From: Pantoea coffeiphila
Lineage (GTDB): Bacteria; Pseudomonadota; Gammaproteobacteria; Enterobacterales; Enterobacteriaceae
Assembly (NCBI RefSeq): GCF_016909495.1
Contig: NZ_JAFBFW010000003.1
Span: forward strand, 620,001-684,000
Length of the DNA stretch: 64,000 nt
Reading direction: 5' to 3'
Below the pieces are notes generated by a model. That model saw only the letters and a program-made list of their open reading frames with translations, did not search any database and was not told the DNA's origin. Shown here in pieces: positions 1 through 64,000 of this stretch; the stretch's first letter is position 1, and each line of letters opens with the position of its first letter. Position numbers and translations under genes: made by a program.

Positions 1-286
1 GTGGCATAAAGCGCGCCACAATAAGCGCCGTATCGTGCAGGTACCGTTTGCCGAGCGCGTAATGCGCAAGCTGAAGCTGGGCGGTGTGTTCCATATGGCA
101 ACCGACTGGGAAGCCTACGCCGAGCATATGCTGGAAGTGATGAGCAGCATTGACGGTTATAAGAATCTGTCGGAAACGGCTAACTGGGTGGAACGCCCGG
201 AGTCGCGTCCGCTAACGAAATTTGAGCAGCGCGGCCAGCGTCTTGGCCACGGTGTGTGGGATCTGATGTTCGAGAGGGTTAAATAA
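1..286 (+). CDS. trmB: tRNA (guanine-N7-)-methyltransferase, C-terminal part
   Basis: The open reading frame enters from the left edge, so only about the last 94 residues of a roughly 240-residue protein are visible. The enzyme transfers a methyl group from S-adenosylmethionine to N7 of guanine 46 in the tRNA variable loop. What is seen: the HMATDW segment followed by YAEHML, and the C-terminal [17 protein letters not shown] block, which is the family's substrate-binding signature. The stop codon shares one base with the ATG of yggL, so the two genes are translationally coupled. The true start lies outside the window. Confidence 0.95.
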
Positions 287-612
287 TGGCTACACAACGC
301 AGTCGTCGTCTTCGTAAGAAAATGCACATTGATGAGTTCCAGGAGTTAGGTTTCTCCGTGGGCTTCAGCTTCGCAGAAGGGACCAGCGGAGAGAGCATCG
401 ACAGCACCGTTGATGCCCTGATCGAAGAAGTGATCGAACCTAACGGCCTGGCGTTTGACGGCAGCGGCTATCTGCAGTGGGAAGGCCTGATCTGCCTGCA
501 AAAAATCGGTAAATGCACCGATGAGCACCGCGAACTGGTCCGTAACTGGCTGGAAGCGCGTAAGCTGAATGACGTGAAAGTCACCGAACTTTTCGACGTC
601 TGGTGGGACTAA
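286..612 (+). CDS. yggL: YggL family 50S ribosome-associated protein (DUF469)
   Basis: A small, acidic, soluble protein of 108 residues, the normal family length. Homologues are reported to bind the 50S subunit and influence ribosome assembly; this is family knowledge. The basic N-terminus (TQRSRRLRKKMHIDEFQELGF) followed by an acidic body is typical. The ATG overlaps the trmB stop by one base, so it belongs to the trmB transcript. It has no signal peptide or membrane segment. The frame continues cleanly to a TAA at the end. Confidence 0.93.
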   Translation: MATQRSRRLRKKMHIDEFQELGFSVGFSFAEGTSGESIDSTVDALIEEVIEPNGLAFDGSGYLQWEGLICLQKIGKCTDEHRELVRNWLEARKLNDVKVTELFDVWWD

Positions 613-712
613 AAGATCAGGGTTAACCAAACGACGGGCGGATAACATCGCTCATCGAATCAAGGGCGATCGCGTTTACCGGTCGCCCTTTGTCATTTAA
701 GGAGCAAAATTC

Positions 713-1429
713 ATGCGAAAAACGCTAATTGGCGGCGCACTACTGCTGCTGGCAGCCGGTCAGGCGCAGGCGGATTATCAGTGCAGCGTTAATCCTCAGG
801 ATGATGTTGTTATCTCGCCTGCGCAGGTGCAGGTGGTCGGGGCCAATGGAAATCTGGTGATTACGCCGCAGGGCGAGGTACAGCGCAACGGCCAGCCGGT
901 CAGCGTGGATAATGCCACTCGTCAGAAAGCCATTGATTACCAGAGTGCGCTGCGCCGCGACCTGCCGTGGATTGATAATGGTGCGAAGCAGCGTCTTGAG
1001 AAAGGCCGCGTGGCGCTGGATCGGGTGATTGTGGAAAAACTGGGTCAAAACAGCAACGTGCGCCAGCGTCTGACCACGCTGGACGGCCAGCTTAAACAGC
1101 AGATGAACCGTATTATTGAGCATCGCAGCGACGGTCTGACTTTCCACCATCAGGCAATTGAGCAGGTGCGCCAGGACGGCGAGCGGCTGGTACAGAGCGC
1201 GATGGGCGGCGTGGTGCAGGACAGCCTGAATGAAATGGGCCGCAAGCAGGCCAGCGGCAACGATAACCCGCTGCAGGCGATTATGGGCAATCTGGGAGGA
1301 TTACAGCAGGCGATTCAGGCCGAATGGAGCAATCAGGAGCAGGATTTCCAGAACTTCGGCCACGAAGTCTGTAATCGCGTTACCAGTCTGGAAACGCAGC
1401 GCAAGTCGCTGGTAGCCGCGCTGAATTAA
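713..1429 (+). CDS. yggN: YggN family periplasmic protein (DUF2884)
   Basis: A 238-residue secreted protein of unknown biochemical role. Residues 1-20 form a signal peptide (RK then a leucine/alanine-rich core, cleavage expected after AQA). The mature part begins DYQC and is rich in glutamine and charged helices, with a second cysteine near the C-terminus (EVCNRV), so one disulfide is possible. A Shine-Dalgarno AAGGAG lies just ahead of the ATG. The gene is alone between yggL and the convergent hemW. In E. coli ansB and yggM lie near here; neither is present. Confidence 0.88.
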   Translation: MRKTLIGGALLLLAAGQAQADYQCSVNPQDDVVISPAQVQVVGANGNLVITPQGEVQRNGQPVSVDNATRQKAIDYQSALRRDLPWIDNGAKQRLEKGRVALDRVIVEKLGQNSNVRQRLTTLDGQLKQQMNRIIEHRSDGLTFHHQAIEQVRQDGERLVQSAMGGVVQDSLNEMGRKQASGNDNPLQAIMGNLGGLQQAIQAEWSNQEQDFQNFGHEVCNRVTSLETQRKSLVAALN

Positions 1430-1477
1430 CCGCTGGCGGGCAGGTTGACCGAAAGTGCCTGCCCGGCCAGCATCAGC

Positions 1478-1517
1478 ATGGATACCCGCCGTCGGATGCG
1501 CGGGTATCCATCATTTT
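1478..1517. terminator. Hairpin between convergent yggN and hemW
   Basis: Arms 1478-1488 and 1501-1511 form a perfect 11-bp stem (ATGGATACCCG / CGGGTATCCAT) followed by a T-rich run on the plus strand. A second hairpin precedes it at about 1433-1469 (GGCGGGCAGG pairing with CCTGCCCGGCC). Together they probably terminate yggN and may also serve hemW from the other side. Confidence 0.7.
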
Positions 1518-1528
1518 TCCTGAAGAAA

Positions 1529-2665
1529 TTATTCCGCCAGGAACAGCTCAAGCAGCGAGTTCAGGAACAGCTTTCCTTTCTCGGTAATCTGCCAGTATTC
1601 CGCCGTTTCCGTCAGATACCCTTTCGCCAGCGCCTCATCCAGCTGCGCGCGCACGCTGCTTTCCGGCAGGCCGGTATAGCGTTGATACTCCGCGCGCGGT
1701 GCGGCTTCCAGCAGGCGGAAGCGGTTCATAAAGAACTCGAACGGCTTATCGGCATCCGCTACGTCGTGGCGCTTATCCAGATATTTTCCTGCCATAAAAC
1801 CGCGCGGATGGCGGGTTTTGGTGGTACGGATAATCGTGCCGTCCGGCTGGGTTAACTTGCCGTGCGCGCCGCAGCCAATCCCCAGATAGTCGCCAAAGCG
1901 CCAGTAGTTGAGGTTGTGCTCGCAGCGATAGCCAGGTTTGGCATAGGCCGAGGTTTCATACTGTTGATAGCCCGCCGCGCTGAGTAGCTGGTGGCCCTGC
2001 TCGAAAATATCCCACAGGTCATCATCGTCCGGCAGGCGCGGCGGCCGTGAGGCGAACAGCGTGTTCGGCTCGATGGTCAGCTGATACCACGACAGATGCG
2101 GCGGATTCAGCTCAATCGCCTGGCGCAGATCGTCCAGCGCCTCTTCCAGCGACTGGTCAGGCAGGCCGTGCATCAGATCGAGGTTGAAACTGCGCAGGCC
2201 CAGACTTTCGGCCAGCTTTGCCGCACGTTTGGCTTCGCCCGGGCCATGAATGCGCCCCAGCCGCTCCAGTTTCTGCGAACTAAAGCTCTGCACGCCGATG
2301 GAAATTCGGTTAATCCCGGCGCGCTGATAGCCGCTAAAGCGGTCGGCCTCAACGGTACCCGGGTTGGCTTCCATGGTGATTTCCGCCGTCGGCGACAGCG
2401 GCAGACGCGCACGTACGCCGTCCAGCAGCATCTGCATCGCTTCGCTGCTCAGCAGGCTGGGCGTGCCGCCACCGATAAAGATGGTGCCGACTTCACGCCC
2501 GGAGGTGAGCGGCAGGTCGTCATCCAGATCGTTGAGCAGGTGCTGCACGTACTCTTCGTGCGGCACCTCACCCTTTAACGCATGGGAGTTGAAATCACAG
2601 TAGGGACACTTCTGTACGCACCACGGAATGTGAATATACAGGCTCAGCGGTGGGAGATTAGCCAT
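1529..2665 (-). CDS. hemW: Radical SAM heme chaperone HemW
   Basis: A 378-residue radical SAM protein, identical in length to E. coli HemW. The iron-sulfur cysteines C16, C20 and C23 are in the motif [11 protein letters not shown], and the SAM-binding GGGTPS follows near residue 65. The family was long labelled an oxygen-independent coproporphyrinogen III oxidase, but E. coli HemW is a heme-binding chaperone that delivers heme to membrane cytochromes. The C-terminal HemW domain is present ([13 protein letters not shown] ... LLELFL). The start overlaps the rdgB stop by 8 bases, indicating an operon yggS-yggT-rdgB-hemW. Confidence 0.95.
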
Positions 2666-3251
2666 TCTTCATGGCGTCCAGCAGCAGGTTCAACGCTTTA
2701 CCGCGATGAGAAACCGCCCGCTTTTCGTCCTTGCTCAGTTCTGCTGCCGTTTTTCCCAGCTCCGGCACATAGAAAATCGGGTCGTAGCCGAAGCCACCCT
2801 GGCCCGCTTCGCTGCGTGCAATTTCACCTGCCCAGCTGCCGTGAAACACCAGCGGCGTCGGGTCGGCCGCGTGGCGCACGTAGACCAGCACGCAGTGGAA
2901 CTGCGCCTGGCGCTGCCCGTCCGGCACGTTTTCCAGCGCAACCAGCAGTTTATCGAGATTTTGCTGGTCGCTGGCGTCCAGGCCCGCGTAGCGCGCGGAA
3001 TAGATGCCGGGTGCGCCGCCAAGGGCATCTACCGCCAGCCCGGAGTCATCGGCGATCGCCGGCAGGCCGGTGATTTCCGCCGCGTGGCGTGCTTTAAGAA
3101 TGGCGTTTTCAATAAAGGTCAGGCCGGTTTCTTCGGCTGACTCCACGCCCAGTTCCGTCTGTGCCACGATATCCAGGCCAAACTCAGCCAGCAGATGTGC
3201 CAGCTCACGAACTTTACCGGGGTTACCGGTGGCGAGTACGACTTTTTGCAT
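2658..3251 (-). CDS. rdgB: dITP/XTP pyrophosphatase (Ham1 family)
   Basis: A 197-residue enzyme that hydrolyses non-canonical purine nucleotides (dITP, XTP, ITP) to monophosphates and so keeps them out of DNA and RNA. The signature motifs are visible: [11 protein letters not shown] at the N-terminus, [10 protein letters not shown] with GIYSARYAG in the middle, GFGYDPIF, and the C-terminal SHRGKAL. It is in the same operon as hemW, with 8 bases of overlap, and lies 86 bases after yggT. In E. coli yggU sits in that gap; here it is missing. Confidence 0.96.
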
Positions 3252-3337
3252 ATTACATCCAGAAAATTAATCAGAAACTATCAAAGCTGAGGCGCTGATG
3301 CAGCCGGTAGCAGGCAGCATCAGCGTTGCAGACTCAA

Positions 3338-3877
3338 TCAGAACTGCGCCCAGCCCGGAATATATTCCAGACCGATGAAGTTCAGAGCATACAGAATCAG
3401 AATCACCACCATTGCCGAGAAATCGATACCGGCCATTGGCGGGATAATGCGGCGGAACGGTGCCATTAGCGGCTCGGTCAGCTGCATCAACACAAAATCA
3501 ACCGGGTTGCGCCCCTGGCTGAACCAGCTCATCAGGGAACGAATAATAATCACCCAGAACACCAGTACGCCTGCGGCCTTCACCAGAATTACCAGGCCCA
3601 GGTAGAGGAAGATCGGGTCCGGGTAGAACAGGCGCAGCGCCAGCGGCCCCAGCAGGACGCTAATGATATAGGCAACCAGCAGCGAGGCGGTATCAATCGG
3701 CCCGATGGACGGAATAATGCGCCGCAGTGGTTTAATAATGGGTTGAGTGATTTTCACCACAAACTGTGAAAATGGGTTATAGAAGTCACATCGCGCCCAC
3801 TGCATCCAGATGCGCAGTAACAACACTTTGATGTATATGGCAATCACCGTTGTTACCAGAAAAATCAACGCTAGCAT
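3338..3877 (-). CDS. yggT: YggT family integral membrane protein
   Basis: A 179-residue inner-membrane protein with two tandem YGGT repeats. Each holds two hydrophobic segments around a conserved arginine-proline turn (PIIKPLRRIIPS in the first, PLMAPFRRIIPP in the second). Molecular function is unknown; homologues have been linked to osmotic tolerance and to division-site organisation in other phyla. The start is 8 bases after the yggS stop, so the two are co-transcribed. The TTG-poor, hydrophobic composition is uniform throughout, with no sign of a frameshift. Confidence 0.92.
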   Translation of the reverse strand: MLALIFLVTTVIAIYIKVLLLRIWMQWARCDFYNPFSQFVVKITQPIIKPLRRIIPSIGPIDTASLLVAYIISVLLGPLALRLFYPDPIFLYLGLVILVKAAGVLVFWVIIIRSLMSWFSQGRNPVDFVLMQLTEPLMAPFRRIIPPMAGIDFSAMVVILILYALNFIGLEYIPGWAQF

Positions 3878-3885
3878 GAGGTTCC

Positions 3886-4596
3886 TCAGTTGTTGTGATT
3901 AGCGACGCTGCCATAATCGCGCGCGCCGAAGATTGCGGTGCCAATACGCACCATGGTACTGCCCGCCGCAATCGCGGCGTCCATGTCGTCACTCATTCCC
4001 AGAGAAAGTGTATCCACCTCAGGATAATCACTTTGCAGCTCTTTGAGCGCTGCCGCCATCTGCTGGCACACCGCCAGCTGACGCGCGTACTCCGCTTCCG
4101 GTGCGGGGATGGCCATCAGCCCACGCAGACGCAGGCGCGGCAATTGTGCCACGGCCTGGGCCAGCGCCGGTAATTCTGCCAGCGTAATACCGGACTTACT
4201 TTGTTCATCGCTGATGTTGACCTGAATCAGCACGTTCAGCGGCTCGGTATTGTCAGGTCGCTGTTCATTCAGTCGGGTGGCGATGCGCAGACGATCGACC
4301 GTATGGCACCAGTCAAAATTCTCCGCTACCAGCCGACTTTTGTTGGATTGCAGGGGACCGATAAAGTGCCATACCAGATTGAGATCGGCCAGCAGCTGGA
4401 TCTTATCCACCCCTTCCTGCACGTAGTTTTCACCAAAGCAGCGCTGCCCGGCCGCGGCGGCTTCTGCGACGGCGCTCGCAGGTTTGGTTTTGCTCACTGC
4501 AAGCAGCGTAATGTCCTGTGGATCGCGGCCGCATTGGCTTGCCGCCGCTGAGATCCGCTGGCGGACTTGCTGTAAGTTGTGCTCAATCGAAGTCAT
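3886..4596 (-). CDS. yggS: PLP homeostasis protein YggS/PLPBP
   Basis: A 236-residue, single-domain TIM-barrel protein that binds pyridoxal 5'-phosphate and keeps vitamin B6 pools and amino-acid metabolism balanced; it has no known enzymatic activity. Lys36 in AVSKTKP is the Schiff-base lysine. Other family marks are CFGENYVQEG, WHFIGPLQSNK, LSLGMSDDMDAAI and the C-terminal VRIGTAIFG. A longer in-frame extension to 4704 exists, but MTSIEHNL at 4596 matches the family start. It is divergent from yggR, with only 15 bases between the start codons. Confidence 0.95.
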   Translation of the reverse strand: MTSIEHNLQQVRQRISAAASQCGRDPQDITLLAVSKTKPASAVAEAAAAGQRCFGENYVQEGVDKIQLLADLNLVWHFIGPLQSNKSRLVAENFDWCHTVDRLRIATRLNEQRPDNTEPLNVLIQVNISDEQSKSGITLAELPALAQAVAQLPRLRLRGLMAIPAPEAEYARQLAVCQQMAAALKELQSDYPEVDTLSLGMSDDMDAAIAAGSTMVRIGTAIFGARDYGSVANHNN

Positions 4597-4611
4597 AGTC
4601 AGGGAAAAAAT

Positions 4612-5604
4612 ATGGATATTGAAGAAATTGTGGCCCTTAGTGTAAAGCATAATGCAGGAGATCTGCATCTCTGTAGTGGCTATTCGCCATTCTGGCGAAA
4701 GCATGGGCTGTTGGAACCGCTAAGCGACTGGGCAGAAGTCAGCAATGCCAGCCTGGAAAAGTTTGCGGAAACGACCCTGACCAAAACGCAGAGGGAGGAG
4801 CTGAAACAGCAAGGCCAGCTGGATTTTGCACTGACGCAGGCCGGAGTTCGGCTGCGCGCCAACCTGTTTCGCCAGCGCGGCGGGCTGTCGCTGGCGTTGC
4901 GGCTGATTGCCAGTGAGTGCCCGAGTACGGCTTCGTTGCATCTGCCTGCGGTGGTTGCCTCGCTGGAACAGCAGAGCGAGGGGCTTATCCTGATCACCGG
5001 TGCGACAGGCAGCGGTAAATCCACCACGCTGGCGGCGCTGATTGACAGTATTAATCAGCAGCAGCAGCGCCATATCCTGACGCTGGAAGATCCGATTGAG
5101 TTTCTACATACCAGCCGGCGTTCGCTGATCCAGCAGCGCGAGCTGGGAGCGCACTTTTCCTGTTTTGCCGACGGGCTGCGTGCCGCGCTGCGCGAAGATC
5201 CGGACGTTATTCTGCTGGGTGAACTGCGCGACAGCGAAACCATCCGACTGGCGCTGACGGCGGCGGAAACCGGCCACCTGGTGCTGGCCACGCTGCACGC
5301 GCGCGGTGCAGCGCAGGCGGTTGAGCGGCTGGTGGACGTCTTTCCCGGTGAGGAGAAAAACCTGATCCGCAGCCAGCTTGCAGGTAGCCTGAAAGCCGTA
5401 ATAGCCCAGCGGCTGGTGGCGGCGGAGCGGGGAAGGGTGGGACTGTTTGAAGTGATGGTTAACTGCCCGGCCGCGGCCAATCTGATCCGCGAGGGGAAAA
5501 CGCACCAGCTGCCCGCACTGTTGCAAACCGGCAGCCAGCTGGGAATGCAAACCTTTGAACAGAGCCTGGCGGAACGTCGGCGGCAGGGGCTATTACCGGA
5601 GTAG
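4612..5604 (+). CDS. yggR: PilT/YggR-type twitching ATPase homologue
   Basis: A 330-residue ATPase of the secretion-ATPase (PilT/PilU) family, which drives type IV pilus retraction in other bacteria. Walker A is GATGSGKSTT (about residues 130-139), followed by the LEDPIE acidic box, Walker B ILLGELRD, and the His box LVLATLHARGA. I chose ATG 4612 because an AGGGA ribosome-binding site lies 7 bases upstream and MDIEEIVALSV matches the family N-terminus. No other pilus genes are in the window, so the partner machinery must lie elsewhere or be vestigial. Confidence 0.9.
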   Translation: MDIEEIVALSVKHNAGDLHLCSGYSPFWRKHGLLEPLSDWAEVSNASLEKFAETTLTKTQREELKQQGQLDFALTQAGVRLRANLFRQRGGLSLALRLIASECPSTASLHLPAVVASLEQQSEGLILITGATGSGKSTTLAALIDSINQQQQRHILTLEDPIEFLHTSRRSLIQQRELGAHFSCFADGLRAALREDPDVILLGELRDSETIRLALTAAETGHLVLATLHARGAAQAVERLVDVFPGEEKNLIRSQLAGSLKAVIAQRLVAAERGRVGLFEVMVNCPAAANLIREGKTHQLPALLQTGSQLGMQTFEQSLAERRRQGLLPE

Positions 5605-5623
5605 AGTACGCTTCAGCGTCATT

Positions 5624-5647
5624 ATCAGCATCAGCATCAGCATCAGC
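5624..5647. repeat. Four tandem copies of ATCAGC
   Basis: A perfect 24-bp array of the hexamer ATCAGC between the convergent ends of yggR and ruvX. It is too short and too near the gene ends to suggest more than a slippage-prone microsatellite. Confidence 0.85.
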
Positions 5648-5703
5648 ATTGCTGGCAGCTGGATGCTCTGCCCTGGATGATGTTCAGGGGCTGTGCGAGC
5701 GGG

Positions 5704-6123
5704 TTAATAGTTATTCTCAAACCAGCTTTCTAAAATGATCACCGCTGAAAGTGAATCCACGCTGCCCTTGCTCAGCGCGCGGAAGCCGCCGCGTTCGAAC
5801 AGTTCGGCACGAGCTTCCACCGTACTGAGGCGCTCGTCGTGCAGATCGACCTGCACGCCAAAGCGGCCATGCAGGCGGTTGGCAAACTTGCGTGCTCTGG
5901 CGGTCAGTGGCTGTTCGGTGCCGTCCATATTCAGCGGCAAGCCAACGACAACGCGGTCCGGCTGCCACTCTTTCAGCAGCGCTTCAATTTTGTTCCAGTC
6001 CGGGATGCCGTCCTGTGCTTTCAGCGCGGTCAACGGACGGGCGGTGCCGGTCAGCTGCTGTCCAATGGCCACGCCAATGCTTTTGGTGCCGAAGTCGAAC
6101 GCCAGTAGTGTCATTGAGCTCAT
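5704..6123 (-). CDS. ruvX: RuvX/YqgF, RNase H-fold Holliday junction resolvase-like protein
   Basis: A 139-residue RNase H-like protein. The family has been proposed to be a Holliday junction resolvase, and E. coli YqgF is involved in maturation of the 5' end of 16S rRNA. The first catalytic aspartate is in [14 protein letters not shown]; other motifs are [23 protein letters not shown] and the terminal [11 protein letters not shown]. Its ATG shares one base with the yqgE stop (TGATG in gene orientation), so translation is coupled. It is the last gene of rsmE-gshB-yqgE-ruvX. Confidence 0.95.
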
Positions 6124-6686
6124 CAGGCGTGTCCTGCTTCGCTGGTCATCTTATGGATATCGATGCCAATGCTTTTGGCCGCTTCTCGCCAGCGTTCGGC
6201 GATTGGCGTGCGGAACAGAATGTTGCTGTTCGCCGGAGCAGTCAGCCAGGCGTTTTCCAGCAGCTCGTCTTCAAGCTGGCCTTTCTCCCAGGAGCAGTAA
6301 CCCAGCGCAACGAGCACCTGCTCAGGTTGATCCGGCGTGCCGAGAGTTTCCAGTACATCACGCGAGGTGGTGACGATGGTGTTATCTGAAACGCGAATGC
6401 TGGAGGCAAAAGTGGTTTGCGCGGAGTGCAGTATAAAACCGCGATCCTCCGCCAGCGGGCCGCCGGAAAAGACCGGTTTATCCAGTTTAACCTCGGGATC
6501 GCGCGGTGTAGGCATAATCTTTAATTTTTGCAAAATGCCATCAACCGTCAGGTTTTCCATCGGTTTATTGACGATAAGCCCCATCGCGCCATCATCGTTG
6601 TGCTCGCAGATATAGACGACGGAGCGCTTAAACAGAGGGTCCTGTAAGGCCGGCATGGCAATCAAAAAATGATGCTGTAAATTCAT
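6123..6686 (-). CDS. yqgE: YqgE/AlgH family protein
   Basis: A 187-residue cytosolic protein of the UPF0301 (YqgE/AlgH) family; its biochemical role is unknown. The start [14 protein letters not shown] and the motif GLIVNKP (about residue 35) are diagnostic, and [15 protein letters not shown] follows. It sits between gshB and ruvX, as in E. coli. The spacer to gshB (6687-6776) holds two hairpins: TAACCATCCG pairing with CGGATGGTTA near 6709-6738, and GGGGCA-TCC-TGCCCC at 6752-6766. These probably reduce read-through from gshB. Confidence 0.92.
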
Positions 6687-6776
6687 ACTTTATATTCTGT
6701 TATTGGATTAACCATCCGCTGCTGCCGTCGGATGGTTAATGGGTGAGCCGTGGGGCATCCTGCCCCGGCGTGGCGG

Positions 6777-7721
6777 TCAGGCCAGACGCTTTTCAATGGC
6801 ATCCATCAGCATTCCGGTAATCGAAATCGGGAACGCTGACTCAATTTCGCGAATGCAGGTTGGGCTGGTGACGTTAATTTCGGTGAGCTTGTCGCCGATA
6901 ATGTCCAGACCGACAAAAATCAGGCCTTTCTGCTTGAGGATTGGCCCTACGCGGCGGGCAATTTCCCAGTCGCTTTCGGTTAGCGGACGTGCTTCACCGC
7001 GACCACCGGCAGCCAGGTTACCGCGTGTTTCACCGGATTTAGGAATACGCGCCAGGCAGTAAGGCACCGGCTCGCCGTCCACCACCAGAACGCGTTTGTC
7101 ACCGTCTTTAATCGCTGGCAGATAATTCTGCGCCATGCAGTAAAAGTTACCGTGCTCGGTCAGCGTTTCGATAATCACCGACAGGTTAGGGTCTTCCTGC
7201 TTGATACGGAAAATCGATGCGCCGCCCATGCCGTCCAGCGGCTTGAGGATGATATCACCGTGCTGCTGCCAGAACTCGCGGATCTGGCTGGCGTTGCGGG
7301 TGACCAGCGTGTCCGGCGTCAGCTCGGCAAACCAGGCGGTGAACAGCTTTTCGTTGCAGTCGCGCAGGCTCTGCGGTTTGTTCACGATCAGCGTGCCTTT
7401 CTCTTCCGCACGCTCAAGGATATAGGTGGCGTAGATAAACTCGGTGTCAAACGGCGGATCTTTACGCATCAGCACCACGTTCAGATCGGCCAGCGCGATA
7501 TCCTGCTCGCTGCCGAATTCAAACCATTTGTCGTAATTCTGCTCAACGCTCAGCAGACGGGTACGCGCCCGGCCTTCGCCGCCGCGCAGATAGAGATCGT
7601 TCATCTCCATGTAGTGAATTTCGTAACCACGGCGCTGTGCTTCCAGCAGCATCGCAAAGCTGCTGTCTTTTTTAATATTGATGGAGGTGATCGGGTCCAT
7701 CACGATGCCAAGCTTAATCAT
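6777..7721 (-). CDS. gshB: Glutathione synthetase
   Basis: A 314-residue ATP-grasp enzyme that joins gamma-glutamylcysteine and glycine to make glutathione. Visible features: the N-terminal MIKLGIVMDPI, the ATP-binding KPLDGMGGASIFR in mid-protein, the glycine-rich GETRGNLAAGGRGEARPL loop, and the C-terminal metal/substrate segment GLDIIGDKLTEINVTSPTC. The length equals that of the E. coli enzyme (about 316). It lies 119 bases after the rsmE stop in the same direction. Confidence 0.97.
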   Translation of the reverse strand: MIKLGIVMDPITSINIKKDSSFAMLLEAQRRGYEIHYMEMNDLYLRGGEGRARTRLLSVEQNYDKWFEFGSEQDIALADLNVVLMRKDPPFDTEFIYATYILERAEEKGTLIVNKPQSLRDCNEKLFTAWFAELTPDTLVTRNASQIREFWQQHGDIILKPLDGMGGASIFRIKQEDPNLSVIIETLTEHGNFYCMAQNYLPAIKDGDKRVLVVDGEPVPYCLARIPKSGETRGNLAAGGRGEARPLTESDWEIARRVGPILKQKGLIFVGLDIIGDKLTEINVTSPTCIREIESAFPISITGMLMDAIEKRLA

Positions 7722-7840
7722 TCTTCTCTCCAGTGGTAGCTAACGTGCCGTGTCATAGTTTTCGGCTCTGCAGCGTCATTGTCGCTTGCAGGCTCGCCAG
7801 GATATCGGTTTCGATACCGCGGTTGTTAAGCACAATGGGC

Positions 7841-8572
7841 TTAGCCCAGATCGCCAAATCGAACCTGTAGCGCGGTAATTGCCGTCAGGGCGGTCGTTTC
7901 GGTGCGCAGCACGCGCGGTCCTAACAGAATATCGGTAAAGCCATAGCCTGTCGTCATGCTGATTTCATCAGCAGAAAGACCGCCTTCCGGGCCTATCAGC
8001 AGGCGTACGCGTTCTACAGGCAGCGGCAGCGTATTAATGCTGTGCTCCGCACGCGGATGAAGATTTAGCTTCAGGCCGCTATCCTGCTCTGCACACCAGG
8101 CTTCCAGCGTCATCGCGTTGCGCACTTCAGGAACGCTATTGCGGCCACACTGCTCACAGGCGGCAATGACAATTTTCTGCCACTGCTGGATTTTCTTCGC
8201 CAGCCTTTCCGCATCCAGCTTTACGCCACAGCGTTCAGAAAACAAGGGGGTAATGACATTAACGCCCAGCTCAACGGCTTTCTGGATGGTGAATTCCATC
8301 TTCTCGCCGCGCGACATCACCTGGCCGAGATGCAGATGCAGCGGGGATTCGCGGCTGTCCGCGCGGCTTTCGGTGATTTTAACGCGCACGCTCTTTTTAT
8401 CCGCATGGATAATCTCAGCAGAAAAAGTCAGATTAGTGCCATCAAAAAGCTCTACGGCCTGGCCCGGTCCCATGCGCAGTACGCGGCCAACGTGGTTCGC
8501 CGCATCTTCACAGAGGGCAACTTCGCTTCCTGCCTGTAGCGGCTCGGGGTGATAAATGCGCGGTACTCGCAT
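7841..8572 (-). CDS. rsmE: 16S rRNA m3U1498 methyltransferase
   Basis: A 243-residue SPOUT-family enzyme that methylates N3 of uridine 1498 of 16S rRNA in the assembled 30S subunit. The knotted SAM-binding region is visible as [14 protein letters not shown] and [17 protein letters not shown] near the C-terminus. A longer open frame reaches 8710, but ATG 8572 ([12 protein letters not shown]) is the family start and gives exactly the E. coli length. Operon with gshB downstream; endA lies 82 bases upstream in the same direction. Confidence 0.95.
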
Positions 8573-8654
8573 AGCAATCGATAATCCTGTAAAAGTGGGA
8601 GCCTCACTATCCGGCCCCTTAAGAACGGCTGTTGTGCAGTTTAGGTCAGTGATT

Positions 8655-9368
8655 TTACCGCTGGCAAGCCTGCTGTACATAGGGGTTGTGATTTCCCTGC
8701 ACACGGGCAATCCGATTGTCGCGTTCGCATTCCCATGCGTTAACCGGATAAAGCTTGTTCCAGGCGGTCATCAGCTGCGTTTGCTGTCGTGACATTTGCA
8801 GCTTATAGGTATCGCGCATATAGAACCAGGTGCGGGCAATCGCACCACGGGCGCGGGCGGGCGGCTCTGCCAGCTTGTTTTTGAAGTCGACCTTCATCGC
8901 GCACTGGCCGTACTGCTGTTCGCCACCGTTCCATTGGCCGTACATAAAGTTGCCGCGATCGCCGTTAACTTCACCGATGGCGGGCTGCAGATTATGCAGA
9001 TCGGTTTCCATTCGGCGGTATTCATCATCTTTTGCGCAGTTTTTGCGCCCGCCATCCTGCCAGCACTGGCGCTGGTGGCCAAAGCTCCATGCCGGAACCA
9101 CATGTTCCCACTCGATGCGCTCGGCCCGGTTAGCGTTTTTTCTAACCTGATAGCCGCAGGAGGCGAGGTCGGGAACGCCTTTCTTGCCCTGCCAGGTGAT
9201 TTTACAGCCGCAGTAGAAAGATCCAGGCGCATCGGCATTGATCTGTGCCGCATAGGCTTTTGCCTGACTGAAGTTATTTTGATGATAGTTGTCCAGACTC
9301 AACGCCTGTGAAGAAAAGACGGGAAGCAACAGTGAAAAAGCCAGCGAGGCCAAAATTTTGCGAGACAT
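8655..9368 (-). CDS. endA: Endonuclease I, periplasmic
   Basis: A 237-residue secreted DNase that makes double-strand cuts in the periplasm. Residues 1-22 are a signal peptide ([14 protein letters not shown] then SSQALS). The catalytic segment is [11 protein letters not shown] with downstream [19 protein letters not shown], the conserved His/Asn nuclease core. Several cysteines (YCGCK, SCGYQ, QCWQDGG, NCAK) would form disulfides in the periplasm. ATG 9368 is preferred over the in-frame 9422 because it begins the signal sequence directly. Sits between sprT and rsmE as in E. coli. Confidence 0.95.
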
Positions 9369-9488
9369 ATTCCAGAAATTCTGTGATCCGTGAGAAAGCC
9401 CGGAGAGTAACAGAAGTTCCAATAATAGCGAATAATTAGCTTATAAATTAGCCTGATACTGTCAGGTGCTTGCTGGATTTTCGCACTT

Positions 9489-10001
9489 TTAGGCGCTTTT
9501 AAATTCACCCGGCTGCAAAATGTCACCGCAGTGCAGGCAGCGGTACTCACTTTCGCCGCGAACCACGCGATTATGTCGCCGAATGGTCAGCTGATGCTGC
9601 TGGCAGCGGCAGCGATAGGGGAAGGCCTGGCTGCGCACGGAAGCGATAGCGAACTGATGCGTGCGGCGGGCCGGAACCTCCAGCACGCTCTCCATCATCC
9701 ATTTCCACTCTTTGCCGTGGGGCGCTACGCGGCCAAAGTGCTTCCAGACCAGTAAATGCGCCAGCTCATGTGGAACCACTTCATCAATAAATGCCTGCTG
9801 ATTTTCCAGCAGCAGTACCGGATTAAGGCGGATTTCCCAGTCCTGTAGCCAGGCAGTGCCGGCCGCCGTGCCGCGCTGCTGATAAACCAGCCGAGGTTCG
9901 GGATAATTGCGTTCCAGCCGTTGATTCGCCAGCTGCAGTTTTTCACGCAGCGTGCGCATAACGGACTGCTGGAGAGCGATGGGGAGTCGTTGGGATTTCA
10001 T
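9489..10001 (-). CDS. sprT: SprT family zinc metalloprotease-like protein
   Basis: A 170-residue protein of the SprT family, related in fold to the eukaryotic DNA-protein crosslink protease SPRTN. The zinc motif HELAH ([15 protein letters not shown]) is intact, and a C-terminal zinc ribbon is formed by CRC/CQ and CLHC pairs. The function in bacteria is not settled. The start [12 protein letters not shown] at 10001 fits the family; an upstream ATG at 10037 is less likely. It follows galP in the same orientation, 69 bases after the galP stop. Confidence 0.9.
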
Positions 10002-10070
10002 AGCGCAGAGAATACGGTGGCGGGAAGAGAGAAGCAATAAGACGGCCGGATTGCTCCGGCCGTAGGATGA

Positions 10071-11468
10071 TCAGTCGCGGGAACCGATATCACGCAGTTT
10101 TTTACCGCTCAGCAGGTTACGCTCGATATGTTCCAGAGAAACGCCTTTCGTTTCCGGGATCAGGCACAGCGTCAGCACGATAAAGAACAGGTTGAGTGCG
10201 GCATACACCCAGAAGGTGTTGGCGTTACCCAGCGTATTCAGCATAGTCAGGAAGGTGGCCCCGACGATCATGTTGGCGATCCAGTTGGTGGTGGTGGAAA
10301 CCGTAATACCGAAATCGCGGCCTTTCAGCGGCTGAATTTCGGAGCACAGTACCCAGATCAGCGGACCGGCGCTCATTGCAAAGCCAACGATAAACATCAG
10401 CAGCATACCAATCGCAAAATACTGCGCCGCTGCGGAGTTAATGCCGATATGCAGCATGGTCCCCAGAATGCCCATACCCAGCGCCATCACCATAAAGCCG
10501 AGGATCAGCGTTGGCTTACGGCCCCAGCGGTCTACCAGACCAATAGCAATAAATGTCGCCAGTACGTTGATCAGGCCGACGATAACCGTCCCCCACATCT
10601 GCTGGGTGGTGTTGGCGAAACCGGCAATTTCAAAGATTTTCGGCGCGTAATACATGATCACGTTCATGCCGGTGAACTGCTGCATTACCTGAAGCAGGAT
10701 GCCGAGCCACACCGCGCGGCGGAAGTTGCTATTGTCTTTAAACAGTTCCCAGCCGGACTGCTTGATCTTCAGGCTTTCACGGATTTCATCCAGTTCGCGC
10801 TTTGCCTGTTCGCTGGTGTCACGCAGGCGATCCAGCACACGCTGCGCATCGCGGAAGTTACCTTTCGCCGCCAGCCAGCGCGGGCTGTTTGGCAGGAAGA
10901 ACACGCCAACCAGCAGCAGCAGGGCGGGAATGGTGATCACGCCCAGCATCCAGCGCCATTCGCCGCTGTAGCTGAAGGCGGTATCGGACAGGTACGCACC
11001 CAGAATACCGATGGTAATCATCAGCTGGTAGAGCGAGATCATGCTGCCACGGATTTTTTCCGGCGCGATTTCAGACAGATAAAGCGGAGCAGTATAAGAC
11101 GCTACGCCAACGGCCAGGCCAAGCAGTACGCGGGCAATAATCAGCATTTCCGCGTTCGGCGCAAAGGCTGACCAGAGTGAGCCGATAACGAACAGAACGG
11201 CGCCGATCATCAGGCTTTTTTTACGGCCAAGATAAGACGACAGCCAGCCGCTGCCGATGGCACCGATGGCGGCACCAAACATCATGGAGCTGACGATCCA
11301 CTCCTGCTGGTGAGCGGTGACGTTGAAATCTTTCGAGATAAACGGCAGGGCACCGGCAATCACGCCGATATCCAGGCCAAACAGCAGGCCGGCCAGGGCA
11401 GCAAGGAAACAGACGAAAAGGGTCATAGCCTTGTTCGATGTTCTGCTGTGAGTTTTTGTTCCAGGCAT
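10071..11468 (-). CDS. galP: Galactose:H+ symporter
   Basis: A 465-residue, 12-helix major facilitator sugar transporter of the inner membrane. Visible signatures: [16 protein letters not shown] in helix 1, the loop motif GRKKSLMIG between helices 2 and 3, [12 protein letters not shown], the [14 protein letters not shown] segment of helix 7, and the C-terminal [12 protein letters not shown]. The length and sequence fit GalP rather than the arabinose or xylose relatives, although a paralogue such as AraE cannot be fully excluded. The CRP and GalR-type sites upstream support the galactose assignment. A GGAGG ribosome-binding site precedes the ATG. Confidence 0.92.
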
Positions 11469-11531
11469 GATGCCTCCATTAATGACTGCTTATTGTTGCG
11501 GTCAATGTTAGACAACCTGCTTCCATCAGAC

Positions 11532-11547
11532 TGTGCGTTAGGTCACA
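11532..11547. promoter_or_regulatory. CRP site upstream of galP
   Basis: TGTGC-GTTAGG-TCACA differs from the TGTGA-N6-TCACA consensus at one position. It lies about 64 bases upstream of the galP start codon and next to a GalR-type operator, which is the arrangement expected for catabolite-controlled galactose uptake. Confidence 0.7.
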
Positions 11548-11550
11548 TCA

Positions 11551-11566
11551 GTGTAATCGGTTACAC
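11551..11566. promoter_or_regulatory. GalR/GalS operator of galP
   Basis: GTGTAATCGGTTACAC matches the GalR/GalS consensus GTGNAANCGNTTNCAC at every fixed position and is a near-perfect palindrome. It begins 4 bases beyond the CRP site, on the far side from galP. Confidence 0.8.
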
Positions 11567-11753
11567 TTGCTGTGTTAGGTTAAAGCTTAGGCAAGGTGCA
11601 TAAACCGGCCTTTTAATCAGTATTTAACGATGTTTTGTTGTATTTTTTCTCACTGTGATTAATGGTTGCCGGATGTTTCTGAAAATATAATATTTTGTAT
11701 ATTTATGGCAATGAGCTGATGTCTTAAATATAGGAAATATAGAGTGTTTGTTT

Positions 11754-11769
11754 GTGTAACCGATACCAA
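11754..11769. promoter_or_regulatory. Possible second GalR-type operator
   Basis: GTGTAACCGATACCAA keeps the complete left half (GTGTAACCG) of the GalR consensus but only part of the right half. It is centred about 203 bp from the first operator. It could permit looping between two repressor dimers, but the right half is weak. Confidence 0.35.
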
Positions 11770-11854
11770 TTTAGCGCATTGGGTTACTTAGAGTGTAGCT
11801 GGTTGTGCGGGTGTTAATTTTTGGTTGCGGAATATGTATGTGGATGTCGAAAAT

Positions 11855-11926
11855 AGCTGATGAGCTGATGAGCTGATGAGCTGATGAGCTGATGAGCTGA
11901 TGAGCTGATGAGCTGATGAGCTGATG
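11855..11926. repeat. Nine perfect tandem copies of AGCTGATG
   Basis: Seventy-two bases of an uninterrupted 8-bp repeat in the spacer between galP and metK, ending 27 bases before structured repeat A1. Uninterrupted arrays of this kind change copy number by slippage. Its distance from galP (about 390 bases) makes direct promoter control unlikely. The unit is related by chance or descent to the nearby GAGCTGATG at about 11713. Confidence 0.97.
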
Positions 11927-11953
11927 GACGTTGGTTACTATGGAGATTGCGCT

Positions 11954-12152
11954 GGCTGGCTGTTCCCCCGCCCGGATGGTCCTCACGCCACGCTTTGCGT
12001 GGTGCCTTCGCTACGTTCGTCAGCCTGTCGGACCGCCAAAGACGGGCCGTCCATGGCCCGGCTTTGTCTTTCGTCCGCGTCCATGCGGCCGAATCCTGGC
12101 TTCCTTTCTCCGCTCAGCGCTGCGGATTATCCGGTCGGGTGAACAGTCAGCC
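11954..12152 (+). repeat. Structured intergenic repeat A1 (family A)
   Basis: A 199-bp element. Outer arms 11954-11976 and 12130-12152 are self-complementary at 20 of 23 positions. Inside are hairpin P2 (CCACGC-TTT-GCGTGG, 11988-12002), helix P3 (CAAAG, then CGGGCC-GTCCAT-GGCCCG, then CTTTG; 12037-12066) and P4 (CCGC-GTCCAT-GCGG, 12075-12088). The block CAGCGCTGCGGATT precedes the right arm. The same core occurs in A2, A3 and A4, but with different arm sequences. The 161 bases between A1 and A2 (12153-12313) hold nothing I can name. Confidence 0.85.
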
Positions 12153-12313
12153 TGCTGTGCTGCTTCCGTGATGCATGCCAGATAAGATAGACAGCGAGCA
12201 CGACGCTCGATGGAGGGGGGCAGGTTGCAGTCCAGATATGCCTGAACACCTGCAATAAACGTTCTGAAGGGAATAGTTGTTTGTAAAACCGCGACTCTGA
12301 AGGTCATAGGGAA

Positions 12314-12510
12314 CAGCCTCTGCCGCGGGTACCGGGCAATCCGCAGCGCTGAGACGTAGGCAGCAGGCCAGGAGATGCCAGCAGGGAAGCTGGCGTCAGG
12401 CGAAGCCGGGCAGGACGCCCGTCTTCGCCGGTCCGGGAGGCCGGATGCCGAAGCCGAAGGCACCACGCGAAGCGTGGCGCGAGGACGCCCGGTACCCGCG
12501 GCAGAGGCTG
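12314..12510 (-). repeat. Structured intergenic repeat A2 (family A, inverted)
   Basis: A 197-bp element in the opposite orientation to A1. Its outer arms, 12314-12337 and 12487-12510, are a perfect 24-bp inverted repeat (starting CAGCCTCTGCCGCGGG). P3 is GGCGAAG (12399-12405) pairing with CTTCGCC (12423-12429), continued by CGGGC-AGGAC-GCCCG (12407-12421). P4 is GCCAGC-AGGGAA-GCTGGC (12377-12394). It lies just downstream of the metK terminator. Its core is almost identical to that of A4 except in the paired segments. Confidence 0.88.
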
Positions 12511-12539
12511 GGAACCCTCGCACACACGATAAAGCGAAG

Positions 12540-12571
12540 CAAAAAAAACCGCCATCTAAAAGACGGCGGCT
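12540..12571 (-). terminator. metK rho-independent terminator
   Basis: In the metK direction, GCCGCCGTC pairs with GATGGCGGT (two G-T wobbles) and is followed by eight T residues. It lies about 55 bases past the metK stop codon. Confidence 0.85.
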
Positions 12572-12623
12572 TAATCACGCTGGAGGGCAGCCCGAAAGCA
12601 CCCTCAGCACAGCGGCAGAAAAC

Positions 12624-13778
12624 TCATTTCAGACCGGCAGCATCGCGCAGCAGAGCGGCTTTGTCGGTTTTTTCCCATGGGAAATGCTCGCGACCAAAGT
12701 GACCATAGGCCGCAGTTTCGCGGTAGATCGGATGCAGCAGATCCAGCATCTGAATCAGGCCGTAAGGGCGCAGATCGAAGAACTCGCGCACCAGCAGAGT
12801 CAGCTGCTCGGTAGAGACTTTCTCTGTGCCGAACGTTTCCACCATGATGGACGTTGGCTCTGCAACGCCGATAGCGTAGGAAACCTGAATCTCGCAGCGG
12901 TCGGCCAGACCGGCAGCCACGATGTTTTTCGCTACGTAACGCGCCGCGTACGCCGCTGAACGGTCAACTTTTGATGGATCTTTACCGGAGAACGCACCGC
13001 CGCCGTGGCGAGCCATGCCGCCGTAGGTATCAACGATGATTTTACGACCGGTCAGACCACAGTCACCCATTGGACCACCGATAACGAAACGGCCGGTCGG
13101 GTTGATGTGGTATTTGGTGCTGGCATTGATCCACTCAGCGGGCAGAACCGGCTTGATGATCTCTTCCATCACGGCTTCTTGCAGATCTTTCTGCGAGATG
13201 TCTTCGGAATGCTGAGTAGACAGTACCACTGCGTCGATACCGACAATTTTGCCGTCATCGTACTGGAAGGTGATCTGGCTTTTCGCATCCGGGCGCAGCC
13301 ATGGCAGGCTACCGCTTTTACGGACTTCAGACTGGCGCTGCACCAGACGGTGTGCGTAAGTTACCGGAGCGGGCATCAGCACGTCGGTTTCATTGGTGGC
13401 ATAGCCGAACATCAGGCCCTGGTCACCGGCACCTTGCTCAAGCGGATCGGTACGATCAACGCCCTGGTTAATGTCAGGAGACTGTTTACCAATTGCGCTC
13501 AGTACGGCGCAGGAGTTGGCATCAAAGCCCATATCGGAATGAACATAGCCGATATCGCGCACGGTTTGACGGGTGATCTCTTCGATATCAACCCATGCAC
13601 TGGTAGTAATTTCACCACCAACCAGCACCATGCCGGTTTTTACATAGGTTTCGCAGGCCACGCGTGCTTTCGGGTCCTGCTCGAGAATTGCATCGAGCAC
13701 GGCATCGGAAATCTGGTCGGCGATTTTATCAGGATGTCCTTCTGATACGGACTCGGAAGTAAACAGGTGTTTAGCCAT
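12624..13778 (-). CDS. metK: S-adenosylmethionine synthetase
   Basis: A 384-residue homotetrameric cytosolic enzyme making S-adenosylmethionine from methionine and ATP, the same length as E. coli MetK. Motifs in order: [18 protein letters not shown] near residue 10, the active-site loop region with [12 protein letters not shown] near residue 115, [12 protein letters not shown], and the phosphate-binding [19 protein letters not shown] near residue 260. An array of MetJ boxes lies upstream at 13952-13999. Essential gene; no oddities in sequence. Confidence 0.98.
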
Positions 13779-13951
13779 TATATTCTTTACCTTACTAATA
13801 CGGGTTGAAGATCGACTGCATAGCGCAAAAACTGGAGATTAGCCTGAAATCCAGGACAGATATCTGTTCTTAGCGCCCCCCTCAGGCAAAGCCATGAGCA
13901 GTGATTATCCTTTTCAGGGATATCGCCCCCGTAGTAACGGAGGTAAATCAA

Positions 13952-13999
13952 AGACGCTTAGAAGTTAACCAGTATAGATGGATTAACATCTGGATGGCT
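13952..13999 (-). promoter_or_regulatory. MetJ operator (met-box array) of metK
   Basis: Six contiguous octamers resemble the met box AGACGTCT: AGACGCTT, AGAAGTTA, ACCAGTAT, AGATGGAT, TAACATCT, GGATGGCT. Several match at five or six of eight positions, the usual quality of natural tandem arrays bound cooperatively by MetJ with SAM. On the minus strand a TATACT -10-like hexamer lies inside the array (complement of 13971-13976 region), so repressor binding would cover the metK promoter. The transcript would have a leader of about 180 bases. Confidence 0.65.
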
Positions 14000-14272
14000 A
14001 TTTTAGGTTACACGTTAAGCGGATTGCCAGCATTTTTTGCCGAGTGGCGTTTTATCATTTGTAAAAAGTGGAAAATTATCCTGACAGATATCGCATCCGG
14101 CACATTTAGATTTTGCAATTTTAGTGGCGTAGCTGTATAAAACGGCGCTGCCTTTGACCGCTTTCTCAGGCATGCAACTGACCCGCCAGCAATGAAAAAT
14201 ACGCGCTGGCTTTCACCCGCAGTTTTTGGTTTTTCCACGCGCCGGTCGGTGTGTGTGGAGGTGACAACAGTA
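14000..14272. other. Unassigned part of metK-speA spacer
   Basis: Between the metK operator and the first small open frame upstream of speA. The first part is AT-rich, the second is more GC-rich, and a possible TATAAAA lies near 14133. No RNA gene, repeat or coding region is recognised. E. coli carries the small genes yqgD and yqgB in the equivalent spacer. Confidence 0.5.
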
Positions 14273-14407
14273 ATGAACCACGGTGTTTCACTCGTTCAGT
14301 TACGCCATCCCGGCGTGTTCAATTTCCCCTCATGCGGTACGACTCCCTGTACAGTTCGCCGAAATTTTGTGCGTGTTGGTAACAATCCCGACACCAGCGC
14401 CGGTTAA
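14273..14407 (+). CDS. Possible 44-residue small protein upstream of speA
   Basis: An ATG at 14273 is preceded, at 8 bases spacing, by GGAGGTGA, an ideal Shine-Dalgarno sequence. The frame runs 44 codons to a TAA. The product contains RHPGVFNFPSCGTTPCTVRR and ends GNNPDTSAG, with two cysteines, and is basic overall. I do not recognise it. It occupies the position of the E. coli small genes yqgD/yqgB, but I cannot claim homology. The main support is the ribosome-binding site; there is no membrane segment or signal peptide. Confidence 0.4.
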   Translation: MNHGVSLVQLRHPGVFNFPSCGTTPCTVRRNFVRVGNNPDTSAG

Positions 14408-14496
14408 TCTGCTTCTGACGTTGTGACCAGGTTCTCTCAGATTTACCTGAGAGTTGTCTCTATTGGTTTTCTGACCCGTTATACGGAGTCCGCGAC

Positions 14497-14649
14497 GTGT
14501 TTTACAATGTTATACTTCAGAAACCGATTTTAGCGGTACTTCAGTCTGCCAGACTGAACATCCCGGTAATTGATGGGTCATCGTCACAGGTTAATTCTGC
14601 GGCGGCTTGCTGTTTTGCTTTACTACAATTTGAGGTTCGCAATGTCTGA
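14497..14649 (+). CDS. Possible leader ORF overlapping the speA start
   Basis: A GTG at 14497, eight bases after CGGAG, opens a 50-codon frame that ends at a TGA at 14647-14649, inside the speA start region (8 bases of overlap). Such an arrangement would allow translational coupling of speA to a leader peptide. The peptide has no feature I recognise and includes a double cysteine near the end. Evidence is limited to the spacing and overlap, so this is tentative. Confidence 0.25.
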
Positions 14650-16618
14650 CGACATAAAGAATGTGATGGGTTCGTCAGCGGGCGAACAGGGTGTTCTCCG
14701 CTCCATGCAGGAGGTGGCCATGAGCGATCAAGAAGCCAGCAAAATGCTGCGTACTTACAATATTGCCTGGTGGGGCAATAACTACTATGACGTCAATGAA
14801 CTGGGCCACATCAGCGTTTGCCCGGACCCCGACGTCCCTGAAGCGCGCGTTGACCTGGCGAAGTTGGTAAAAGAACGCGAAGCCAACGGCCAGCGTTTAC
14901 CGGCGCTGTTTTGCTTCCCTCAGATCCTGCAACATCGCCTGCGTTCAATTAACGCAGCCTTCAAGCGTGCGCGCGAATCCTACGGCTATCGCGGCGACTA
15001 CTTCCTGGTTTATCCGATTAAGGTGAACCAGCATAAGCGCGTCATTGAATCCCTGATCAACTCCGGCGAACCGCTGGGGCTGGAAGCCGGTTCCAAGGCC
15101 GAACTGATGGCGGTACTGGCGCACGCCGGGATGACCCGTTCAGTGATCGTCTGTAACGGCTATAAAGACCGTGAATATATCCGCCTTGCGCTGATCGGCG
15201 AAAAGATGGGCCACAAGGTCTATCTGGTGCTGGAAAAAATGACCGAAGTCCAGCTGGTGCTGGAAGAGGCTGAACGCCTGAACGTCGTGCCGCGCCTCGG
15301 TATCCGTGCGCGCCTGGCTTCACAGGGTTCCGGCAAGTGGCAGTCGAGCGGCGGTGAGAAATCGAAGTTCGGTCTGTCGGCGACTCAGGTGCTGAAGCTG
15401 GTTGAGATCATGCGCGAAGCCGGGCGGATGGAAAGCCTGCAGCTGCTGCATTTCCATCTGGGATCGCAGATGGCCAACATTCGCGATATCGCCACCGGCG
15501 TACGTGAATCGGCGCGTTTCTACGTTGAGCTGGCGAAGCTCGGCGTGAATATTCAGTGCTTTGACGTCGGCGGCGGTCTGGGCGTTGACTATGAAGGCAC
15601 GCGCTCCCAGAGCGACTGCTCGGTGAACTACGGCCTGAACGAATACGCCAACAACGTTATCTGGGCGATTGGCGATGCCTGTGAAGAGCACAACCTGCCG
15701 CACCCGACGGTGATCACCGAATCCGGTCGTGCGGTGACTGCGCATCATACCGTACTGGTTTCCAACATCATCGGCGTAGAGCGCAACGAATTCAGCACGC
15801 CGCAGCCACCGTCTGAAGATGCCCCACGCCCGATCGTCAGCATGTGGGATACCTGGCAGGAGATGCACGAGCCGAACAACCGCCGCTCGCTGCGCGAATG
15901 GCTGCACGACAGCCAGATGGATCTGCACGATATCCACACCGGCTATTCGCAGGGCACCTACGATCTGACTCAACGCGCCTGGGCCGAGCAGCTGTATCTC
16001 AACATCTGTAACTATATTCAGCAGCATCTGGACCCGAGCAACCGCGCGCACCGTCCGATTATTGATGAACTACAGGAGCGGATGGCGGATAAGATTTACG
16101 TCAACTTCTCTCTGTTCCAGTCAATGCCGGATGCGTGGGGTATCGATCAGCTGTTCCCGGTACTGCCGCTGGAAGGGCTGAACAAAGTGCCGGAGCGCCG
16201 TGCGGTGCTGCTGGATATCACCTGTGACTCGGACGGCACCATCGATCACTATGTTGACGGTGACGGGATTGCCACCACCATGCCGATGCCGCAGTACGAC
16301 GTGGATAATCCACCGATGCTGGGCTTCTTTATGGTTGGTGCGTATCAGGAGATCCTCGGCAACATGCATAACCTGTTCGGAGATACCGAAGCGGTTGACG
16401 TGTTCGCCTTCTCCGACGGCAGCGTGGAAGTTCAGCTGTCTGACGAAGGGGATACCGTGGCGGATATGCTGGAGTACGTGCAGCTGAATCCTGCCGAGCT
16501 GCTGACGCATTTCCGTAACCAGATCAAAGAAAGCGATCTCGACGACGACCTGCGCGCGCAGTTCCTGGAAGAGTTCGAAGCGGGCCTGTACGGGTATACT
16601 TATTTAGAAGATGAGTAA
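14642..16618 (+). CDS. speA: Biosynthetic arginine decarboxylase
   Basis: A 658-residue PLP enzyme, exactly the E. coli length, that converts arginine to agmatine, the first step of putrescine synthesis by the SpeA-SpeB route. The PLP lysine is in [10 protein letters not shown] (about residue 127); SHared alanine-racemase-fold marks are LLHFHLGSQ and [14 protein letters not shown]; the C-terminal catalytic cysteine is in [12 protein letters not shown] 14642 (MSDDIKN) follows a GAGG and matches the family start; a 24-residue upstream extension is discarded. Its usual neighbour speB is separated here by four foreign-looking genes. Confidence 0.97.
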
Positions 16619-16627
16619 GTAATAATC

Positions 16628-16653
16628 AGGCTGAACGGTTATCCGTTCAGCCT
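16628..16653. terminator. Hairpin terminator after speA
   Basis: AGGCTGAACGG (16628-16638) and CCGTTCAGCCT (16643-16653) form a perfect 11-bp stem with a TTAT loop. T-rich sequence follows on the plus strand and, on the minus strand, ATTATT. It probably serves speA and may also end the convergent accessory operon. Confidence 0.75.
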
Positions 16654-16717
16654 TATCTGAGCTTTATTTACCACAGGTAAAATTTCAAGCAGTAAAGAAT
16701 ATCTCATCGCAGCCATT

Positions 16718-17521
16718 TTATTTACAGCACATCATGCAAGGCTCAAAGCCAAACTTTTCCAGAAATGATTTTTCGAAGCTAAAATTTTTCGGGCCAAATT
16801 TTCTCAAACCGTACTGAAACAGTGCTTCCATCAGCGCCGGCTTTAACTCTTGTAGCCATAATTTCAACGCCTCTGAATCATTTTGCATATTGCGCGCAGG
16901 CTTATAACGCTTGTTACACACATCCTGGTGTTCAGCCATCAGCGCCTTTGCTTTTTCAACTTTTTCATCAACAACTATTTTTATCTCTTCCAGAGATAGC
17001 GAACTAAACTGATAGCGTCCGGAGTTGTTTTTCTGTAGCTTCACTGGTGGATTTTTCAATGCAAACTGCGCGGAGAGGCGCAGGATAAATTTCTCTTCAT
17101 CCTCCTGTAAAAGATGTCGGTTGTCATGGGCGAATTTTTTGCATTTTAGTACTTCGCTTTCCCCACGCGCGGTGATTTCCGGGGGGGCTTCAAAATTAAT
17201 ATAGTTGTTAAGCAATGCATTGCAATGTTCGGATTTATGATATTTTGGTGTCGTCTTATTATCAAATAATAAACTCATATTCTGAGTTTTCTGGCGTGCC
17301 TGATGAATAAAACGATTATCCAGTTCTTTGAACAGAGCCCGCGTTAACCAAAGTAGTGAAATATCGCGATCGGTGAGCAAGAATCTTAAATTATTATTAT
17401 CATAATACTGCTGGCATAATGATACGGTAACATCTGAAAAATTGATGCCAAACTGGTAGGTCAGGCCACGATAGGAGCCCTGAGTAATAAAGTATTTTTC
17501 TACGTCAGTATGATTGTTCAC
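16718..17521 (-). CDS. Protein of unknown function, last gene of accessory operon
   Basis: A 267-residue soluble protein that I do not recognise. The middle contains KYHKSEHCNALLNNYINFEAPPEI in two parts (KYHKSEHCNALL, then NNYINFEAPPEI), an arrangement of His and Cys that might bind metal. The C-terminal half is rich in Lys/Glu helices, with a likely coiled coil around VDEKVEKAKALMAEHQ. The protein ends with the cysteine cluster PCMMCCK. No transmembrane helix or signal peptide is seen. It starts 4 bases after the upstream ribbon-helix-helix gene. Base composition is visibly AT-rich compared with speA and speB, suggesting horizontal transfer. Confidence 0.8.
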   Translation of the reverse strand: MNNHTDVEKYFITQGSYRGLTYQFGINFSDVTVSLCQQYYDNNNLRFLLTDRDISLLWLTRALFKELDNRFIHQARQKTQNMSLLFDNKTTPKYHKSEHCNALLNNYINFEAPPEITARGESEVLKCKKFAHDNRHLLQEDEEKFILRLSAQFALKNPPVKLQKNNSGRYQFSSLSLEEIKIVVDEKVEKAKALMAEHQDVCNKRYKPARNMQNDSEALKLWLQELKPALMEALFQYGLRKFGPKNFSFEKSFLEKFGFEPCMMCCK

Positions 17522-17525
17522 AGGC

Positions 17526-17882
17526 TCATCCCTTTAAAGCATCAACAATCTGTTGGCGAATTTTTTCATCCTGGGGCCAGTCTACGGAGAGAGTACCTCT
17601 TTCCATTAATATTCCCAGGCATGAGCGGGAAAGCTCGTCCTCGCTGTACTCCTCGGCAGTTTTCTTAATCAGTGGAATGCTTTCCTTCGAAGTAAGAAGA
17701 TATTCTGACAGTAGTTCACTGATCTTATCGTAAAACAAATTTGCTTTGTTCTGGCCGTAAATATCACACATCACATCGATCATGGCTGCAACTTTATGAT
17801 TTGGTCGATAGCTGATAGTGACATATTCACTGCTGTTGCTGTTAGCCAAACGTTCGTTGATAACCTGAGACAATTTTTTCAT
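17526..17882 (-). CDS. Small probable ribbon-helix-helix-like protein
   Basis: A 118-residue protein. Residues 20-62 read as a short strand (YVTISYRPN) followed by two helices (HKVAAMIDVMCDIYG, then NLFYDKISELLSEYLL), the layout of a ribbon-helix-helix DNA-binding or dimerisation fold. The C-terminal half is acidic (EEYSEDELSRS). The assignment comes from reading secondary structure, not from a recognised family. The start lies 1 base after the stop of the upstream gene, and the stop 4 bases before the next start, so it is translated within a tight four-gene operon. Confidence 0.75.
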   Translation of the reverse strand: MKKLSQVINERLANSNSSEYVTISYRPNHKVAAMIDVMCDIYGQNKANLFYDKISELLSEYLLTSKESIPLIKKTAEEYSEDELSRSCLGILMERGTLSVDWPQDEKIRQQIVDALKG

Positions 17883-17883
17883 T

Positions 17884-18306
17884 TTATTTTTTCACACTGG
17901 AGGAAAGGATTGACTTGATATCATCATGTTCTTGAGAATAAAAATTCTGTTGCTGGTAATAGTTATTTTCCACGTGACCGATCTGTCCATTTGGATCGAT
18001 TTCGTATAGCCAGCTTTTATCAATGGATAATGAATTATTTAATTCAGGATTACGTTTGTCCGCCTCTGATGCCAGCAGGTAGCGAGTATCAAAATTTTCC
18101 ACGTCCTGATTGAAGAATTTATATACCAGGGTTTCAATCACTGCATTAACGACCTGAGAACGCGTATCGTCGGTCAGCGCAGCCAGTTCATCCAGAATCG
18201 TCAGGTCAACTTTATTGATTTTTATATTTAATTTAGTTGGGGTGTTTTTAGTCTGGCCTAAAGATCCCTGACCAAAATGCTCTTCATTTATCGTAACGTT
18301 TTTCAT
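17884..18306 (-). CDS. Probable ribbon-helix-helix protein (antitoxin-like)
   Basis: A 140-residue protein. Residues 24-66 (KLNIKINKVDLTILDELAA, then TRSQVVNAVIETLVYKFF) fit a ribbon-helix-helix: a lysine-rich strand, a helix, a turn at TDDTRSQ and a second helix. Proteins of this design are usually autorepressors or antitoxins. The C-terminal tail is hydrophilic and Gln/Tyr-rich (NNYYQQQNFY), as in antitoxin tails that bind partners; that is inference. ATG 18306 is preferred; an in-frame ATG at 18330 also exists. It overlaps the end of the DUF4258 gene by 23 bases. Confidence 0.75.
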   Translation of the reverse strand: MKNVTINEEHFGQGSLGQTKNTPTKLNIKINKVDLTILDELAALTDDTRSQVVNAVIETLVYKFFNQDVENFDTRYLLASEADKRNPELNNSLSIDKSWLYEIDPNGQIGHVENNYYQQQNFYSQEHDDIKSILSSSVKK

Positions 18307-18586
18307 CGCTGTTTTTTCTCTTTTTAGCATCGAACGAATTATTATAGTAAGCAGTGATAAGCATCTCGTTCACTTCAACAACTGTGAGTCCACCTCGCCC
18401 TTTCAGTTTTTCAAGTTGCCGAAGAAGACCAGATAATGTGCCCATCATTGCGGTAATCGTTTTTTTATCCAGAATAACTTTCTCTCCATCGCCTGAATCT
18501 GAACCAAATTCAAGTGCGATATCAATTAAAGCCTGCTGAATACCTCTCTCATTCATTCGCTTGTAAGCATGTCGTGTCAGATTCAT
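18284..18586 (-). CDS. DUF4258 domain protein (possible toxin-like partner)
   Basis: A 100-residue basic protein and first gene of the four-gene operon. The N-terminal MNLTRHAYKRMNERGI is the hallmark of DUF4258, with a following hydrophobic helix ALIDIALEFG and a strand GEKVILDKK. DUF4258 proteins are small and often occur in mobile or toxin-antitoxin-like pairs; no enzymatic activity is established for this one. ATG 18586 has a GGAGG ribosome-binding site at 4 bases; the in-frame ATG at 18637 lies on top of the promoter and is rejected. Confidence 0.75.
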   Translation of the reverse strand: MNLTRHAYKRMNERGIQQALIDIALEFGSDSGDGEKVILDKKTITAMMGTLSGLLRQLEKLKGRGGLTVVEVNEMLITAYYNNSFDAKKRKNSDEKRYDK

Positions 18587-18608
18587 AGCGCCTCCAGATG
18601 ATGAAACG

Positions 18609-18656
18609 AGTATGAGGTCATTTGTTGCTTTCGTCAATAGTCTAATTTTGACTATT
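18609..18656 (-). promoter_or_regulatory. Promoter and operator of the four-gene accessory operon
   Basis: On the minus strand, TTGACG (complement of 18632-18637) and CATACT (complement of 18609-18614) are 17 bases apart, a good sigma-70 promoter. A perfect 7-bp inverted repeat, AATAGTC-N7-GACTATT at 18636-18656, touches the -35 element. It is well placed for autorepression, for instance by one of the ribbon-helix-helix proteins. Confidence 0.6.
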
Positions 18657-18716
18657 TTATAATGGCTGATTTTTTAGGACGGAATGGGGTAAGCGCTTCA
18701 CACGCGTTCCCCTGAA

Positions 18717-18812
18717 CATGCTAAAATAAAGGCATAATCTGGTGTGATATTTCGCTCACCAACCCCAAATCCCTTTCTCGTCGGGCCTAACGACGCGGCG
18801 GGGATTTTTTTT
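18717..18812 (+). promoter_or_regulatory. speB promoter candidate and leader terminator/attenuator
   Basis: TGCTAAAAT at 18719-18727 is an extended -10 element. About 40 bases further on, a two-part hairpin forms: AAATCCC (18767-18773) with GGGATTT (18801-18807), and inside it CGTCG (18779-18783) with CGACG (18791-18795). It is followed by a run of eight T residues. This is a terminator in form, yet it lies only about 50 bases before the speB ATG, so it could attenuate speB. A half-conserved CRP-like TGTGA begins at 18743. Confidence 0.5.
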
Positions 18813-18863
18813 CATCTGTAGCGAGCCGTCAGCGCTGGCTGAACAGTCAATTAAGGAGTCGTT

Positions 18864-19784
18864 ATGCACAACACTTTGGGTAATCAGTATGATAACTCTC
18901 TGGTTTCAAATGCATTTGGATTTATGCGTTTCCCGGTCAACTTCCAGCCGTACGACAGCGATGCCGAGTGGGTGATCACCGGCGTACCTTTTGATGCTGC
19001 GACTTCCGGCCGCCCGGGCAGCCGTCTGGGGCCGGGCGCTATCCGCCAGATTTCTACCAATCTGGCGTGGGAAGGATGCCGCTGGCCGTGGCAGTTCAAT
19101 CTGCGTGAGCGTCTTAACGTCATTGACTGCGGCGATCTGGTTTATGCCTTCGGTGATTCTCAGGACCTGAGCGATAAGCTGCAGGCGCATGCGGAAAAAC
19201 TGCTGGCGAACGGCAAGCGCATGCTGACCTTCGGCGGCGATCACTATATCTCGCTGCCGCTGCTGCGCGCGCACGCGAAAACCTTCGGTAAGATGGCGCT
19301 GGTGCACTTCGATGCCCACACCGATACCTATGACAACGGTCCAACCTTCGATCACGGCACCATGTTCCATACCGCGCCGAAAGAGGGCCTGATCTCGCCG
19401 GAGCATTCGGTGCAGATCGGTATTCGTACCGAGTTCGACAAGTCGCTGGGCTTTAATGTGCTGGATGCTGCACAGGTTAACGATCGCAGCGTGGACGATA
19501 TTCTTGCTCAGGTGAAACAGATCGTCGGCGATCTACCAATCTATCTGACCTTTGATATCGACTGCCTCGATCCGGCTCACGCGCCGGGTACCGGTACGCC
19601 GGTTATCGGTGGGCTGACCAGCGATAAAGCGACCAAACTGATCCGCGGCCTGCAGGGAATGAATATTGTGGGGATGGATCTGGTGGAAGTGGCACCGGGC
19701 TACGACCAGTCGGATATCACTGCTCTGGCAGCGGCAACGCTGGCGTTAGATATGCTGCACGTTCAGGCAGCTAACAAAGGCTAA
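18864..19784 (+). CDS. speB: Agmatinase
   Basis: A 306-residue binuclear manganese ureohydrolase that splits agmatine to putrescine and urea, completing the route begun by SpeA. Metal ligands are visible in [19 protein letters not shown] and [16 protein letters not shown]; the last two are arginase-family signatures. The length equals E. coli SpeB. AAGGAG lies 7 bases ahead of the ATG. In E. coli speB follows speA directly; here an accessory operon in the opposite orientation intervenes, so speB must rely on its own promoter. Confidence 0.97.
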
Positions 19785-19792
19785 GCCCGATA

Positions 19793-19831
19793 ACGACTGC
19801 CGCACAGTGGCGTACGGCAGTCGTCTTTTCT
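19793..19831 (+). terminator. speB terminator
   Basis: ACGACTGCCG (19793-19802) pairs perfectly with CGGCAGTCGT (19815-19824), followed by CTTTTCTT. It lies about 10 bases after the speB stop. Confidence 0.88.
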
Positions 19832-19859
19832 TCTGTCATTTAGCGATGAGATAAGATCG

Positions 19860-21131
19860 TTAAAACGCGCTAAACGGGTAATCAACGTATACGCGAACCT
19901 CGTTACCCCCGACGTTATAATCACTGGTGTTGCTGGATACCCGCAGTATGGAATAACGCAGGGTCAGCTTCAGGTCTTTCGCCGGGCCGTTTTGCACCTG
20001 ATACTGAATCTGGTTAAACCACTCGTGTTCCTTGCCGTTGCTGGTTTCTGCGGTTTTAATGTTATCCCCGCGAACGTAAGCGGTAGTCCAGCTCATCCCC
20101 GGCACGCCCACACCGGAAAAATCCAGCCCGTAAGAAGCTTGCCATGAACGCTCGCCTTCACCATTAAAATCCGACCAGTAGGAGTTGGACAGCCAGATAG
20201 TGTTACCGCCGTCGCCGGTGCCATCAGCATTGCGATAGCCGCCGTATTGATAACCGGTGCTGCCGCTGCTGTGCTGATAAGCCAGTTCGAAGGTTTGAAT
20301 ATCCCAGATGTAGCTCGCCGCCAGGCTCCAGATGGTGTTATTGCGGCCGGTATCGAGCCTGCGCGCATAGTCAGAATCAAGACGCGAGTTATAGCCGTTG
20401 AAGTCGAGGATCAGCTTTTGTTTATTGCTGAATGGCTGATTGTAGTTCATGCCGAGATACTGTTTTTTCAGCACGTCTTTGACATCGGAAGCATAGGCCG
20501 AGCCGCTGAATCGATCGCTGAACTGATAACTGGCACCGCCGAATGACAGGCTTTTCAGGCCGCTGTTGTGGCGATCGTCGCTTTTACGCTGCTCGTCCGT
20601 GAAATAACCGGCGTTAATCTCCAGCCCGGTTATTTCTTTCGAGGTCAACATCGCCCCGGTATAGGTTTCCAGCAGCAGGCGTGAATCATCGGCATACAGA
20701 ATCGGCAAAATGGGGTACTGATTACCGTAACTTAATACGGTGTTTGAGATGCGCATTTTGGCCGTTGCGCCAAATTTTGCCAGATCGTGTTTAGCGCGAC
20801 CGCCGTCGCTACCCTGTTTGAAGAAATCGATGCCGCTGGCGCCGCTGCGTCCACGGCCACCGTCAAGGCGTACGGCGTACTGCGCGATGCCGTCAACGCC
20901 GAAACCAATCAGCCCTTCGGTATAGCCTGAATGGAATTTAGTGATAGCACCCTGGCCCCATTCAGCTTTATCCTGCACGCCGTTGCGGTAATCGCGATCA
21001 ATATAAGCGTTACGTAATAGCAGGTCTAAATGGCTGTCGGCAATAAAACCTTTGCTGTCTGCTTGCTCACTGGCGAAGGCCGGTATTACGGCGCATAAAT
21101 TTAATGTAATTAATAATAGTTCTTTTTTCAC
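19860..21131 (-). CDS. OprD family outer membrane porin
   Basis: A 423-residue outer-membrane beta-barrel. Residues 1-21 are a signal peptide (KKELLLITLNLCAVIPAFAS). The mature N-terminus GFIADSHLDLLLRNAYIDRDYRN is typical of OprD/OccD/OccK porins, which take up amino acids, small acids and similar solutes. Alternating strands continue throughout, and the chain ends VRVYVDYPFSAF with a terminal phenylalanine, as required for barrel insertion. The substrate cannot be read from sequence. It is alone, convergent to speB, and absent from this position in E. coli. A 12-bp palindrome upstream may be an operator. Confidence 0.88.
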   Translation of the reverse strand: MKKELLLITLNLCAVIPAFASEQADSKGFIADSHLDLLLRNAYIDRDYRNGVQDKAEWGQGAITKFHSGYTEGLIGFGVDGIAQYAVRLDGGRGRSGASGIDFFKQGSDGGRAKHDLAKFGATAKMRISNTVLSYGNQYPILPILYADDSRLLLETYTGAMLTSKEITGLEINAGYFTDEQRKSDDRHNSGLKSLSFGGASYQFSDRFSGSAYASDVKDVLKKQYLGMNYNQPFSNKQKLILDFNGYNSRLDSDYARRLDTGRNNTIWSLAASYIWDIQTFELAYQHSSGSTGYQYGGYRNADGTGDGGNTIWLSNSYWSDFNGEGERSWQASYGLDFSGVGVPGMSWTTAYVRGDNIKTAETSNGKEHEWFNQIQYQVQNGPAKDLKLTLRYSILRVSSNTSDYNVGGNEVRVYVDYPFSAF

Positions 21132-21202
21132 TGGCGTTATTTCTCTGGCTGAAGAAAAGGAAATATAAACGTTACCGTGGTGGTATTTACCATGGCGTTA
21201 AG

Positions 21203-21214
21203 CGATTGCAATCG
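21203..21214. promoter_or_regulatory. 12-bp palindrome upstream of porin gene
   Basis: CGATTGCAATCG is a perfect palindrome flanked by TTAA on both sides, centred 77 bases before the porin start codon. Its form resembles operators of LacI-type regulators, but no cognate regulator is present in the window. Confidence 0.35.
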
Positions 21215-21619
21215 TTAAATACCTATTAGGCCCAGGCTCAGGTCGCTATGCAAGGACTTTGTAGTCGGATTGCCTGCAATGTTTGATTTGATCTTTCCTG
21301 AGGCAGGAATAATAAAACGCATAAATGGATGAGTTATGATTTTTTATAATTTCTGGCGGAGATGAATCTGTCGGGTAGTCTGGATTGTAATTTAAATAAT
21401 TAACAGGTCGTGCGATTTAGTCGGCAAATTATGCTTTGTTAATATTTTTATTAAATTTATAAGCTATGTTTGCTATTAATCGAATTATCTTCAACGTTTT
21501 TTCAATGCGTGGGCAGTCAGCCTGAGTTTGCTGCTCATTGTCCCGTCGGCGAATAGTAGATTTTTGCGAAATGGTCATGCGGGCTTTCTGCCTGGAGTGA
21601 CGGTCAGCCCGCTTTAAAT
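21215..21619. other. Spacer between porin gene and loiP
   Basis: AT-rich, mostly low-complexity sequence with no open frame of interest. It may hold the porin promoter on the minus strand and the end of the loiP transcript. No repeat or RNA gene is recognised. Confidence 0.5.
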
Positions 21620-22378
21620 TTATTTGATCCCGTCTGCCGCCATCCGCTCGCGGATATGTTGCGCGCGTGCTTCAGAGGCAGGGTGATCGTCAAACATTGA
21701 ACTCTGGCGGCCGGCTTCCAGTTTCGCCAGTTTTTCAAAGCTGGTGGCCAGTCCTGCCGGGTTGATGTTGCGCTTGCGCAGCAGATCGTAGGAATAATCA
21801 TCCGCTTCAGACTCCTGGCGCTGTGAGAACTGTGAATTCACCAGTTTCTCCCCAATATCACCAAGCTGCGACTGGGAAAGTGAAGCGGCAATGCCACCGG
21901 CAGACGCGGCAGCGGTGCGTGCAGCGGTCGTCGCGTAGGCCACCTGCATGGCTTTGCGCGAGTGGCCTAATGCAACGTGGCCCATTTCGTGGCCCAGCAC
22001 CGCCTCAACTTCATTGTCGGTCATCATATCCATCAGGCCGCTGTATACACGAATACAGCCGTTAGCCATCGCCCACGCATTGACGTCTTTAGTGAGGTAA
22101 ACCTTATAGTTAGCCGGCGTGCCGTTGATGTTATCGCCCAGTGCGGCAGAAATTTTGTTCAATCGCTTGGTATAGGTGCTGTTGGCATCGGCGATTTGCG
22201 TGCTGCTGTCCATCTGCTGGCAGGATTTTTCACTGAGCTCTTTTACCTGCGCATCGCTCAGCGTGGCAGCCTGGAAAGCCTGTGCGCCGGACTGCATCAG
22301 TCCATTGCTGTCGAAGTTCTGACAGCCTGAAACAAGGGTTGCCAGCGCCAGCGCGGCAAAAGAAATGCGTTTCTTCAT
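21620..22378 (-). CDS. loiP: M48 family metalloprotease lipoprotein LoiP
   Basis: A 252-residue zinc metalloprotease anchored in the outer membrane. The lipobox LVSGC puts the lipidated cysteine at residue 19. The zinc motif HExxH is GHEMGHVALGH, and the third ligand is in the downstream QESEADDYSYDLL. In E. coli LoiP cleaves between phenylalanines and is induced at low osmolarity; this is family knowledge. A C-terminal DDHPASEARAQHI segment is typical of M48 proteases. It is divergent from tktA. Confidence 0.93.
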   Translation of the reverse strand: MKKRISFAALALATLVSGCQNFDSNGLMQSGAQAFQAATLSDAQVKELSEKSCQQMDSSTQIADANSTYTKRLNKISAALGDNINGTPANYKVYLTKDVNAWAMANGCIRVYSGLMDMMTDNEVEAVLGHEMGHVALGHSRKAMQVAYATTAARTAAASAGGIAASLSQSQLGDIGEKLVNSQFSQRQESEADDYSYDLLRKRNINPAGLATSFEKLAKLEAGRQSSMFDDHPASEARAQHIRERMAADGIK

Positions 22379-22667
22379 TCCGTTTTATCCATTAGTGGTA
22401 ACAAGGTAATTAAATCATAAGGTTAGCGGATGAAAGAGAGATGAAAGATCCGCCAGATAGTTGAGTTATAGTCTTTGCTGTCGTCTTTGCCTAGTCGGGA
22501 GATTCCCAAAGTGCAACTTATGTGATTATTTTTACATCCTGCGCCATGTACATGTTACCCATATTTCATGTACATTGATGGGCGACTTTCCTTCGGCTTT
22601 GCCTGATAACTCATTAATTACAATAGGTTAAGTACGGCGAAGCGTTAAATCCGACCTGGAGTAGAAA

Positions 22668-24659
22668 ATGTCTTCTCGTAAAGAGCTTGCCAACGCCATT
22701 CGCGCATTGAGTATGGATGCGGTTCAGAAAGCTAAATCCGGCCACCCGGGTGCCCCAATGGGTATGGCTGATATCGCTGAAGTGCTGTGGCGCGATTTCC
22801 TGAACCACAACCCGACTAACCCGCTGTGGGCCGATCGTGACCGCTTCGTGCTGTCCAACGGCCATGGTTCAATGCTGATTTACAGCCTGCTGCACCTCAC
22901 AGGCTACGATCTGCCAATTGGCGAACTGGCTAACTTCCGTCAGCTGCATTCCAAAACCCCAGGTCACCCAGAGTACGGCTACACTGCAGGCGTAGAAACC
23001 ACCACCGGTCCTCTGGGCCAGGGTATCGCTAACGCCGTTGGTTTTGCGATTGCCGAGCGCACGCTGGCCGCACAGTTTAACCGTCCTGGCCATGACATCG
23101 TTGACCATAACACCTACGTGTTCATGGGTGATGGCTGCATGATGGAAGGTATCTCCCACGAAGTGTGCTCGCTGGCGGGTACCCTGAAGCTGGGCAAACT
23201 GGTGGCGTTCTACGATGACAACGGCATCTCTATCGATGGCCATATCGAAGGCTGGTTCACCGACGATACCGCGAAGCGCTTTGAGTCTTACGGTTGGCAT
23301 GTGGTGCGCGGCATCGACGGCCACGACGCTGAAGCGATCAAAAAAGCAGTTGAAGAAGCCAAAGCAGTGACCGACAAGCCTTCACTGCTGATGTGCAAAA
23401 CCATCATTGGCTTCGGTTCACCGAACAAAGCCGGTACTCACGATTCCCACGGCGCGCCGCTGGGCGATGCTGAAATCGAACTGACCCGCAAGCAGCTGGG
23501 CTGGACCCACGCACCGTTCGAAATTCCACAGGACATCTACGCTCAGTGGGATGCGAAAGAAGCAGGCCAGGCGAAAGAATCCGCGTGGGATGAGAAGTTT
23601 GCCGCCTACGCGAAAGCCTTCCCTGAGCTGGCAGCCGAGTTCAAACGCCGCGTAAGCAACGAGCTGCCGGCTAACTGGGCAGAAGAGTCGCAGAAATTTG
23701 TTGAACAGCTGCAGGCTAACCCGGCGAAAATCGCCAGCCGTAAAGCGTCTCAGAATGCGATCGAAGCGTTCGGCAAACTGCTGCCGGAATACCTGGGCGG
23801 CTCCGCTGACCTGGCGCCAAGCAACCTGACCATGTGGTCCGGTTCTAAACCAATCAACGAAGATGCAGCGGGTAACTACATCCATTACGGCGTGCGCGAA
23901 TTCGGTATGACCGCGATCGCTAACGGTATCACCCTGCACGGTGGTTTCCTGCCTTACACCGCTACCTTCCTGATGTTTGTGGAATACGCGCGTAACGCAG
24001 TGCGTATGGCGGCACTGATGAAAATCCGTCAGGTGCTGGTCTACACCCACGACTCTATCGGTCTGGGCGAAGATGGCCCAACTCACCAGCCTGTTGAGCA
24101 GCTGGCCAGCCTGCGCGTTACGCCAAACGTCAGCGCATGGCGTCCATGTGACCAGGTTGAATCAGCAGTGGCCTGGAAATACGGTATCGAGCGTCACGAC
24201 GGTCCTACCGCACTGATCCTGTCCCGTCAGAACCTGGCACAGCAGGAGCGTACGCCTGAGCAGCTGGCTAACATCGCTCGCGGTGGTTACGTGCTGAAAG
24301 ACAGCGCGGGCACGCCTGATGTGATCCTGATTGCGACCGGTTCAGAAGTTGAGCTGGCGGTTGGCGCGTTCGACAAACTGACTGCGGAAGGCCACAAGGT
24401 TCGCGTGGTGTCTATGCCGTCTACCGACGCCTTCGACAAGCAGGATGAAGCCTACCGTGAATCCGTGCTGCCGAAAGCGGTTAGCGCTCGCGTGGCCATT
24501 GAAGCGGGTATCGCGGACTACTGGTTCAAATACACCGGTCTGAACGGCGCTATCGTTGGCATGACCAGCTTCGGTGAATCTGCACCGGCTGAGCAGCTGT
24601 TCGATCTGTTTGGCTTCACCGTTGATAACGTGGTCGCTAAAGCGAAAGGCCTGCTGTAA
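22668..24659 (+). CDS. tktA: Transketolase
   Basis: A 663-residue thiamine-diphosphate enzyme of the non-oxidative pentose phosphate pathway, exchanging two-carbon units between ketoses and aldoses. Motifs: [12 protein letters not shown] near residue 25, the thiamine-binding [12 protein letters not shown] followed by FYDDN near residue 185, and in the pyrimidine domain [17 protein letters not shown]. Codon choice looks strongly biased, as in highly expressed genes. It is followed by a strong terminator and has a 290-base spacer to loiP containing two CATGTACAT copies (22545 and 22567). Confidence 0.97.
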
Positions 24660-24699
24660 TCCATCGCAACCGGCTCTTAACCGGGCTGGTTTACCGATA

Positions 24700-24726
24700 A
24701 AGCACCGCTTAGCGGTGCTTTTTTTT
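24700..24726 (+). terminator. tktA terminator
   Basis: AGCACCGCT and AGCGGTGCT form a 9-bp stem followed by an uninterrupted T run. It ends 12 bases before the stop of the convergent sulfatase gene. Confidence 0.92.
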
Positions 24727-24737
24727 CGGCCAGACGG

Positions 24738-26597
24738 TCAGTCCTGAATCATCTTCTCAAAATGCGCGCTATCCAGATGCCAGCTGTGTGCCTGGCTGTC
24801 GGGAAGGAAGCTGCCGTCATCCTCTCCAATCTCCTGGCGATACCTGGCGTTGAGCTTTTGGTTCATGGCCATAATCAGGTCGCGATGCTGTTCGGGTTCG
24901 CGGGCCAGATTATTCATCTCCTGCGGATCGCTGCCGAGATCGTAAAGCTCCAGATCGTTCATCGCCAGCAGCTGTTCCCAATTCTCCGGCATGTTGTGCT
25001 GGCGCAGTGAATAGTAGCGGGCAAATTTATAACGGCCATCAAACAGCATGCGTACGCCGCTGCGTCGGTGATAGTCCGGTGCAAGTCGCTGAATCTGTTT
25101 CTGCTTTTCGGCGGTGTTCAGGTTGGGATTATCCCGCACATCAAAGACTTTCCGCAGGTAGTTATCGTCGATGTACAGCATCATATCGTAGCAATAGAGG
25201 CTGGCGTCACGGATCTGGTGCAGGCTGGCCTGCTCAGGATCTTTGATTAACGCGCTAAAATCTTTACCTTTTCGGTCGTGCAGCAGCGGGGCGATCTGCT
25301 CTGCGGGCTTCCCGGTCAGGCCGAGTAGGGTTGGCGTCAGATCCAGGTGGCTGGTCAGTGCGTTGCAGACCTTTCCTCCGGGATAGGCGGGATGACTGAT
25401 AATCATCGGCACCTGTACCTGCTGCTGGTAAACGCAGGTTCCCTTGCCGTGCATTTGGTGAAATCCCTGTAACTCGCCGTGATCGGAAGTCATCACCACA
25501 ATGGTTTTTTCCGTCAGGCCGAGCGCATCCAGCTCGTTCAGCAGGGCGACGACATGGGTATCGTTATCGCGGATACAGTTAAAATAGTAATCCTGCAGCT
25601 TGCGCCAGCGGCGATCCTCGTCAGGAAACTGCCCAACCAGCATGGCCCGTGCCTGCTGATAGTTCAGCTGCGCGGCCGGCCTGCCCGATTGCTCAAACGG
25701 CTGATGACGGCTGGCGGGCAGAGGCACCCGATCCCAGCGCGCAGCATACAGCGCATTTTCCGGCGGCTGGCTGGGGCTCATTGGCTGGTTTTCGTTTAGC
25801 TTCGAGTGCCACTGAATACGTTCTCCCGGCGCATCGGTATCGATAAACATCACATCGTGCGGATTCACGAGGTTCACCGCCAGCAGCCACGGTCGCTGGC
25901 TATCGCTCATATTTCTTCCTTTACTGCGCAGCCAGCTGACGGACTGCGCCAGGGTCAGTGAGTCGTAGACGTATCCCCCTTTGCGCAGGCCAATTAAATC
26001 GCCAATGCCGGAGTAGTCCTGAAAGCCATATTGCTGCATATCCTGATGCAGCGGGGCATGGTCAATATCGTCAATGTCTTTGGATGGTACATCTTTTAGC
26101 GACAGTTCCAGCGGGCGGGAGAGGTGCCATTTTCCTTTGTAGGCGGCGTAATAGCCGAGTTTATCGATCATGCTGGCCACGGTACCCAGTTTGGGATCGA
26201 GGCTCCACGGCATCCAGGGGAGCCCTACATTATCGAACATGCGGGTTTGTGGCATATGCAGGCCGGTATACATGACCGAACGCGATGAGGTACACACACA
26301 GCTGTTGATGTAGTGGCGGGCAAACGTTGTCCCCGTTTTCATCAGGCGTTCACGGCCAGGAACGGGAAAAGGGTAGTGCTCGAAGTAGCGCTCCTGATCG
26401 GAAGTAATCAGCAGAATATTGTAGCCATCAGGCAACTTTTCCGGTGCGGTAAACGGCGGATGAGCGGCCGCTGACTCGTTTTGTGCCGTGGGGGAGGCGA
26501 GGGCCGATGGAATCAAATGGCTGGTGGCGATTGCCCCGGCTCCTTTCAGCAATGTACGGCGTGAAATTCCGTCTTTATCTGAAACGTTGTCCGGCAT
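24738..26597 (-). CDS. Tat-exported sulfatase family hydrolase
   Basis: A 619-residue enzyme of the alkaline phosphatase/sulfatase superfamily. Residues 12-19 (SRRTLLKG) followed by a weakly hydrophobic stretch form a twin-arginine signal, so it is probably exported folded. Metal ligands begin at SDQE (residues 66-69); C102-T-S-S-R106 is the site that would be converted to formylglycine; SDHGE and a nearby HGKG complete the site. Position three of the motif is Ser rather than the usual Pro or Ala. The substrate (an aryl or choline sulfate, or a phosphonate ester) is unknown. No maturase is adjacent. Not found at this locus in E. coli. Confidence 0.85.
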   Translation of the reverse strand: MPDNVSDKDGISRRTLLKGAGAIATSHLIPSALASPTAQNESAAAHPPFTAPEKLPDGYNILLITSDQERYFEHYPFPVPGRERLMKTGTTFARHYINSCVCTSSRSVMYTGLHMPQTRMFDNVGLPWMPWSLDPKLGTVASMIDKLGYYAAYKGKWHLSRPLELSLKDVPSKDIDDIDHAPLHQDMQQYGFQDYSGIGDLIGLRKGGYVYDSLTLAQSVSWLRSKGRNMSDSQRPWLLAVNLVNPHDVMFIDTDAPGERIQWHSKLNENQPMSPSQPPENALYAARWDRVPLPASRHQPFEQSGRPAAQLNYQQARAMLVGQFPDEDRRWRKLQDYYFNCIRDNDTHVVALLNELDALGLTEKTIVVMTSDHGELQGFHQMHGKGTCVYQQQVQVPMIISHPAYPGGKVCNALTSHLDLTPTLLGLTGKPAEQIAPLLHDRKGKDFSALIKDPEQASLHQIRDASLYCYDMMLYIDDNYLRKVFDVRDNPNLNTAEKQKQIQRLAPDYHRRSGVRMLFDGRYKFARYYSLRQHNMPENWEQLLAMNDLELYDLGSDPQEMNNLAREPEQHRDLIMAMNQKLNARYRQEIGEDDGSFLPDSQAHSWHLDSAHFEKMIQD

Positions 26598-26977
26598 GGT
26601 GATCTCCCTTCTTATTGTGGTGTTATTAGAAAGTGAAATCCCAGATTAAGCGCATTATCGGGAGGCGGTTTACATAAAGTGGTATTCGTCTAAAATTTCA
26701 TCGTGATGCGCGATTGGCCGGATAAATATGCGTCAAAAGGTGCCGTTTTTTACGTAATTTTGTGACGCAGATCGAAAGTTAAGCGCGGTAATTGATCGTA
26801 GTCATTCCTATTATTCCTCTCTTCTATTATTCTAGCTGAAGCGTTTCAGTTTGATTGTCACCGCCGATGCAACCGCAGGTTTGCCGCGGGGGCGGCGCAA
26901 GAATTTCCTGTACAAATCGCGGCGTCTGGCTCAGGCTAATCGTCCGATTTCATAGAGAATTCTGATGCAGGAGTAAT
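26598..26977. other. Divergent spacer, sulfatase / epd
   Basis: A 380-base spacer that must hold both promoters. It contains the Cra site described separately and a half-CRP-like TGTGACGCAGATCG near 26761. No coding frame or RNA gene is seen. Confidence 0.5.
26836..26849. promoter_or_regulatory. Cra (FruR) site upstream of epd-pgk-fbaA
   Basis: CTGAAGCGTTTCAG is a perfect palindrome matching the Cra consensus (TGAA-N-CG-N-TTCA) in both halves. It lies about 135 bases ahead of epd. Cra control of the E. coli epd-pgk operon is established, so this placement supports the site. Confidence 0.7.
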
Positions 26978-28024
26978 ATGACGGTTCGCATTGCCATTAA
27001 CGGATTCGGTCGCATTGGGCGCAACGTGCTGCGTGCGCTTTATGAAACCGGACGTCGTGCTGAAATTACGGTGGTTGCCATTAATGAGCTGGCCGACGCT
27101 GCCGGGATGGCCCATCTGTTGAAATACGACACCAGCCACGGCCGTTTTGCCTGGGATGTGCGCCAGGAGCGCGATCTGCTGTCGGTTGGCGATGACACTA
27201 TCCGCCTGCTGCATCACGCCGATATTGCCTCGCTGCCGTGGCGCGAACTGAATGTGGATATCGTACTGGACTGCACCGGCGTCTACGGCAGCCGTGCCGA
27301 CGGCGAAGCGCATCTGCTTTCAGGGGCAAAAAAAGTGTTGTTCTCCCATCCTGGAGGCAATGACCTGGATGCCACGGTCGTTTTCGGTGTGAATGAGCAA
27401 GAGCTGCTGCCGGAACATCTGTTGGTATCGAACGCTTCCTGCACCACTAACTGTATTATTCCGATAATCAAACTGCTGGATGATGCGTGGGGGATAGAGT
27501 CGGGTACGGTAACCACCATCCACTCAGCAATGCACGATCAGCAGGTGATTGATGCCTATCATCCCGATCTGCGGCGCACCCGAGCGGCCAGCCAGTCGAT
27601 TATTCCGGTTGATACGCGTCTGGCCGCGGGCATCACCCGCATTTTTCCGAAATTTAATGACCGTTTCGAAGCGATTGCCGTACGCGTGCCGACGATTAAC
27701 GTGACGGCGATTGACCTCAGCGTCAGCGTGCGGGATGCGGTTAAGGCCTGCGAGGTCAACGCCCTGCTGCAAAGTGCGTCAGAAGGGGCTTTTAGTGGTA
27801 TAGTTGACTACACGGAATTACCGTTAGTCTCTATTGATTTTAATCACGACCCGCACAGTGCCATCGTTGACGGCACGCAGACGCGGGTCAGTGGTCAGCA
27901 CCTGATTAAGACCTTGGTCTGGTGTGATAACGAATGGGGCTTTGCTAACAGAATGCTGGATACCACGTTAGCGATGGCCGATATCGGTTTCAGTCAGGAC
28001 GCAGCAGCGTCTGTAAAACTTTGA
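26978..28024 (+). CDS. epd: Erythrose-4-phosphate dehydrogenase
   Basis: A 348-residue NAD-dependent dehydrogenase of the glyceraldehyde-3-phosphate dehydrogenase family, making 4-phosphoerythronate for pyridoxal phosphate synthesis. The Rossmann motif [15 protein letters not shown] opens the protein and the catalytic cysteine lies in [10 protein letters not shown]. Position upstream of pgk and fbaA, and the sequence ([16 protein letters not shown]), identify it as Epd rather than GapA. It lies 21 bases ahead of pgk, in the same operon. Confidence 0.96.
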
Positions 28025-28045
28025 GAATCAACGAGAGGGTTCACC

Positions 28046-29209
28046 ATGTCTGTAATTAAGATGACCGATCTGGATCTTGCTGGTAAACGTGTTCTGATCC
28101 GTGCCGATCTGAACGTGCCGGTAAAAGAAGGGAAAGTGACGTCGGACGCACGTATCCGTGCTTCTCTGCCGACTATCGAAGCGGCTCTGAAGCAGGGCGC
28201 AAAAGTGATGGTTACCTCCCACCTGGGCCGTCCGGTTGAAGGTGAATACAACGAAGAGTTCTCCCTGCTGCCGGTGGTTAACTACCTGAAAGACAAACTG
28301 GGCGCGGATACCGTTTCTCTGGCGAAAGATTACCTGGACGGCGTTGAGCTGGAAGCCGGTAAGCTGGTGGTGCTGGAAAACGTTCGCTTCAACAAAGGTG
28401 AGAAGAAAGACGACGAAGCCCTCTCTAAAAAATACGCCGCGCTGTGCGACATCTTTGTGATGGATGCCTTCGGTACCGCGCACCGTGCTCAGGCCTCTAC
28501 TCACGGCGTGGGCAAATTTGCTCCGGTTGCCTGTGCAGGCCCACTGCTGTCAGCTGAGTTGGAAGCATTAGGTAAAGCCCTGTCTAATCCTGCGCGCCCA
28601 ATGGTTGCCGTTGTCGGTGGTTCTAAAGTTTCCACTAAATTCGACGTGCTGAACTCGCTGGTGAAAATTGCCGACACCGTTATCGTCGGCGGCGGCATCG
28701 CCAACACCTTCGTGGCTATCGACAACAACGTCGGCAAGTCTCTGTATGAGCCAGATTTCGTTGAAGCGGCGAAAAAACTGCGCGACGAGTTCAAAATCCC
28801 GGTTCCTACCGATTCACGCGTGGGTACCGAGTTCTCTGAAACCGCACCTTCAACCGTGAAGAAAGTGAGCGAAGTTCAGGATAACGAAGAGATCATGGAC
28901 TTCGGCGACGAAACCGCACTGGCGATGGCTAAACTGCTGAAAGAAGCCAAAACCATCCTGTGGAACGGCCCGGTTGGCGTGTTCGAATTCCCTAACTTCC
29001 GTAAAGGTACCGAAATCGTTGCTAAAGCGATTGCAGACAGCGAAGCATTCTCCATCGCAGGCGGTGGTGATACGCTGGCCGCTATCGATCTGTTCGGTAT
29101 CGAAGATAAAATTTCCTATATCTCTACCGGCGGCGGTGCTTTCCTGGAGTTCGTGGAAGGCAAAACTCTGCCAGCAGTAGCTATGCTGCAAGAACGTGCT
29201 AAGCAGTAA
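28046..29209 (+). CDS. pgk: Phosphoglycerate kinase
   Basis: A 387-residue monomeric glycolytic kinase that transfers phosphate between 1,3-bisphosphoglycerate and ADP. Seen in order: [14 protein letters not shown] at the N-terminus, [15 protein letters not shown], the interdomain ATP region [10 protein letters not shown], and the C-terminal GGGDTLAA and [10 protein letters not shown]. Codon use is strongly biased. It is the middle gene of epd-pgk-fbaA, with a GAGAGGG ribosome-binding site 10 bases upstream of ATG. Confidence 0.98.
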
Positions 29210-29291
29210 TTAAACCTCTGGGCGGAGCCGCGTGAGGCTCCGCATGAGAACAGAATCCTTTAATACGACCGAAGAAACAGGACAAGCTAAC

Positions 29292-30371
29292 ATGTCTAAA
29301 ATTTTTGATTTCGTAAAACCAGGCGTTGTCACCGGCGATGACGTGCAGAAGATCTTCAAAGTAGCGAAAGAGAACAAATTCGCTCTGCCAGCGGTTAACT
29401 GTGTCGGTACCGACTCAATCAATGCCGTGCTGGAAGCTGCTGCTAAAGTAAAATCTCCGGTCATCGTTCAGTTCTCTAACGGCGGTGCTGCTTTTATCGC
29501 TGGTAAAGGCCTGAAATCTGACAAGCCACAGGCTGCTGCAATCCTGGGTGCGATCGCTGGTGCACATCACGTGCATCTGATGGCAGAGCACTACGGCGTG
29601 CCGGTTATCCTGCATACCGACCACTGCGCGAAGAAACTGCTGCCGTGGATCGACGGTCTGCTGGACGCGGGTGAAGCTCACTTCGCTAAAACCGGTAAGC
29701 CACTGTTCTCTTCTCACATGATTGACCTGTCTGAAGAGTCTCTGGAAGAGAACATTGAGATCTCCAGCAAGTATCTGGCGCGCATGGCGAAACTCGACAT
29801 GACTCTGGAAATCGAACTGGGCTGCACCGGTGGTGAAGAAGATGGCGTGGACAACAGCCATATGGACGCATCTGCCCTGTACACTCAGCCAGAAGACGTT
29901 GATTACGCTTACACCGAGCTGAGCAAAATCAGCCCGCGTTTCACTATCGCTGCCTCTTTCGGTAACGTACACGGCGTGTACAAGCCAGGCAACGTGAAAC
30001 TGACCCCAACTATCCTGCGCGACTCTCAGGATTACGTTAGCAAGAAACACAACCTGCCGCACAACTCCCTGGACTTCGTGTTCCACGGTGGTTCCGGTTC
30101 TTCAGCTGCTGAAATCGAAGAATCTATCGGCTACGGCGTGATCAAAATGAACATCGATACCGATACCCAGTGGGCAACATGGGACGGTATTCTGCAGTTC
30201 TACAAAAAGAACGAAGACTATCTGCAGGGCCAGCTGGGTAACCCAAATGGCGTGGATAGCCCGAACAAGAAATACTATGACCCACGCGTGTGGCTGCGTT
30301 CAGCTCAGGCGTCCATGGTTGTTCGTCTGGAGCAGGCTTTCAAAGAACTGAACGCAATCGACGTTCTGTAA
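29292..30371 (+). CDS. fbaA: Class II fructose-bisphosphate aldolase
   Basis: A 359-residue zinc-dependent aldolase, the E. coli length, splitting fructose 1,6-bisphosphate into two triose phosphates. Zinc ligands are visible in LHTDHCAKKLLPW, VHGVYKPGN and FHGGSGSS; the metal-binding helix ELGCTGGEEDGVDNS is also present. The reading frame is open from 29232, but MSKIFDFVKPG at 29292 is the family start. Strongly biased codons point to high expression. Terminated directly after the gene. Confidence 0.98.
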   Translation: MSKIFDFVKPGVVTGDDVQKIFKVAKENKFALPAVNCVGTDSINAVLEAAAKVKSPVIVQFSNGGAAFIAGKGLKSDKPQAAAILGAIAGAHHVHLMAEHYGVPVILHTDHCAKKLLPWIDGLLDAGEAHFAKTGKPLFSSHMIDLSEESLEENIEISSKYLARMAKLDMTLEIELGCTGGEEDGVDNSHMDASALYTQPEDVDYAYTELSKISPRFTIAASFGNVHGVYKPGNVKLTPTILRDSQDYVSKKHNLPHNSLDFVFHGGSGSSAAEIEESIGYGVIKMNIDTDTQWATWDGILQFYKKNEDYLQGQLGNPNGVDSPNKKYYDPRVWLRSAQASMVVRLEQAFKELNAIDVL

Positions 30372-30384
30372 TTTGTCCGCTGTG

Positions 30385-30412
30385 CAAAAAAGGCCCGAAA
30401 GGGCCTTTTTTT
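30385..30412 (+). terminator. fbaA terminator
   Basis: AGGCCC-GAAA-GGGCCT with A residues ahead and seven T residues after; a GNRA tetraloop closes the stem. It ends the epd-pgk-fbaA operon. Confidence 0.95.
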
Positions 30413-30552
30413 ATGCAACTTTCCCATAAATTCCAGCTAATTACGCCAGAAACCTGGCAGATCTTCCCACTGTTGCTTACCCTTAATGTTCAGGCTGCCG
30501 GCAGGCGGCAGAGTTTTGAACGCCTCTTTTGGGCAAACAACAGGATGGGAAA

Positions 30553-31425
30553 ATGGAAGATTTAAACGTGGTCGATGGCATCAGTAACGCGGGGGGCTGG
30601 CTGGTGCGCAACCAGGCCCTGCTGCTGAGCTACGCGGTAAATATTGTGGCAGCGATTGCGATCATCATCGTCGGGATGCTGGTTGCGCGTATTGTCTCCA
30701 ATACTATCAATCGCCTGATGCGTGCCCGCCACCTTGATGCGACGGTGGCTGATTTCCTTTCTGCGCTGGTGCGCTACGGCATTATTGCCTTTACGCTGAT
30801 TGCGGCGCTGGGGCGGGTTGGGGTGCAGACCGCATCGGTCATTGCCGTACTCGGCGCCGCCGGTCTGGCCATCGGCCTTGCGCTGCAGGGCTCGCTTTCT
30901 AACCTGGCGGCCGGCGTGCTGCTGGTGACCTTCCGCCCGTTCCGTACCGGAGAGTTTATTGATATCGGCGTGATGGGAACGGTGCAGAACGTGCAGATCT
31001 TCTCTACCACCTTAAAAACCGCCGACGGCAAAATCGTCGTGGTGCCAAATGGTAAAATCATCGCCGGGAATATCACCAACTTCTCCCGCGAGCCGGAGCG
31101 CCGCAATGAGTTTATTATCGGCGTGGCCTACGATGCGGACGTAGATGATGTGATTACGTTGCTGCGTGGCATTGTTGAGGCGGAACCGCGGGTGCTGCAG
31201 GAGCGCGGCGTGCAGATTGGCCTGAACGAAATGGCGCCTTCCTCACTGAACTTCGTCGTGCGCTGCTGGAGCAAGGCAGGGGACCTGCAGCAGGTCTATT
31301 GGGATCTGATGAAGGAGTTCAAAAACGCCCTGGATGCGAAAGAAATCGGCATCCCTTATCCGCAGATGGATGTTCATCTGCATCAGACCAAAGCGCCTGA
31401 AGTCGATCTGACTAAACCGGCGTAA
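30553..31425 (+). CDS. mscS: Small-conductance mechanosensitive channel
   Basis: A 290-residue inner-membrane channel subunit (heptamer) that opens on membrane tension to release solutes after osmotic downshock. The three transmembrane helices fall in the first ~115 residues. The pore helix has the glycine/alanine pattern [21 protein letters not shown], followed by the cytosolic beta domain ([13 protein letters not shown]). ATG 30553 is chosen because it matches [10 protein letters not shown] and follows an AGGATGGGA. The gene is set apart from fbaA by a terminator. Confidence 0.95.
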
Positions 31426-31437
31426 CGCTTTATCAGT

Positions 31438-31475
31438 AAAGCCCCCTGCCAGATGCTGGTGGGGGGCTTTTTTTT
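31438..31475 (+). terminator. mscS terminator
   Basis: GCCCCC pairs with GGGGGC after an internal CCAG-ATG-CTGG hairpin and is followed by eight T residues. It lies 12 bases after the mscS stop. Confidence 0.9.
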
Positions 31476-31649
31476 GCTCAACTGCCACATGATGGCGACT
31501 GCACCTGCGGTTTTACATCCTCACGCCGTGTTGCGATTCGCCATTACGGAATATTAGCGAAAGTGATGGGGCATTAAATTATAAAGTTTCCCCTAATGAT
31601 GCGGCCGCTATACACTTGCCGAAAATTGAGTGTAGATGAGGTCTTTTTT

Positions 31650-32270
31650 ATGTTATCCGTTTATTTTCAGGGTGTTGCAATGGGCGCAGCGCTGATACTG
31701 CCGCTGGGGCCGCAAAATGCATTTGTGATGAACCAGGGCGTTCGCCGCCAGTATCATCTGATGACCGCCGCGCTCTGCACGCTGAGCGATATTCTGCTGA
31801 TCTGCGGCGGTATTTTTGGCGGCAGCGCGCTGCTCAGCCAGTCAGTTCTGTTGCTGAATCTGGTCACCTGGGCGGGTGTGGCGTTCCTGTTATGGTATGG
31901 CTGGGGCGCACTGCGCACCGCGTTCAGCGGGGATGTCCAACTGGCTGCCGCCGGAGCGATGAAGCAGAGCCGCTGGCGGATTATTGTCACTATGATCGCC
32001 GTAACCTGGCTCAATCCGCACGTTTACATCGACACCTTCGTGCTGCTGGGTAGCCTGGGAGGACAGCTGCCGGAAGAGGCGCGGCGCTGGTTCGCCTTTG
32101 GTTCGATCAGTACCTCAATCGTCTGGTTTTTTGGCCTGGCGATATTAGCCGCCTGGCTGGCTCCGGTACTGAACACGCCGCGCGCGCAGCGCATTATCAA
32201 TCTGCTGGTCGGTGGCGTAATGTGGGTGATTGCGCTGAAGCTGGCGATGCAGGCGCTGCATTTCTATTAA
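31650..32270 (+). CDS. argO: Arginine exporter
   Basis: A 206-residue LysE-family inner-membrane exporter of arginine (and canavanine). The diagnostic N-terminus [30 protein letters not shown] is visible in two parts: [12 protein letters not shown] and [14 protein letters not shown]. Six hydrophobic segments follow, and [17 protein letters not shown] is the second family motif. ATG 31650 has a GAGG ahead of it. E. coli argO is activated by ArgP, whose gene is nearby at 33215-34114. A CTATACA -10-like box lies just upstream. Confidence 0.94.
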
Positions 32271-32421
32271 CGGGAACTCACTTCCAGAATTCAGGTCATA
32301 GCGTGACGGGATACGGCGCTCTACACTGTATCGTGACGAATAGACGGAACATTGCGCTGCCGCAGCATCCGGCTCCGGTAGCGTCCGATCCGATACATAT
32401 GACACCCCCATGGAGGACGCA

Positions 32422-33147
32422 GTGAAGCTCACTAAACTGGCTCTGGCCGCAATGATTGTTCTGGGTAGTTTACCGTTGGTGACGCAGGCTGATGAACTGC
32501 CTGCTGGCCCGCACGTGGTCACTTCAGGCCAGTCCAGCGTGGACGCCGCGCCGGATATTGCTACCCTGGCGATTGAAGTTAATATCACCGCGAAAGATGC
32601 TGCTGAAGCCAAAAAGCAGGCCGATACCCGCGTTCAGCAGTATTTTGATTTCCTGAATAAAAGCGGCATTGAAAAGAAAGATATCAACGCCGCCAACCTG
32701 CGTACTCAGCCGGAGTACGATTACCTGAAAGATGGCAAATCGGTGCTGAAAGGCTATCGTGCTGTTCGTCAGGTGCAGGTTACGCTGCGTCAGTTGGATA
32801 AACTCAACGAGCTGCTGGACGGCGCGCTGAAAAATGGCCTGAACGAGATCCGCTCCGTTGAACTGGGCGTGGCCGATCCTGAACAGTATCGTCAGAAGGC
32901 GCGTAAAGCGGCAATTGATGATGCGATTAAGCAGGCGGGCGAGCTAGCCCAGGGCTTTGGCAGCAAGCTTGGCCCGGTTTACAGCGTGCGCTATCACGTT
33001 GCCAACTACCAGCCGATGCCAATGGCGCGGATGTATAAAGCGGCGGACGCAGCGCCGATGACTTCTGCAGCGCAAACTTATGAACAGCAGAGCATTCATT
33101 TCGACGATCAGGTTGATGTGGTCTTTGAATTGCAGCGCAACCCGTAA
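32422..33147 (+). CDS. yggE: YggE, SIMPL-domain periplasmic protein
   Basis: A 241-residue secreted protein with a single SIMPL (DUF541) domain; in E. coli it lowers oxidative stress damage by an unknown mechanism. Residues 1-23 are a signal peptide (KLTKLALAAMIVLGS then VTQA). The core is TSGQSSVDAAPDIATLAIEV, followed by ANLRTQPEYDY and the C-terminal FDDQVDVVFEL. I choose the GTG at 32422 because GGAGG lies 5 bases ahead of it, while that same GGAGG overlaps the codon after the alternative ATG 32410. Confidence 0.9.
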   Translation: MKLTKLALAAMIVLGSLPLVTQADELPAGPHVVTSGQSSVDAAPDIATLAIEVNITAKDAAEAKKQADTRVQQYFDFLNKSGIEKKDINAANLRTQPEYDYLKDGKSVLKGYRAVRQVQVTLRQLDKLNELLDGALKNGLNEIRSVELGVADPEQYRQKARKAAIDDAIKQAGELAQGFGSKLGPVYSVRYHVANYQPMPMARMYKAADAAPMTSAAQTYEQQSIHFDDQVDVVFELQRNP

Positions 33148-33214
33148 GCCATAACGCACTGCGGGCGGACCAGAACAACTGGCCCGCCCGCAGCTGACTC
33201 AAAACGTTTCCCGC

Positions 33215-34114
33215 CTAAACCGTATCCTGACGCAGAACGCGATGGCCGTGAGCCAGCAGCGCATCGGTAACTTTGCGCATCAGGCGGCTTTCCGGGGCAA
33301 AACGGTGCCAGTAGAGCATACGGCGCTGCAACAGGCCCGGCGTCAGATCGATCAGCTCACCTTCCGCCAGCTCGCGCTCAATTTGCAGATGTGGGATCAT
33401 ACAGCAGGTGGTTCCCTGACGCGCCAGCTGCACGAAGGCTTCCGACGAGTTCACGATATGGCACGGAACGCTGCCCGGCGACAGATCGAAGTTCTGCTGC
33501 AAAAATGCCTGGTGCATATCATCCAGATGGTCAAACGCCACCGCCGGTGCTTTCAGCAGCGCGGAGCGGGTGACGCCATTCGGGAAGTAGCGCGCGGCAA
33601 ACTCTTTCGAGCCGACAAACAGGTAATCCAGCGCGCCCAGCTGATCGACAAGGCAGCTCGGCAGCGGCTGTGGCTGAATACTGATCGCGCCCACCACTTC
33701 ACCGCGGCGCAGGCGTTCCTGGGTTCGCGTTTCATCTTCTACCTGAATATTCAGGCGGACCGGAGAGTCGGTCAGCACGGTTTTCAGCGCCGGTAACAGC
33801 CACGTTGCCAGACTGTCGGCGTTCACCGCCAGCGACAGCAACAGTGGCGTTGTGCCACCGCTGTCATCACCCAGCCACTCCTCTTCCAGCAGCTCAACCT
33901 GGTGCAACAGCGCCAGCAGCTTTTGCCCCTGTTCGGTTGGGCGAGGCGGGACGGTACGCACCAGCAGCGGCTGGCCAAACATATTTTCCAGCTGTTTGAT
34001 ACGCTGTGAAACCGCTGACTGGGTAATACAGAGCTTTTGTGCGGCGCGTTCAAAGCCGCGTTCACGAATCACTGCATCCAGCGCCTGAAGCGTTCGATAA
34101 TCGGGACGTTTCAT
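33215..34114 (-). CDS. argP: LysR-type regulator ArgP (IciA)
   Basis: A 299-residue LysR-family activator. The N-terminal winged helix-turn-helix (residues 5-60) contains the strongly conserved [20 protein letters not shown] in the recognition region. The remainder is the amino-acid-binding domain. In E. coli ArgP senses arginine and lysine to control argO, and related genes, and IciA was named for binding the replication origin. It is divergent from rpiA and lies near its main target, argO, with yggE in between, as in E. coli. Confidence 0.95.
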
Positions 34115-34315
34115 TAATCGTTATACTCTTCTCAGGTGTGGTCTAAGCACTATGCCACAGTTTTTATCTTTTGCGCGGGCAAACGTCACTTTGTGAATCA
34201 ACCACTTTGTGGGCCAGCTTCCATTCCTGCTCATCTGTCACTCTCATGGGCGATTATTTTTGCAGTCATTGCTTTATACTACGCGCACACAGTGACTCAC
34301 AGGTTTAAACATATC

Positions 34316-34975
34316 ATGACGCAGGATGAACTGAAAAAAGCCGTTGGCTGGGCAGCGCTCGACTACGTGACTCCCGGCACCATTGTTGGCGTAGGGACCG
34401 GCTCTACCGCCGCGCATTTTATTGATGCACTGGGATCGATTAAACACCAGATTGAGGGCGCGGTTTCCAGCTCTGAGGCTTCTACCGCGAAGCTGAAAGG
34501 CTTAGGCATTCACGTTTTCAATCTTAACGAAGTTGACTCTCTGGCGGTGTATGTTGACGGCGCCGACGAGATTAACGGCCAGATGCAGATGATCAAAGGC
34601 GGCGGTGCCGCGCTGACCCGTGAAAAAATCGTTGCGGCAGTGGCCGAGCGCTTTATCTGTATTGCCGATGCTACTAAGCAGGTTGACGTGTTGGGCAAGT
34701 TCCCGCTGCCGGTTGAAGTGATCCCCATGGCGCGTTCCTACGTTGCCCGTGAGCTGGTGAAACTGGGCGGCCTGCCGGAATACCGTCAGGACGTGGTCAC
34801 CGACAACGGCAATATCATTCTGGATGTCTACAACCTCAAGATCCTTGACCCGATTGCGCTGGAAGTGGCTATTAACGCGCTGCCGGGTGTGGTCACCGTC
34901 GGCCTGTTTGCTGCTCGTGGTGCGGACGTGGCGCTCATCGGCACTGCAAACGGCGTGAAGACTATTACCAAATGA
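34316..34975 (+). CDS. rpiA: Ribose-5-phosphate isomerase A
   Basis: A 219-residue isomerase of the pentose phosphate pathway interconverting ribose 5-phosphate and ribulose 5-phosphate. Motifs seen: [14 protein letters not shown], the catalytic DGADEIN, and [12 protein letters not shown]. The open frame extends back to 34136, but [12 protein letters not shown] at 34316 is the family start and gives the exact E. coli length. The spacer upstream has a TTTATACT -10-like element at about 34272. Confidence 0.97.
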
Positions 34976-34980
34976 TCTGT

Positions 34981-35008
34981 CAGGCACCCGTGCGGTGCCT
35001 GTTATTTT
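34981..35008 (+). terminator. rpiA terminator
   Basis: CAGGCACC (34981-34988) pairs with GGTGCCTG (34994-35001), followed by TTATTTT, 6 bases after the rpiA stop. Confidence 0.9.
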
Positions 35009-35045
35009 GATCTAAAAAACATCTTTTCTTTTACGGTCAAAATTT

Positions 35046-35061
35046 AGTGACTTATGTCACA
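35046..35061. promoter_or_regulatory. CRP site in the serA promoter region
   Basis: AGTGA-CTTATG-TCACA differs from the CRP consensus at one position. E. coli serA is activated by cAMP-CRP and Lrp, which fits. The rest of the 343-base spacer (34976-35319) holds a TTGACA at 35198-35203 and a GC-rich hairpin region at 35226-35266; no further genes are seen. Confidence 0.6.
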
Positions 35062-35319
35062 GTAGATGACTCAGCCGCGCGATCCTCCTGAAGCTATGCA
35101 ACGCATCATGATTTTCTATCGGTTTGTTCTGGCAGAAGGCACCGCCGTGCTGTGGGGCAGGCAATCGTTTGTATTGCTGCCAGCGTAAATTTTGTTATTT
35201 TGACAGAAGGCAATCTTATATCCCCGCCACTGTTCATCTCGCTTCGCGATGCCGCGGTGGCAAAATGAACGGTAAAGGGATTCAGCCACATCTGAAGTCT
35301 GCTAAATAAAGGTCGGGAA

Positions 35320-36558
35320 ATGGCAAAAGTATCACTGGAGAAAGACAAGATTAAGTTCTTGCTGGTGGAAGGCGTACATCAGAGTGCGGTCGATAATCTC
35401 CGCGCTGCAGGTTACACCAACATTGAATTTCACAAAGGTGCACTGGATAGCGAGGCTCTGAAAGAGTCCATTCGCGATGCACACTTTATCGGGTTGCGTT
35501 CCCGTACTCAGCTTACCGAAGAGATCTTCGCCGCCGCTGAAAAGCTGGTTGCCGTAGGCTGCTTCTGTATCGGGACCAACCAGGTTGACCTGCATGCCGC
35601 TGCAATTCGCGGTATCCCGGTGTTTAATGCACCTTTCTCCAATACCCGATCCGTAGCTGAACTGGTTATCGGCGAGCTGCTGCTGATGCTGCGCGGCGTG
35701 CCGGCGGCCAACGCCAAAGCACACCGTGGCGTATGGCATAAACTGGCGGTAGGTTCGTTTGAAGCGCGCGGTAAAAAGCTGGGCATCATCGGCTATGGCC
35801 ACATTGGTATGCAGCTGGGCGTGCTGGCCGAGAGCCTGGGCATGCACGTGTTCTTCTACGATATCGAAAGCAAGCTACCGCTGGGCAATGCGACCCAGGT
35901 TCAGCATCTCTCAGACCTGCTGAACATGAGCGATGTAGTCAGCCTGCACGTTCCTGAAACTCAGTCCACGCAGAACATGATGGGTGCAGAAGAACTGGCG
36001 CTGATGAAGCCGGGTTCTCTGCTGATCAACGCCTCGCGCGGCACCGTGGTGGATATCCCTGCGCTGTGCAAAGTGCTGGCCGATAAACATCTGGCGGGTG
36101 CGGCAATCGACGTCTTCCCGGAAGAGCCGGCGACCAACAGCGATCCGTTTAACTCACCGCTGTGCGAGTTCGACAACGTGATCCTGACCCCGCATATCGG
36201 TGGCTCGACTCAGGAAGCGCAGGAAAATATCGGTATTGAAGTGGCCGGTAAGCTGGCGAAATACTCTGACAACGGTTCAACGCTGTCTGCGGTTAACTTC
36301 CCGGAAGCCTCTCTGCCGATGCACGGCGCCAGCGTCAGCCGTCTGCTGCATATCCACGAAAACCGTCCTGGCGTGTTGACTGCAATCAACCTGATCTTTG
36401 CCGATCAGGGCATCAACATTTCGGCGCAGTATCTGCAAACGACGCCGTTGATGGGTTATGTGGTGATCGACGTTGATGCAACGCAGGAAGTGGCGGATAA
36501 AGCGCTGCAGCTGATGAAGGCAATTCCTGGTACTATCCGCGCGCGTCTGCTGTACTAA
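35320..36558 (+). CDS. serA: D-3-phosphoglycerate dehydrogenase
   Basis: A 412-residue, tetrameric NAD-dependent enzyme catalysing the first step of serine synthesis. The nucleotide-binding domain has GYGHIGMQLGVLAESLGM (about residues 160-177). The catalytic part contains NASRGTVVDIPAL and the HIGGSTQEAQ active-site loop. Residues ~338-412 form an ACT domain (HENRPGVLTAIN) that binds serine for feedback inhibition. Length agrees with the E. coli protein (410). A CRP site lies upstream. Confidence 0.98.
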   Translation: MAKVSLEKDKIKFLLVEGVHQSAVDNLRAAGYTNIEFHKGALDSEALKESIRDAHFIGLRSRTQLTEEIFAAAEKLVAVGCFCIGTNQVDLHAAAIRGIPVFNAPFSNTRSVAELVIGELLLMLRGVPAANAKAHRGVWHKLAVGSFEARGKKLGIIGYGHIGMQLGVLAESLGMHVFFYDIESKLPLGNATQVQHLSDLLNMSDVVSLHVPETQSTQNMMGAEELALMKPGSLLINASRGTVVDIPALCKVLADKHLAGAAIDVFPEEPATNSDPFNSPLCEFDNVILTPHIGGSTQEAQENIGIEVAGKLAKYSDNGSTLSAVNFPEASLPMHGASVSRLLHIHENRPGVLTAINLIFADQGINISAQYLQTTPLMGYVVIDVDATQEVADKALQLMKAIPGTIRARLLY

Positions 36559-36609
36559 TCCCTCTGGCGAGCCGCAGGGTTCGCCGTAGATTGATGCAGT
36601 AAACGACAT

Positions 36610-36638
36610 TAAGGGCGACTTTCGGGTCGCCCTTTTTT
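36610..36638. terminator. serA terminator, shared with fau
   Basis: AAGGGCGAC (36611-36619) pairs with GTCGCCCTT (36626-36634), followed by six T residues. It ends just before the stop of the convergent fau gene. E. coli has the sibC antitoxin RNA in this gap; here it is only about 85 bases long and has no room for it. Confidence 0.92.
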
Positions 36639-36642
36639 CATT

Positions 36643-37230
36643 TCACCACTGCCAGATCTTCGACGGCGTGATCAGCGCGGGCAGCGGAATATCCCACGCG
36701 GCGGTCGGGACTTTTTCCACCTGCTGACAGTCGTGAGCCAGTCCTACCGGTAAAAAACCGTGCTGCTGCCAGTTTTGCAGCGTACGGTCATAAAACCCAC
36801 CGCCCATACCCAGGCGCTGGCCCTGCGCATCAAACGCTACCAGCGGCACCAAGAGCACGTCCAGCTCGCTCAGCGGCAGCAGATGACGAATATCCAGCGG
36901 CGGCTCCGGAATGCGCAGGCGGTTTTTTTTCAGTTCGGTGTTTTCGTCATAGCGGATAAACAGCAGGTTTCCGGGAGAGAAGGGATGCAGTACGGGCAGA
37001 TAGATCCGCTGCTTTCGCTGCCACAGTTTGGCAATCAGCGGTCGGGTATTCAGTTCACCGTCAACGGAAAGGAACAGCGCGATATTTTTGGCCCGCTCCA
37101 GCGGAGCGAAGCTCAGCGCGTGTTCTGCAGCCTGCACCGCGGCCAGCTGCTGCTGCTCATCGCTAAGCGCACGGCGAAGATGGCGGACGTGGGTACGGAT
37201 ATCCTGACGGTCGGAAAGATTGAGGCTCAT
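36643..37230 (-). CDS. fau: 5-formyltetrahydrofolate cyclo-ligase
   Basis: A 195-residue ATP-dependent enzyme that converts 5-formyltetrahydrofolate to 5,10-methenyltetrahydrofolate. It begins with the helical RTHVRHLRRALS and ends with the active-site regions RLGMGGGFYDRTLQ and PVGLAHDCQQVEKVPTAAWD. The gene is co-oriented with and downstream of 6S RNA and zapA, the arrangement conserved in gammaproteobacteria, so it can be read from the ssrS promoter. Confidence 0.95.
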   Translation of the reverse strand: MSLNLSDRQDIRTHVRHLRRALSDEQQQLAAVQAAEHALSFAPLERAKNIALFLSVDGELNTRPLIAKLWQRKQRIYLPVLHPFSPGNLLFIRYDENTELKKNRLRIPEPPLDIRHLLPLSELDVLLVPLVAFDAQGQRLGMGGGFYDRTLQNWQQHGFLPVGLAHDCQQVEKVPTAAWDIPLPALITPSKIWQW

Positions 37231-37321
37231 CGCGAGGCTGACTCCGTTAAACGATGCCGTTGAGTGCCGTTAGCGTAGAAAAGAAACCGAACAGAAGGAA
37301 GAGTACTGCAGATAAAAAGTG

Positions 37322-37506
37322 GGAATCTCCGAGATGCCGCCGCAGGCTGTAACCCTTGAACCCTTGGTTCAAGGTGAGTATGCCGTCGTAACCATCAGGC
37401 TTCCCGGACGGGCCGGGCATGCACACAGGTTACAGAGCGCCACACTCTGTTTGGTATGAAATATCGGCTCAGGGGACTGGCCCGCTTGCAAACATCTCAG
37501 AGAAAT
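37322..37506 (-). ncRNA. ssrS: 6S RNA
   Basis: A 185-base RNA that binds sigma-70 RNA polymerase holoenzyme by mimicking an open promoter and represses transcription in stationary phase. The 5' end (ATTTCTCTGAGATGTTTGC, complement of 37488-37506) and 3' end (GCATCTCGGAGATTCC, complement of 37322-37337) match the E. coli RNA closely and pair with each other to close the long stem. The conserved ACCCTTGGTTCAAGG type segment is at about 37352-37372. It lies between zapA and fau, its usual place. Confidence 0.96.
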
Positions 37507-37548
37507 TTTGTGCTTCACCGTCACTGTATCACAGGTAACGATAAAGTG

Positions 37549-37878
37549 TTATTCGAACTTCGCACCAGTACGTTCAGTAATGCGACCTTGCTCAAGTAAT
37601 GCCTGTTCAATGGTCTGCTGCAGCATGCGAATACGCTGCTCCATGTTAGACGCATAGTCACGTGTTTTGACTTTTTCCTGCGCCAGTTCATGGCAAATAT
37701 TCAGTGCCGCGATAAATACCAGCTGCTCTGTATTTGTGACTCTAGTGCGAACTTTTAAGTCTTGCAACCGTTGATTAAGGTCTTCGGCAGCCAGATTCAG
37801 CGCATCTTGCTGTTCGGGCGGACAATTTACTCTTAATGAACGGCCAAAAATTTGAAGATCTACCGGTTGTGCAGACAT
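37549..37878 (-). CDS. zapA: Cell division protein ZapA
   Basis: A 109-residue FtsZ-associated protein that bundles FtsZ filaments. It has an N-terminal globular part ([15 protein letters not shown]) and a C-terminal coiled coil ([19 protein letters not shown]). ATG 37878 follows an AGGAAGG ribosome-binding site and matches the family start; the in-frame 37947 start is too long. It is divergent from ygfB, and the ssrS gene lies 42 bases downstream. Confidence 0.95.
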
Positions 37879-38050
37879 GCCACCTTCCTGACTGAATACT
37901 GCGCCCGCAAATACCCTTACCACGCAATGGGTCGGGAGGGGCGACACTATAAACTACCCCTGAGAGAAACAACAACCCCTTTAATGGAATCCTTGAGGTA
38001 CCTGGTGGTAGCATAACACGAACTTATTCAGCCAACGATGACGAAAACGA

Positions 38051-38629
38051 ATGTCACTATCTAACGTAATGCCGGGATACAACACTCTGGCTTCAGCACT
38101 TACACAGCAGGGCGTGGGTATGACCCCTGCCGAAATGCACGGTCTGATCAGCGGTCTGCTCTGCGGCGGTAACCAGGACAGCAGCTGGCAGGCGCTGGTT
38201 CATGACCTGACTAACGAAGGCATGGCTTTCTCCCAGTCCCTGTCGCTGCCGTTGCAGGAGCTGCATCAGGCCATTGGCGATTCTCTGGAAGATGACGGCT
38301 TTATGTTCCAGCTTTATCTGCCGGACGATGAGGATATTACCGTATTCGATCGCGCCGACGCGCTGGCGGGATGGGTCAACCATTTCCTGCTGGGGCTGGG
38401 CGTGACTCAGCCTAAGCTGGACAAAGTGAAGGGTGAAACCGGCGAGGCCATCGACGATCTGCGTACCATCGCTCAGTTGGGCTACGACGAAGATGAAGAT
38501 CAGGACGAGCTGGAGCAGTCTCTGGAAGAGGTGATCGAGTACGTGCGCGTTGCCGCGCTGCTGTGCCACGATACCTTTACCCGATCGTCACCGACCAACG
38601 TGGTCGTGCAAAAGCCAACACTGCATTAA
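38051..38629 (+). CDS. ygfB: YgfB/YecA family protein (UPF0149)
   Basis: A 192-residue acidic, all-helical protein, equal in length to E. coli YgfB. The N-terminal motif [16 protein letters not shown] and the [10 protein letters not shown] segment define the family. Function is not established in enterobacteria. In Pseudomonas a homologue affects beta-lactamase regulation, which may not transfer. It leads the ygfB-pepP-ubiH-ubiI operon, 56 bases ahead of pepP. Confidence 0.93.
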
Positions 38630-38685
38630 GCAAAAGTGTGCCCTGAAGGCTTGCAAGCGGTGAATCCGTAACTTAAGGAGAGCAA

Positions 38686-40002
38686 ATGACCCAGCAGGAA
38701 TTTTTACGCCGTCGCCAGGCGCTGTTAGCGAAAATGGCCCCCGGCAGTGCGGCGCTGATTTTTGCCGCGCCGGAAGTGACGCGCAGTAATGACAGCGAAT
38801 ACCCCTACCGGCAAAACAGTGATTTCTGGTATTTCACCGGATTTAACGAGCCGGAAGCGGTATTGATCCTGATTAAAAGCAACGAGAGCCATAACCACAG
38901 CGTGCTGTTTAACCGCGTGCGCGATCTCACCGCTGAGATCTGGTTTGGTCGTCGTCTGGGTCAGGATGCGGCACCGCAGGCGCTCTCTGTGGATCGTGCG
39001 CTGCCGTGGGGCGAGATGGGCGAACAGCTTCATCTGCTGCTTAACGGACTCGATGTGGTGTACCACGCGCAGGGCCAGTATGCTCAGATGGATGAAATCG
39101 TCTTTAGCGCCCTTGAGAAACTGCGTCGCGGTTCGCGGCAGAATCTTTCCGCTCCGGCAACGCTGACCGACTGGCGGCCGTGGGTACATGAAATGCGCCT
39201 GATTAAATCGGCTGAAGAGCAGGCGGTGCTGCGCGAGGCCGGTCGCATCAGCGCGCTGGCTCATACCCGTGCAATGGAGCAGTCACGCCCCGGGATGTAC
39301 GAATACCAGCTGGAAGGCGAAATTCATCATGAGTTCAATCGCCACGGCGCACGCTTCCCGTCCTACAACACCATCGTTGGAGCCGGAGAAAACGGCTGCA
39401 TCCTGCACTACACCGAAAACGAAAGTCAGATGCGCGAAGGTCAGCTGGTGCTGATTGATGCGGGCTGTGAATATCAGGGCTACGCCGGTGATATCACCCG
39501 CACCTTCCCGGTTGGCGGTAAATTTACCGCACCGCAGCGCGAGATATATGACATCGTGCTGGCTTCGCTGTATAAGGCGCTGGCGCTGTATCGCCCCGGC
39601 ACCAGCATTCGTGAAGTGACAGCGGAAGTGGTGTCGATCATGGTCAGTGGGCTGGTGGAGTTGGGCATTCTGCACGGTGACGTTGATACGCTGATTGCCG
39701 AACAGGCGCATCGCCCGTTCTTTATGCACGGCCTCAGCCACTGGCTGGGTCTGGACGTGCATGACGTCGGCCATTACGGCGTGGACCGCGATCGGCCTCT
39801 CGAACCGGGGATGGTGCTGACCATCGAACCGGGTCTGTATATCGCACCGGATGCCGATGTCCCCGTTCAGTATCGCGGTATCGGCATTCGTATTGAGGAT
39901 GACATCATTATCACCGTGGACGGCAACGAAAATCTGACCGATACGGTGGTAAAAGATGCCGATGAAATTGAAGCACTGATGGCGGCAGCGAAGCAGCAAT
40001 GA
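38686..40002 (+). CDS. pepP: Xaa-Pro aminopeptidase P
   Basis: A 438-residue dinuclear-manganese peptidase that removes N-terminal residues preceding proline. The metal ligands are visible: LIDAGCEYQGYAGDITRTFP (two aspartates), HGLSHWLGLDVHD (histidine), LTIEPGLYI and GIRIEDD (glutamates). The N-terminal AMP_N domain begins TQQEFLRRRQALL. A good AAGGAG precedes the ATG. The final four bases overlap the ubiH start (ATGA), coupling translation. Confidence 0.97.
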   Translation: MTQQEFLRRRQALLAKMAPGSAALIFAAPEVTRSNDSEYPYRQNSDFWYFTGFNEPEAVLILIKSNESHNHSVLFNRVRDLTAEIWFGRRLGQDAAPQALSVDRALPWGEMGEQLHLLLNGLDVVYHAQGQYAQMDEIVFSALEKLRRGSRQNLSAPATLTDWRPWVHEMRLIKSAEEQAVLREAGRISALAHTRAMEQSRPGMYEYQLEGEIHHEFNRHGARFPSYNTIVGAGENGCILHYTENESQMREGQLVLIDAGCEYQGYAGDITRTFPVGGKFTAPQREIYDIVLASLYKALALYRPGTSIREVTAEVVSIMVSGLVELGILHGDVDTLIAEQAHRPFFMHGLSHWLGLDVHDVGHYGVDRDRPLEPGMVLTIEPGLYIAPDADVPVQYRGIGIRIEDDIIITVDGNENLTDTVVKDADEIEALMAAAKQQ

Positions 40003-41177
40003 GCATAATAATTGCAGGGGGAGGAATGGCCGGCGCAACGCTGGCTCTGGCGATCTCCCATCTGACACAGGGACAGCTGGCGGTGACGCTGGTTGAAGCC
40101 AGGGAACCTGAAAGCCGGGCGCATCCCGGTTTCGACGGGCGGGCGATTGCGCTGGCGGAAGGCACCAGTCAGCAGCTGGCGGCAATCAATTTATGGTCGG
40201 CGCTGGAGTCCTGCGCCACGCCGATTACCCACGTTCACGTCAGCGATCGTGGTCATGCCACTTTCGTTTCGCTGGATGCCGCTGATTTTGGCGTTCCCGC
40301 GCTGGGCCACGTGGTGGAACTGCACGACGTCGGGCAGCGGCTGTTTGCCCGACTGAAGCAGGCACCCGGCATCACGCTGCGCTGCCCGAATACCGTGGCG
40401 GACGTCGAACGAAGCCAGCAGCAGGTCAGCGTAACCCTGGACAGCGGTGAAGTGCTGAATGCGGACCTGCTGGTGGCGGCAGACGGGACGCGTTCAAAGG
40501 TCGCGGCGGCCTGCGGGATGCAGTGGAGCAGCGATGATTACCAGCAGGTGGCGGTGATTGCCAATGTCGCTACCCAGCTACCGCACGGCGGGCAGGCTTT
40601 CGAGCGCTTTACCGAGCACGGACCGCTGGCGCTGCTGCCGATGTCGGGCGGGCGCAGTTCTTTGGTCTGGTGTCATCCGCTGGCACAGAAAAGCGCAGTT
40701 GACGGCTGGAGCGACGATCGCTTTCTCAGCGAACTACAGCGTGCCTTCGGCTGGCGTCTTGGGCGATTCACTCAGGTGGGTCAGCGCCACAGCTATCCGC
40801 TCCAGCTGCAAACCGCTGCGCAGCATATTTCTCATCGCCTTGCGCTGGTGGGTAATGCTGCCCAGACGCTGCATCCGATTGCCGGACAGGGGTTCAATCT
40901 GGGAATTCGCGACGTAATGTCGCTGGCCGAAACGGTGGCCGCCGCCTGGCGCAGCGGGCAGGGCGTAGGCGAATACGCTACCCTGCATCACTATCAGCAG
41001 CGCCGTCAGCCGGACGTTGAGGCCACGATTGGCGTGACAGATGGTCTGGTTCGGCTGTTTGCCAATCGCTATCTGCCTTTAACGGTGGGGCGCAACCTGG
41101 GGCTGCTGGCAATGGATCATCTGCCGCCGTTACGTAATTTGCTGGCCGAGCGCACGTTAGGCTGGGTTAAGCGTTGA
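39999..41177 (+). CDS. ubiH: 2-octaprenyl-6-methoxyphenol hydroxylase
   Basis: A 392-residue FAD monooxygenase of ubiquinone synthesis, hydroxylating the ring at C1. It begins with the dinucleotide-binding motif IIIAGGGMAGATLALAI; the second FAD motif is NAAQTLHPIAGQGFNLGIRD near residue 285. It is translationally coupled to pepP by a 4-base overlap and followed after 13 bases by ubiI. Its sequence is typical, with no missing motifs. Confidence 0.95.
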   Translation: MSIIIAGGGMAGATLALAISHLTQGQLAVTLVEAREPESRAHPGFDGRAIALAEGTSQQLAAINLWSALESCATPITHVHVSDRGHATFVSLDAADFGVPALGHVVELHDVGQRLFARLKQAPGITLRCPNTVADVERSQQQVSVTLDSGEVLNADLLVAADGTRSKVAAACGMQWSSDDYQQVAVIANVATQLPHGGQAFERFTEHGPLALLPMSGGRSSLVWCHPLAQKSAVDGWSDDRFLSELQRAFGWRLGRFTQVGQRHSYPLQLQTAAQHISHRLALVGNAAQTLHPIAGQGFNLGIRDVMSLAETVAAAWRSGQGVGEYATLHHYQQRRQPDVEATIGVTDGLVRLFANRYLPLTVGRNLGLLAMDHLPPLRNLLAERTLGWVKR

Positions 41178-41190
41178 GGAGAAAGCTGTA

Positions 41191-42393
41191 ATGCAAACAT
41201 TTGATGTCATCGTTGCCGGTGGCGGTATGGTCGGTCTTGCGGTGGCCTGTGGCCTGCAGGGGAGCGGCCTGCGCGTGGCGGTGCTTGAGCGCGAAGCGCC
41301 GGTTGCCGCTGCGGCAGATGCGCCCCATGCGCTGCGCGTTTCGGCGATTAACGCCGCCAGCGAGAGGTTGCTGCAGCATCTTGGCGTCTGGAGCACGATC
41401 CTTGCCACGCGTGCCAGCGCCTATCACGGCATGGAAGTCTGGGATCGCGACAGCTTTGGTCATATCGCCTTTGACGATGAGCAGCAGGGGCTGTCGCATC
41501 TGGGGCACATTATTGAAAACCGGGTGATCCACCAGGCGCTGTGGCAGCGGGCTGAGAGCCTGAGCGATATCACCCTGATTTCCCCGGCTGAACTGCAACA
41601 GGTTGCTTTTGGCGACAACGAAGCGTTTGTCACGCTGAAAGACGGCAGCATGATGACCGCTCGTCTGCTGGTGGCCGCCGATGGCGCGAACTCGTGGCTG
41701 CGGAACAAAGCGGATATCCCGCTCACCTTCTGGGATTATGAGCATCATGCGCTGGTGGCCAATATCCGCACCGAAAAACCGCATGATGCGGTGGCCCGGC
41801 AGGTATTCCACGGCGAAGGTATTCTGGCCTTCCTGCCGCTGAGCGATCCGCATCTTTGTTCTATTGTCTGGTCTTTACCGCCGCAGGAAGCCACTCGTCT
41901 GCAATCAATGCCGGAAGAGGTATTCAACCAGCAGCTGTCGGTGCATTTTGATCTGCGTCTGGGGCTGTGCGAGCTGGAAAGCGATCGTCAGGTCTTCCCG
42001 CTGATGGGGCGCTTTGCGCGCAGTTTTGCCGCGCACCGTCTGGCGCTGGTGGGCGATGCTGCCCACACTATCCATCCGCTGGCGGGCCAGGGGGTGAATC
42101 TTGGCTTTATGGATGCGGCGGAGTTGATTGGTGAGATCCGGCGCCTGCATCAGCAGGGTCGGGATATTGGTGAGCATCTGTATCTGCGTCGTTACGAGCG
42201 CAGCCGCAAACATAGCGCGGCGCTGATGCTGGCCAGCATGCAGGGTTTCCGCGAGCTGTTTAACGGTGATAATCCGGCGAAGAAGCTGCTGCGTGATGTC
42301 GGGCTGGCGCTGGCGGATAAACTGCCGGGCGTGAAGCCGAAGCTGCTGAAGCAGGCGATGGGGCTGCATGATTTACCCGAGTGGTTGCGTTAA
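41191..42393 (+). CDS. ubiI: FAD-dependent 2-octaprenylphenol hydroxylase
   Basis: A 400-residue FAD monooxygenase (formerly VisC) that hydroxylates C5 of the ubiquinone precursor. FAD motifs are VIVAGGGMVGLAVACGL at residues 5-21 and LVGDAAHTIHPLAGQGVNLGF near residue 285. It forms an operon with ubiH and pepP. Its stop codon lies inside a 27-bp direct repeat shared with 42729-42755, just before structured repeat A3. No classical terminator is visible immediately downstream. Confidence 0.95.
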   Translation: MQTFDVIVAGGGMVGLAVACGLQGSGLRVAVLEREAPVAAAADAPHALRVSAINAASERLLQHLGVWSTILATRASAYHGMEVWDRDSFGHIAFDDEQQGLSHLGHIIENRVIHQALWQRAESLSDITLISPAELQQVAFGDNEAFVTLKDGSMMTARLLVAADGANSWLRNKADIPLTFWDYEHHALVANIRTEKPHDAVARQVFHGEGILAFLPLSDPHLCSIVWSLPPQEATRLQSMPEEVFNQQLSVHFDLRLGLCELESDRQVFPLMGRFARSFAAHRLALVGDAAHTIHPLAGQGVNLGFMDAAELIGEIRRLHQQGRDIGEHLYLRRYERSRKHSAALMLASMQGFRELFNGDNPAKKLLRDVGLALADKLPGVKPKLLKQAMGLHDLPEWLR

Positions 42394-42417
42394 TGGGTAG
42401 AGGCTCTGGTTAGTTCC
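42391..42417 (+). repeat. Direct repeat, left copy (at ubiI stop)
   Basis: A 27-base segment starting with the ubiI stop codon (TAATGGGTAGAGGCTCTGG...) that recurs at 42729-42755 with two substitutions. The two copies bracket repeat A3 and are 338 bases apart. Confidence 0.9.
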
Positions 42418-42488
42418 GATTCTGGTATGGAGCTGAATTTTGTGTGGGGGGGTTAACCGTGTTGTTTTCTGGATGCGGTGAGCACGCT

Positions 42489-42683
42489 AACCGGCGGCTC
42501 CCTCGCCCGAGCGTCCTCGCGCCGCGCTTTGCGCGATGCCTTTACTTCACTCGTCAGCCTTCGTACCGGTGCAGACGGGGCGTCCTGCCCCGGCTGCCCC
42601 TTTCGCCAGCGTCCTGCTGGCTCATACGAGCTTCCTCATTCCGTTCAGCGCTGCGGATTGCCCGTTCAAGGGAGCCGCCGGTT
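42489..42683 (+). repeat. Structured intergenic repeat A3 (family A)
   Basis: A 195-bp element. Its outer arms, AACCGGCGGCTCCCT at 42489-42503 and AGGGAGCCGCCGGTT at 42669-42683, pair perfectly over 15 bp. P2 is CGCGC-TTT-GCGCG (42523-42535), where an A-T pair of A1 is replaced by G-C. P3 is GCAG, then CGGGGC-GTCCT-GCCCCG, then CTGC (42571-42597). P4 is GCCAGC-GTCCT-GCTGGC (42605-42621). Same core order as A1, different arms. Confidence 0.87.
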
Positions 42684-42728
42684 CGCTTAGTCACTTCTGC
42701 GTCGCCTGAAAAGTCTGGTGTTTTCGTA

Positions 42729-42755
42729 TAATGGGTTGAGACTCTGGTTAGTTCC
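42729..42755 (+). repeat. Direct repeat, right copy
   Basis: Second copy of the 27-base segment at 42391-42417, differing at two positions. It lies between A3 and A4. Confidence 0.9.
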
Positions 42756-42810
42756 AACGGGGTAACTTCGTTTTATTCCTGATGAAAAAGCCAGCACATA
42801 GCCGGAAAGA

Positions 42811-43013
42811 TGACCCACCGCAGGGCCAGACGGGCAATCCGCAGCGCTGAGGTGGAGGCATCAGGCCAGGAGACGCCAGCAGGGAAGCTGGCGTCAGGCG
42901 GGGTCGGTACATGGATGTATCGTCTCCGCCGGTCCGGGAGGCCGGATGCCGTAGCCGAAGGCACCACGCGAAGCGTGGCGCGAGGACCGACCGGCAGGCG
43001 CAGCGGCGGGTCA
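42811..43013 (-). repeat. Structured intergenic repeat A4 (family A, inverted)
   Basis: A 203-bp element opposite in orientation to A3. Outer arms begin TGACCCACCGC at 42811 and end GCGGCGGGTCA at 43013; they pair at about 19 of 25 positions. P3 is GGCGGGG (42897-42903) with CTCCGCC (42924-42930), continued by CGGTAC-ATGGAT-GTATCG (42905-42922). The core is nearly identical to A2, but P3 and the arms differ while still pairing. Confidence 0.85.
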
Positions 43014-43527
43014 GCGATCGTATAATTGGCAGCGCATCAAAATCAATCCCATGTGATACCCGCAACTAACTCAGCCCTAATTGTCCGTTGTTTTCCAGTT
43101 ACTTTTTCCTCGTTTTAACGTCCCTTGCACCAATGGTGCACCCGCCGCCCCATCATTGTGCTTCGTTTGAATTATTCTAATTTAACGCTCGCAATCGCAT
43201 TACTTTTAATAATGCGATAAGAAAATTCCCGGAGTCGTTTTTTATACATCGAATGCGGAATCTTTGCGATTCATCTGCGTTAAAGGTTGTTTATTGTTGT
43301 TTTTGTATGCATTTATTCAATTAAGTAGCGATTGATACTGGTGGTGAGTGCGGGGGCTTTATTGCCGAACTGTGATTTCGACCCCTTTTAACTTATGGTT
43401 AATTGCCATTTTCGGTGGTAACTTCAAAGCCAAGATAACGTTTGCGTCAGGCCGCTAACGAGCGGTAAACGGGCGCGTCAATCACCCTGCATCCACAAGG
43501 ATGGCGGACAGACAGCACAGGAAGACT
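43014..43527 (+). promoter_or_regulatory. gcvTHP upstream region
   Basis: About 510 bases of AT-rich sequence leading to gcvT. It contains the palindrome TGCACCAATGGTGCA (43126-43140) and a CTAAT element at 43177-43181, the core of GcvA sites. E. coli gcvTHP is controlled by GcvA, GcvR, Lrp and PurR over a long upstream region, which this resembles in length and composition. No coding frame is convincing here. Confidence 0.5.
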
Positions 43528-44625
43528 ATGACTCAGCAAACCCCGTTGTTCGAACAGCATCAAGCCTGCGGTGCGCGTATGGTGGACTTTCACGGTTGGA
43601 TGATGCCGCTGCATTACGGTTCGCAGATTGATGAGCATCATGCGGTACGTACCGATGCCGGAATGTTCGACGTGTCGCATATGACCATTGTCGATCTGCA
43701 CGGTGCCCGTACGCGGGAATTTCTGCGCTATCTGCTGGCGAACGACGTGGCCAAGCTGACTCAGCCGGGCAAAGCGCTTTACACCGGCATGCTGAATGCC
43801 TCCGCTGGCGTGATTGACGATCTGATTGTTTACTTTATGCGCGAAGACTTCTTCCGCCTGGTGGTGAACTCCGCCACTCGTGAAAAGGATCTGGCGTGGA
43901 TCTCTGAACACGCGGCACCTTACGGCATCGAAATCCACGAACGTGATGATTTAGCGCTGGTCGCAGTGCAGGGCCCGAATGCCCAGCAGAAAGCGCAGAC
44001 GCTTTTTGATGATACTCAGCGCGCGGCGGTCAGCGGCATGAAGCCGTTCTTTGGCGTGCAGGCGGGCGATCTGTTTATCGCCACCACCGGCTACACCGGC
44101 GAAGCGGGCTATGAAATTGCCTTGCCGTCTGACCAGGTCGTGTCGTTCTGGCAGCGGCTGCTGGCGGCAGGCGTCAAGCCCGCAGGCCTCGGCGCGCGCG
44201 ATACGCTCCGACTGGAAGCGGGTATGAATCTGTACGGTCAGGAGATGGATGAAAGCGTCTCTCCACTGGCGGCCAATATGGGCTGGACCATTGCCTGGGA
44301 ACCTGCCGACCGGGAGTTTATTGGCCGTGAAGCGCTGGAATCCCAGCGCAAAACCGGCACCGAGCAGCTGGTTGGACTGGTGATGACCGAGAAAGGCGTG
44401 CTGCGCAATGAACTGCCGGTGCGCTTCACCGACGCTGACGGTAACCTGCGTGAAGGCATTATCACCAGCGGATCGTTCTCCCCAACGCTGGGCTACAGCA
44501 TCGCGCTGGCACGCGTTACTGCCGGAATCGGTGAACAGGCTATTGTACAAATTCGCAACCGCGAAGTGCCGGTGCAGGTCACTAAACCTGTTTTTGTCCG
44601 CGCCGGTAAACCGGTAACAAAATAA
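43528..44625 (+). CDS. gcvT: Glycine cleavage system T protein (aminomethyltransferase)
   Basis: A 365-residue tetrahydrofolate-dependent enzyme. It moves the methylene group from the aminomethyl-lipoyl H protein to tetrahydrofolate and releases ammonia. The N-terminal [20 protein letters not shown] and the folate-site residues around [19 protein letters not shown] are typical. ATG 43528 is preceded by AGGAAG and matches the family start; the upstream ATG 43501 would add nine residues. First gene of gcvTHP. Confidence 0.97.
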
Positions 44626-44720
44626 ATCTGAATCTACCCGTCCTGTCCGTGCCGGGCAGGGGCTGCAAACGCACCCGCGGCATGAGCGTTTAACGGAATT
44701 ATCTTTTTTGGAGAATGTCG

Positions 44721-45107
44721 ATGAGCAATGTACCAACCGATCTGAATTATCGTGACAGCCATGAATGGGTGCGCAAAGAAGCCGATGGCAGCTACACCGT
44801 AGGCATCACCGAACACGCTCAGGAACTGCTCGGTGACATGGTGTTTGTTGACCTGCCGGAAGTTGGGAATACCTATGCCCAGGGCGACGACTGTGCGGTA
44901 GCGGAGTCCGTTAAGGCGGCGTCCGATATCTATGCGCCACTGAGTGGCGAAATCATTGCAGTTAACAGCGAGCTGGAGTCCTCTCCGGAGCTGGTTAACA
45001 GCGATCCTTACAGCTATGGCTGGCTGTTCAAAATCAAAGCCAGCAATGAGTCCGAACTGAATGATTTGCTCAGCGCCGCCGACTACCAGGCGTCTATCGA
45101 AGAGTAA
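44721..45107 (+). CDS. gcvH: Glycine cleavage system H protein
   Basis: A 128-residue lipoylated carrier protein that shuttles the aminomethyl group between the P, T and L proteins. The lipoylated lysine is K65 in [13 protein letters not shown] 44721 lies 7 bases after GGAG; the ATG at 44715 is too close to that site. It follows gcvT after 95 bases and precedes gcvP. Confidence 0.97.
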
Positions 45108-45121
45108 TGCCTTAACCGGTC

Positions 45122-45181
45122 GCGGCGAGGGCGTAACGATTTCCGCCTTCGCCGCTGACGATGCCGGTGAGCTATCACCGG
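45122..45181 (+). other. Two hairpins between gcvH and gcvP
   Basis: GCGGCGAGGGCG (45122-45133) pairs with CGCCTTCGCCGC (45144-45155) over 12 bp with one wobble, and CCGGTGA (45164-45170) pairs with TCACCGG (45175-45181). There is no T tract, so these are more likely mRNA-stabilising or processing structures than terminators. Confidence 0.6.
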
Positions 45182-45224
45182 TAACCCTTTTGTCGCACTA
45201 AGCCCGAAGCAGGATTTACCGCTC

Positions 45225-48098
<2,874 letters not shown>

Positions 48099-48124
48099 GG
48101 CTGATGGCCTGATGTGATAGCCTT

Positions 48125-48156
48125 AAGGGACGACGCTGAGTCGTCCCTTTTGCTTT
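48125..48156 (+). terminator. gcvTHP terminator
   Basis: AAGGGACGA (48125-48133) pairs with TCGTCCCTT (48141-48149), followed by TTGCTTT. It lies between gcvP and ygfF, so the SDR gene is largely separate from the glycine cleavage operon, although read-through is possible. Confidence 0.85.
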
Positions 48157-48167
48157 CTGGAGGTTCA

Positions 48168-48911
48168 ATGAATATCGCTCTGGTTACCGGCGGTGGTCGT
48201 GGAATTGGCCGCTCAACTTCTTTGCTGCTTGCCACTCTGGGCTGGACCGTCGCGGTTAATTACGCCCGGCGGGCAGATGCCGCCGAAGAGGTGGTGGAAC
48301 AGATTACCGGGCAGGGCGGCAGTGCGTTTGCCATCCAGGCCGATGTGTCTGATGAAGCGCAGGTGATGGCGATGTTTGCTGAAATCGATCGCCATCCGGG
48401 TCAACTGACTGCGCTGGTCAACAATGCGGGGATACTGTTTCAGCAGGCGACGTTGGAACAGCTGACGGCGGAGCGTATCAACCGGGTATTTGCCACTAAT
48501 GTGACCGGCAGCTTCATCTGCTGTCGCGAAGCCGTTAAACGTATGGCTTTTCATCACGGCGGTAAGGGGGGAGGGATTGTTAACGTCTCTTCTGCCGCGG
48601 CTCGCACGGGCTCACCGGGAGAATATGTTGATTACGCGGCCTCAAAAGGCGCGATGGATACGCTGACCAAAGGTTTGTCTCTTGAGGTGGCGGCGCAGGG
48701 TATTCGGGTGAACGGCGTGCGTCCGGGGTTTATCTACACGGAGATGCACGCCGATGGCGGCGAGCCGGGCCGCGTAGATCGCGTGGCGCCGGGCATTCCG
48801 ATGCAGCGTGGCGGCCAGCCGGAAGAGATCGCCCGTATTATCGCCTGGCTGCTGAGCAACGATTCGTCCTACGTGACCGGGACGATTGTTGATGCCGCAG
48901 GGGGCCGATAA
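48168..48911 (+). CDS. ygfF: SDR family NAD(P)-dependent oxidoreductase
   Basis: A 247-residue short-chain dehydrogenase/reductase. The cofactor motif TGGGRGIGRS lies near the N-terminus, NNAG in the middle, and the catalytic Ser and YxxxK in SSAAARTGSPGEYVDYAASK. The substrate is unknown. ATG 48168 is preceded by GGAGG at 4 bases; an upstream start at 48114 would place residues in the gcvP terminator. The location after gcvP and the length match E. coli YgfF. Confidence 0.88.
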   Translation: MNIALVTGGGRGIGRSTSLLLATLGWTVAVNYARRADAAEEVVEQITGQGGSAFAIQADVSDEAQVMAMFAEIDRHPGQLTALVNNAGILFQQATLEQLTAERINRVFATNVTGSFICCREAVKRMAFHHGGKGGGIVNVSSAAARTGSPGEYVDYAASKGAMDTLTKGLSLEVAAQGIRVNGVRPGFIYTEMHADGGEPGRVDRVAPGIPMQRGGQPEEIARIIAWLLSNDSSYVTGTIVDAAGGR

Positions 48912-48935
48912 AGACGGGCAATCCCGCGCCGGTTA

Positions 48936-49544
48936 CTACAGCAGCCAGCCTCTGGCGTGGGCATTATCCAGGTGATGTTGCAGATGGTTCCACAGTTCCG
49001 GCCACTGCTCTGCCAGCTTCACGTTGCGCGCTTTTACCTGCTCAAGACGGATGCCGTTTTCTTTCCAGCTCTGTCCTTCATTGTGCAGGTTGAGCATAAT
49101 CGGCAGCGCGCGGTCGAGCATGTTAGCAAAGCGCGATTCGGCAGTGTCCCCGTCTTCATATTCGTTCCACAGCGCGCGGAACTGCTGACTCTGCGCGGCG
49201 GGCAGCAGGCCGAAAATGCGCTCGGCGGCGGCCATTTCCTGTTCCTGCACGGCTTCGCGCGCGGCAAGGTCATACACCAGTACGTCCCCGGCATCGATTT
49301 CCACCACATCATGCACCAGCGCCAGCTGGACGGCGTGCTGCACGTTAATGGTTTCGGTGGCAAAAGGTGCCAGGCTCATGGCGGCCATCGCCAGATGCCA
49401 GCTGTGCTCGGCGGAGTTCTCCTGCCGCGCATTGTCGAGCAGCCGGGTGCGGCGCTCAACGCTTTTAAGCTTGTCCAATTCCATTAAAAACTGCACGACT
49501 TCGGTCATCGCACCGAAATCTAAGGCTGCTACCCTGTCAGACAT
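48936..49544 (-). CDS. HD domain phosphohydrolase
   Basis: A 202-residue protein of the HD superfamily, close to the HDDC2/YGK1-type 5'-deoxynucleotidases. The metal ligands are H47 (SAEHSWH), H78-D79 (LALVHDVVEID) and a later aspartate (NMLDRALP). The probable reaction is removal of phosphate from a deoxynucleoside monophosphate, but the substrate is inferred from the family. An alternative start is at 49508. It lies between ygfF and trhA, where E. coli carries bglA. No operon partner. Confidence 0.8.
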   Translation of the reverse strand: MSDRVAALDFGAMTEVVQFLMELDKLKSVERRTRLLDNARQENSAEHSWHLAMAAMSLAPFATETINVQHAVQLALVHDVVEIDAGDVLVYDLAAREAVQEQEMAAAERIFGLLPAAQSQQFRALWNEYEDGDTAESRFANMLDRALPIMLNLHNEGQSWKENGIRLEQVKARNVKLAEQWPELWNHLQHHLDNAHARGWLL

Positions 49545-49752
49545 AATGACTCGCTTATTCTCTGATAAAAGTTCACGGATAGTTTAAGGGAAACGTTTGC
49601 CTGGCACACGGGAGAATGTGTGTTACATGGTTTCACAGAATTTTTTAAGCTTACATGTGTACTCTGAAATTATTCTCAGCTAGGCTGGTGATGATTTATC
49701 GACCACGGCTTTTGCTGGCCGCATGATGATTAATAAGAGAGAACTCACTGAT

Positions 49753-50406
49753 ATGGTTCATCAGAAAATACTGACGCGTGGCTACTCGCTGGCGGAAGAA
49801 ATTGCCAACAGCATCAGTCACGGCGTGGGCTGCCTTTTCGGGATTATCGGCCTGGTTTTACTCCTGACTCAGGCTATTGAAAGCCGTGCCGGTGCGCTGG
49901 CCATCACCAGCTACAGCCTCTACGGCGGCAGTATGATCCTGCTGTTTCTGGCCTCAACCCTCTACCATGCCATTCCGCATCAGCGGGCAAAATACTGGCT
50001 GAAAAAACTCGATCATTCGGCGATTTATCTGCTGATTGCAGGCACCTATACGCCCTTCCTGCTGGTAGGGCTGAAGTCACCGCTGGCTCACGGCCTGATG
50101 GTGGTGATCTGGAGCCTGGCGCTGGCAGGTATCGTCTTTAAGCTGGCTTTTGCCCATCGTTTTGAAGCGCTGTCGCTGGTGACCTACCTGCTGATGGGAT
50201 GGCTGTCGCTGATCGTTATCTACCAGATGGTGACGAAACTGCCTGCGGGCAGCGTGTGGCTTTTAGCAGCGGGGGGCGTGATTTATTCGCTGGGGGTGAT
50301 TTTCTACGTGGCGAAGCGCATACCCTACAATCATGCCATCTGGCACGGTTTTGTTCTGGGCGGCAGCCTGTGCCATTTCTTCGCTATCTACCTTTACGTT
50401 ATGTAA
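49753..50406 (+). CDS. trhA: TrhA/hemolysin III family membrane protein
   Basis: A 217-residue inner-membrane protein with seven predicted hydrophobic helices, of the YqfA/PAQR family. E. coli YqfA (TrhA) takes part in membrane energetic homeostasis; hemolytic activity is not expected. The motifs [26 protein letters not shown] and the terminal [18 protein letters not shown] (zinc histidines) are clear. ATG 49753 begins [16 protein letters not shown], which aligns with the family start; a start at 49723 is less likely. Confidence 0.9.
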
Positions 50407-50442
50407 AACAGGCTGGTCGGGAATCGGCCAGCCTGTACGTTA

Positions 50443-51429
50443 TCAGCCGGCGGTGATTTCGTACGGCAGCGGCTGAATGGTCAGTCTGCCGCCTTCGTCA
50501 CCCTGTACGCGCAGAATCGTATCGGCTTCCAGATCGTTATTCAGCACCGCCTGCACCCAGACTTCGCCCGTTTCAAGCTGGCAGGCTGCCAGAATCGTAC
50601 CGGTGCGCCGCCAGTTTTCACCCATCTGCATTTCCAGCGCGCTATCAGCCTCGGGAACACTACCCGCTTTGCCAGCCAGCCAGTAAAGTGCGCGCTTATT
50701 GGCACCGCGGAACTTGGCGCGCGCCACCATTTCCTGGCCGGTGTAGCAGCCTTTTTTAAAGCTGATGCCGTTCAGCGCCTGAACGTTGGTCGCCTGTGGA
50801 ATCAACTGCGCGCTGGTGGCCGCATCGATAATCGGGAAACCGGCCTCAATATCCAGCGCCAGCCACTGATTGCTGTTGTTCAATGCGGCTTTATCGGCCA
50901 GCTTTTGCTGGATCTCAGCGGCTTTGCCTTCACTGGTCACCAGCAGAAAACGTTCGGCGGGCAGATCGAACCAAAGCAGCGTGCTTTCATCCTGCTGGAC
51001 GACCGGGGCATCGGCGTCCGGCAGTACCGCGAAAATCTCGGTCAATGCTTCACGCGCCTGTTCGCCCGCCAGACCGAGCAGCACCGACTCATCGTCGGCG
51101 GCCAGTGTCACTTTGGCGAAAACGGCATATTTCTTCAATTCAATCAGCTGGTTATCACGCAGGCTGCGGCGCTCAATATAGGCCAGCCCTTCTCCGCGAT
51201 GGAACAGGCGCAGCGTACTCCACATTTTACCTTTCGCATCGCAGTGGGCGGCAGGCAGATGGCGATCGGCTCCCAGCGCTGCCACATCCAGCGTCACCTG
51301 CCCCTGCAGATAGCTCACCCGGTCCTGGCCCGTGGCGGTAACCAGCGCCCACTCTTCCAGTGAAATCAGCGTCAGTGGAAGCTGCGCGGATGCCTGTGGC
51401 TGGCGAGGCGGAAAAGCAATAATTGGCAT
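50443..51429 (-). CDS. ygfZ: tRNA-modifying protein YgfZ
   Basis: A 328-residue folate-binding protein related in fold to GcvT. It supports assembly or repair of iron-sulfur enzymes such as MiaB. The signature cysteine motif KGCYTGQE is intact near residue 226 ([19 protein letters not shown]). It lies divergent from sdhE, with about 210 bases between. A hairpin at 50408-50436 (ACAGGCTGG / CCAGCCTGT) lies between its end and that of trhA. Confidence 0.95.
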
Positions 51430-51639
51430 GATTCAGTCCTGAATTGAAAAATATTAACAATACTTCTCATGTTAAGAGAGACGCATTGCTTTGCAACCAG
51501 TTTCCGGCAAAAGCGGCACAAAAGGCGTGATAACCCTGCAAGCTTTGCGTGATGTCTCGCAAGCTATAAATTGCTGCATCAACAGCGGGGTAAAAAGGGG
51601 TACACTGAAAGCCTGTTTGATTAACTGACGCTGAGTAAC

Positions 51640-51906
51640 ATGGATATTACCAATAAATCACGCATTCACTGGGCATGTCGTCGTGGCATGCGGGAACTCG
51701 ACATCTCAATCATGCCTTTTTTTGAGTATGAGTTTGATTCGCTGAGCGACGGTGACAAAAAGGTGTTTGTTCGTCTGCTGGAGAGCGACGACCCTGACCT
51801 GTTTAACTGGCTGATGAACCATGGAGCGCCGGCCGATCCTGAGCTTCGGCGAATGGTGGCACTGATTCAGGAGAGAAATCAGCAACGTGGTCCTGTGGCG
51901 ATGTGA
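51640..51906 (+). CDS. sdhE: FAD assembly factor SdhE
   Basis: An 88-residue protein that helps attach FAD covalently to succinate dehydrogenase and fumarate reductase flavoprotein subunits. The key motif RRGMRELDI is present near residue 14 ([19 protein letters not shown]), which contacts the flavoprotein. It overlaps cptA by 20 bases and is the first gene of sdhE-cptA-creB-creC. Confidence 0.96.
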
Positions 51907-52300
51907 ACTGAGGGTCTCCTGGGCAGCACAGTGGCAGCCTTTGCTGATACACGGCGCAGTGATTTTGCTGCTGTTGCTGATCCCCTGGCCCGGCAGCTAT
52001 ACCCTGGTTTGGATCGTGCTGTTGACGCTGGTGCTTATGGAGAGTATCCGCAGTCAGCGGCGCATCCTTTCACGTGTCGGGCCCATTGAACTGCTGTCCT
52101 CAAGACAGTTCCACTGGCGGCGGAAACAGTGGTTTCTCGTTGCGAAACCTTGGATTGGGCGTTGGGCGATTCTACTGCCGTTACGCTCAGCAGAGGGGAA
52201 GCGCGAGTGGCTGTGGCTTGGCATCGACAGTATGGAGAACGCCGAGTGGCGTCTGCTGCGGCAGCAGTTATTGATGCTGAAGGAACCGGGTAATGAGTAG
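51887..52300 (+). CDS. cptA: CptA/YgfX, inner membrane toxin of the sdhE pair
   Basis: A 137-residue membrane protein with two N-terminal hydrophobic helices ([15 protein letters not shown] and [13 protein letters not shown]) and a basic cytosolic tail. E. coli YgfX/CptA is reported to inhibit cell division by acting on FtsZ and MreB, and sdhE (CptB) was reported as its antitoxin; that pairing is disputed. The start is a GTG at 51887 within sdhE, matching the family N-terminus [11 protein letters not shown]. It overlaps creB by 8 bases. Confidence 0.88.
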
Positions 52301-52988
52301 CGCCACTGTATGGCTGGCTGAAGATGAAGCCGCAATTGCGGACACCCTGCTCTATGTACTGCAGCAGGAAGGCTTTACCCCGCGCTGGTTTTCCCGTGGG
52401 CTGCCGCTGCTGGAGGCGCTGCAACAGCAGCCGCCCGATCTGGTGATCCTTGATGTTGGCCTGCCTGATATCAATGGCTTTGAGCTTTGCCGTCAGCTGC
52501 TGGCAAAGCAGCCGGATCTTCCCGTGCTGTTTCTGACCGCAAGGAGTGAAGAGAACGACAGGCTGCTGGGGTTAGAGATCGGTGCCGACGATTATGTGGC
52601 CAAACCGTTTTCTCCTCGCGAAGTCTGCGCCAGGGTACGCACGCTTCTTAAGCGTTTGCAAAAGCAGCAGCGCATTGCTCAGTCAGGACTGCGCACCGTT
52701 GGCCGCTTTGTGCTTGATGAACCTGCGGCCCGCATTACCTGGCACCAGTGTCCGCTGGTACTTACGCGCTACGAATTTCTACTGTTGAAAACGCTGCTGA
52801 CCGCACCCGGTCGGGTTTTTTCACGCCAGCAGTTGATGGATCTGGTGTGGCAGGGTGCAGAGGAGAGTATGGAACGCACCGTCGATACCCACATTAAAAC
52901 GCTGCGGGCCAAACTGCGTGACATTAATCCAAATGAAGCGGTCCTGATGACCCATCGGGGCCTTGGCTACAGTCTGGTGGCTGGCTGA
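52293..52988 (+). CDS. creB: Response regulator CreB
   Basis: A 231-residue OmpR-family regulator. The receiver domain has the acidic pocket EDE (residues 10-12), the phosphorylated D54 (VILDVGLPDI) and the conserved lysine in YVAKPFSPRE. The C-terminal winged helix ends VDTHIKTLRAKL. CreBC responds to carbon-source change and to fermentation products and activates creD and others. In E. coli creABCD is far away; here creB overlaps cptA by 8 bases and creC by 1 base, so it appears to be attached to the sdhE-cptA operon. creA is absent. Confidence 0.93.
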   Translation: MSSATVWLAEDEAAIADTLLYVLQQEGFTPRWFSRGLPLLEALQQQPPDLVILDVGLPDINGFELCRQLLAKQPDLPVLFLTARSEENDRLLGLEIGADDYVAKPFSPREVCARVRTLLKRLQKQQRIAQSGLRTVGRFVLDEPAARITWHQCPLVLTRYEFLLLKTLLTAPGRVFSRQQLMDLVWQGAEESMERTVDTHIKTLRAKLRDINPNEAVLMTHRGLGYSLVAG

Positions 52989-54412
52989 TGAAAATCGGCA
53001 TGCGCCTGCTGCTGGGTTACTTTCTGATTGTGGCGATCGCGGCATGGTTTGTGCTGAATATTTTTCTGCAGGAGGTTAAACCCGGCGTACGTCGTGCAAC
53101 GGAAGGGATGCTGGTGGATACCGCCACGCTTCTGGCTCAGTTCGCCCGTACCGATATGCTGAGCGGGAATCCGCAGCATGGTCAGCTGGCGCAGGCTTTT
53201 TCGCAGCTGGCTAACTACCGGGTGGCGGCCAACATCAGCGGTATCACCAAAACCCGCAATGAGTATCGCGTTTATCTGACTGATGCAAAAGGAATGGTGG
53301 TGTTTGATTCCGCGGGTGTGGCTCTGGGGCAGGACTATTCGCGATGGAACGATGTCTGGCTGACCCTGCGCGGGCGCTATGGCGCACGCAGCAGCCAGAT
53401 CGATCCTAAAGATGAAAACAGCACGGTAATGTATGTCGCTGCGCCGGTGCGGGAAGATGGGCGGTTGATTGGCGTGCTCAGCGTGGGTAAAGCCAACAGC
53501 ACGATGGAACCGGTGATTCGCCGCAGCGAGCGCCGCATTCTTTGGGCCGGGGCTGCTCTTTTAGGCATTGCCCTTTTGATTGGTTTGGCTTTTGTTTTGT
53601 GGATTAACCGTTCGGTGGGCAGGCTGGTGCGCTATGCCGATTCAGTCACCGACGGTGAACAGCTACCGCTGCCCGCGATGAACAGCAGCGAACTGCGTAA
53701 GCTGGCGCGGGCGCTGGAAAGCATGAGGCTCAAACTGGAGGGCAAGCGCTATATTGAGCATTACGCCCATGCCTTAACCCACGAATTGAAAAGCCCGCTG
53801 GCGGCAATTCGGGGGGCTGCGGAAATCATTCAGGAGCTGCCATCGCCAGAGGTTACCCGGCAATTTTCCGCCAATATTCTTCAGCAAAATGCCCGTATGC
53901 AGCGGCTGATTGATAATCTTCTGCGCCAGGCGCGGCTGGAAAACCGCCCTGAGATTTCACGCCAGCCCATCGATTTACTGCCGTTAATGAACGCATTGCG
54001 TGACAGCCGAGTCGTGCAGTCACAGGGTAAAAATGTGCATATTGAAACCGACAGCCTGGATGGCCTGGAGGTTTTCGCCGACCGGCTGCTGCTGGAGCAG
54101 GCGTTGGCGAATCTATTGGATAACGCACTGGATTTCACGTTGCCGGGAGGAAACGTAGTGCTGCGTGCTGAGAACCAGGACAGTACGGTGGCAATTCAGA
54201 TTATTGACAGCGGTAGCGGCATACCGGCGTACGCGGAGCCGTATATCTTCGATCGATTCTATTCTCTGCCGCGCAGCAACGGTGAGAAAAGCAGCGGGCT
54301 TGGGCTGGCGTTCGTTCGCGAGGTGGCTCGCCTGCATCAGGGCAGCATAACGTTGCTGAATTTAGCCGAGGGCGGCGTTTGTGCCAGCCTGACGTTAAAA
54401 AAACAGCCCTGA
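52988..54412 (+). CDS. creC: Sensor histidine kinase CreC
   Basis: A 474-residue inner-membrane kinase, the same length as E. coli CreC. An N-terminal helix (LLLGYFLIVAIAAWFVLNIF) and a second near residue 180 (GAALLGIALLIGLAFVLWI) flank a periplasmic CreC sensor domain; a HAMP linker follows. The phosphorylated H265 is in THELKSPLAAIRGA. The catalytic domain has LANLLDNALDFT, DSGSGIP and SSGLGLAFVREV. The start shares a base with the creB stop. A cre-tag lies just after the stop. Confidence 0.95.
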   Translation: MKIGMRLLLGYFLIVAIAAWFVLNIFLQEVKPGVRRATEGMLVDTATLLAQFARTDMLSGNPQHGQLAQAFSQLANYRVAANISGITKTRNEYRVYLTDAKGMVVFDSAGVALGQDYSRWNDVWLTLRGRYGARSSQIDPKDENSTVMYVAAPVREDGRLIGVLSVGKANSTMEPVIRRSERRILWAGAALLGIALLIGLAFVLWINRSVGRLVRYADSVTDGEQLPLPAMNSSELRKLARALESMRLKLEGKRYIEHYAHALTHELKSPLAAIRGAAEIIQELPSPEVTRQFSANILQQNARMQRLIDNLLRQARLENRPEISRQPIDLLPLMNALRDSRVVQSQGKNVHIETDSLDGLEVFADRLLLEQALANLLDNALDFTLPGGNVVLRAENQDSTVAIQIIDSGSGIPAYAEPYIFDRFYSLPRSNGEKSSGLGLAFVREVARLHQGSITLLNLAEGGVCASLTLKKQP

Positions 54413-54413
54413 C

Positions 54414-54429
54414 TTCACCTTCTCTTCAC
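54414..54429 (+). promoter_or_regulatory. CreB binding site (cre tag) for creD
   Basis: TTCAC-CTTCTC-TTCAC is an exact match to the CreB consensus TTCACNNNNNNTTCAC. It begins 2 bases after the creC stop and lies about 65 bases ahead of creD, with a TATCTT -10-like box near 54471. This is the established regulatory layout for creD. Confidence 0.85.
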
Positions 54430-54494
54430 ACAACTTCATTCTCTCCCCATACGACAGGCCTATCTTCTGCGTCCTTAACTCAGGAGAAAAAACC

Positions 54495-55868
54495 ATGTTG
54501 AAATCTGCTTTGTTCTGGAAGGTCATCACGCTGATCGGCTGTTTACTCCTTTTACTGGTGCCGCTCAGTATGCTCAACTCACTCATTGCTGAGCGCGCCA
54601 GCTGGCGGGACAGCGTGGCACAAACGCTAAGCCAAAGTACCAGCGGTCCGCAGCGCGTGCTAGGCCCGCTGATTGTCGTGCCGTGGACGGAAACACGTAA
54701 AGTAATGAAGGGCGATAAGGAAGTGCTGGTTGAGGAAAAGCATCACCGATTTTATTTGCCGGAACAGCTGAAGATTGGTGCACAGCAGGTGGTGGAGTCG
54801 CGCAGCGTTGGGATCTATCAAGGGCAGCTGTGGCGCTCAGGTATGGCCGTCAGTGCCAGTTTCGACGGTGAACGCATCCGCGATCTGTTAAACAAACCAG
54901 GAATCGTGTTGGGCCAGCCCTGGCTGACCGTTGTGCTCGGCGATTCGCGTGGCATAGCCAGCGTAACGCCGCTGCAAATTGAAGGTCAGGAACTTGATTT
55001 CCAGCCCGGCAGCCAGTTTGGCCAGGACGGCGAGGGGCTGCATGCCGTGCTGCCACAGTCGCTGCTGCAAAAGAAAAGCCTGGCACTGAGTTTTTCAATA
55101 AAGCTGATGGGAACGCGGGAGCTGGAAGTCGTACCGCTAGGCAAAAACAGCGCATTTGAACTGCAAAGTAACTGGCCGCATCCGGGGTTCACCGGCAGCT
55201 TCCTGCCCGAGAAACGCCAGATTACATCGCAGGGATTCACTGCCAGCTGGCAGAGTTCCTGGTTCGCCAATAATCTCAATTCGCGCTTTTCTGATGATGC
55301 TGAAGTCCGTAGCGCCACGCTGCCTGCTTTTAGTTCGATGGTGATTAACCCGGTTGACCAGTATCAACTGACCGATCGCGCGGTGAAATATGCCATCCTG
55401 CTGATTGGGCTGACCTTTATGTCATTCTTCCTTTTTGAGACGCTGACCGCGCTGCGCGTACACCCGATGCAGTACCTGTTGGTTGGTCTGTCATTGGTGA
55501 TGTTCTTTCTGGTGCTGCTGGCGCTCTCAGAGCATATTGGCTTCAACCTTGCCTGGCTCAGTGCCAGCCTGACCTGCGCAGCAATAAACGGTTTCTATTT
55601 ACAGGCGGTATTGCAGGGATGGCGGCGCAGTCTGAGCTTTGTTGCCGGGCTGCTGGTTCTGGACGCCGTGTTATGGCAGCTGCTGCAATCGGAAGACAGC
55701 GCCTTGCTGCTGGGAACCGGGGTACTGGCGATTGCGCTGGCGGCGGTGATGGTTCTGACCCGTCATATTGACTGGTACGGGCTGTCTATGCCGACCGCGA
55801 AGAAAGCGGTACAGGGCGCAGAGAAAGACGACAAGGAACCGGACGATCGTTTCCGCCTGTGGAAATAG
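54495..55868 (+). CDS. creD: Inner membrane protein CreD
   Basis: A 457-residue membrane protein, the most strongly CreBC-controlled gene in E. coli. A single N-terminal helix (LFWKVITLIGCLLLLLVPLSML) is followed by a large periplasmic domain and a C-terminal cluster of hydrophobic helices from about residue 300. Mutants of the family affect colicin E2 tolerance and envelope integrity; its molecular action is unknown. AGGAG lies 8 bases ahead of the ATG. Confidence 0.95.
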   Translation: MLKSALFWKVITLIGCLLLLLVPLSMLNSLIAERASWRDSVAQTLSQSTSGPQRVLGPLIVVPWTETRKVMKGDKEVLVEEKHHRFYLPEQLKIGAQQVVESRSVGIYQGQLWRSGMAVSASFDGERIRDLLNKPGIVLGQPWLTVVLGDSRGIASVTPLQIEGQELDFQPGSQFGQDGEGLHAVLPQSLLQKKSLALSFSIKLMGTRELEVVPLGKNSAFELQSNWPHPGFTGSFLPEKRQITSQGFTASWQSSWFANNLNSRFSDDAEVRSATLPAFSSMVINPVDQYQLTDRAVKYAILLIGLTFMSFFLFETLTALRVHPMQYLLVGLSLVMFFLVLLALSEHIGFNLAWLSASLTCAAINGFYLQAVLQGWRRSLSFVAGLLVLDAVLWQLLQSEDSALLLGTGVLAIALAAVMVLTRHIDWYGLSMPTAKKAVQGAEKDDKEPDDRFRLWK

Positions 55869-55914
55869 CGCGGTAACGGGCTGACCGTCGTAGCGGTCGG
55901 CCCGCAGATAAGCG

Positions 55915-56448
55915 TTAAAGCAGTTCGGCCATTTCCGTCAGGATCTGCTCACACCATTGGGCGATACGCTCATCGGTGTGCTCAAACTGATTCACATCAT
56001 CCAGCGCCAGGCCGACAAACTGCTGGCCGTCGGCGGTCAGAGGTTTTTTGCTGGTAAACTCGTAGCCCTCAATCGGCCAGCGGCCAACGAACTGAACGCC
56101 AATCGGTGCCAGTACTTCATGCAGCATGCCAAGCGCATCCAGGAACCATTCGCTGTATTCGCCCTGATCGCCCATGCCATAAAGTGCGACGATTTTACCG
56201 CGTAAATTCAGGTTTGGCAGATCGGTCCAAATCGCTTCCCAGTCCTCCTGCAATTCACCAAAATCCCAGGTGGGGATACCCAGAATTAACAAATCATACT
56301 GCTCCATCAGCAGGGGCGAATCATCTTTCAGGTTATGCAGAGTCACCAAATCTTCGCCGATAAAATCGCGAATTTTCTCGGCCGCCATCTCGGTGTAACA
56401 GGTGCTGGAGCCGTAAAACAGACCAATATTCATGGAAGTAAAACTCAT
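55915..56448 (-). CDS. fldB: Flavodoxin 2
   Basis: A 177-residue (or 172 if read from the second ATG at 56433) FMN electron carrier. The FMN-phosphate loop is [18 protein letters not shown]; the isoalloxazine loops are [12 protein letters not shown] and [11 protein letters not shown]. FldB is distinguished from FldA by the GSSTCYTE loop. The downstream ATG matches the E. coli start (MNIGLFYG), while the ATG at 56448 has the better ribosome-binding site (GAAGAA). Divergent from xerD. A GGGCTGACCG / CGGTCGGCCC hairpin lies past its stop at 55878-55903. Confidence 0.93.
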
Positions 56449-56533
56449 TTTTCTTCAGGCATGGCAGCGATAATACCAGATATGGGTAACAATAAGGCAT
56501 AATCGCCGTAAACCCTGACCTGGAGGAAATAGC

Positions 56534-57427
56534 GTGCAGGACAGCGATCTGATTGAACAATTTCTCGATGCCCTGTGGATCGAGCGCAATCTGGCGAAAA
56601 ATACCGTCATCTCCTACCGGCTCGATCTGCGATCGTTGACCGACTGGCTTGCCCATCAGCAGCTGACGTTGCTGGAAGCGGATGCCGTAAACCTGCAAAG
56701 TTTCCTCGCCGAAAGGCTGGAAGGCGGCTACAAGGCCAGCAGCTCGGCACGTTTGCTGAGCGCCATGCGGCGCCTGTTCCAGTATCTCTATCGTGAAAAG
56801 CTGCGTGCTGACGACCCGAGCGCACTGCTGTCATCCCCCAAACTGCCGCAGCGTTTGCCTAAGGATCTTTCGGAGGAACAGGTTGATCGACTGCTTCAGG
56901 CACCCGGCGAAGAACAGCCGATCGAGCTACGGGATAAAGCCATGCTTGAACTGCTGTACGCCACCGGTCTGCGCGTTAGCGAGCTGGTGGGACTGACGCT
57001 GAGCGACGTGAGTCTGCGGCAGGGCGTGGTGCGGGTGATCGGTAAAGGCAACAAGGAGCGGCTGGTGCCGATGGGCGAAGAGGCGATATACTGGATAGAA
57101 CGGTTTATTGAATATGGTCGCCCGTGGCTGCTAAATGGACAGGCGCTGGATGTGCTTTTCCCCAGCAACCGCGCGCAGCATATGACCCGACAAACCTTCT
57201 GGCATCGTATCAAACATTACGCCACACTGGCGGGGATCGACAGTGAAAAGCTGTCGCCGCACGTGCTGCGTCATGCTTTTGCGACCCATCTTCTGAACCA
57301 CGGCGCGGATTTGCGTGTCGTACAGATGTTACTGGGGCATAGCGATCTTTCAACGACCCAGATTTATACGCACGTGGCGACAGAACGTCTGCGCCAGCTG
57401 CATCAGCAGCATCACCCGCGTGCTTAA
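56534..57427 (+). CDS. xerD: Site-specific tyrosine recombinase XerD
   Basis: A 297-residue recombinase that with XerC resolves chromosome dimers at dif. The catalytic residues are visible: R147 (GLRVSEL), K171, H243-x-x-R246 (HVLRHAF), H269 (LGHSD) and the nucleophile Y278 (IYTHV). The start is a GTG, 7 bases after GGAGG. The N-terminal core-binding domain begins LIEQFLDALWIERNLAKNT. First gene of xerD-dsbC-recJ, as in E. coli. Confidence 0.97.
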   Translation: MQDSDLIEQFLDALWIERNLAKNTVISYRLDLRSLTDWLAHQQLTLLEADAVNLQSFLAERLEGGYKASSSARLLSAMRRLFQYLYREKLRADDPSALLSSPKLPQRLPKDLSEEQVDRLLQAPGEEQPIELRDKAMLELLYATGLRVSELVGLTLSDVSLRQGVVRVIGKGNKERLVPMGEEAIYWIERFIEYGRPWLLNGQALDVLFPSNRAQHMTRQTFWHRIKHYATLAGIDSEKLSPHVLRHAFATHLLNHGADLRVVQMLLGHSDLSTTQIYTHVATERLRQLHQQHHPRA

Positions 57428-57471
57428 GTGATTGACAATATGGCCCTCTCAGGAGCCTATAAGGATATAAA

Positions 57472-58173
57472 ATGAAGACCCGCCTTTTACTTTCTTTTCT
57501 GATCGCGTCGATCGCTGGACTGGCCCACGCTGACGATGCGGCAATCCAGCAGTCGCTGAATCGTCTTGGCCTGCAGCAAACGGAAATTCAGCCGTCGCCG
57601 CTGCCGGGCTTCAAAACCGTTCTGTCGGAAAGTGGCGTGCTGTACGTTACCGAAGACGGTAAGCATTTTATGCAGGGTCCTCTGTACGACGTCAGCGGCG
57701 CGCAGCCGGTCAATGTCACCAATCAGCTGCTGGAAAAGAAAGTCGAAGCGCTGAGCAAGGACATGATTGTCTACAAGGCGGCGAAAGAGCAGCACGTCAT
57801 TACCGTCTTTACCGATATTACCTGCGGCTACTGCCGCAAACTGCACGAGCAGATGGCCGACTACAATGCGTTGGGTATTACCGTACGCTATCTGGCTTTC
57901 CCGCGCGAAGGGATGAACGGGCAGGTAGCGAAAGAGATGAAGTCGATCTGGTGTACCGCCGATCGTCGTAAGTCATTTGATGCCGCAATGAAAGGTGAAG
58001 AAGTGCAGCCTGCGGATTGCAAAGTGGATATCGGCCAGCAGTACAAGCTCGGCATTCTGTTCGGTATTCAGGGTACTCCGGCCATTCTGCTGCAAAACGG
58101 TGCCATGATCCCTGGCTACCAGGGGCCACAGGACATGAAGAAATACCTCGACAGCCAGAAAAACGGTGGCTGA
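57472..58173 (+). CDS. dsbC: Protein disulfide isomerase DsbC
   Basis: A 233-residue periplasmic isomerase that repairs wrong disulfides as a V-shaped dimer. Residues 1-20 are a signal peptide (KTRLLLSFLIASIAGLAHA). The N-terminal dimerisation domain is followed by a thioredoxin-like domain with the active site C118-G-Y-C121. A second pair of cysteines (SIWCTADRR, PADCKVD) gives the structural disulfide. AGGAG and a second AAGGA precede the ATG. Confidence 0.97.
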   Translation: MKTRLLLSFLIASIAGLAHADDAAIQQSLNRLGLQQTEIQPSPLPGFKTVLSESGVLYVTEDGKHFMQGPLYDVSGAQPVNVTNQLLEKKVEALSKDMIVYKAAKEQHVITVFTDITCGYCRKLHEQMADYNALGITVRYLAFPREGMNGQVAKEMKSIWCTADRRKSFDAAMKGEEVQPADCKVDIGQQYKLGILFGIQGTPAILLQNGAMIPGYQGPQDMKKYLDSQKNGG

Positions 58174-58175
58174 TT

Positions 58176-59897
58176 TTGCACAAAGCTAAAACCGAACTCC
58201 GTCGCCGTCAGGCGGCGGATGCTGCTGCACTTCCTGCCGATTTGAACCCGTTGCTGCGCCGCCTGTATGCCCAGCGCGGCGTGACAGAAGCCGTTGCCCT
58301 GGAGCGCGGTGCCAAAAATCTGCATTCATTCCATTCGCTTAGCGGCATCGATCGCGCCGTTGATATCCTCCAGCGGGCGCTGGCCGATGATTTGTGCATT
58401 GTGATCGTTGGTGACTTTGATGCCGATGGTGCAACCAGTACGGCGCTGACGGTGCTGGCGCTGCGCGCTATGGGCGGGCGCAATATCAAATATCTGGTGC
58501 CGAACCGTTTTGATGATGGTTACGGCCTCAGCCCGGAAGTTGTCGAACAGGCCGCCGCCCGTGGTGCACAGCTGATTGTTACCGTGGATAACGGTATTTC
58601 CTCACACGCAGGCGTGGAGCTGGCGCATCAGAAGGGTATCCCGGTGGTGGTCACCGATCACCATCTGCCGGGGGAATCGCTGCCTGCGGCGGATGCCATC
58701 GTTAATCCCAATCTCAGCGACTGCGAATTCCCTTCGCGGGCGCTGGCTGGCGTCGGTGTTGCTTTCTACTTAATGCTGGCTCTGCGTGCGCGGCTGCGCG
58801 ACAGCGGTGTGGCAACGTTACCGAATCTGGCCGAGTGGCTGGATCTGGTCGCGTTGGGTACGGTCGCCGACGTGGTGCCGCTGGATGCCAATAACCGTAT
58901 TCTGGTCTGGCAGGGTCTGAGCCGTATTCGCGCGGGTAAATGCCGTCCGGGTATTCGCGCCCTGCTGGAAATCGCCAATCGCGATGCAAGCAAGCTGGCA
59001 GCCAGCGATTTGGGTTTCGCGCTGGGGCCGCGCTTAAATGCCGCCGGTCGGCTTGATGATATGTCGGTCGGTGTTGCGCTGTTGCTGAGTGAAGATCTGG
59101 GCCAGGCGCGAATGCTTGCGGCTGAGCTGGACGCATTGAACCAGACGCGGAAAGAAATTGAACAGGGCATGCAGTCCGAAGCGTTGGCGTTGTGCAATAG
59201 TCTTGAGCAGAGTAGCGATGCGCTGCCGCTGGGTATTGCCATGTACCATTCGGAGTGGCACCAGGGCGTGGTAGGCATTCTGGCTTCACGTCTGAAGGAG
59301 CGCTTCCACCGGCCGGTGATCGCGTTTGCTCCGGCGGGTGACGGTACGCTAAAAGGTTCCGGTCGATCCATTTCGGGGCTGCATATGCGTGACGTACTCG
59401 AACGGCTCGATACGCTGAATCCCGGGCTGATTATCAAATTTGGTGGCCATGCCATGGCGGCCGGGCTGTCACTGGAAGAAGCGAAGTTCGACGAGTTTCG
59501 CCAGCGTTTTGCCGATCTGGTCGCCGATCTGCTGGATGCGGAGTCGTTACAGGGCGTGGTGTGGAGCGACGGTGAGCTGATGGCGCAGGAGCTGACGCTG
59601 CCGACCGCCGAGCTGTTGCGTGACGCGGGTCCGTGGGGTCAGGCGTTCCCGGAGCCAACGTTTGACGGCAAGTTCAAGCTGTTGCAGCAGAAGCTGGTGG
59701 GCGAGCGCCATCTGAAGGTTATGCTGGAACCACTGGGCGGAGGCCCGTTGTTGGACGGTATCGCGTTTAATATTGATACCGCGCTGTGGCCCGATCCAAG
59801 CGTGAGGCATGTGGAGCTGGCCTATAAGCTGGATGTGAATGAGTTTCGCGGTAATCGTAATGTGCAGTTGATTATCGATCATCTCTGGGCGTTATAG
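58176..59897 (+). CDS. recJ: Single-stranded-DNA exonuclease RecJ
   Basis: A 573-residue DHH-family exonuclease that degrades single-stranded DNA 5' to 3' in repair and recombination. The catalytic motifs are GDFDADGATS, VDNGISSH, the DHH motif in VTDHHLPG and GRLDDMSVG; the DHHA1 GGH motif is FGGHAMAAGL. The open frame extends back into dsbC, but a TTG at 58176, two bases after the dsbC stop and following GGTGG, gives the right length (E. coli 577). Rare TTG start plus tight spacing implies translation coupled to dsbC. Confidence 0.95.
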   Translation: MHKAKTELRRRQAADAAALPADLNPLLRRLYAQRGVTEAVALERGAKNLHSFHSLSGIDRAVDILQRALADDLCIVIVGDFDADGATSTALTVLALRAMGGRNIKYLVPNRFDDGYGLSPEVVEQAAARGAQLIVTVDNGISSHAGVELAHQKGIPVVVTDHHLPGESLPAADAIVNPNLSDCEFPSRALAGVGVAFYLMLALRARLRDSGVATLPNLAEWLDLVALGTVADVVPLDANNRILVWQGLSRIRAGKCRPGIRALLEIANRDASKLAASDLGFALGPRLNAAGRLDDMSVGVALLLSEDLGQARMLAAELDALNQTRKEIEQGMQSEALALCNSLEQSSDALPLGIAMYHSEWHQGVVGILASRLKERFHRPVIAFAPAGDGTLKGSGRSISGLHMRDVLERLDTLNPGLIIKFGGHAMAAGLSLEEAKFDEFRQRFADLVADLLDAESLQGVVWSDGELMAQELTLPTAELLRDAGPWGQAFPEPTFDGKFKLLQQKLVGERHLKVMLEPLGGGPLLDGIAFNIDTALWPDPSVRHVELAYKLDVNEFRGNRNVQLIIDHLWAL

Positions 59898-59961
59898 CGG
59901 GGCGGGTTTGGCTCAGTAGCGGCAGCGTTGCTTATGTCGCTTTAGATTCTGAGTCTGGCGC

Positions 59962-60063
59962 ATCGGTGTCGGGCGGGTTCGCGGACGCGCCGTGAACACG
60001 TCCGTGTGGGCTCGGTTCGCGCATCCCTGCGCTCAACGGTCCGCGAACCCGCCCGTCACCGAT
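59962..60063 (+). repeat. Structured intergenic repeat B1 (family B)
   Basis: A 102-bp element. Outer arms 59962-59985 and 60040-60063 pair at 23 of 24 positions (starting ATCGGTG). The loop contains a 25-base core at 59988-60012 (CGCCGTGAACACG...) found again, inverted, at 60243-60267. An inner hairpin GCGCA-TCCC-TGCGC is at 60019-60032. Confidence 0.88.
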
Positions 60064-60188
60064 TGCCCATCGGCTATGGATTTGCTGTGGGTAAACAGTT
60101 ACCGAATCAATTCTTTAAAACTGCGACGTGAACTTCTGAAAAGGTGAACGTAACGGGGCATACCCAAAGCGATACGGTAATTCGGAAG

Positions 60189-60295
60189 GCGAACGTCAGG
60201 GGGCAGATAAGCCGGATGTCTGCGGCAGGGATGCCGCAGCCAAGCCCACACGGACGTGTTCACGGCGATCCGGCGTTCTGCCCCCTGACGGTCGC
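60189..60295 (-). repeat. Structured intergenic repeat B2 (family B, inverted)
   Basis: A 107-bp element. Outer arms 60189-60206 and 60278-60295 pair at 17 of 18 positions but have no sequence in common with the B1 arms. The 25-base core at 60243-60267 is exactly the complement of the B1 core. The inner hairpin TGCGGCA-GGGA-TGCCGCA (60221-60238) has a stem different from B1 but the complementary loop. Sequence outside (GGTGAACGTAACG near 60143 and its near-complement at 60342-60353) can extend pairing. The remaining bases of the recJ-prfB spacer hold nothing recognised. Confidence 0.87.
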
Positions 60296-60538
60296 CCGGC
60301 CTCCGCATTTGAAGCGAGAAAAATGCTCCACATAGTGCGCCACGTAACGTTCACCCGCATCCCGGTAACAGTTAATGCCATCTTAGCCCCGGTTACGCTC
60401 ATTACTTTCTCCATTTATAGCAAGTTGGGATTATTACGCTGCCAAAGCGTGGTCAAAACTACAAACTGCACGCTATTTCAGGTAAACTGCTCCGTTACAT
60501 TCACGTCCTTTTCGATCACCTAAAAAGATTCTAAAACC

Positions 60539-61637
60539 ATGTTTGAAATTAATCCGGTAAAGAACCGAATTCAGGATCTCACTGAGCGCAGCGGCGTTCT
60601 TCGGGGGTATCTTTGACTATGATGCCAAGAAAGAACGTCTCGAAGAAGTAAACGCTGAGCTTGAACAGCCTGATGTCTGGAATGAACCCGATCGCGCTCA
60701 GGCGCTGGGTAAAGAACGCTCCTCATTAGAAGCCATTGTTCAAACCCTCGACCAGATGTCGCAGGGGCTGGAAGATGTTTCCGGCCTGCTGGAACTGGCG
60801 GTAGAAGCCGAAGACGAAGACACCTTCAACGAAGCGGTTGCCGAGCTGGATGGCTTAGATAAAAAGCTCGCCGAGCTGGAATTCCGCCGCATGTTCTCCG
60901 GCCAGTACGACAGCGCCGACTGCTACATGGATATCCAGGCCGGTTCCGGTGGTACGGAAGCACAGGACTGGGCCAGCATGCTGCTGCGTATGTATCTGCG
61001 CTGGGCAGAAGCTAAAGGCTTCAAAACCGAAATCATCGAAGAGTCCGATGGTGAAGTGGCCGGCACTAAATCCGCTACCATCAAAATTATCGGCGACTAC
61101 GCCTACGGCTGGTTGCGTACTGAAACCGGCGTTCACCGCCTGGTGCGCAAAAGCCCGTTCGACTCCGGCGGCCGTCGCCACACCTCGTTCAGCTCGGTCT
61201 TTATCTACCCGGAAGTTGAAGACGATATCGATATCGAAATCAACCCGGCCGACCTGCGCATTGACGTTTACCGCGCCTCCGGTGCCGGTGGTCAGCACGT
61301 TAACAAAACCGAGTCGGCAGTGCGTATTACCCACTTACCGACCAACATTGTCGTGCAGTGCCAGAACGACCGCTCTCAGCATAAGAACAAAGATCAGGCA
61401 TTCAAGCAGCTGCGCGCCAAGCTGTATGAATACGAGATGCAGAAGAAAAATGCTGACAAGCAGGCGGCGGAAGACAACAAGTCTGACATCGGCTGGGGCA
61501 GTCAAATCCGCTCTTACGTTCTGGATGATTCACGCATTAAAGATCTGCGTACCAGTGTAGAAACGCGGAATACGCAGGCGGTTCTGGACGGCGATCTGGA
61601 TCGTTTTATCGAAGCAAGTTTGAAAGCAGGGTTATAA
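60539..61637 (+). CDS. prfB: Peptide chain release factor 2 (programmed +1 frameshift)
   Basis: RF2 recognises UGA and UAA stop codons and releases the nascent chain. The gene starts at ATG 60539 ([19 protein letters not shown]), reads 25 codons to an in-frame TGA at 60614-60616, and continues in the +1 frame (GAC TAT GAT ...) to 61637, giving 365 residues. The peptide-release motif GGQ is in [14 protein letters not shown]. The tripeptide anticodon SPF is in [13 protein letters not shown]. The annotated-looking ATG at 60756 is internal. lysS follows after 9 bases. Confidence 0.97.
60600..60617 (+). promoter_or_regulatory. prfB programmed +1 frameshift site
   Basis: The slippery CTT TGA C at 60611-60617 is canonical. 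Three bases upstream, the internal Shine-Dalgarno-like sequence reads CGGGGG, where E. coli has AGGGGG. When RF2 is scarce the ribosome shifts by one base on CTT and reads GAC, so RF2 controls its own synthesis. Confidence 0.95.
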
Positions 61638-61646
61638 GGAACTCAC

Positions 61647-63167
61647 ATGTCTGAACAACAACCGCAGGCCGCTGATGCAGCAGTTGAGCTTAATAACGAA
61701 CTGAAAGCGCGTCGCGAAAAGCTCAGCGCGCTGCGTGAAACCGGCGTGGCGTTCCCGAACGACTTCCGCCGCGATCGCACCTCGGATACGCTGCACGCCG
61801 AGTTTGACGACAAGGAAAACGAAGAGCTGGAAGCGCTGGGCGTTGAGGTCAGCGTCGCTGGCCGTATGATGACCCGCCGCATCATGGGTAAAGCCTCTTT
61901 CCTGACGCTGCAGGATGTCGGTGGCCGCATTCAGCTATACGTCTCCCGTGACGATCTGGCTGAAGGCATCTACAACGAACAGTTCAAAAAGTGGGACCTC
62001 GGCGATATCGTCGGCGCTCGCGGTAAGTTGTTTAAGACCAAGACCGGCGAGCTGTCGATCCACTGTAGCGAACTGCGCCTGCTGACCAAAGCACTGCGCC
62101 CGCTGCCGGACAAGTTCCATGGACTGGCCGATCAGGAAACCCGCTATCGTCAGCGCTACCTCGATCTGATCAGTAACGATGACTCCCGTAATACCTTCGT
62201 TGTGCGTTCAAAAATCATGGCGGGTATCCGCAGCTTCATGGTTAACCGCAACTTTATGGAAGTGGAAACCCCAATGATGCAGGTGATCCCTGGCGGCGCA
62301 TCTGCCCGTCCGTTCATCACCCATCACAATGCGCTGGATATCGATATGTACCTGCGTATTGCGCCAGAGCTGTACCTGAAGCGTCTGGTAGTGGGCGGCT
62401 TCGATCGCGTATTCGAGATCAACCGTAACTTCCGTAACGAAGGTATTTCGCCGCGCCATAACCCAGAGTTCACCATGATGGAACTCTATATGGCCTACGC
62501 GGACTATAAAGATCTTATCGAACTGACCGAAAGCCTGTTCCGCACCCTGGCGCAGGATATTCTGGGCAACACTGTTGTGCCTTACGGCGAGCAGGAGTTC
62601 GACTTCGGCAAGCCGTTTGAAAAGCTGACGATGAGAGAAGCGATTCTGAAATATCGTCCGGAAACCAACCTGGCCGATCTCGACGATTTCGACAAGTCTG
62701 TGGCGATTGCCCAGTCTATCGGCATCAAAGTTGAGAAGAGCTGGGGTCTGGGCCGTCTGGTTACAGAGATCTTCGAAGAAACCGCCGAAGCACATCTGAT
62801 CCAGCCTACCTTCATCACCGAGTATCCGGCTGAAGTGTCGCCGCTGGCGCGCCGCAACGACGAGAACCCGGAAATCACCGACCGCTTTGAATTCTTTATC
62901 GGCGGCCGTGAAATCGGTAACGGCTTCTCGGAGCTGAACGATGCGGAAGACCAGGCCGAGCGTTTCCTGCAGCAGGTTAATGCCAAAGACGCCGGTGATG
63001 ATGAAGCGATGTTCTACGACGAAGACTACGTCACCGCGCTGGAACACGGTCTGCCGCCGACGGCTGGTCTGGGCATCGGTATCGACCGTATGGTGATGCT
63101 GTTTACCAACAGCCACACCATCCGCGACGTGATCCTGTTCCCGGCTCTGCGCCCGGGCAGCAAGTAA
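61647..63167 (+). CDS. lysS: Lysyl-tRNA synthetase, class II
   Basis: A 506-residue homodimeric enzyme that charges tRNA-Lys. The N-terminal OB-fold anticodon-binding domain ([21 protein letters not shown]) precedes the class II core with motif 1 around [16 protein letters not shown], motif 2 [24 protein letters not shown] and motif 3 [13 protein letters not shown]. Biased codons suggest high expression. Operon with prfB, 9 bases apart; AAGGA ribosome-binding site. Confidence 0.98.
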
Positions 63168-63185
63168 GTATTATTGTCCTACCCG

Positions 63186-63214
63186 ACGGCCAGCTTTTGC
63201 TGGCCGTTTTTATT
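63186..63214 (+). terminator. prfB-lysS terminator
   Basis: ACGGCCAGC-TTTT-GCTGGCCGT is a perfect 9-bp stem with a T tract, 18 bases after the lysS stop. Confidence 0.95.
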
Positions 63215-63322
63215 TGTCCCTCAGCCTAAACTGTTAACCCCCCAGCATTTTCCCCGCTCGCATTTGCTCAACGCCCCGTTCGGCGGGCATCATGCACAAA
63301 ATTTTCAGCAGGTTTATCCATC

Positions 63323-63952
63323 ATGATTAACGTAGCCCTGATCGACGACCATATCGTGGTGCGTTCCGGTTTTGCTCAGCTTCTCTCCCTGGAAAGCGAT
63401 ATCCAGGTGACCGGCCAGTTTGCTTCCGCCGCCGAGGCCTGGCCGCATCTGCTGCGCGAGCCTTTCGACGTAGCGGTGCTGGATATTGCCATGCCGGATG
63501 AGAGCGGGCTGAGCCTGCTGACCCGCCTGCGCCAGCAGCGTCCGGGCTTCCGGGCGATTATCCTCAGCATTTATGACACCAGCGCCTTTGTGCAAAGCGC
63601 GGTGGATGCCGGGGCCAGCGGCTACCTGACCAAGCGCTGTGGGCCGGAGGAGCTGGTGCAGGCGGTGCGTTCGGTCAGCGTCGGCGGGCTTTACCTGTGT
63701 GCCGATGCGCTGCGTGCGCTGCGCCAGACCCGGCCGGTGCCCAAAGAGCTGACCTCGCTGACGCCGAGAGAGAAGCAGGTATTCGATCTGCTGATTAACG
63801 GCATCAGCGTAAAGGCGATTGCCGACCAGCTGGCGCTCAGCCATAAAACCGTGCACGTTCATCGCGCCAACGTGTTGGGCAAACTAAACTGCCAGACCAC
63901 CGTTGAGCTGGTGCATTTTGCCCTTCAGCATCAGCTGCTGAGCCATACCTGA
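63323..63952 (+). CDS. UhpA-like NarL-family response regulator
   Basis: A 209-residue two-component regulator. The receiver domain has the acidic pair D8-D9 (ALIDDH), the phosphorylated D54 (VLDIAMPDE) and K in LTKRCGPEEL. The C-terminal LuxR-type helix-turn-helix is LTPREKQVFDLLINGISVKAIADQLALSHKTVHVHRANV, seen in two stretches. It is most like UhpA, the activator of hexose-phosphate uptake, although another UhpA-like pair is possible. Its TGA overlaps the next ATG by one base, so a sensor kinase is coupled to it. Confidence 0.8.
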   Translation: MINVALIDDHIVVRSGFAQLLSLESDIQVTGQFASAAEAWPHLLREPFDVAVLDIAMPDESGLSLLTRLRQQRPGFRAIILSIYDTSAFVQSAVDAGASGYLTKRCGPEELVQAVRSVSVGGLYLCADALRALRQTRPVPKELTSLTPREKQVFDLLINGISVKAIADQLALSHKTVHVHRANVLGKLNCQTTVELVHFALQHQLLSHT

Positions 63953-64000
63953 TGCCGCAGGCGCGCCATATTGTTTTATCGCTGATGCTGGCGCTGTTTT
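63952..64000 (+). CDS. Start of a membrane sensor protein, probably UhpB-like kinase (partial)
   Basis: Only 16 codons are visible. ATG 63952 overlaps the stop of the response regulator (TGATG). The peptide MPQARHIVLSLMLALF is basic then hydrophobic, as expected for the first transmembrane helix of a sensor kinase. Its identity as UhpB rests only on the upstream neighbour. Confidence 0.5.
   Translation, partial: MPQARHIVLSLMLALF

What the first reader, a model, noticed from the sequence alone, without database searches (positions are those of the whole stretch)
11954..12510. A ~200-bp repeat family whose outer arms change sequence but remain self-complementary
A1, A2, A3 and A4 share a core (hairpins P2, P3 and P4, and CAGCGCTGCGGATT), yet each has private outer arms. 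In A2 they are a perfect 24-bp inverted repeat, in A3 a perfect 15-bp one, and in A1 20 of 23 positions pair. Ordinary mobile elements keep the same terminal repeats in every copy. Here pairing is conserved instead of sequence, which implies selection for a folded RNA or single-stranded DNA, or a copying mechanism that renews the palindrome. I do not recognise it as REP/BIME, ERIC, or another enterobacterial repeat; the length and multi-hairpin layout differ.
Basis: partly seen in the sequence, partly recalled or inferred. Interest (0 to 1): 0.9.

Follow-up and report, generated by a model that had tools for sequence, protein, structure and literature searches.

The report
Paired CsrA-type RNA hairpin repeats
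These repeats are copies of a known but unexplained bacterial RNA fold that probably catches the regulator protein CsrA; this genome holds dozens of them, mostly as face-to-face pairs of two types, with an outer stem that keeps its pairing while its letters change.

Summary
Each copy has a variable outer stem (P1) around two hairpins with A(N)GGA(Y) loops, the CsrA-binding motif; a 2014 paper already predicted CsrA binding. New here, as far as my searches went: 84 near-full copies at 49 intergenic sites in the loci examined; 33 sites are inverted pairs, always minus then plus, mostly type I with type II. Covariation is strong (score 0.512; shuffled 0.154). The GGA hairpins keep G-U far more than A-C mismatches (21:1 and 83:7), a sign of selection on the sense-strand fold; P1 does not (107:93), as expected of DNA-level renewal or of a need on both strands. 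One genome (G002) departs from this contrast. Half-copies next to full copies, and private 7-9-bp tandem arrays 12-44 bp beyond many 3' ends, suggest repeated local copying. Best explanation: a dispersed, orientation-independent family of CsrA-binding RNA modules that grows by local duplication. CsrA binding, transcription and renewal of P1 are inferred, not shown.

The parts
11951..12155 (-). Element A1 (type I): outer stem P1 (arms 12129-12155 and 11951-11977) around the core 11978-12126
   Evidence: RF01731, 59.8 bits at 12012-12098; 23 of 27 P1 positions pair; coordinates
12070..12093 (-). A1 hairpin P2, loop AUGGAC
12037..12066 (-). A1 hairpin P3, loop AUGGAC
11988..12002 (-). A1 hairpin P4
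12156..12313 (.). Spacer between A1 and A2; no promoter-like site found in it by the consensus scan
12314..12510 (+). Element A2 (type II arms): perfect 24-bp P1 (12314-12337 with 12487-12510) around the core
   Evidence: RF01731, 44.5 bits at 12369-12435; arms; fold
12374..12397 (+). A2 hairpin P2, loop AGGGAA
12399..12429 (+). A2 hairpin P3, loop AGGAC
12460..12480 (+). A2 hairpin P4
42485..42690 (-). Element A3 (type I), second pair: core 42512-42657, arms on either side with a perfect 15-bp run
   Evidence: RF01731, 47.2 bits at 42563-42627; arms; coordinates
42605..42621 (-). A3 hairpin P2, loop AGGAC
42568..42600 (-). A3 hairpin P3, loop AGGAC
42809..43015 (+). Element A4 (type II): core 42838-42988, imperfect arms
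   Evidence: RF01731, 54 bits at 42867-42936; arms; coordinates
42872..42895 (+). A4 hairpin P2, loop AGGGAA
42897..42930 (+). A4 hairpin P3, loop region CAUGGAUG
11855..11926 (.). Nine copies of AGCTGATG just beyond the 3' end of A1; such private tandem arrays recur beside other copies

Best explanation
These are members of the Rfam TwoAYGGAY RNA family, multiplied in this enterobacterial lineage as inverted, mostly heterotypic pairs in intergenic DNA. Read in its sense direction, each copy folds into an outer stem (P1) that presents two hairpins with A(N)GGA(Y) loops, a double docking site for one CsrA dimer. The pair runs minus then plus, so read-through transcription from either side yields exactly one sense copy: the unit works in either orientation, and leaky transcripts carry a module that titrates CsrA or marks that transcript. 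Shown: the family match, the pairing and its covariation, the GGA loops, the sense-strand bias in P2 and P3, the paired layout. Inferred: CsrA binding, transcription, any effect. P1 keeps its pairing without preferring G-U to A-C, so it is probably renewed at the DNA level (hairpin-templated correction, local duplication) or needed as a palindrome on both strands; this step is inferred.
For: RF01731 at all four copies; same clan as CsrB. GGA in the loop of the first hairpin in 82 of 84 and of the second in 84 of 84 own copies, with no GGA demanded; CANGGANG or CAGGANG fits 207 of 213 P2 and 209 of 213 P3 (whose hairpin finder demanded GGA). G-U:A-C is 21:1 in P2, 83:7 in P3, 107:93 in P1. Covariation score 0.512 against 0.154 shuffled. 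33 of 49 clusters are minus-plus and none plus-minus; 30 of 34 minus-plus neighbours join core class I with II. CsrA binding was predicted for this family in PMC4333381 (passages). For P1 renewal: orthologous copies carry paired arm changes; 78 mismatch-free stems where independent sites predict 61 (211 of 213 elements); half-copies; tandem arrays beyond the 3' ends.
Against: No CsrA binding or expression data. No promoter-like site was found inside either pair of the window, and the other pairs were not scanned; metK has its own terminator-like site before A2, so read-through may be rare. Genome G002 departs from the strand contrast: P1 34:6, P2 0:0, P3 0:2; its copies are largely tandem amplifications, so few changes there are independent. 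A wobble bias would also arise from a folded sense-strand DNA. A long GC-rich P1 might tolerate any single mismatch, which would also give symmetry. P1 over-dispersion is mild. 15 of 49 clusters are single elements.
Confidence: 0.45

Rival explanations
1. A BIME-like or MITE-like non-autonomous mobile DNA element: the hairpins are recognition sites for a transposase acting on single-stranded DNA, and CsrA plays no part.
For: Inverted heterotypic pairs, intergenic places with many convergent genes (21 of 49), patchy presence in the genus (12 of 36) and class (18 of 274). In G146 a roughly 0.6-kb composite with an 85-bp inverted repeat at its ends (94%) recurs at a second locus.
Against: No PF01797 (RAYT/IS200-type) in G000, G002, G004, G011 or G035, all rich in the repeat, while G026 with 64 matches has no RF01731. 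No shared terminal repeat among own copies. Sites are shared with G011 and G013, and three absences checked in G000 carry arm remnants, so look like losses. Only one transposase family was tested.
Confidence: 0.2
2. A structural 3'-UTR element that works on both strands: P1 and its hairpins protect mRNA 3' ends or stop read-through between neighbouring genes, as proposed for REP sequences. The GGA loops are conserved for another reason.
For: 21 of 45 clusters with determined flanks are convergent, against 8 of 43 gaps in the window, which include the two pairs. P1 symmetry fits a need on both strands. Strong folds.
Against: 24 of those 45 clusters are tandem or divergent. The loops keep A(N)GGA(Y), which a mere stabiliser does not need. 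The strand bias of P2 and P3 shows one functional sense.
Confidence: 0.2
3. Passive hairpin DNA: palindromes that grow and rewrite themselves by replication slippage and template switching, with no function for the host.
For: Half-copies, varying element numbers at orthologous sites, tandem arrays clustered beyond the 3' ends, symmetric mismatches in P1, a deleted core that left its arms (read by eye).
Against: Sense-strand bias and invariant GGA loops in P2 and P3; the same two-hairpin core in other gammaproteobacterial families.
Confidence: 0.15

Closest known systems
TwoAYGGAY RNA (Rfam RF01731)
   Same: Two successive hairpins with A(N)GGA(Y) loops closed by a short GGA/UCC helix, and a variable external stem; scores over the gathering cut-off.
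   Different: In own copies the Rfam model mostly matches only its core (positions about 43-131); here the element is a high-copy, paired repeat with two arm types, an invariant CAGCGCTGCGGATT and an extra hairpin P4. I saw no such description in the passages read.
CsrB/CsrC, RsmX/Y/Z sponge RNAs
   Same: Same Rfam clan as CsrB; GGA loops fitting the CsrA motif (recalled), predicted for this family in PMC4333381.
   Different: CsrB is one locus here. These are many dispersed units with two such hairpins each, and no promoter was found in the two pairs scanned.
REP/BIME with RAYT
   Same: Intergenic palindromes in inverted pairs of two subtypes (Y and Z in BIMEs, recalled), with local growth.
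   Different: About 200-nt multi-hairpin units instead of short simple palindromes (recalled); no PF01797 match in the own genome.
MITEs
   Same: Dispersed, non-coding, with inverted ends in some distant composites (G146).
   Different: Own copies share no common terminal inverted repeat; no target-site duplication was established.

Membership tests
TwoAYGGAY (RF01731) | Score at or above the gathering cut-off of 43 bits | tested here: met
   59.8, 47.2 and 54 bits and 44.5 bits for A2 in a local scan; the whole-window scan alone listed three of the four
TwoAYGGAY (RF01731) | Two successive hairpins with AYGGAY-like loops | tested here: met
   GGA in the loop in 82 of 84 and 84 of 84 own copies
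TwoAYGGAY (RF01731) | Rfam's external stem (about model positions 8-33 with 135-161) | tested here: inconclusive
   Own copies have a stem in that place, but most Rfam alignments stop at model positions 43 to 114-131
CsrA-binding sponge RNA (CsrB/Rsm type) | Several hairpin loops with the CsrA motif | tested here: met
   CANGGANG or CAGGANG in 207 of 213 P2 and 209 of 213 P3; the consensus is recalled
CsrA-binding sponge RNA (CsrB/Rsm type) | Binds CsrA and lowers its activity | not testable with these tools
   Predicted in PMC4333381; needs a bench test
CsrA-binding sponge RNA (CsrB/Rsm type) | Free-standing sRNA gene with its own promoter and terminator | tested here: inconclusive
   No promoter-like site inside the two window pairs; consensus scan only, 2 of 33 pairs
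REP/BIME mobilised by RAYT | A RAYT (Y1 transposase, PF01797) in the genome | tested here: not met
   0 matches in G000
REP/BIME mobilised by RAYT | Inverted pairs of two subtypes | tested here: met
   33 of 49 clusters minus-plus; 30 of 34 minus-plus neighbours core class I with II
REP/BIME mobilised by RAYT | Short (about 20-40 nt) simple palindrome as unit (recalled) | tested here: not met
   About 200-nt unit with several helices
MITE | Common terminal inverted repeats in all copies | tested here: not met
   Arms of own copies differ; composites with inverted ends seen in G146 only
MITE | Target-site duplication | tested here: inconclusive
   Absences examined were scars or unalignable
ERIC | ERIC consensus sequence | not tested
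   Set aside because RF01731 matches

The most novel reading that the evidence does not exclude
A self-spreading regulatory repeat: dispersed, orientation-independent CsrA-binding modules form a distributed sponge of over 160 GGA hairpins, while their outer palindromes are continually rewritten by a hairpin-templated DNA copying process that also leaves half-copies and private 7-9-bp tandem arrays. One element would be under RNA selection inside and DNA-level renewal outside.
Probability: 0.25. Interest if true: 0.82.

Novelty: new variant of a known kind. Interest (0 to 1): 0.56.

Why it matters
I saw no experimental function for TwoAYGGAY in the passages read. A genome with more than 80 natural variants, paired and rich in compensatory changes, makes the CsrA hypothesis directly testable and would tie a repeat family to a global regulator. 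The contrast between helices (wobble bias inside, none outside) also suggests a simple sequence test that separates RNA selection from palindrome renewal.

Tried and rejected
Mobilisation by a RAYT/IS200-type transposase: set aside as a present cause, since PF01797 has no match in G000; other transposase families were not searched. Phage origin: no match of A4 in the phage collection at E 1e-3. Clean empty site at metK-galP: of 19 relatives looked at, G013 and G011 hold the pair, G001 a degenerate remnant (read by eye), 14 show other intergenic sequence in which I saw no element by eye (not aligned), and in 2 galP was not within reach. Three G013 loci without a held G000 counterpart were traced: two G000 sites show arm remnants, and the third a full type II copy plus two type I arms without a core (remnants read by eye). 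No target site could be read.

Literature: 'TwoAYGGAY' is held in 7 papers, 5 listed. Searches on CsrA with repeat terms, Pantoea with REP, CsrA with TwoAYGGAY, Rfam with Erwinia and repeat terms and TwoAYGGAY with repeat and inverted showed no description of such pairs. The library lacks most subscription journals, and the additional files of PMC2864571 were not seen.

P4's 5:97 ratio was not used as evidence for the antisense strand, because it comes largely from a few conserved A-C positions (distinct states 3:7). In ortholog comparisons the P1 stems of 12 of 32, 10 of 30 and 6 of 25 pairs could not be aligned and were left out, and some elements share one partner (for example L078 and L079 both with L222), so the pair counts include a few paralogues.

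Full report
WHAT IS THERE. The window is G000 contig C3, 620001-684000. It has four copies: A1 (minus) and A2 (plus) between galP and metK, and A3 (minus) and A4 (plus) at about 42.5-43.0 kb. The gene names are my reading of the ORF translations, not a search result. A2's perfect 24-bp arms are confirmed. A2 folds at z -10.6 and A1 at z -4.8.

FAMILY. A cmscan of the window finds RF01731, TwoAYGGAY, at A1, A3 and A4; a local scan also finds it at A2 (44.5 bits, cut-off 43). Its clan, CL00106, is also the clan given for CsrB. The 2010 discovery paper marks TwoAYGGAY as probably RNA and probably not cis-regulatory (PMC2864571, passages). The RMfam paper (PMC4333381, passages) matched the CsrA-binding motif to TwoAYGGAY, predicted that the RNA sequesters CsrA, and calls the external stem not well conserved. 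So the family and the CsrA idea are both published.

SCALE AND LAYOUT. The own genome has 76 RF01731 matches, with 150 of 181 candidates scored. A profile from 48 clean copies finds 124 matches in the own loci held, 84 of them near-full. This is a lower bound: the match at the end of contig C1 was not fetched, and another full copy turned up later in L225. The 84 form 49 clusters: 33 minus-plus, 1 minus-minus-plus, 11 single plus, 4 single minus, no plus-minus. By core class, 30 of 34 minus-plus neighbours are I with II and 4 are I with I; by arms, 25 are I/II, 8 have one undetermined partner and 1 is I/I. The classes come from pattern rules and are rough. With my own simple gene caller, all 49 clusters are intergenic. 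Flanking genes are convergent at 21, tandem at 18, divergent at 6 and undetermined at 4 clusters. For comparison, 8 of 43 gaps in the window and 33 of 106 in the loci held are convergent; both backgrounds include the element sites.

COVARIATION. I aligned 50 of the 84 copies with MAFFT and counted a structure of P1, the closing helix, P2, P3 and P4. 87.5% of cells pair (66.7% shuffled), 42 of 55 pairs have double changes (34.4 shuffled), 531 cells have double changes (162.5 shuffled), and the covariation score is 0.512 (0.154 shuffled; slid controls at most 0.100). None of 500 shuffles reached any of the five measures. The structure was read from A2, which favours it somewhat, and related sequences can exceed shuffles. 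In P1, 20 of 21 pairs have double changes. RNAalifold also pairs the TCC and GCG of the conserved AATCCGCAGCGCTGA with GGA and CGC near the 3' arm.

TWO KINDS OF EVOLUTION. A G-C pair can decay to G-U or to A-C; on a strand that must fold, G-U is tolerated better. I counted both with a scoring that treats all mismatches alike, in 213 near-full elements (G000 84, G011 49, G013 49, G002 27, G035 4). P2 is 21:1 and P3 83:7 (distinct position-states 8:1 and 12:4); P1 is 107:93 (distinct 35:34). So the GGA hairpins are kept as a sense-strand fold, and P1 not detectably so. By genome, over the first 24 pairs, P1 is 24:41 in G000, 16:24 in G011, 18:14 in G013, but 34:6 in G002. G002 also shows no bias in its hairpins (P2 0:0, P3 0:2). 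The contrast thus rests on the G000-G011-G013 clade. G002's copies include tandem amplifications and give few independent changes. P1 mismatches are mildly over-dispersed (78 mismatch-free stems, 61 expected with independent sites; 211 of 213 elements), which fits occasional correction, but weakly. The copies are related, so raw counts are not independent.

LOOPS. With no GGA demanded, GGA is in the loop of the first hairpin in 82 of 84 and of the second in 84 of 84 own copies; in one of the two exceptions the hairpins were shifted by one. CANGGANG or CAGGANG fits 207 of 213 P2 and 209 of 213 P3; that finder demanded GGA. CANGGANG as a CsrA/RsmE consensus is recalled.

ORTHOLOGS AND LOCAL GROWTH. 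At metK-galP the closest genomes (93% identity over a 641-base metK stretch) keep the pair with other arms: GCCGCGGG/CCCGCGGC in G000, GCGGTGGG/CCCACCGC in G011, GCGGCGGG/CCCGCCGC in G013. The right arm is present once, twice and three times respectively (read by eye). I found 32, 30 and 25 matched element pairs for G000-G011, G000-G013 and G011-G013; G011 and G013 were sampled only, and a few pairs are paralogous. For G000-G013, P1 shows 30 double Watson-Crick changes and 60 single-side changes; P2 shows 47 and 14, P3 74 and 28. Exchange between copies could cause part of this. Extra left halves lie on the inner side, extra right halves on the outer side; in L049 the right halves are nearly identical and the left halves degenerate. 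Element numbers at matched sites differ, for example five in L185 (G013) against two in L073 (G000). Absences checked look like losses; in L225 two arms stand face to face without a core (by eye).

DISTRIBUTION. 12 of 36 genomes of the genus sample, own included, match at E 1e-4; seven have 26 or more (at most 57 candidates scored per genome). In the class 18 of 274, own included, have a match (at most 9 scored per genome). Minus-plus pairs also occur in G004, G014, G032, G217 and G327 and, by eye, in G146 and G277.

TANDEM ARRAYS. Of 17 intergenic arrays with a 6-10-bp unit in the own loci, 14 lie within 300 bp of an element, where 26.5 of 56.2 kb of intergenic sequence lies (p 0.006). Ten of the 14 lie 12-44 bp beyond the 3' end, each with its own unit. 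AGCTGATG at 11855-11926 is one.

TRANSCRIPTION SIGNALS. No promoter-like site lies inside either window pair. Terminator-like sites include metK's own (12546-12572 minus) and two in A1 read in the antisense direction. Any sense RNA would come from read-through or from promoters that the scan cannot see.

INTERPRETATION. The most economical reading is a CsrA-type RNA module carried in an inverted pair, which yields one sense copy whichever way it is read through. Two types in one pair also avoid a long perfect palindrome. Half-copies and tandem arrays suggest that the stem stalls or re-primes DNA synthesis and is rewritten now and then. Binding, transcription and rewriting remain to be shown.

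Noticed in passing
window 11855-11926; G000 C2:565-657, C2:3617-3692, C2:50926-50983, C5:461078-461191, C7:111383-111424 and others: Private 7-9-bp tandem arrays lie 12-44 bp beyond the 3' end of ten elements, each with a different unit.
   Followed up: partly
L080, L081 (G002): Tandem arrays of about 456-543-bp units, each with one element on the same strand, with one element on the opposite strand beside the array.
   Followed up: partly
L049, L058, L064, L098: Partial tandem copies of only the left or only the right half of the element beside full copies; in L058 the left halves get more worn with distance.
   Followed up: partly
L140/L161, L171 (G146); L136, L158 (G300); L152, L153, L154, L165 (G327): Composites of about 0.5-0.7 kb that hold TwoAYGGAY matches recur at several loci in other gammaproteobacterial families; the one in G146 has an 85-bp inverted repeat at its ends, and an outer hairpin such as TTTTCTTGGACAAGCAAGAAAA is seen in G327.
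   Followed up: partly
window 42392-42420 and 42733-42760: A roughly 25-bp near-repeat (TCTGGTTAGTTCC and neighbours) lies outside A3 and again in the A3-A4 spacer; perhaps a worn arm (by eye).
   Followed up: no
window 37322-37506, minus strand: 6S RNA (RF00013), 133.7 bits.
   Followed up: no
G026: 64 matches to the Y1 transposase family PF01797 in one genome of the genus that has no RF01731 match.
   Followed up: no
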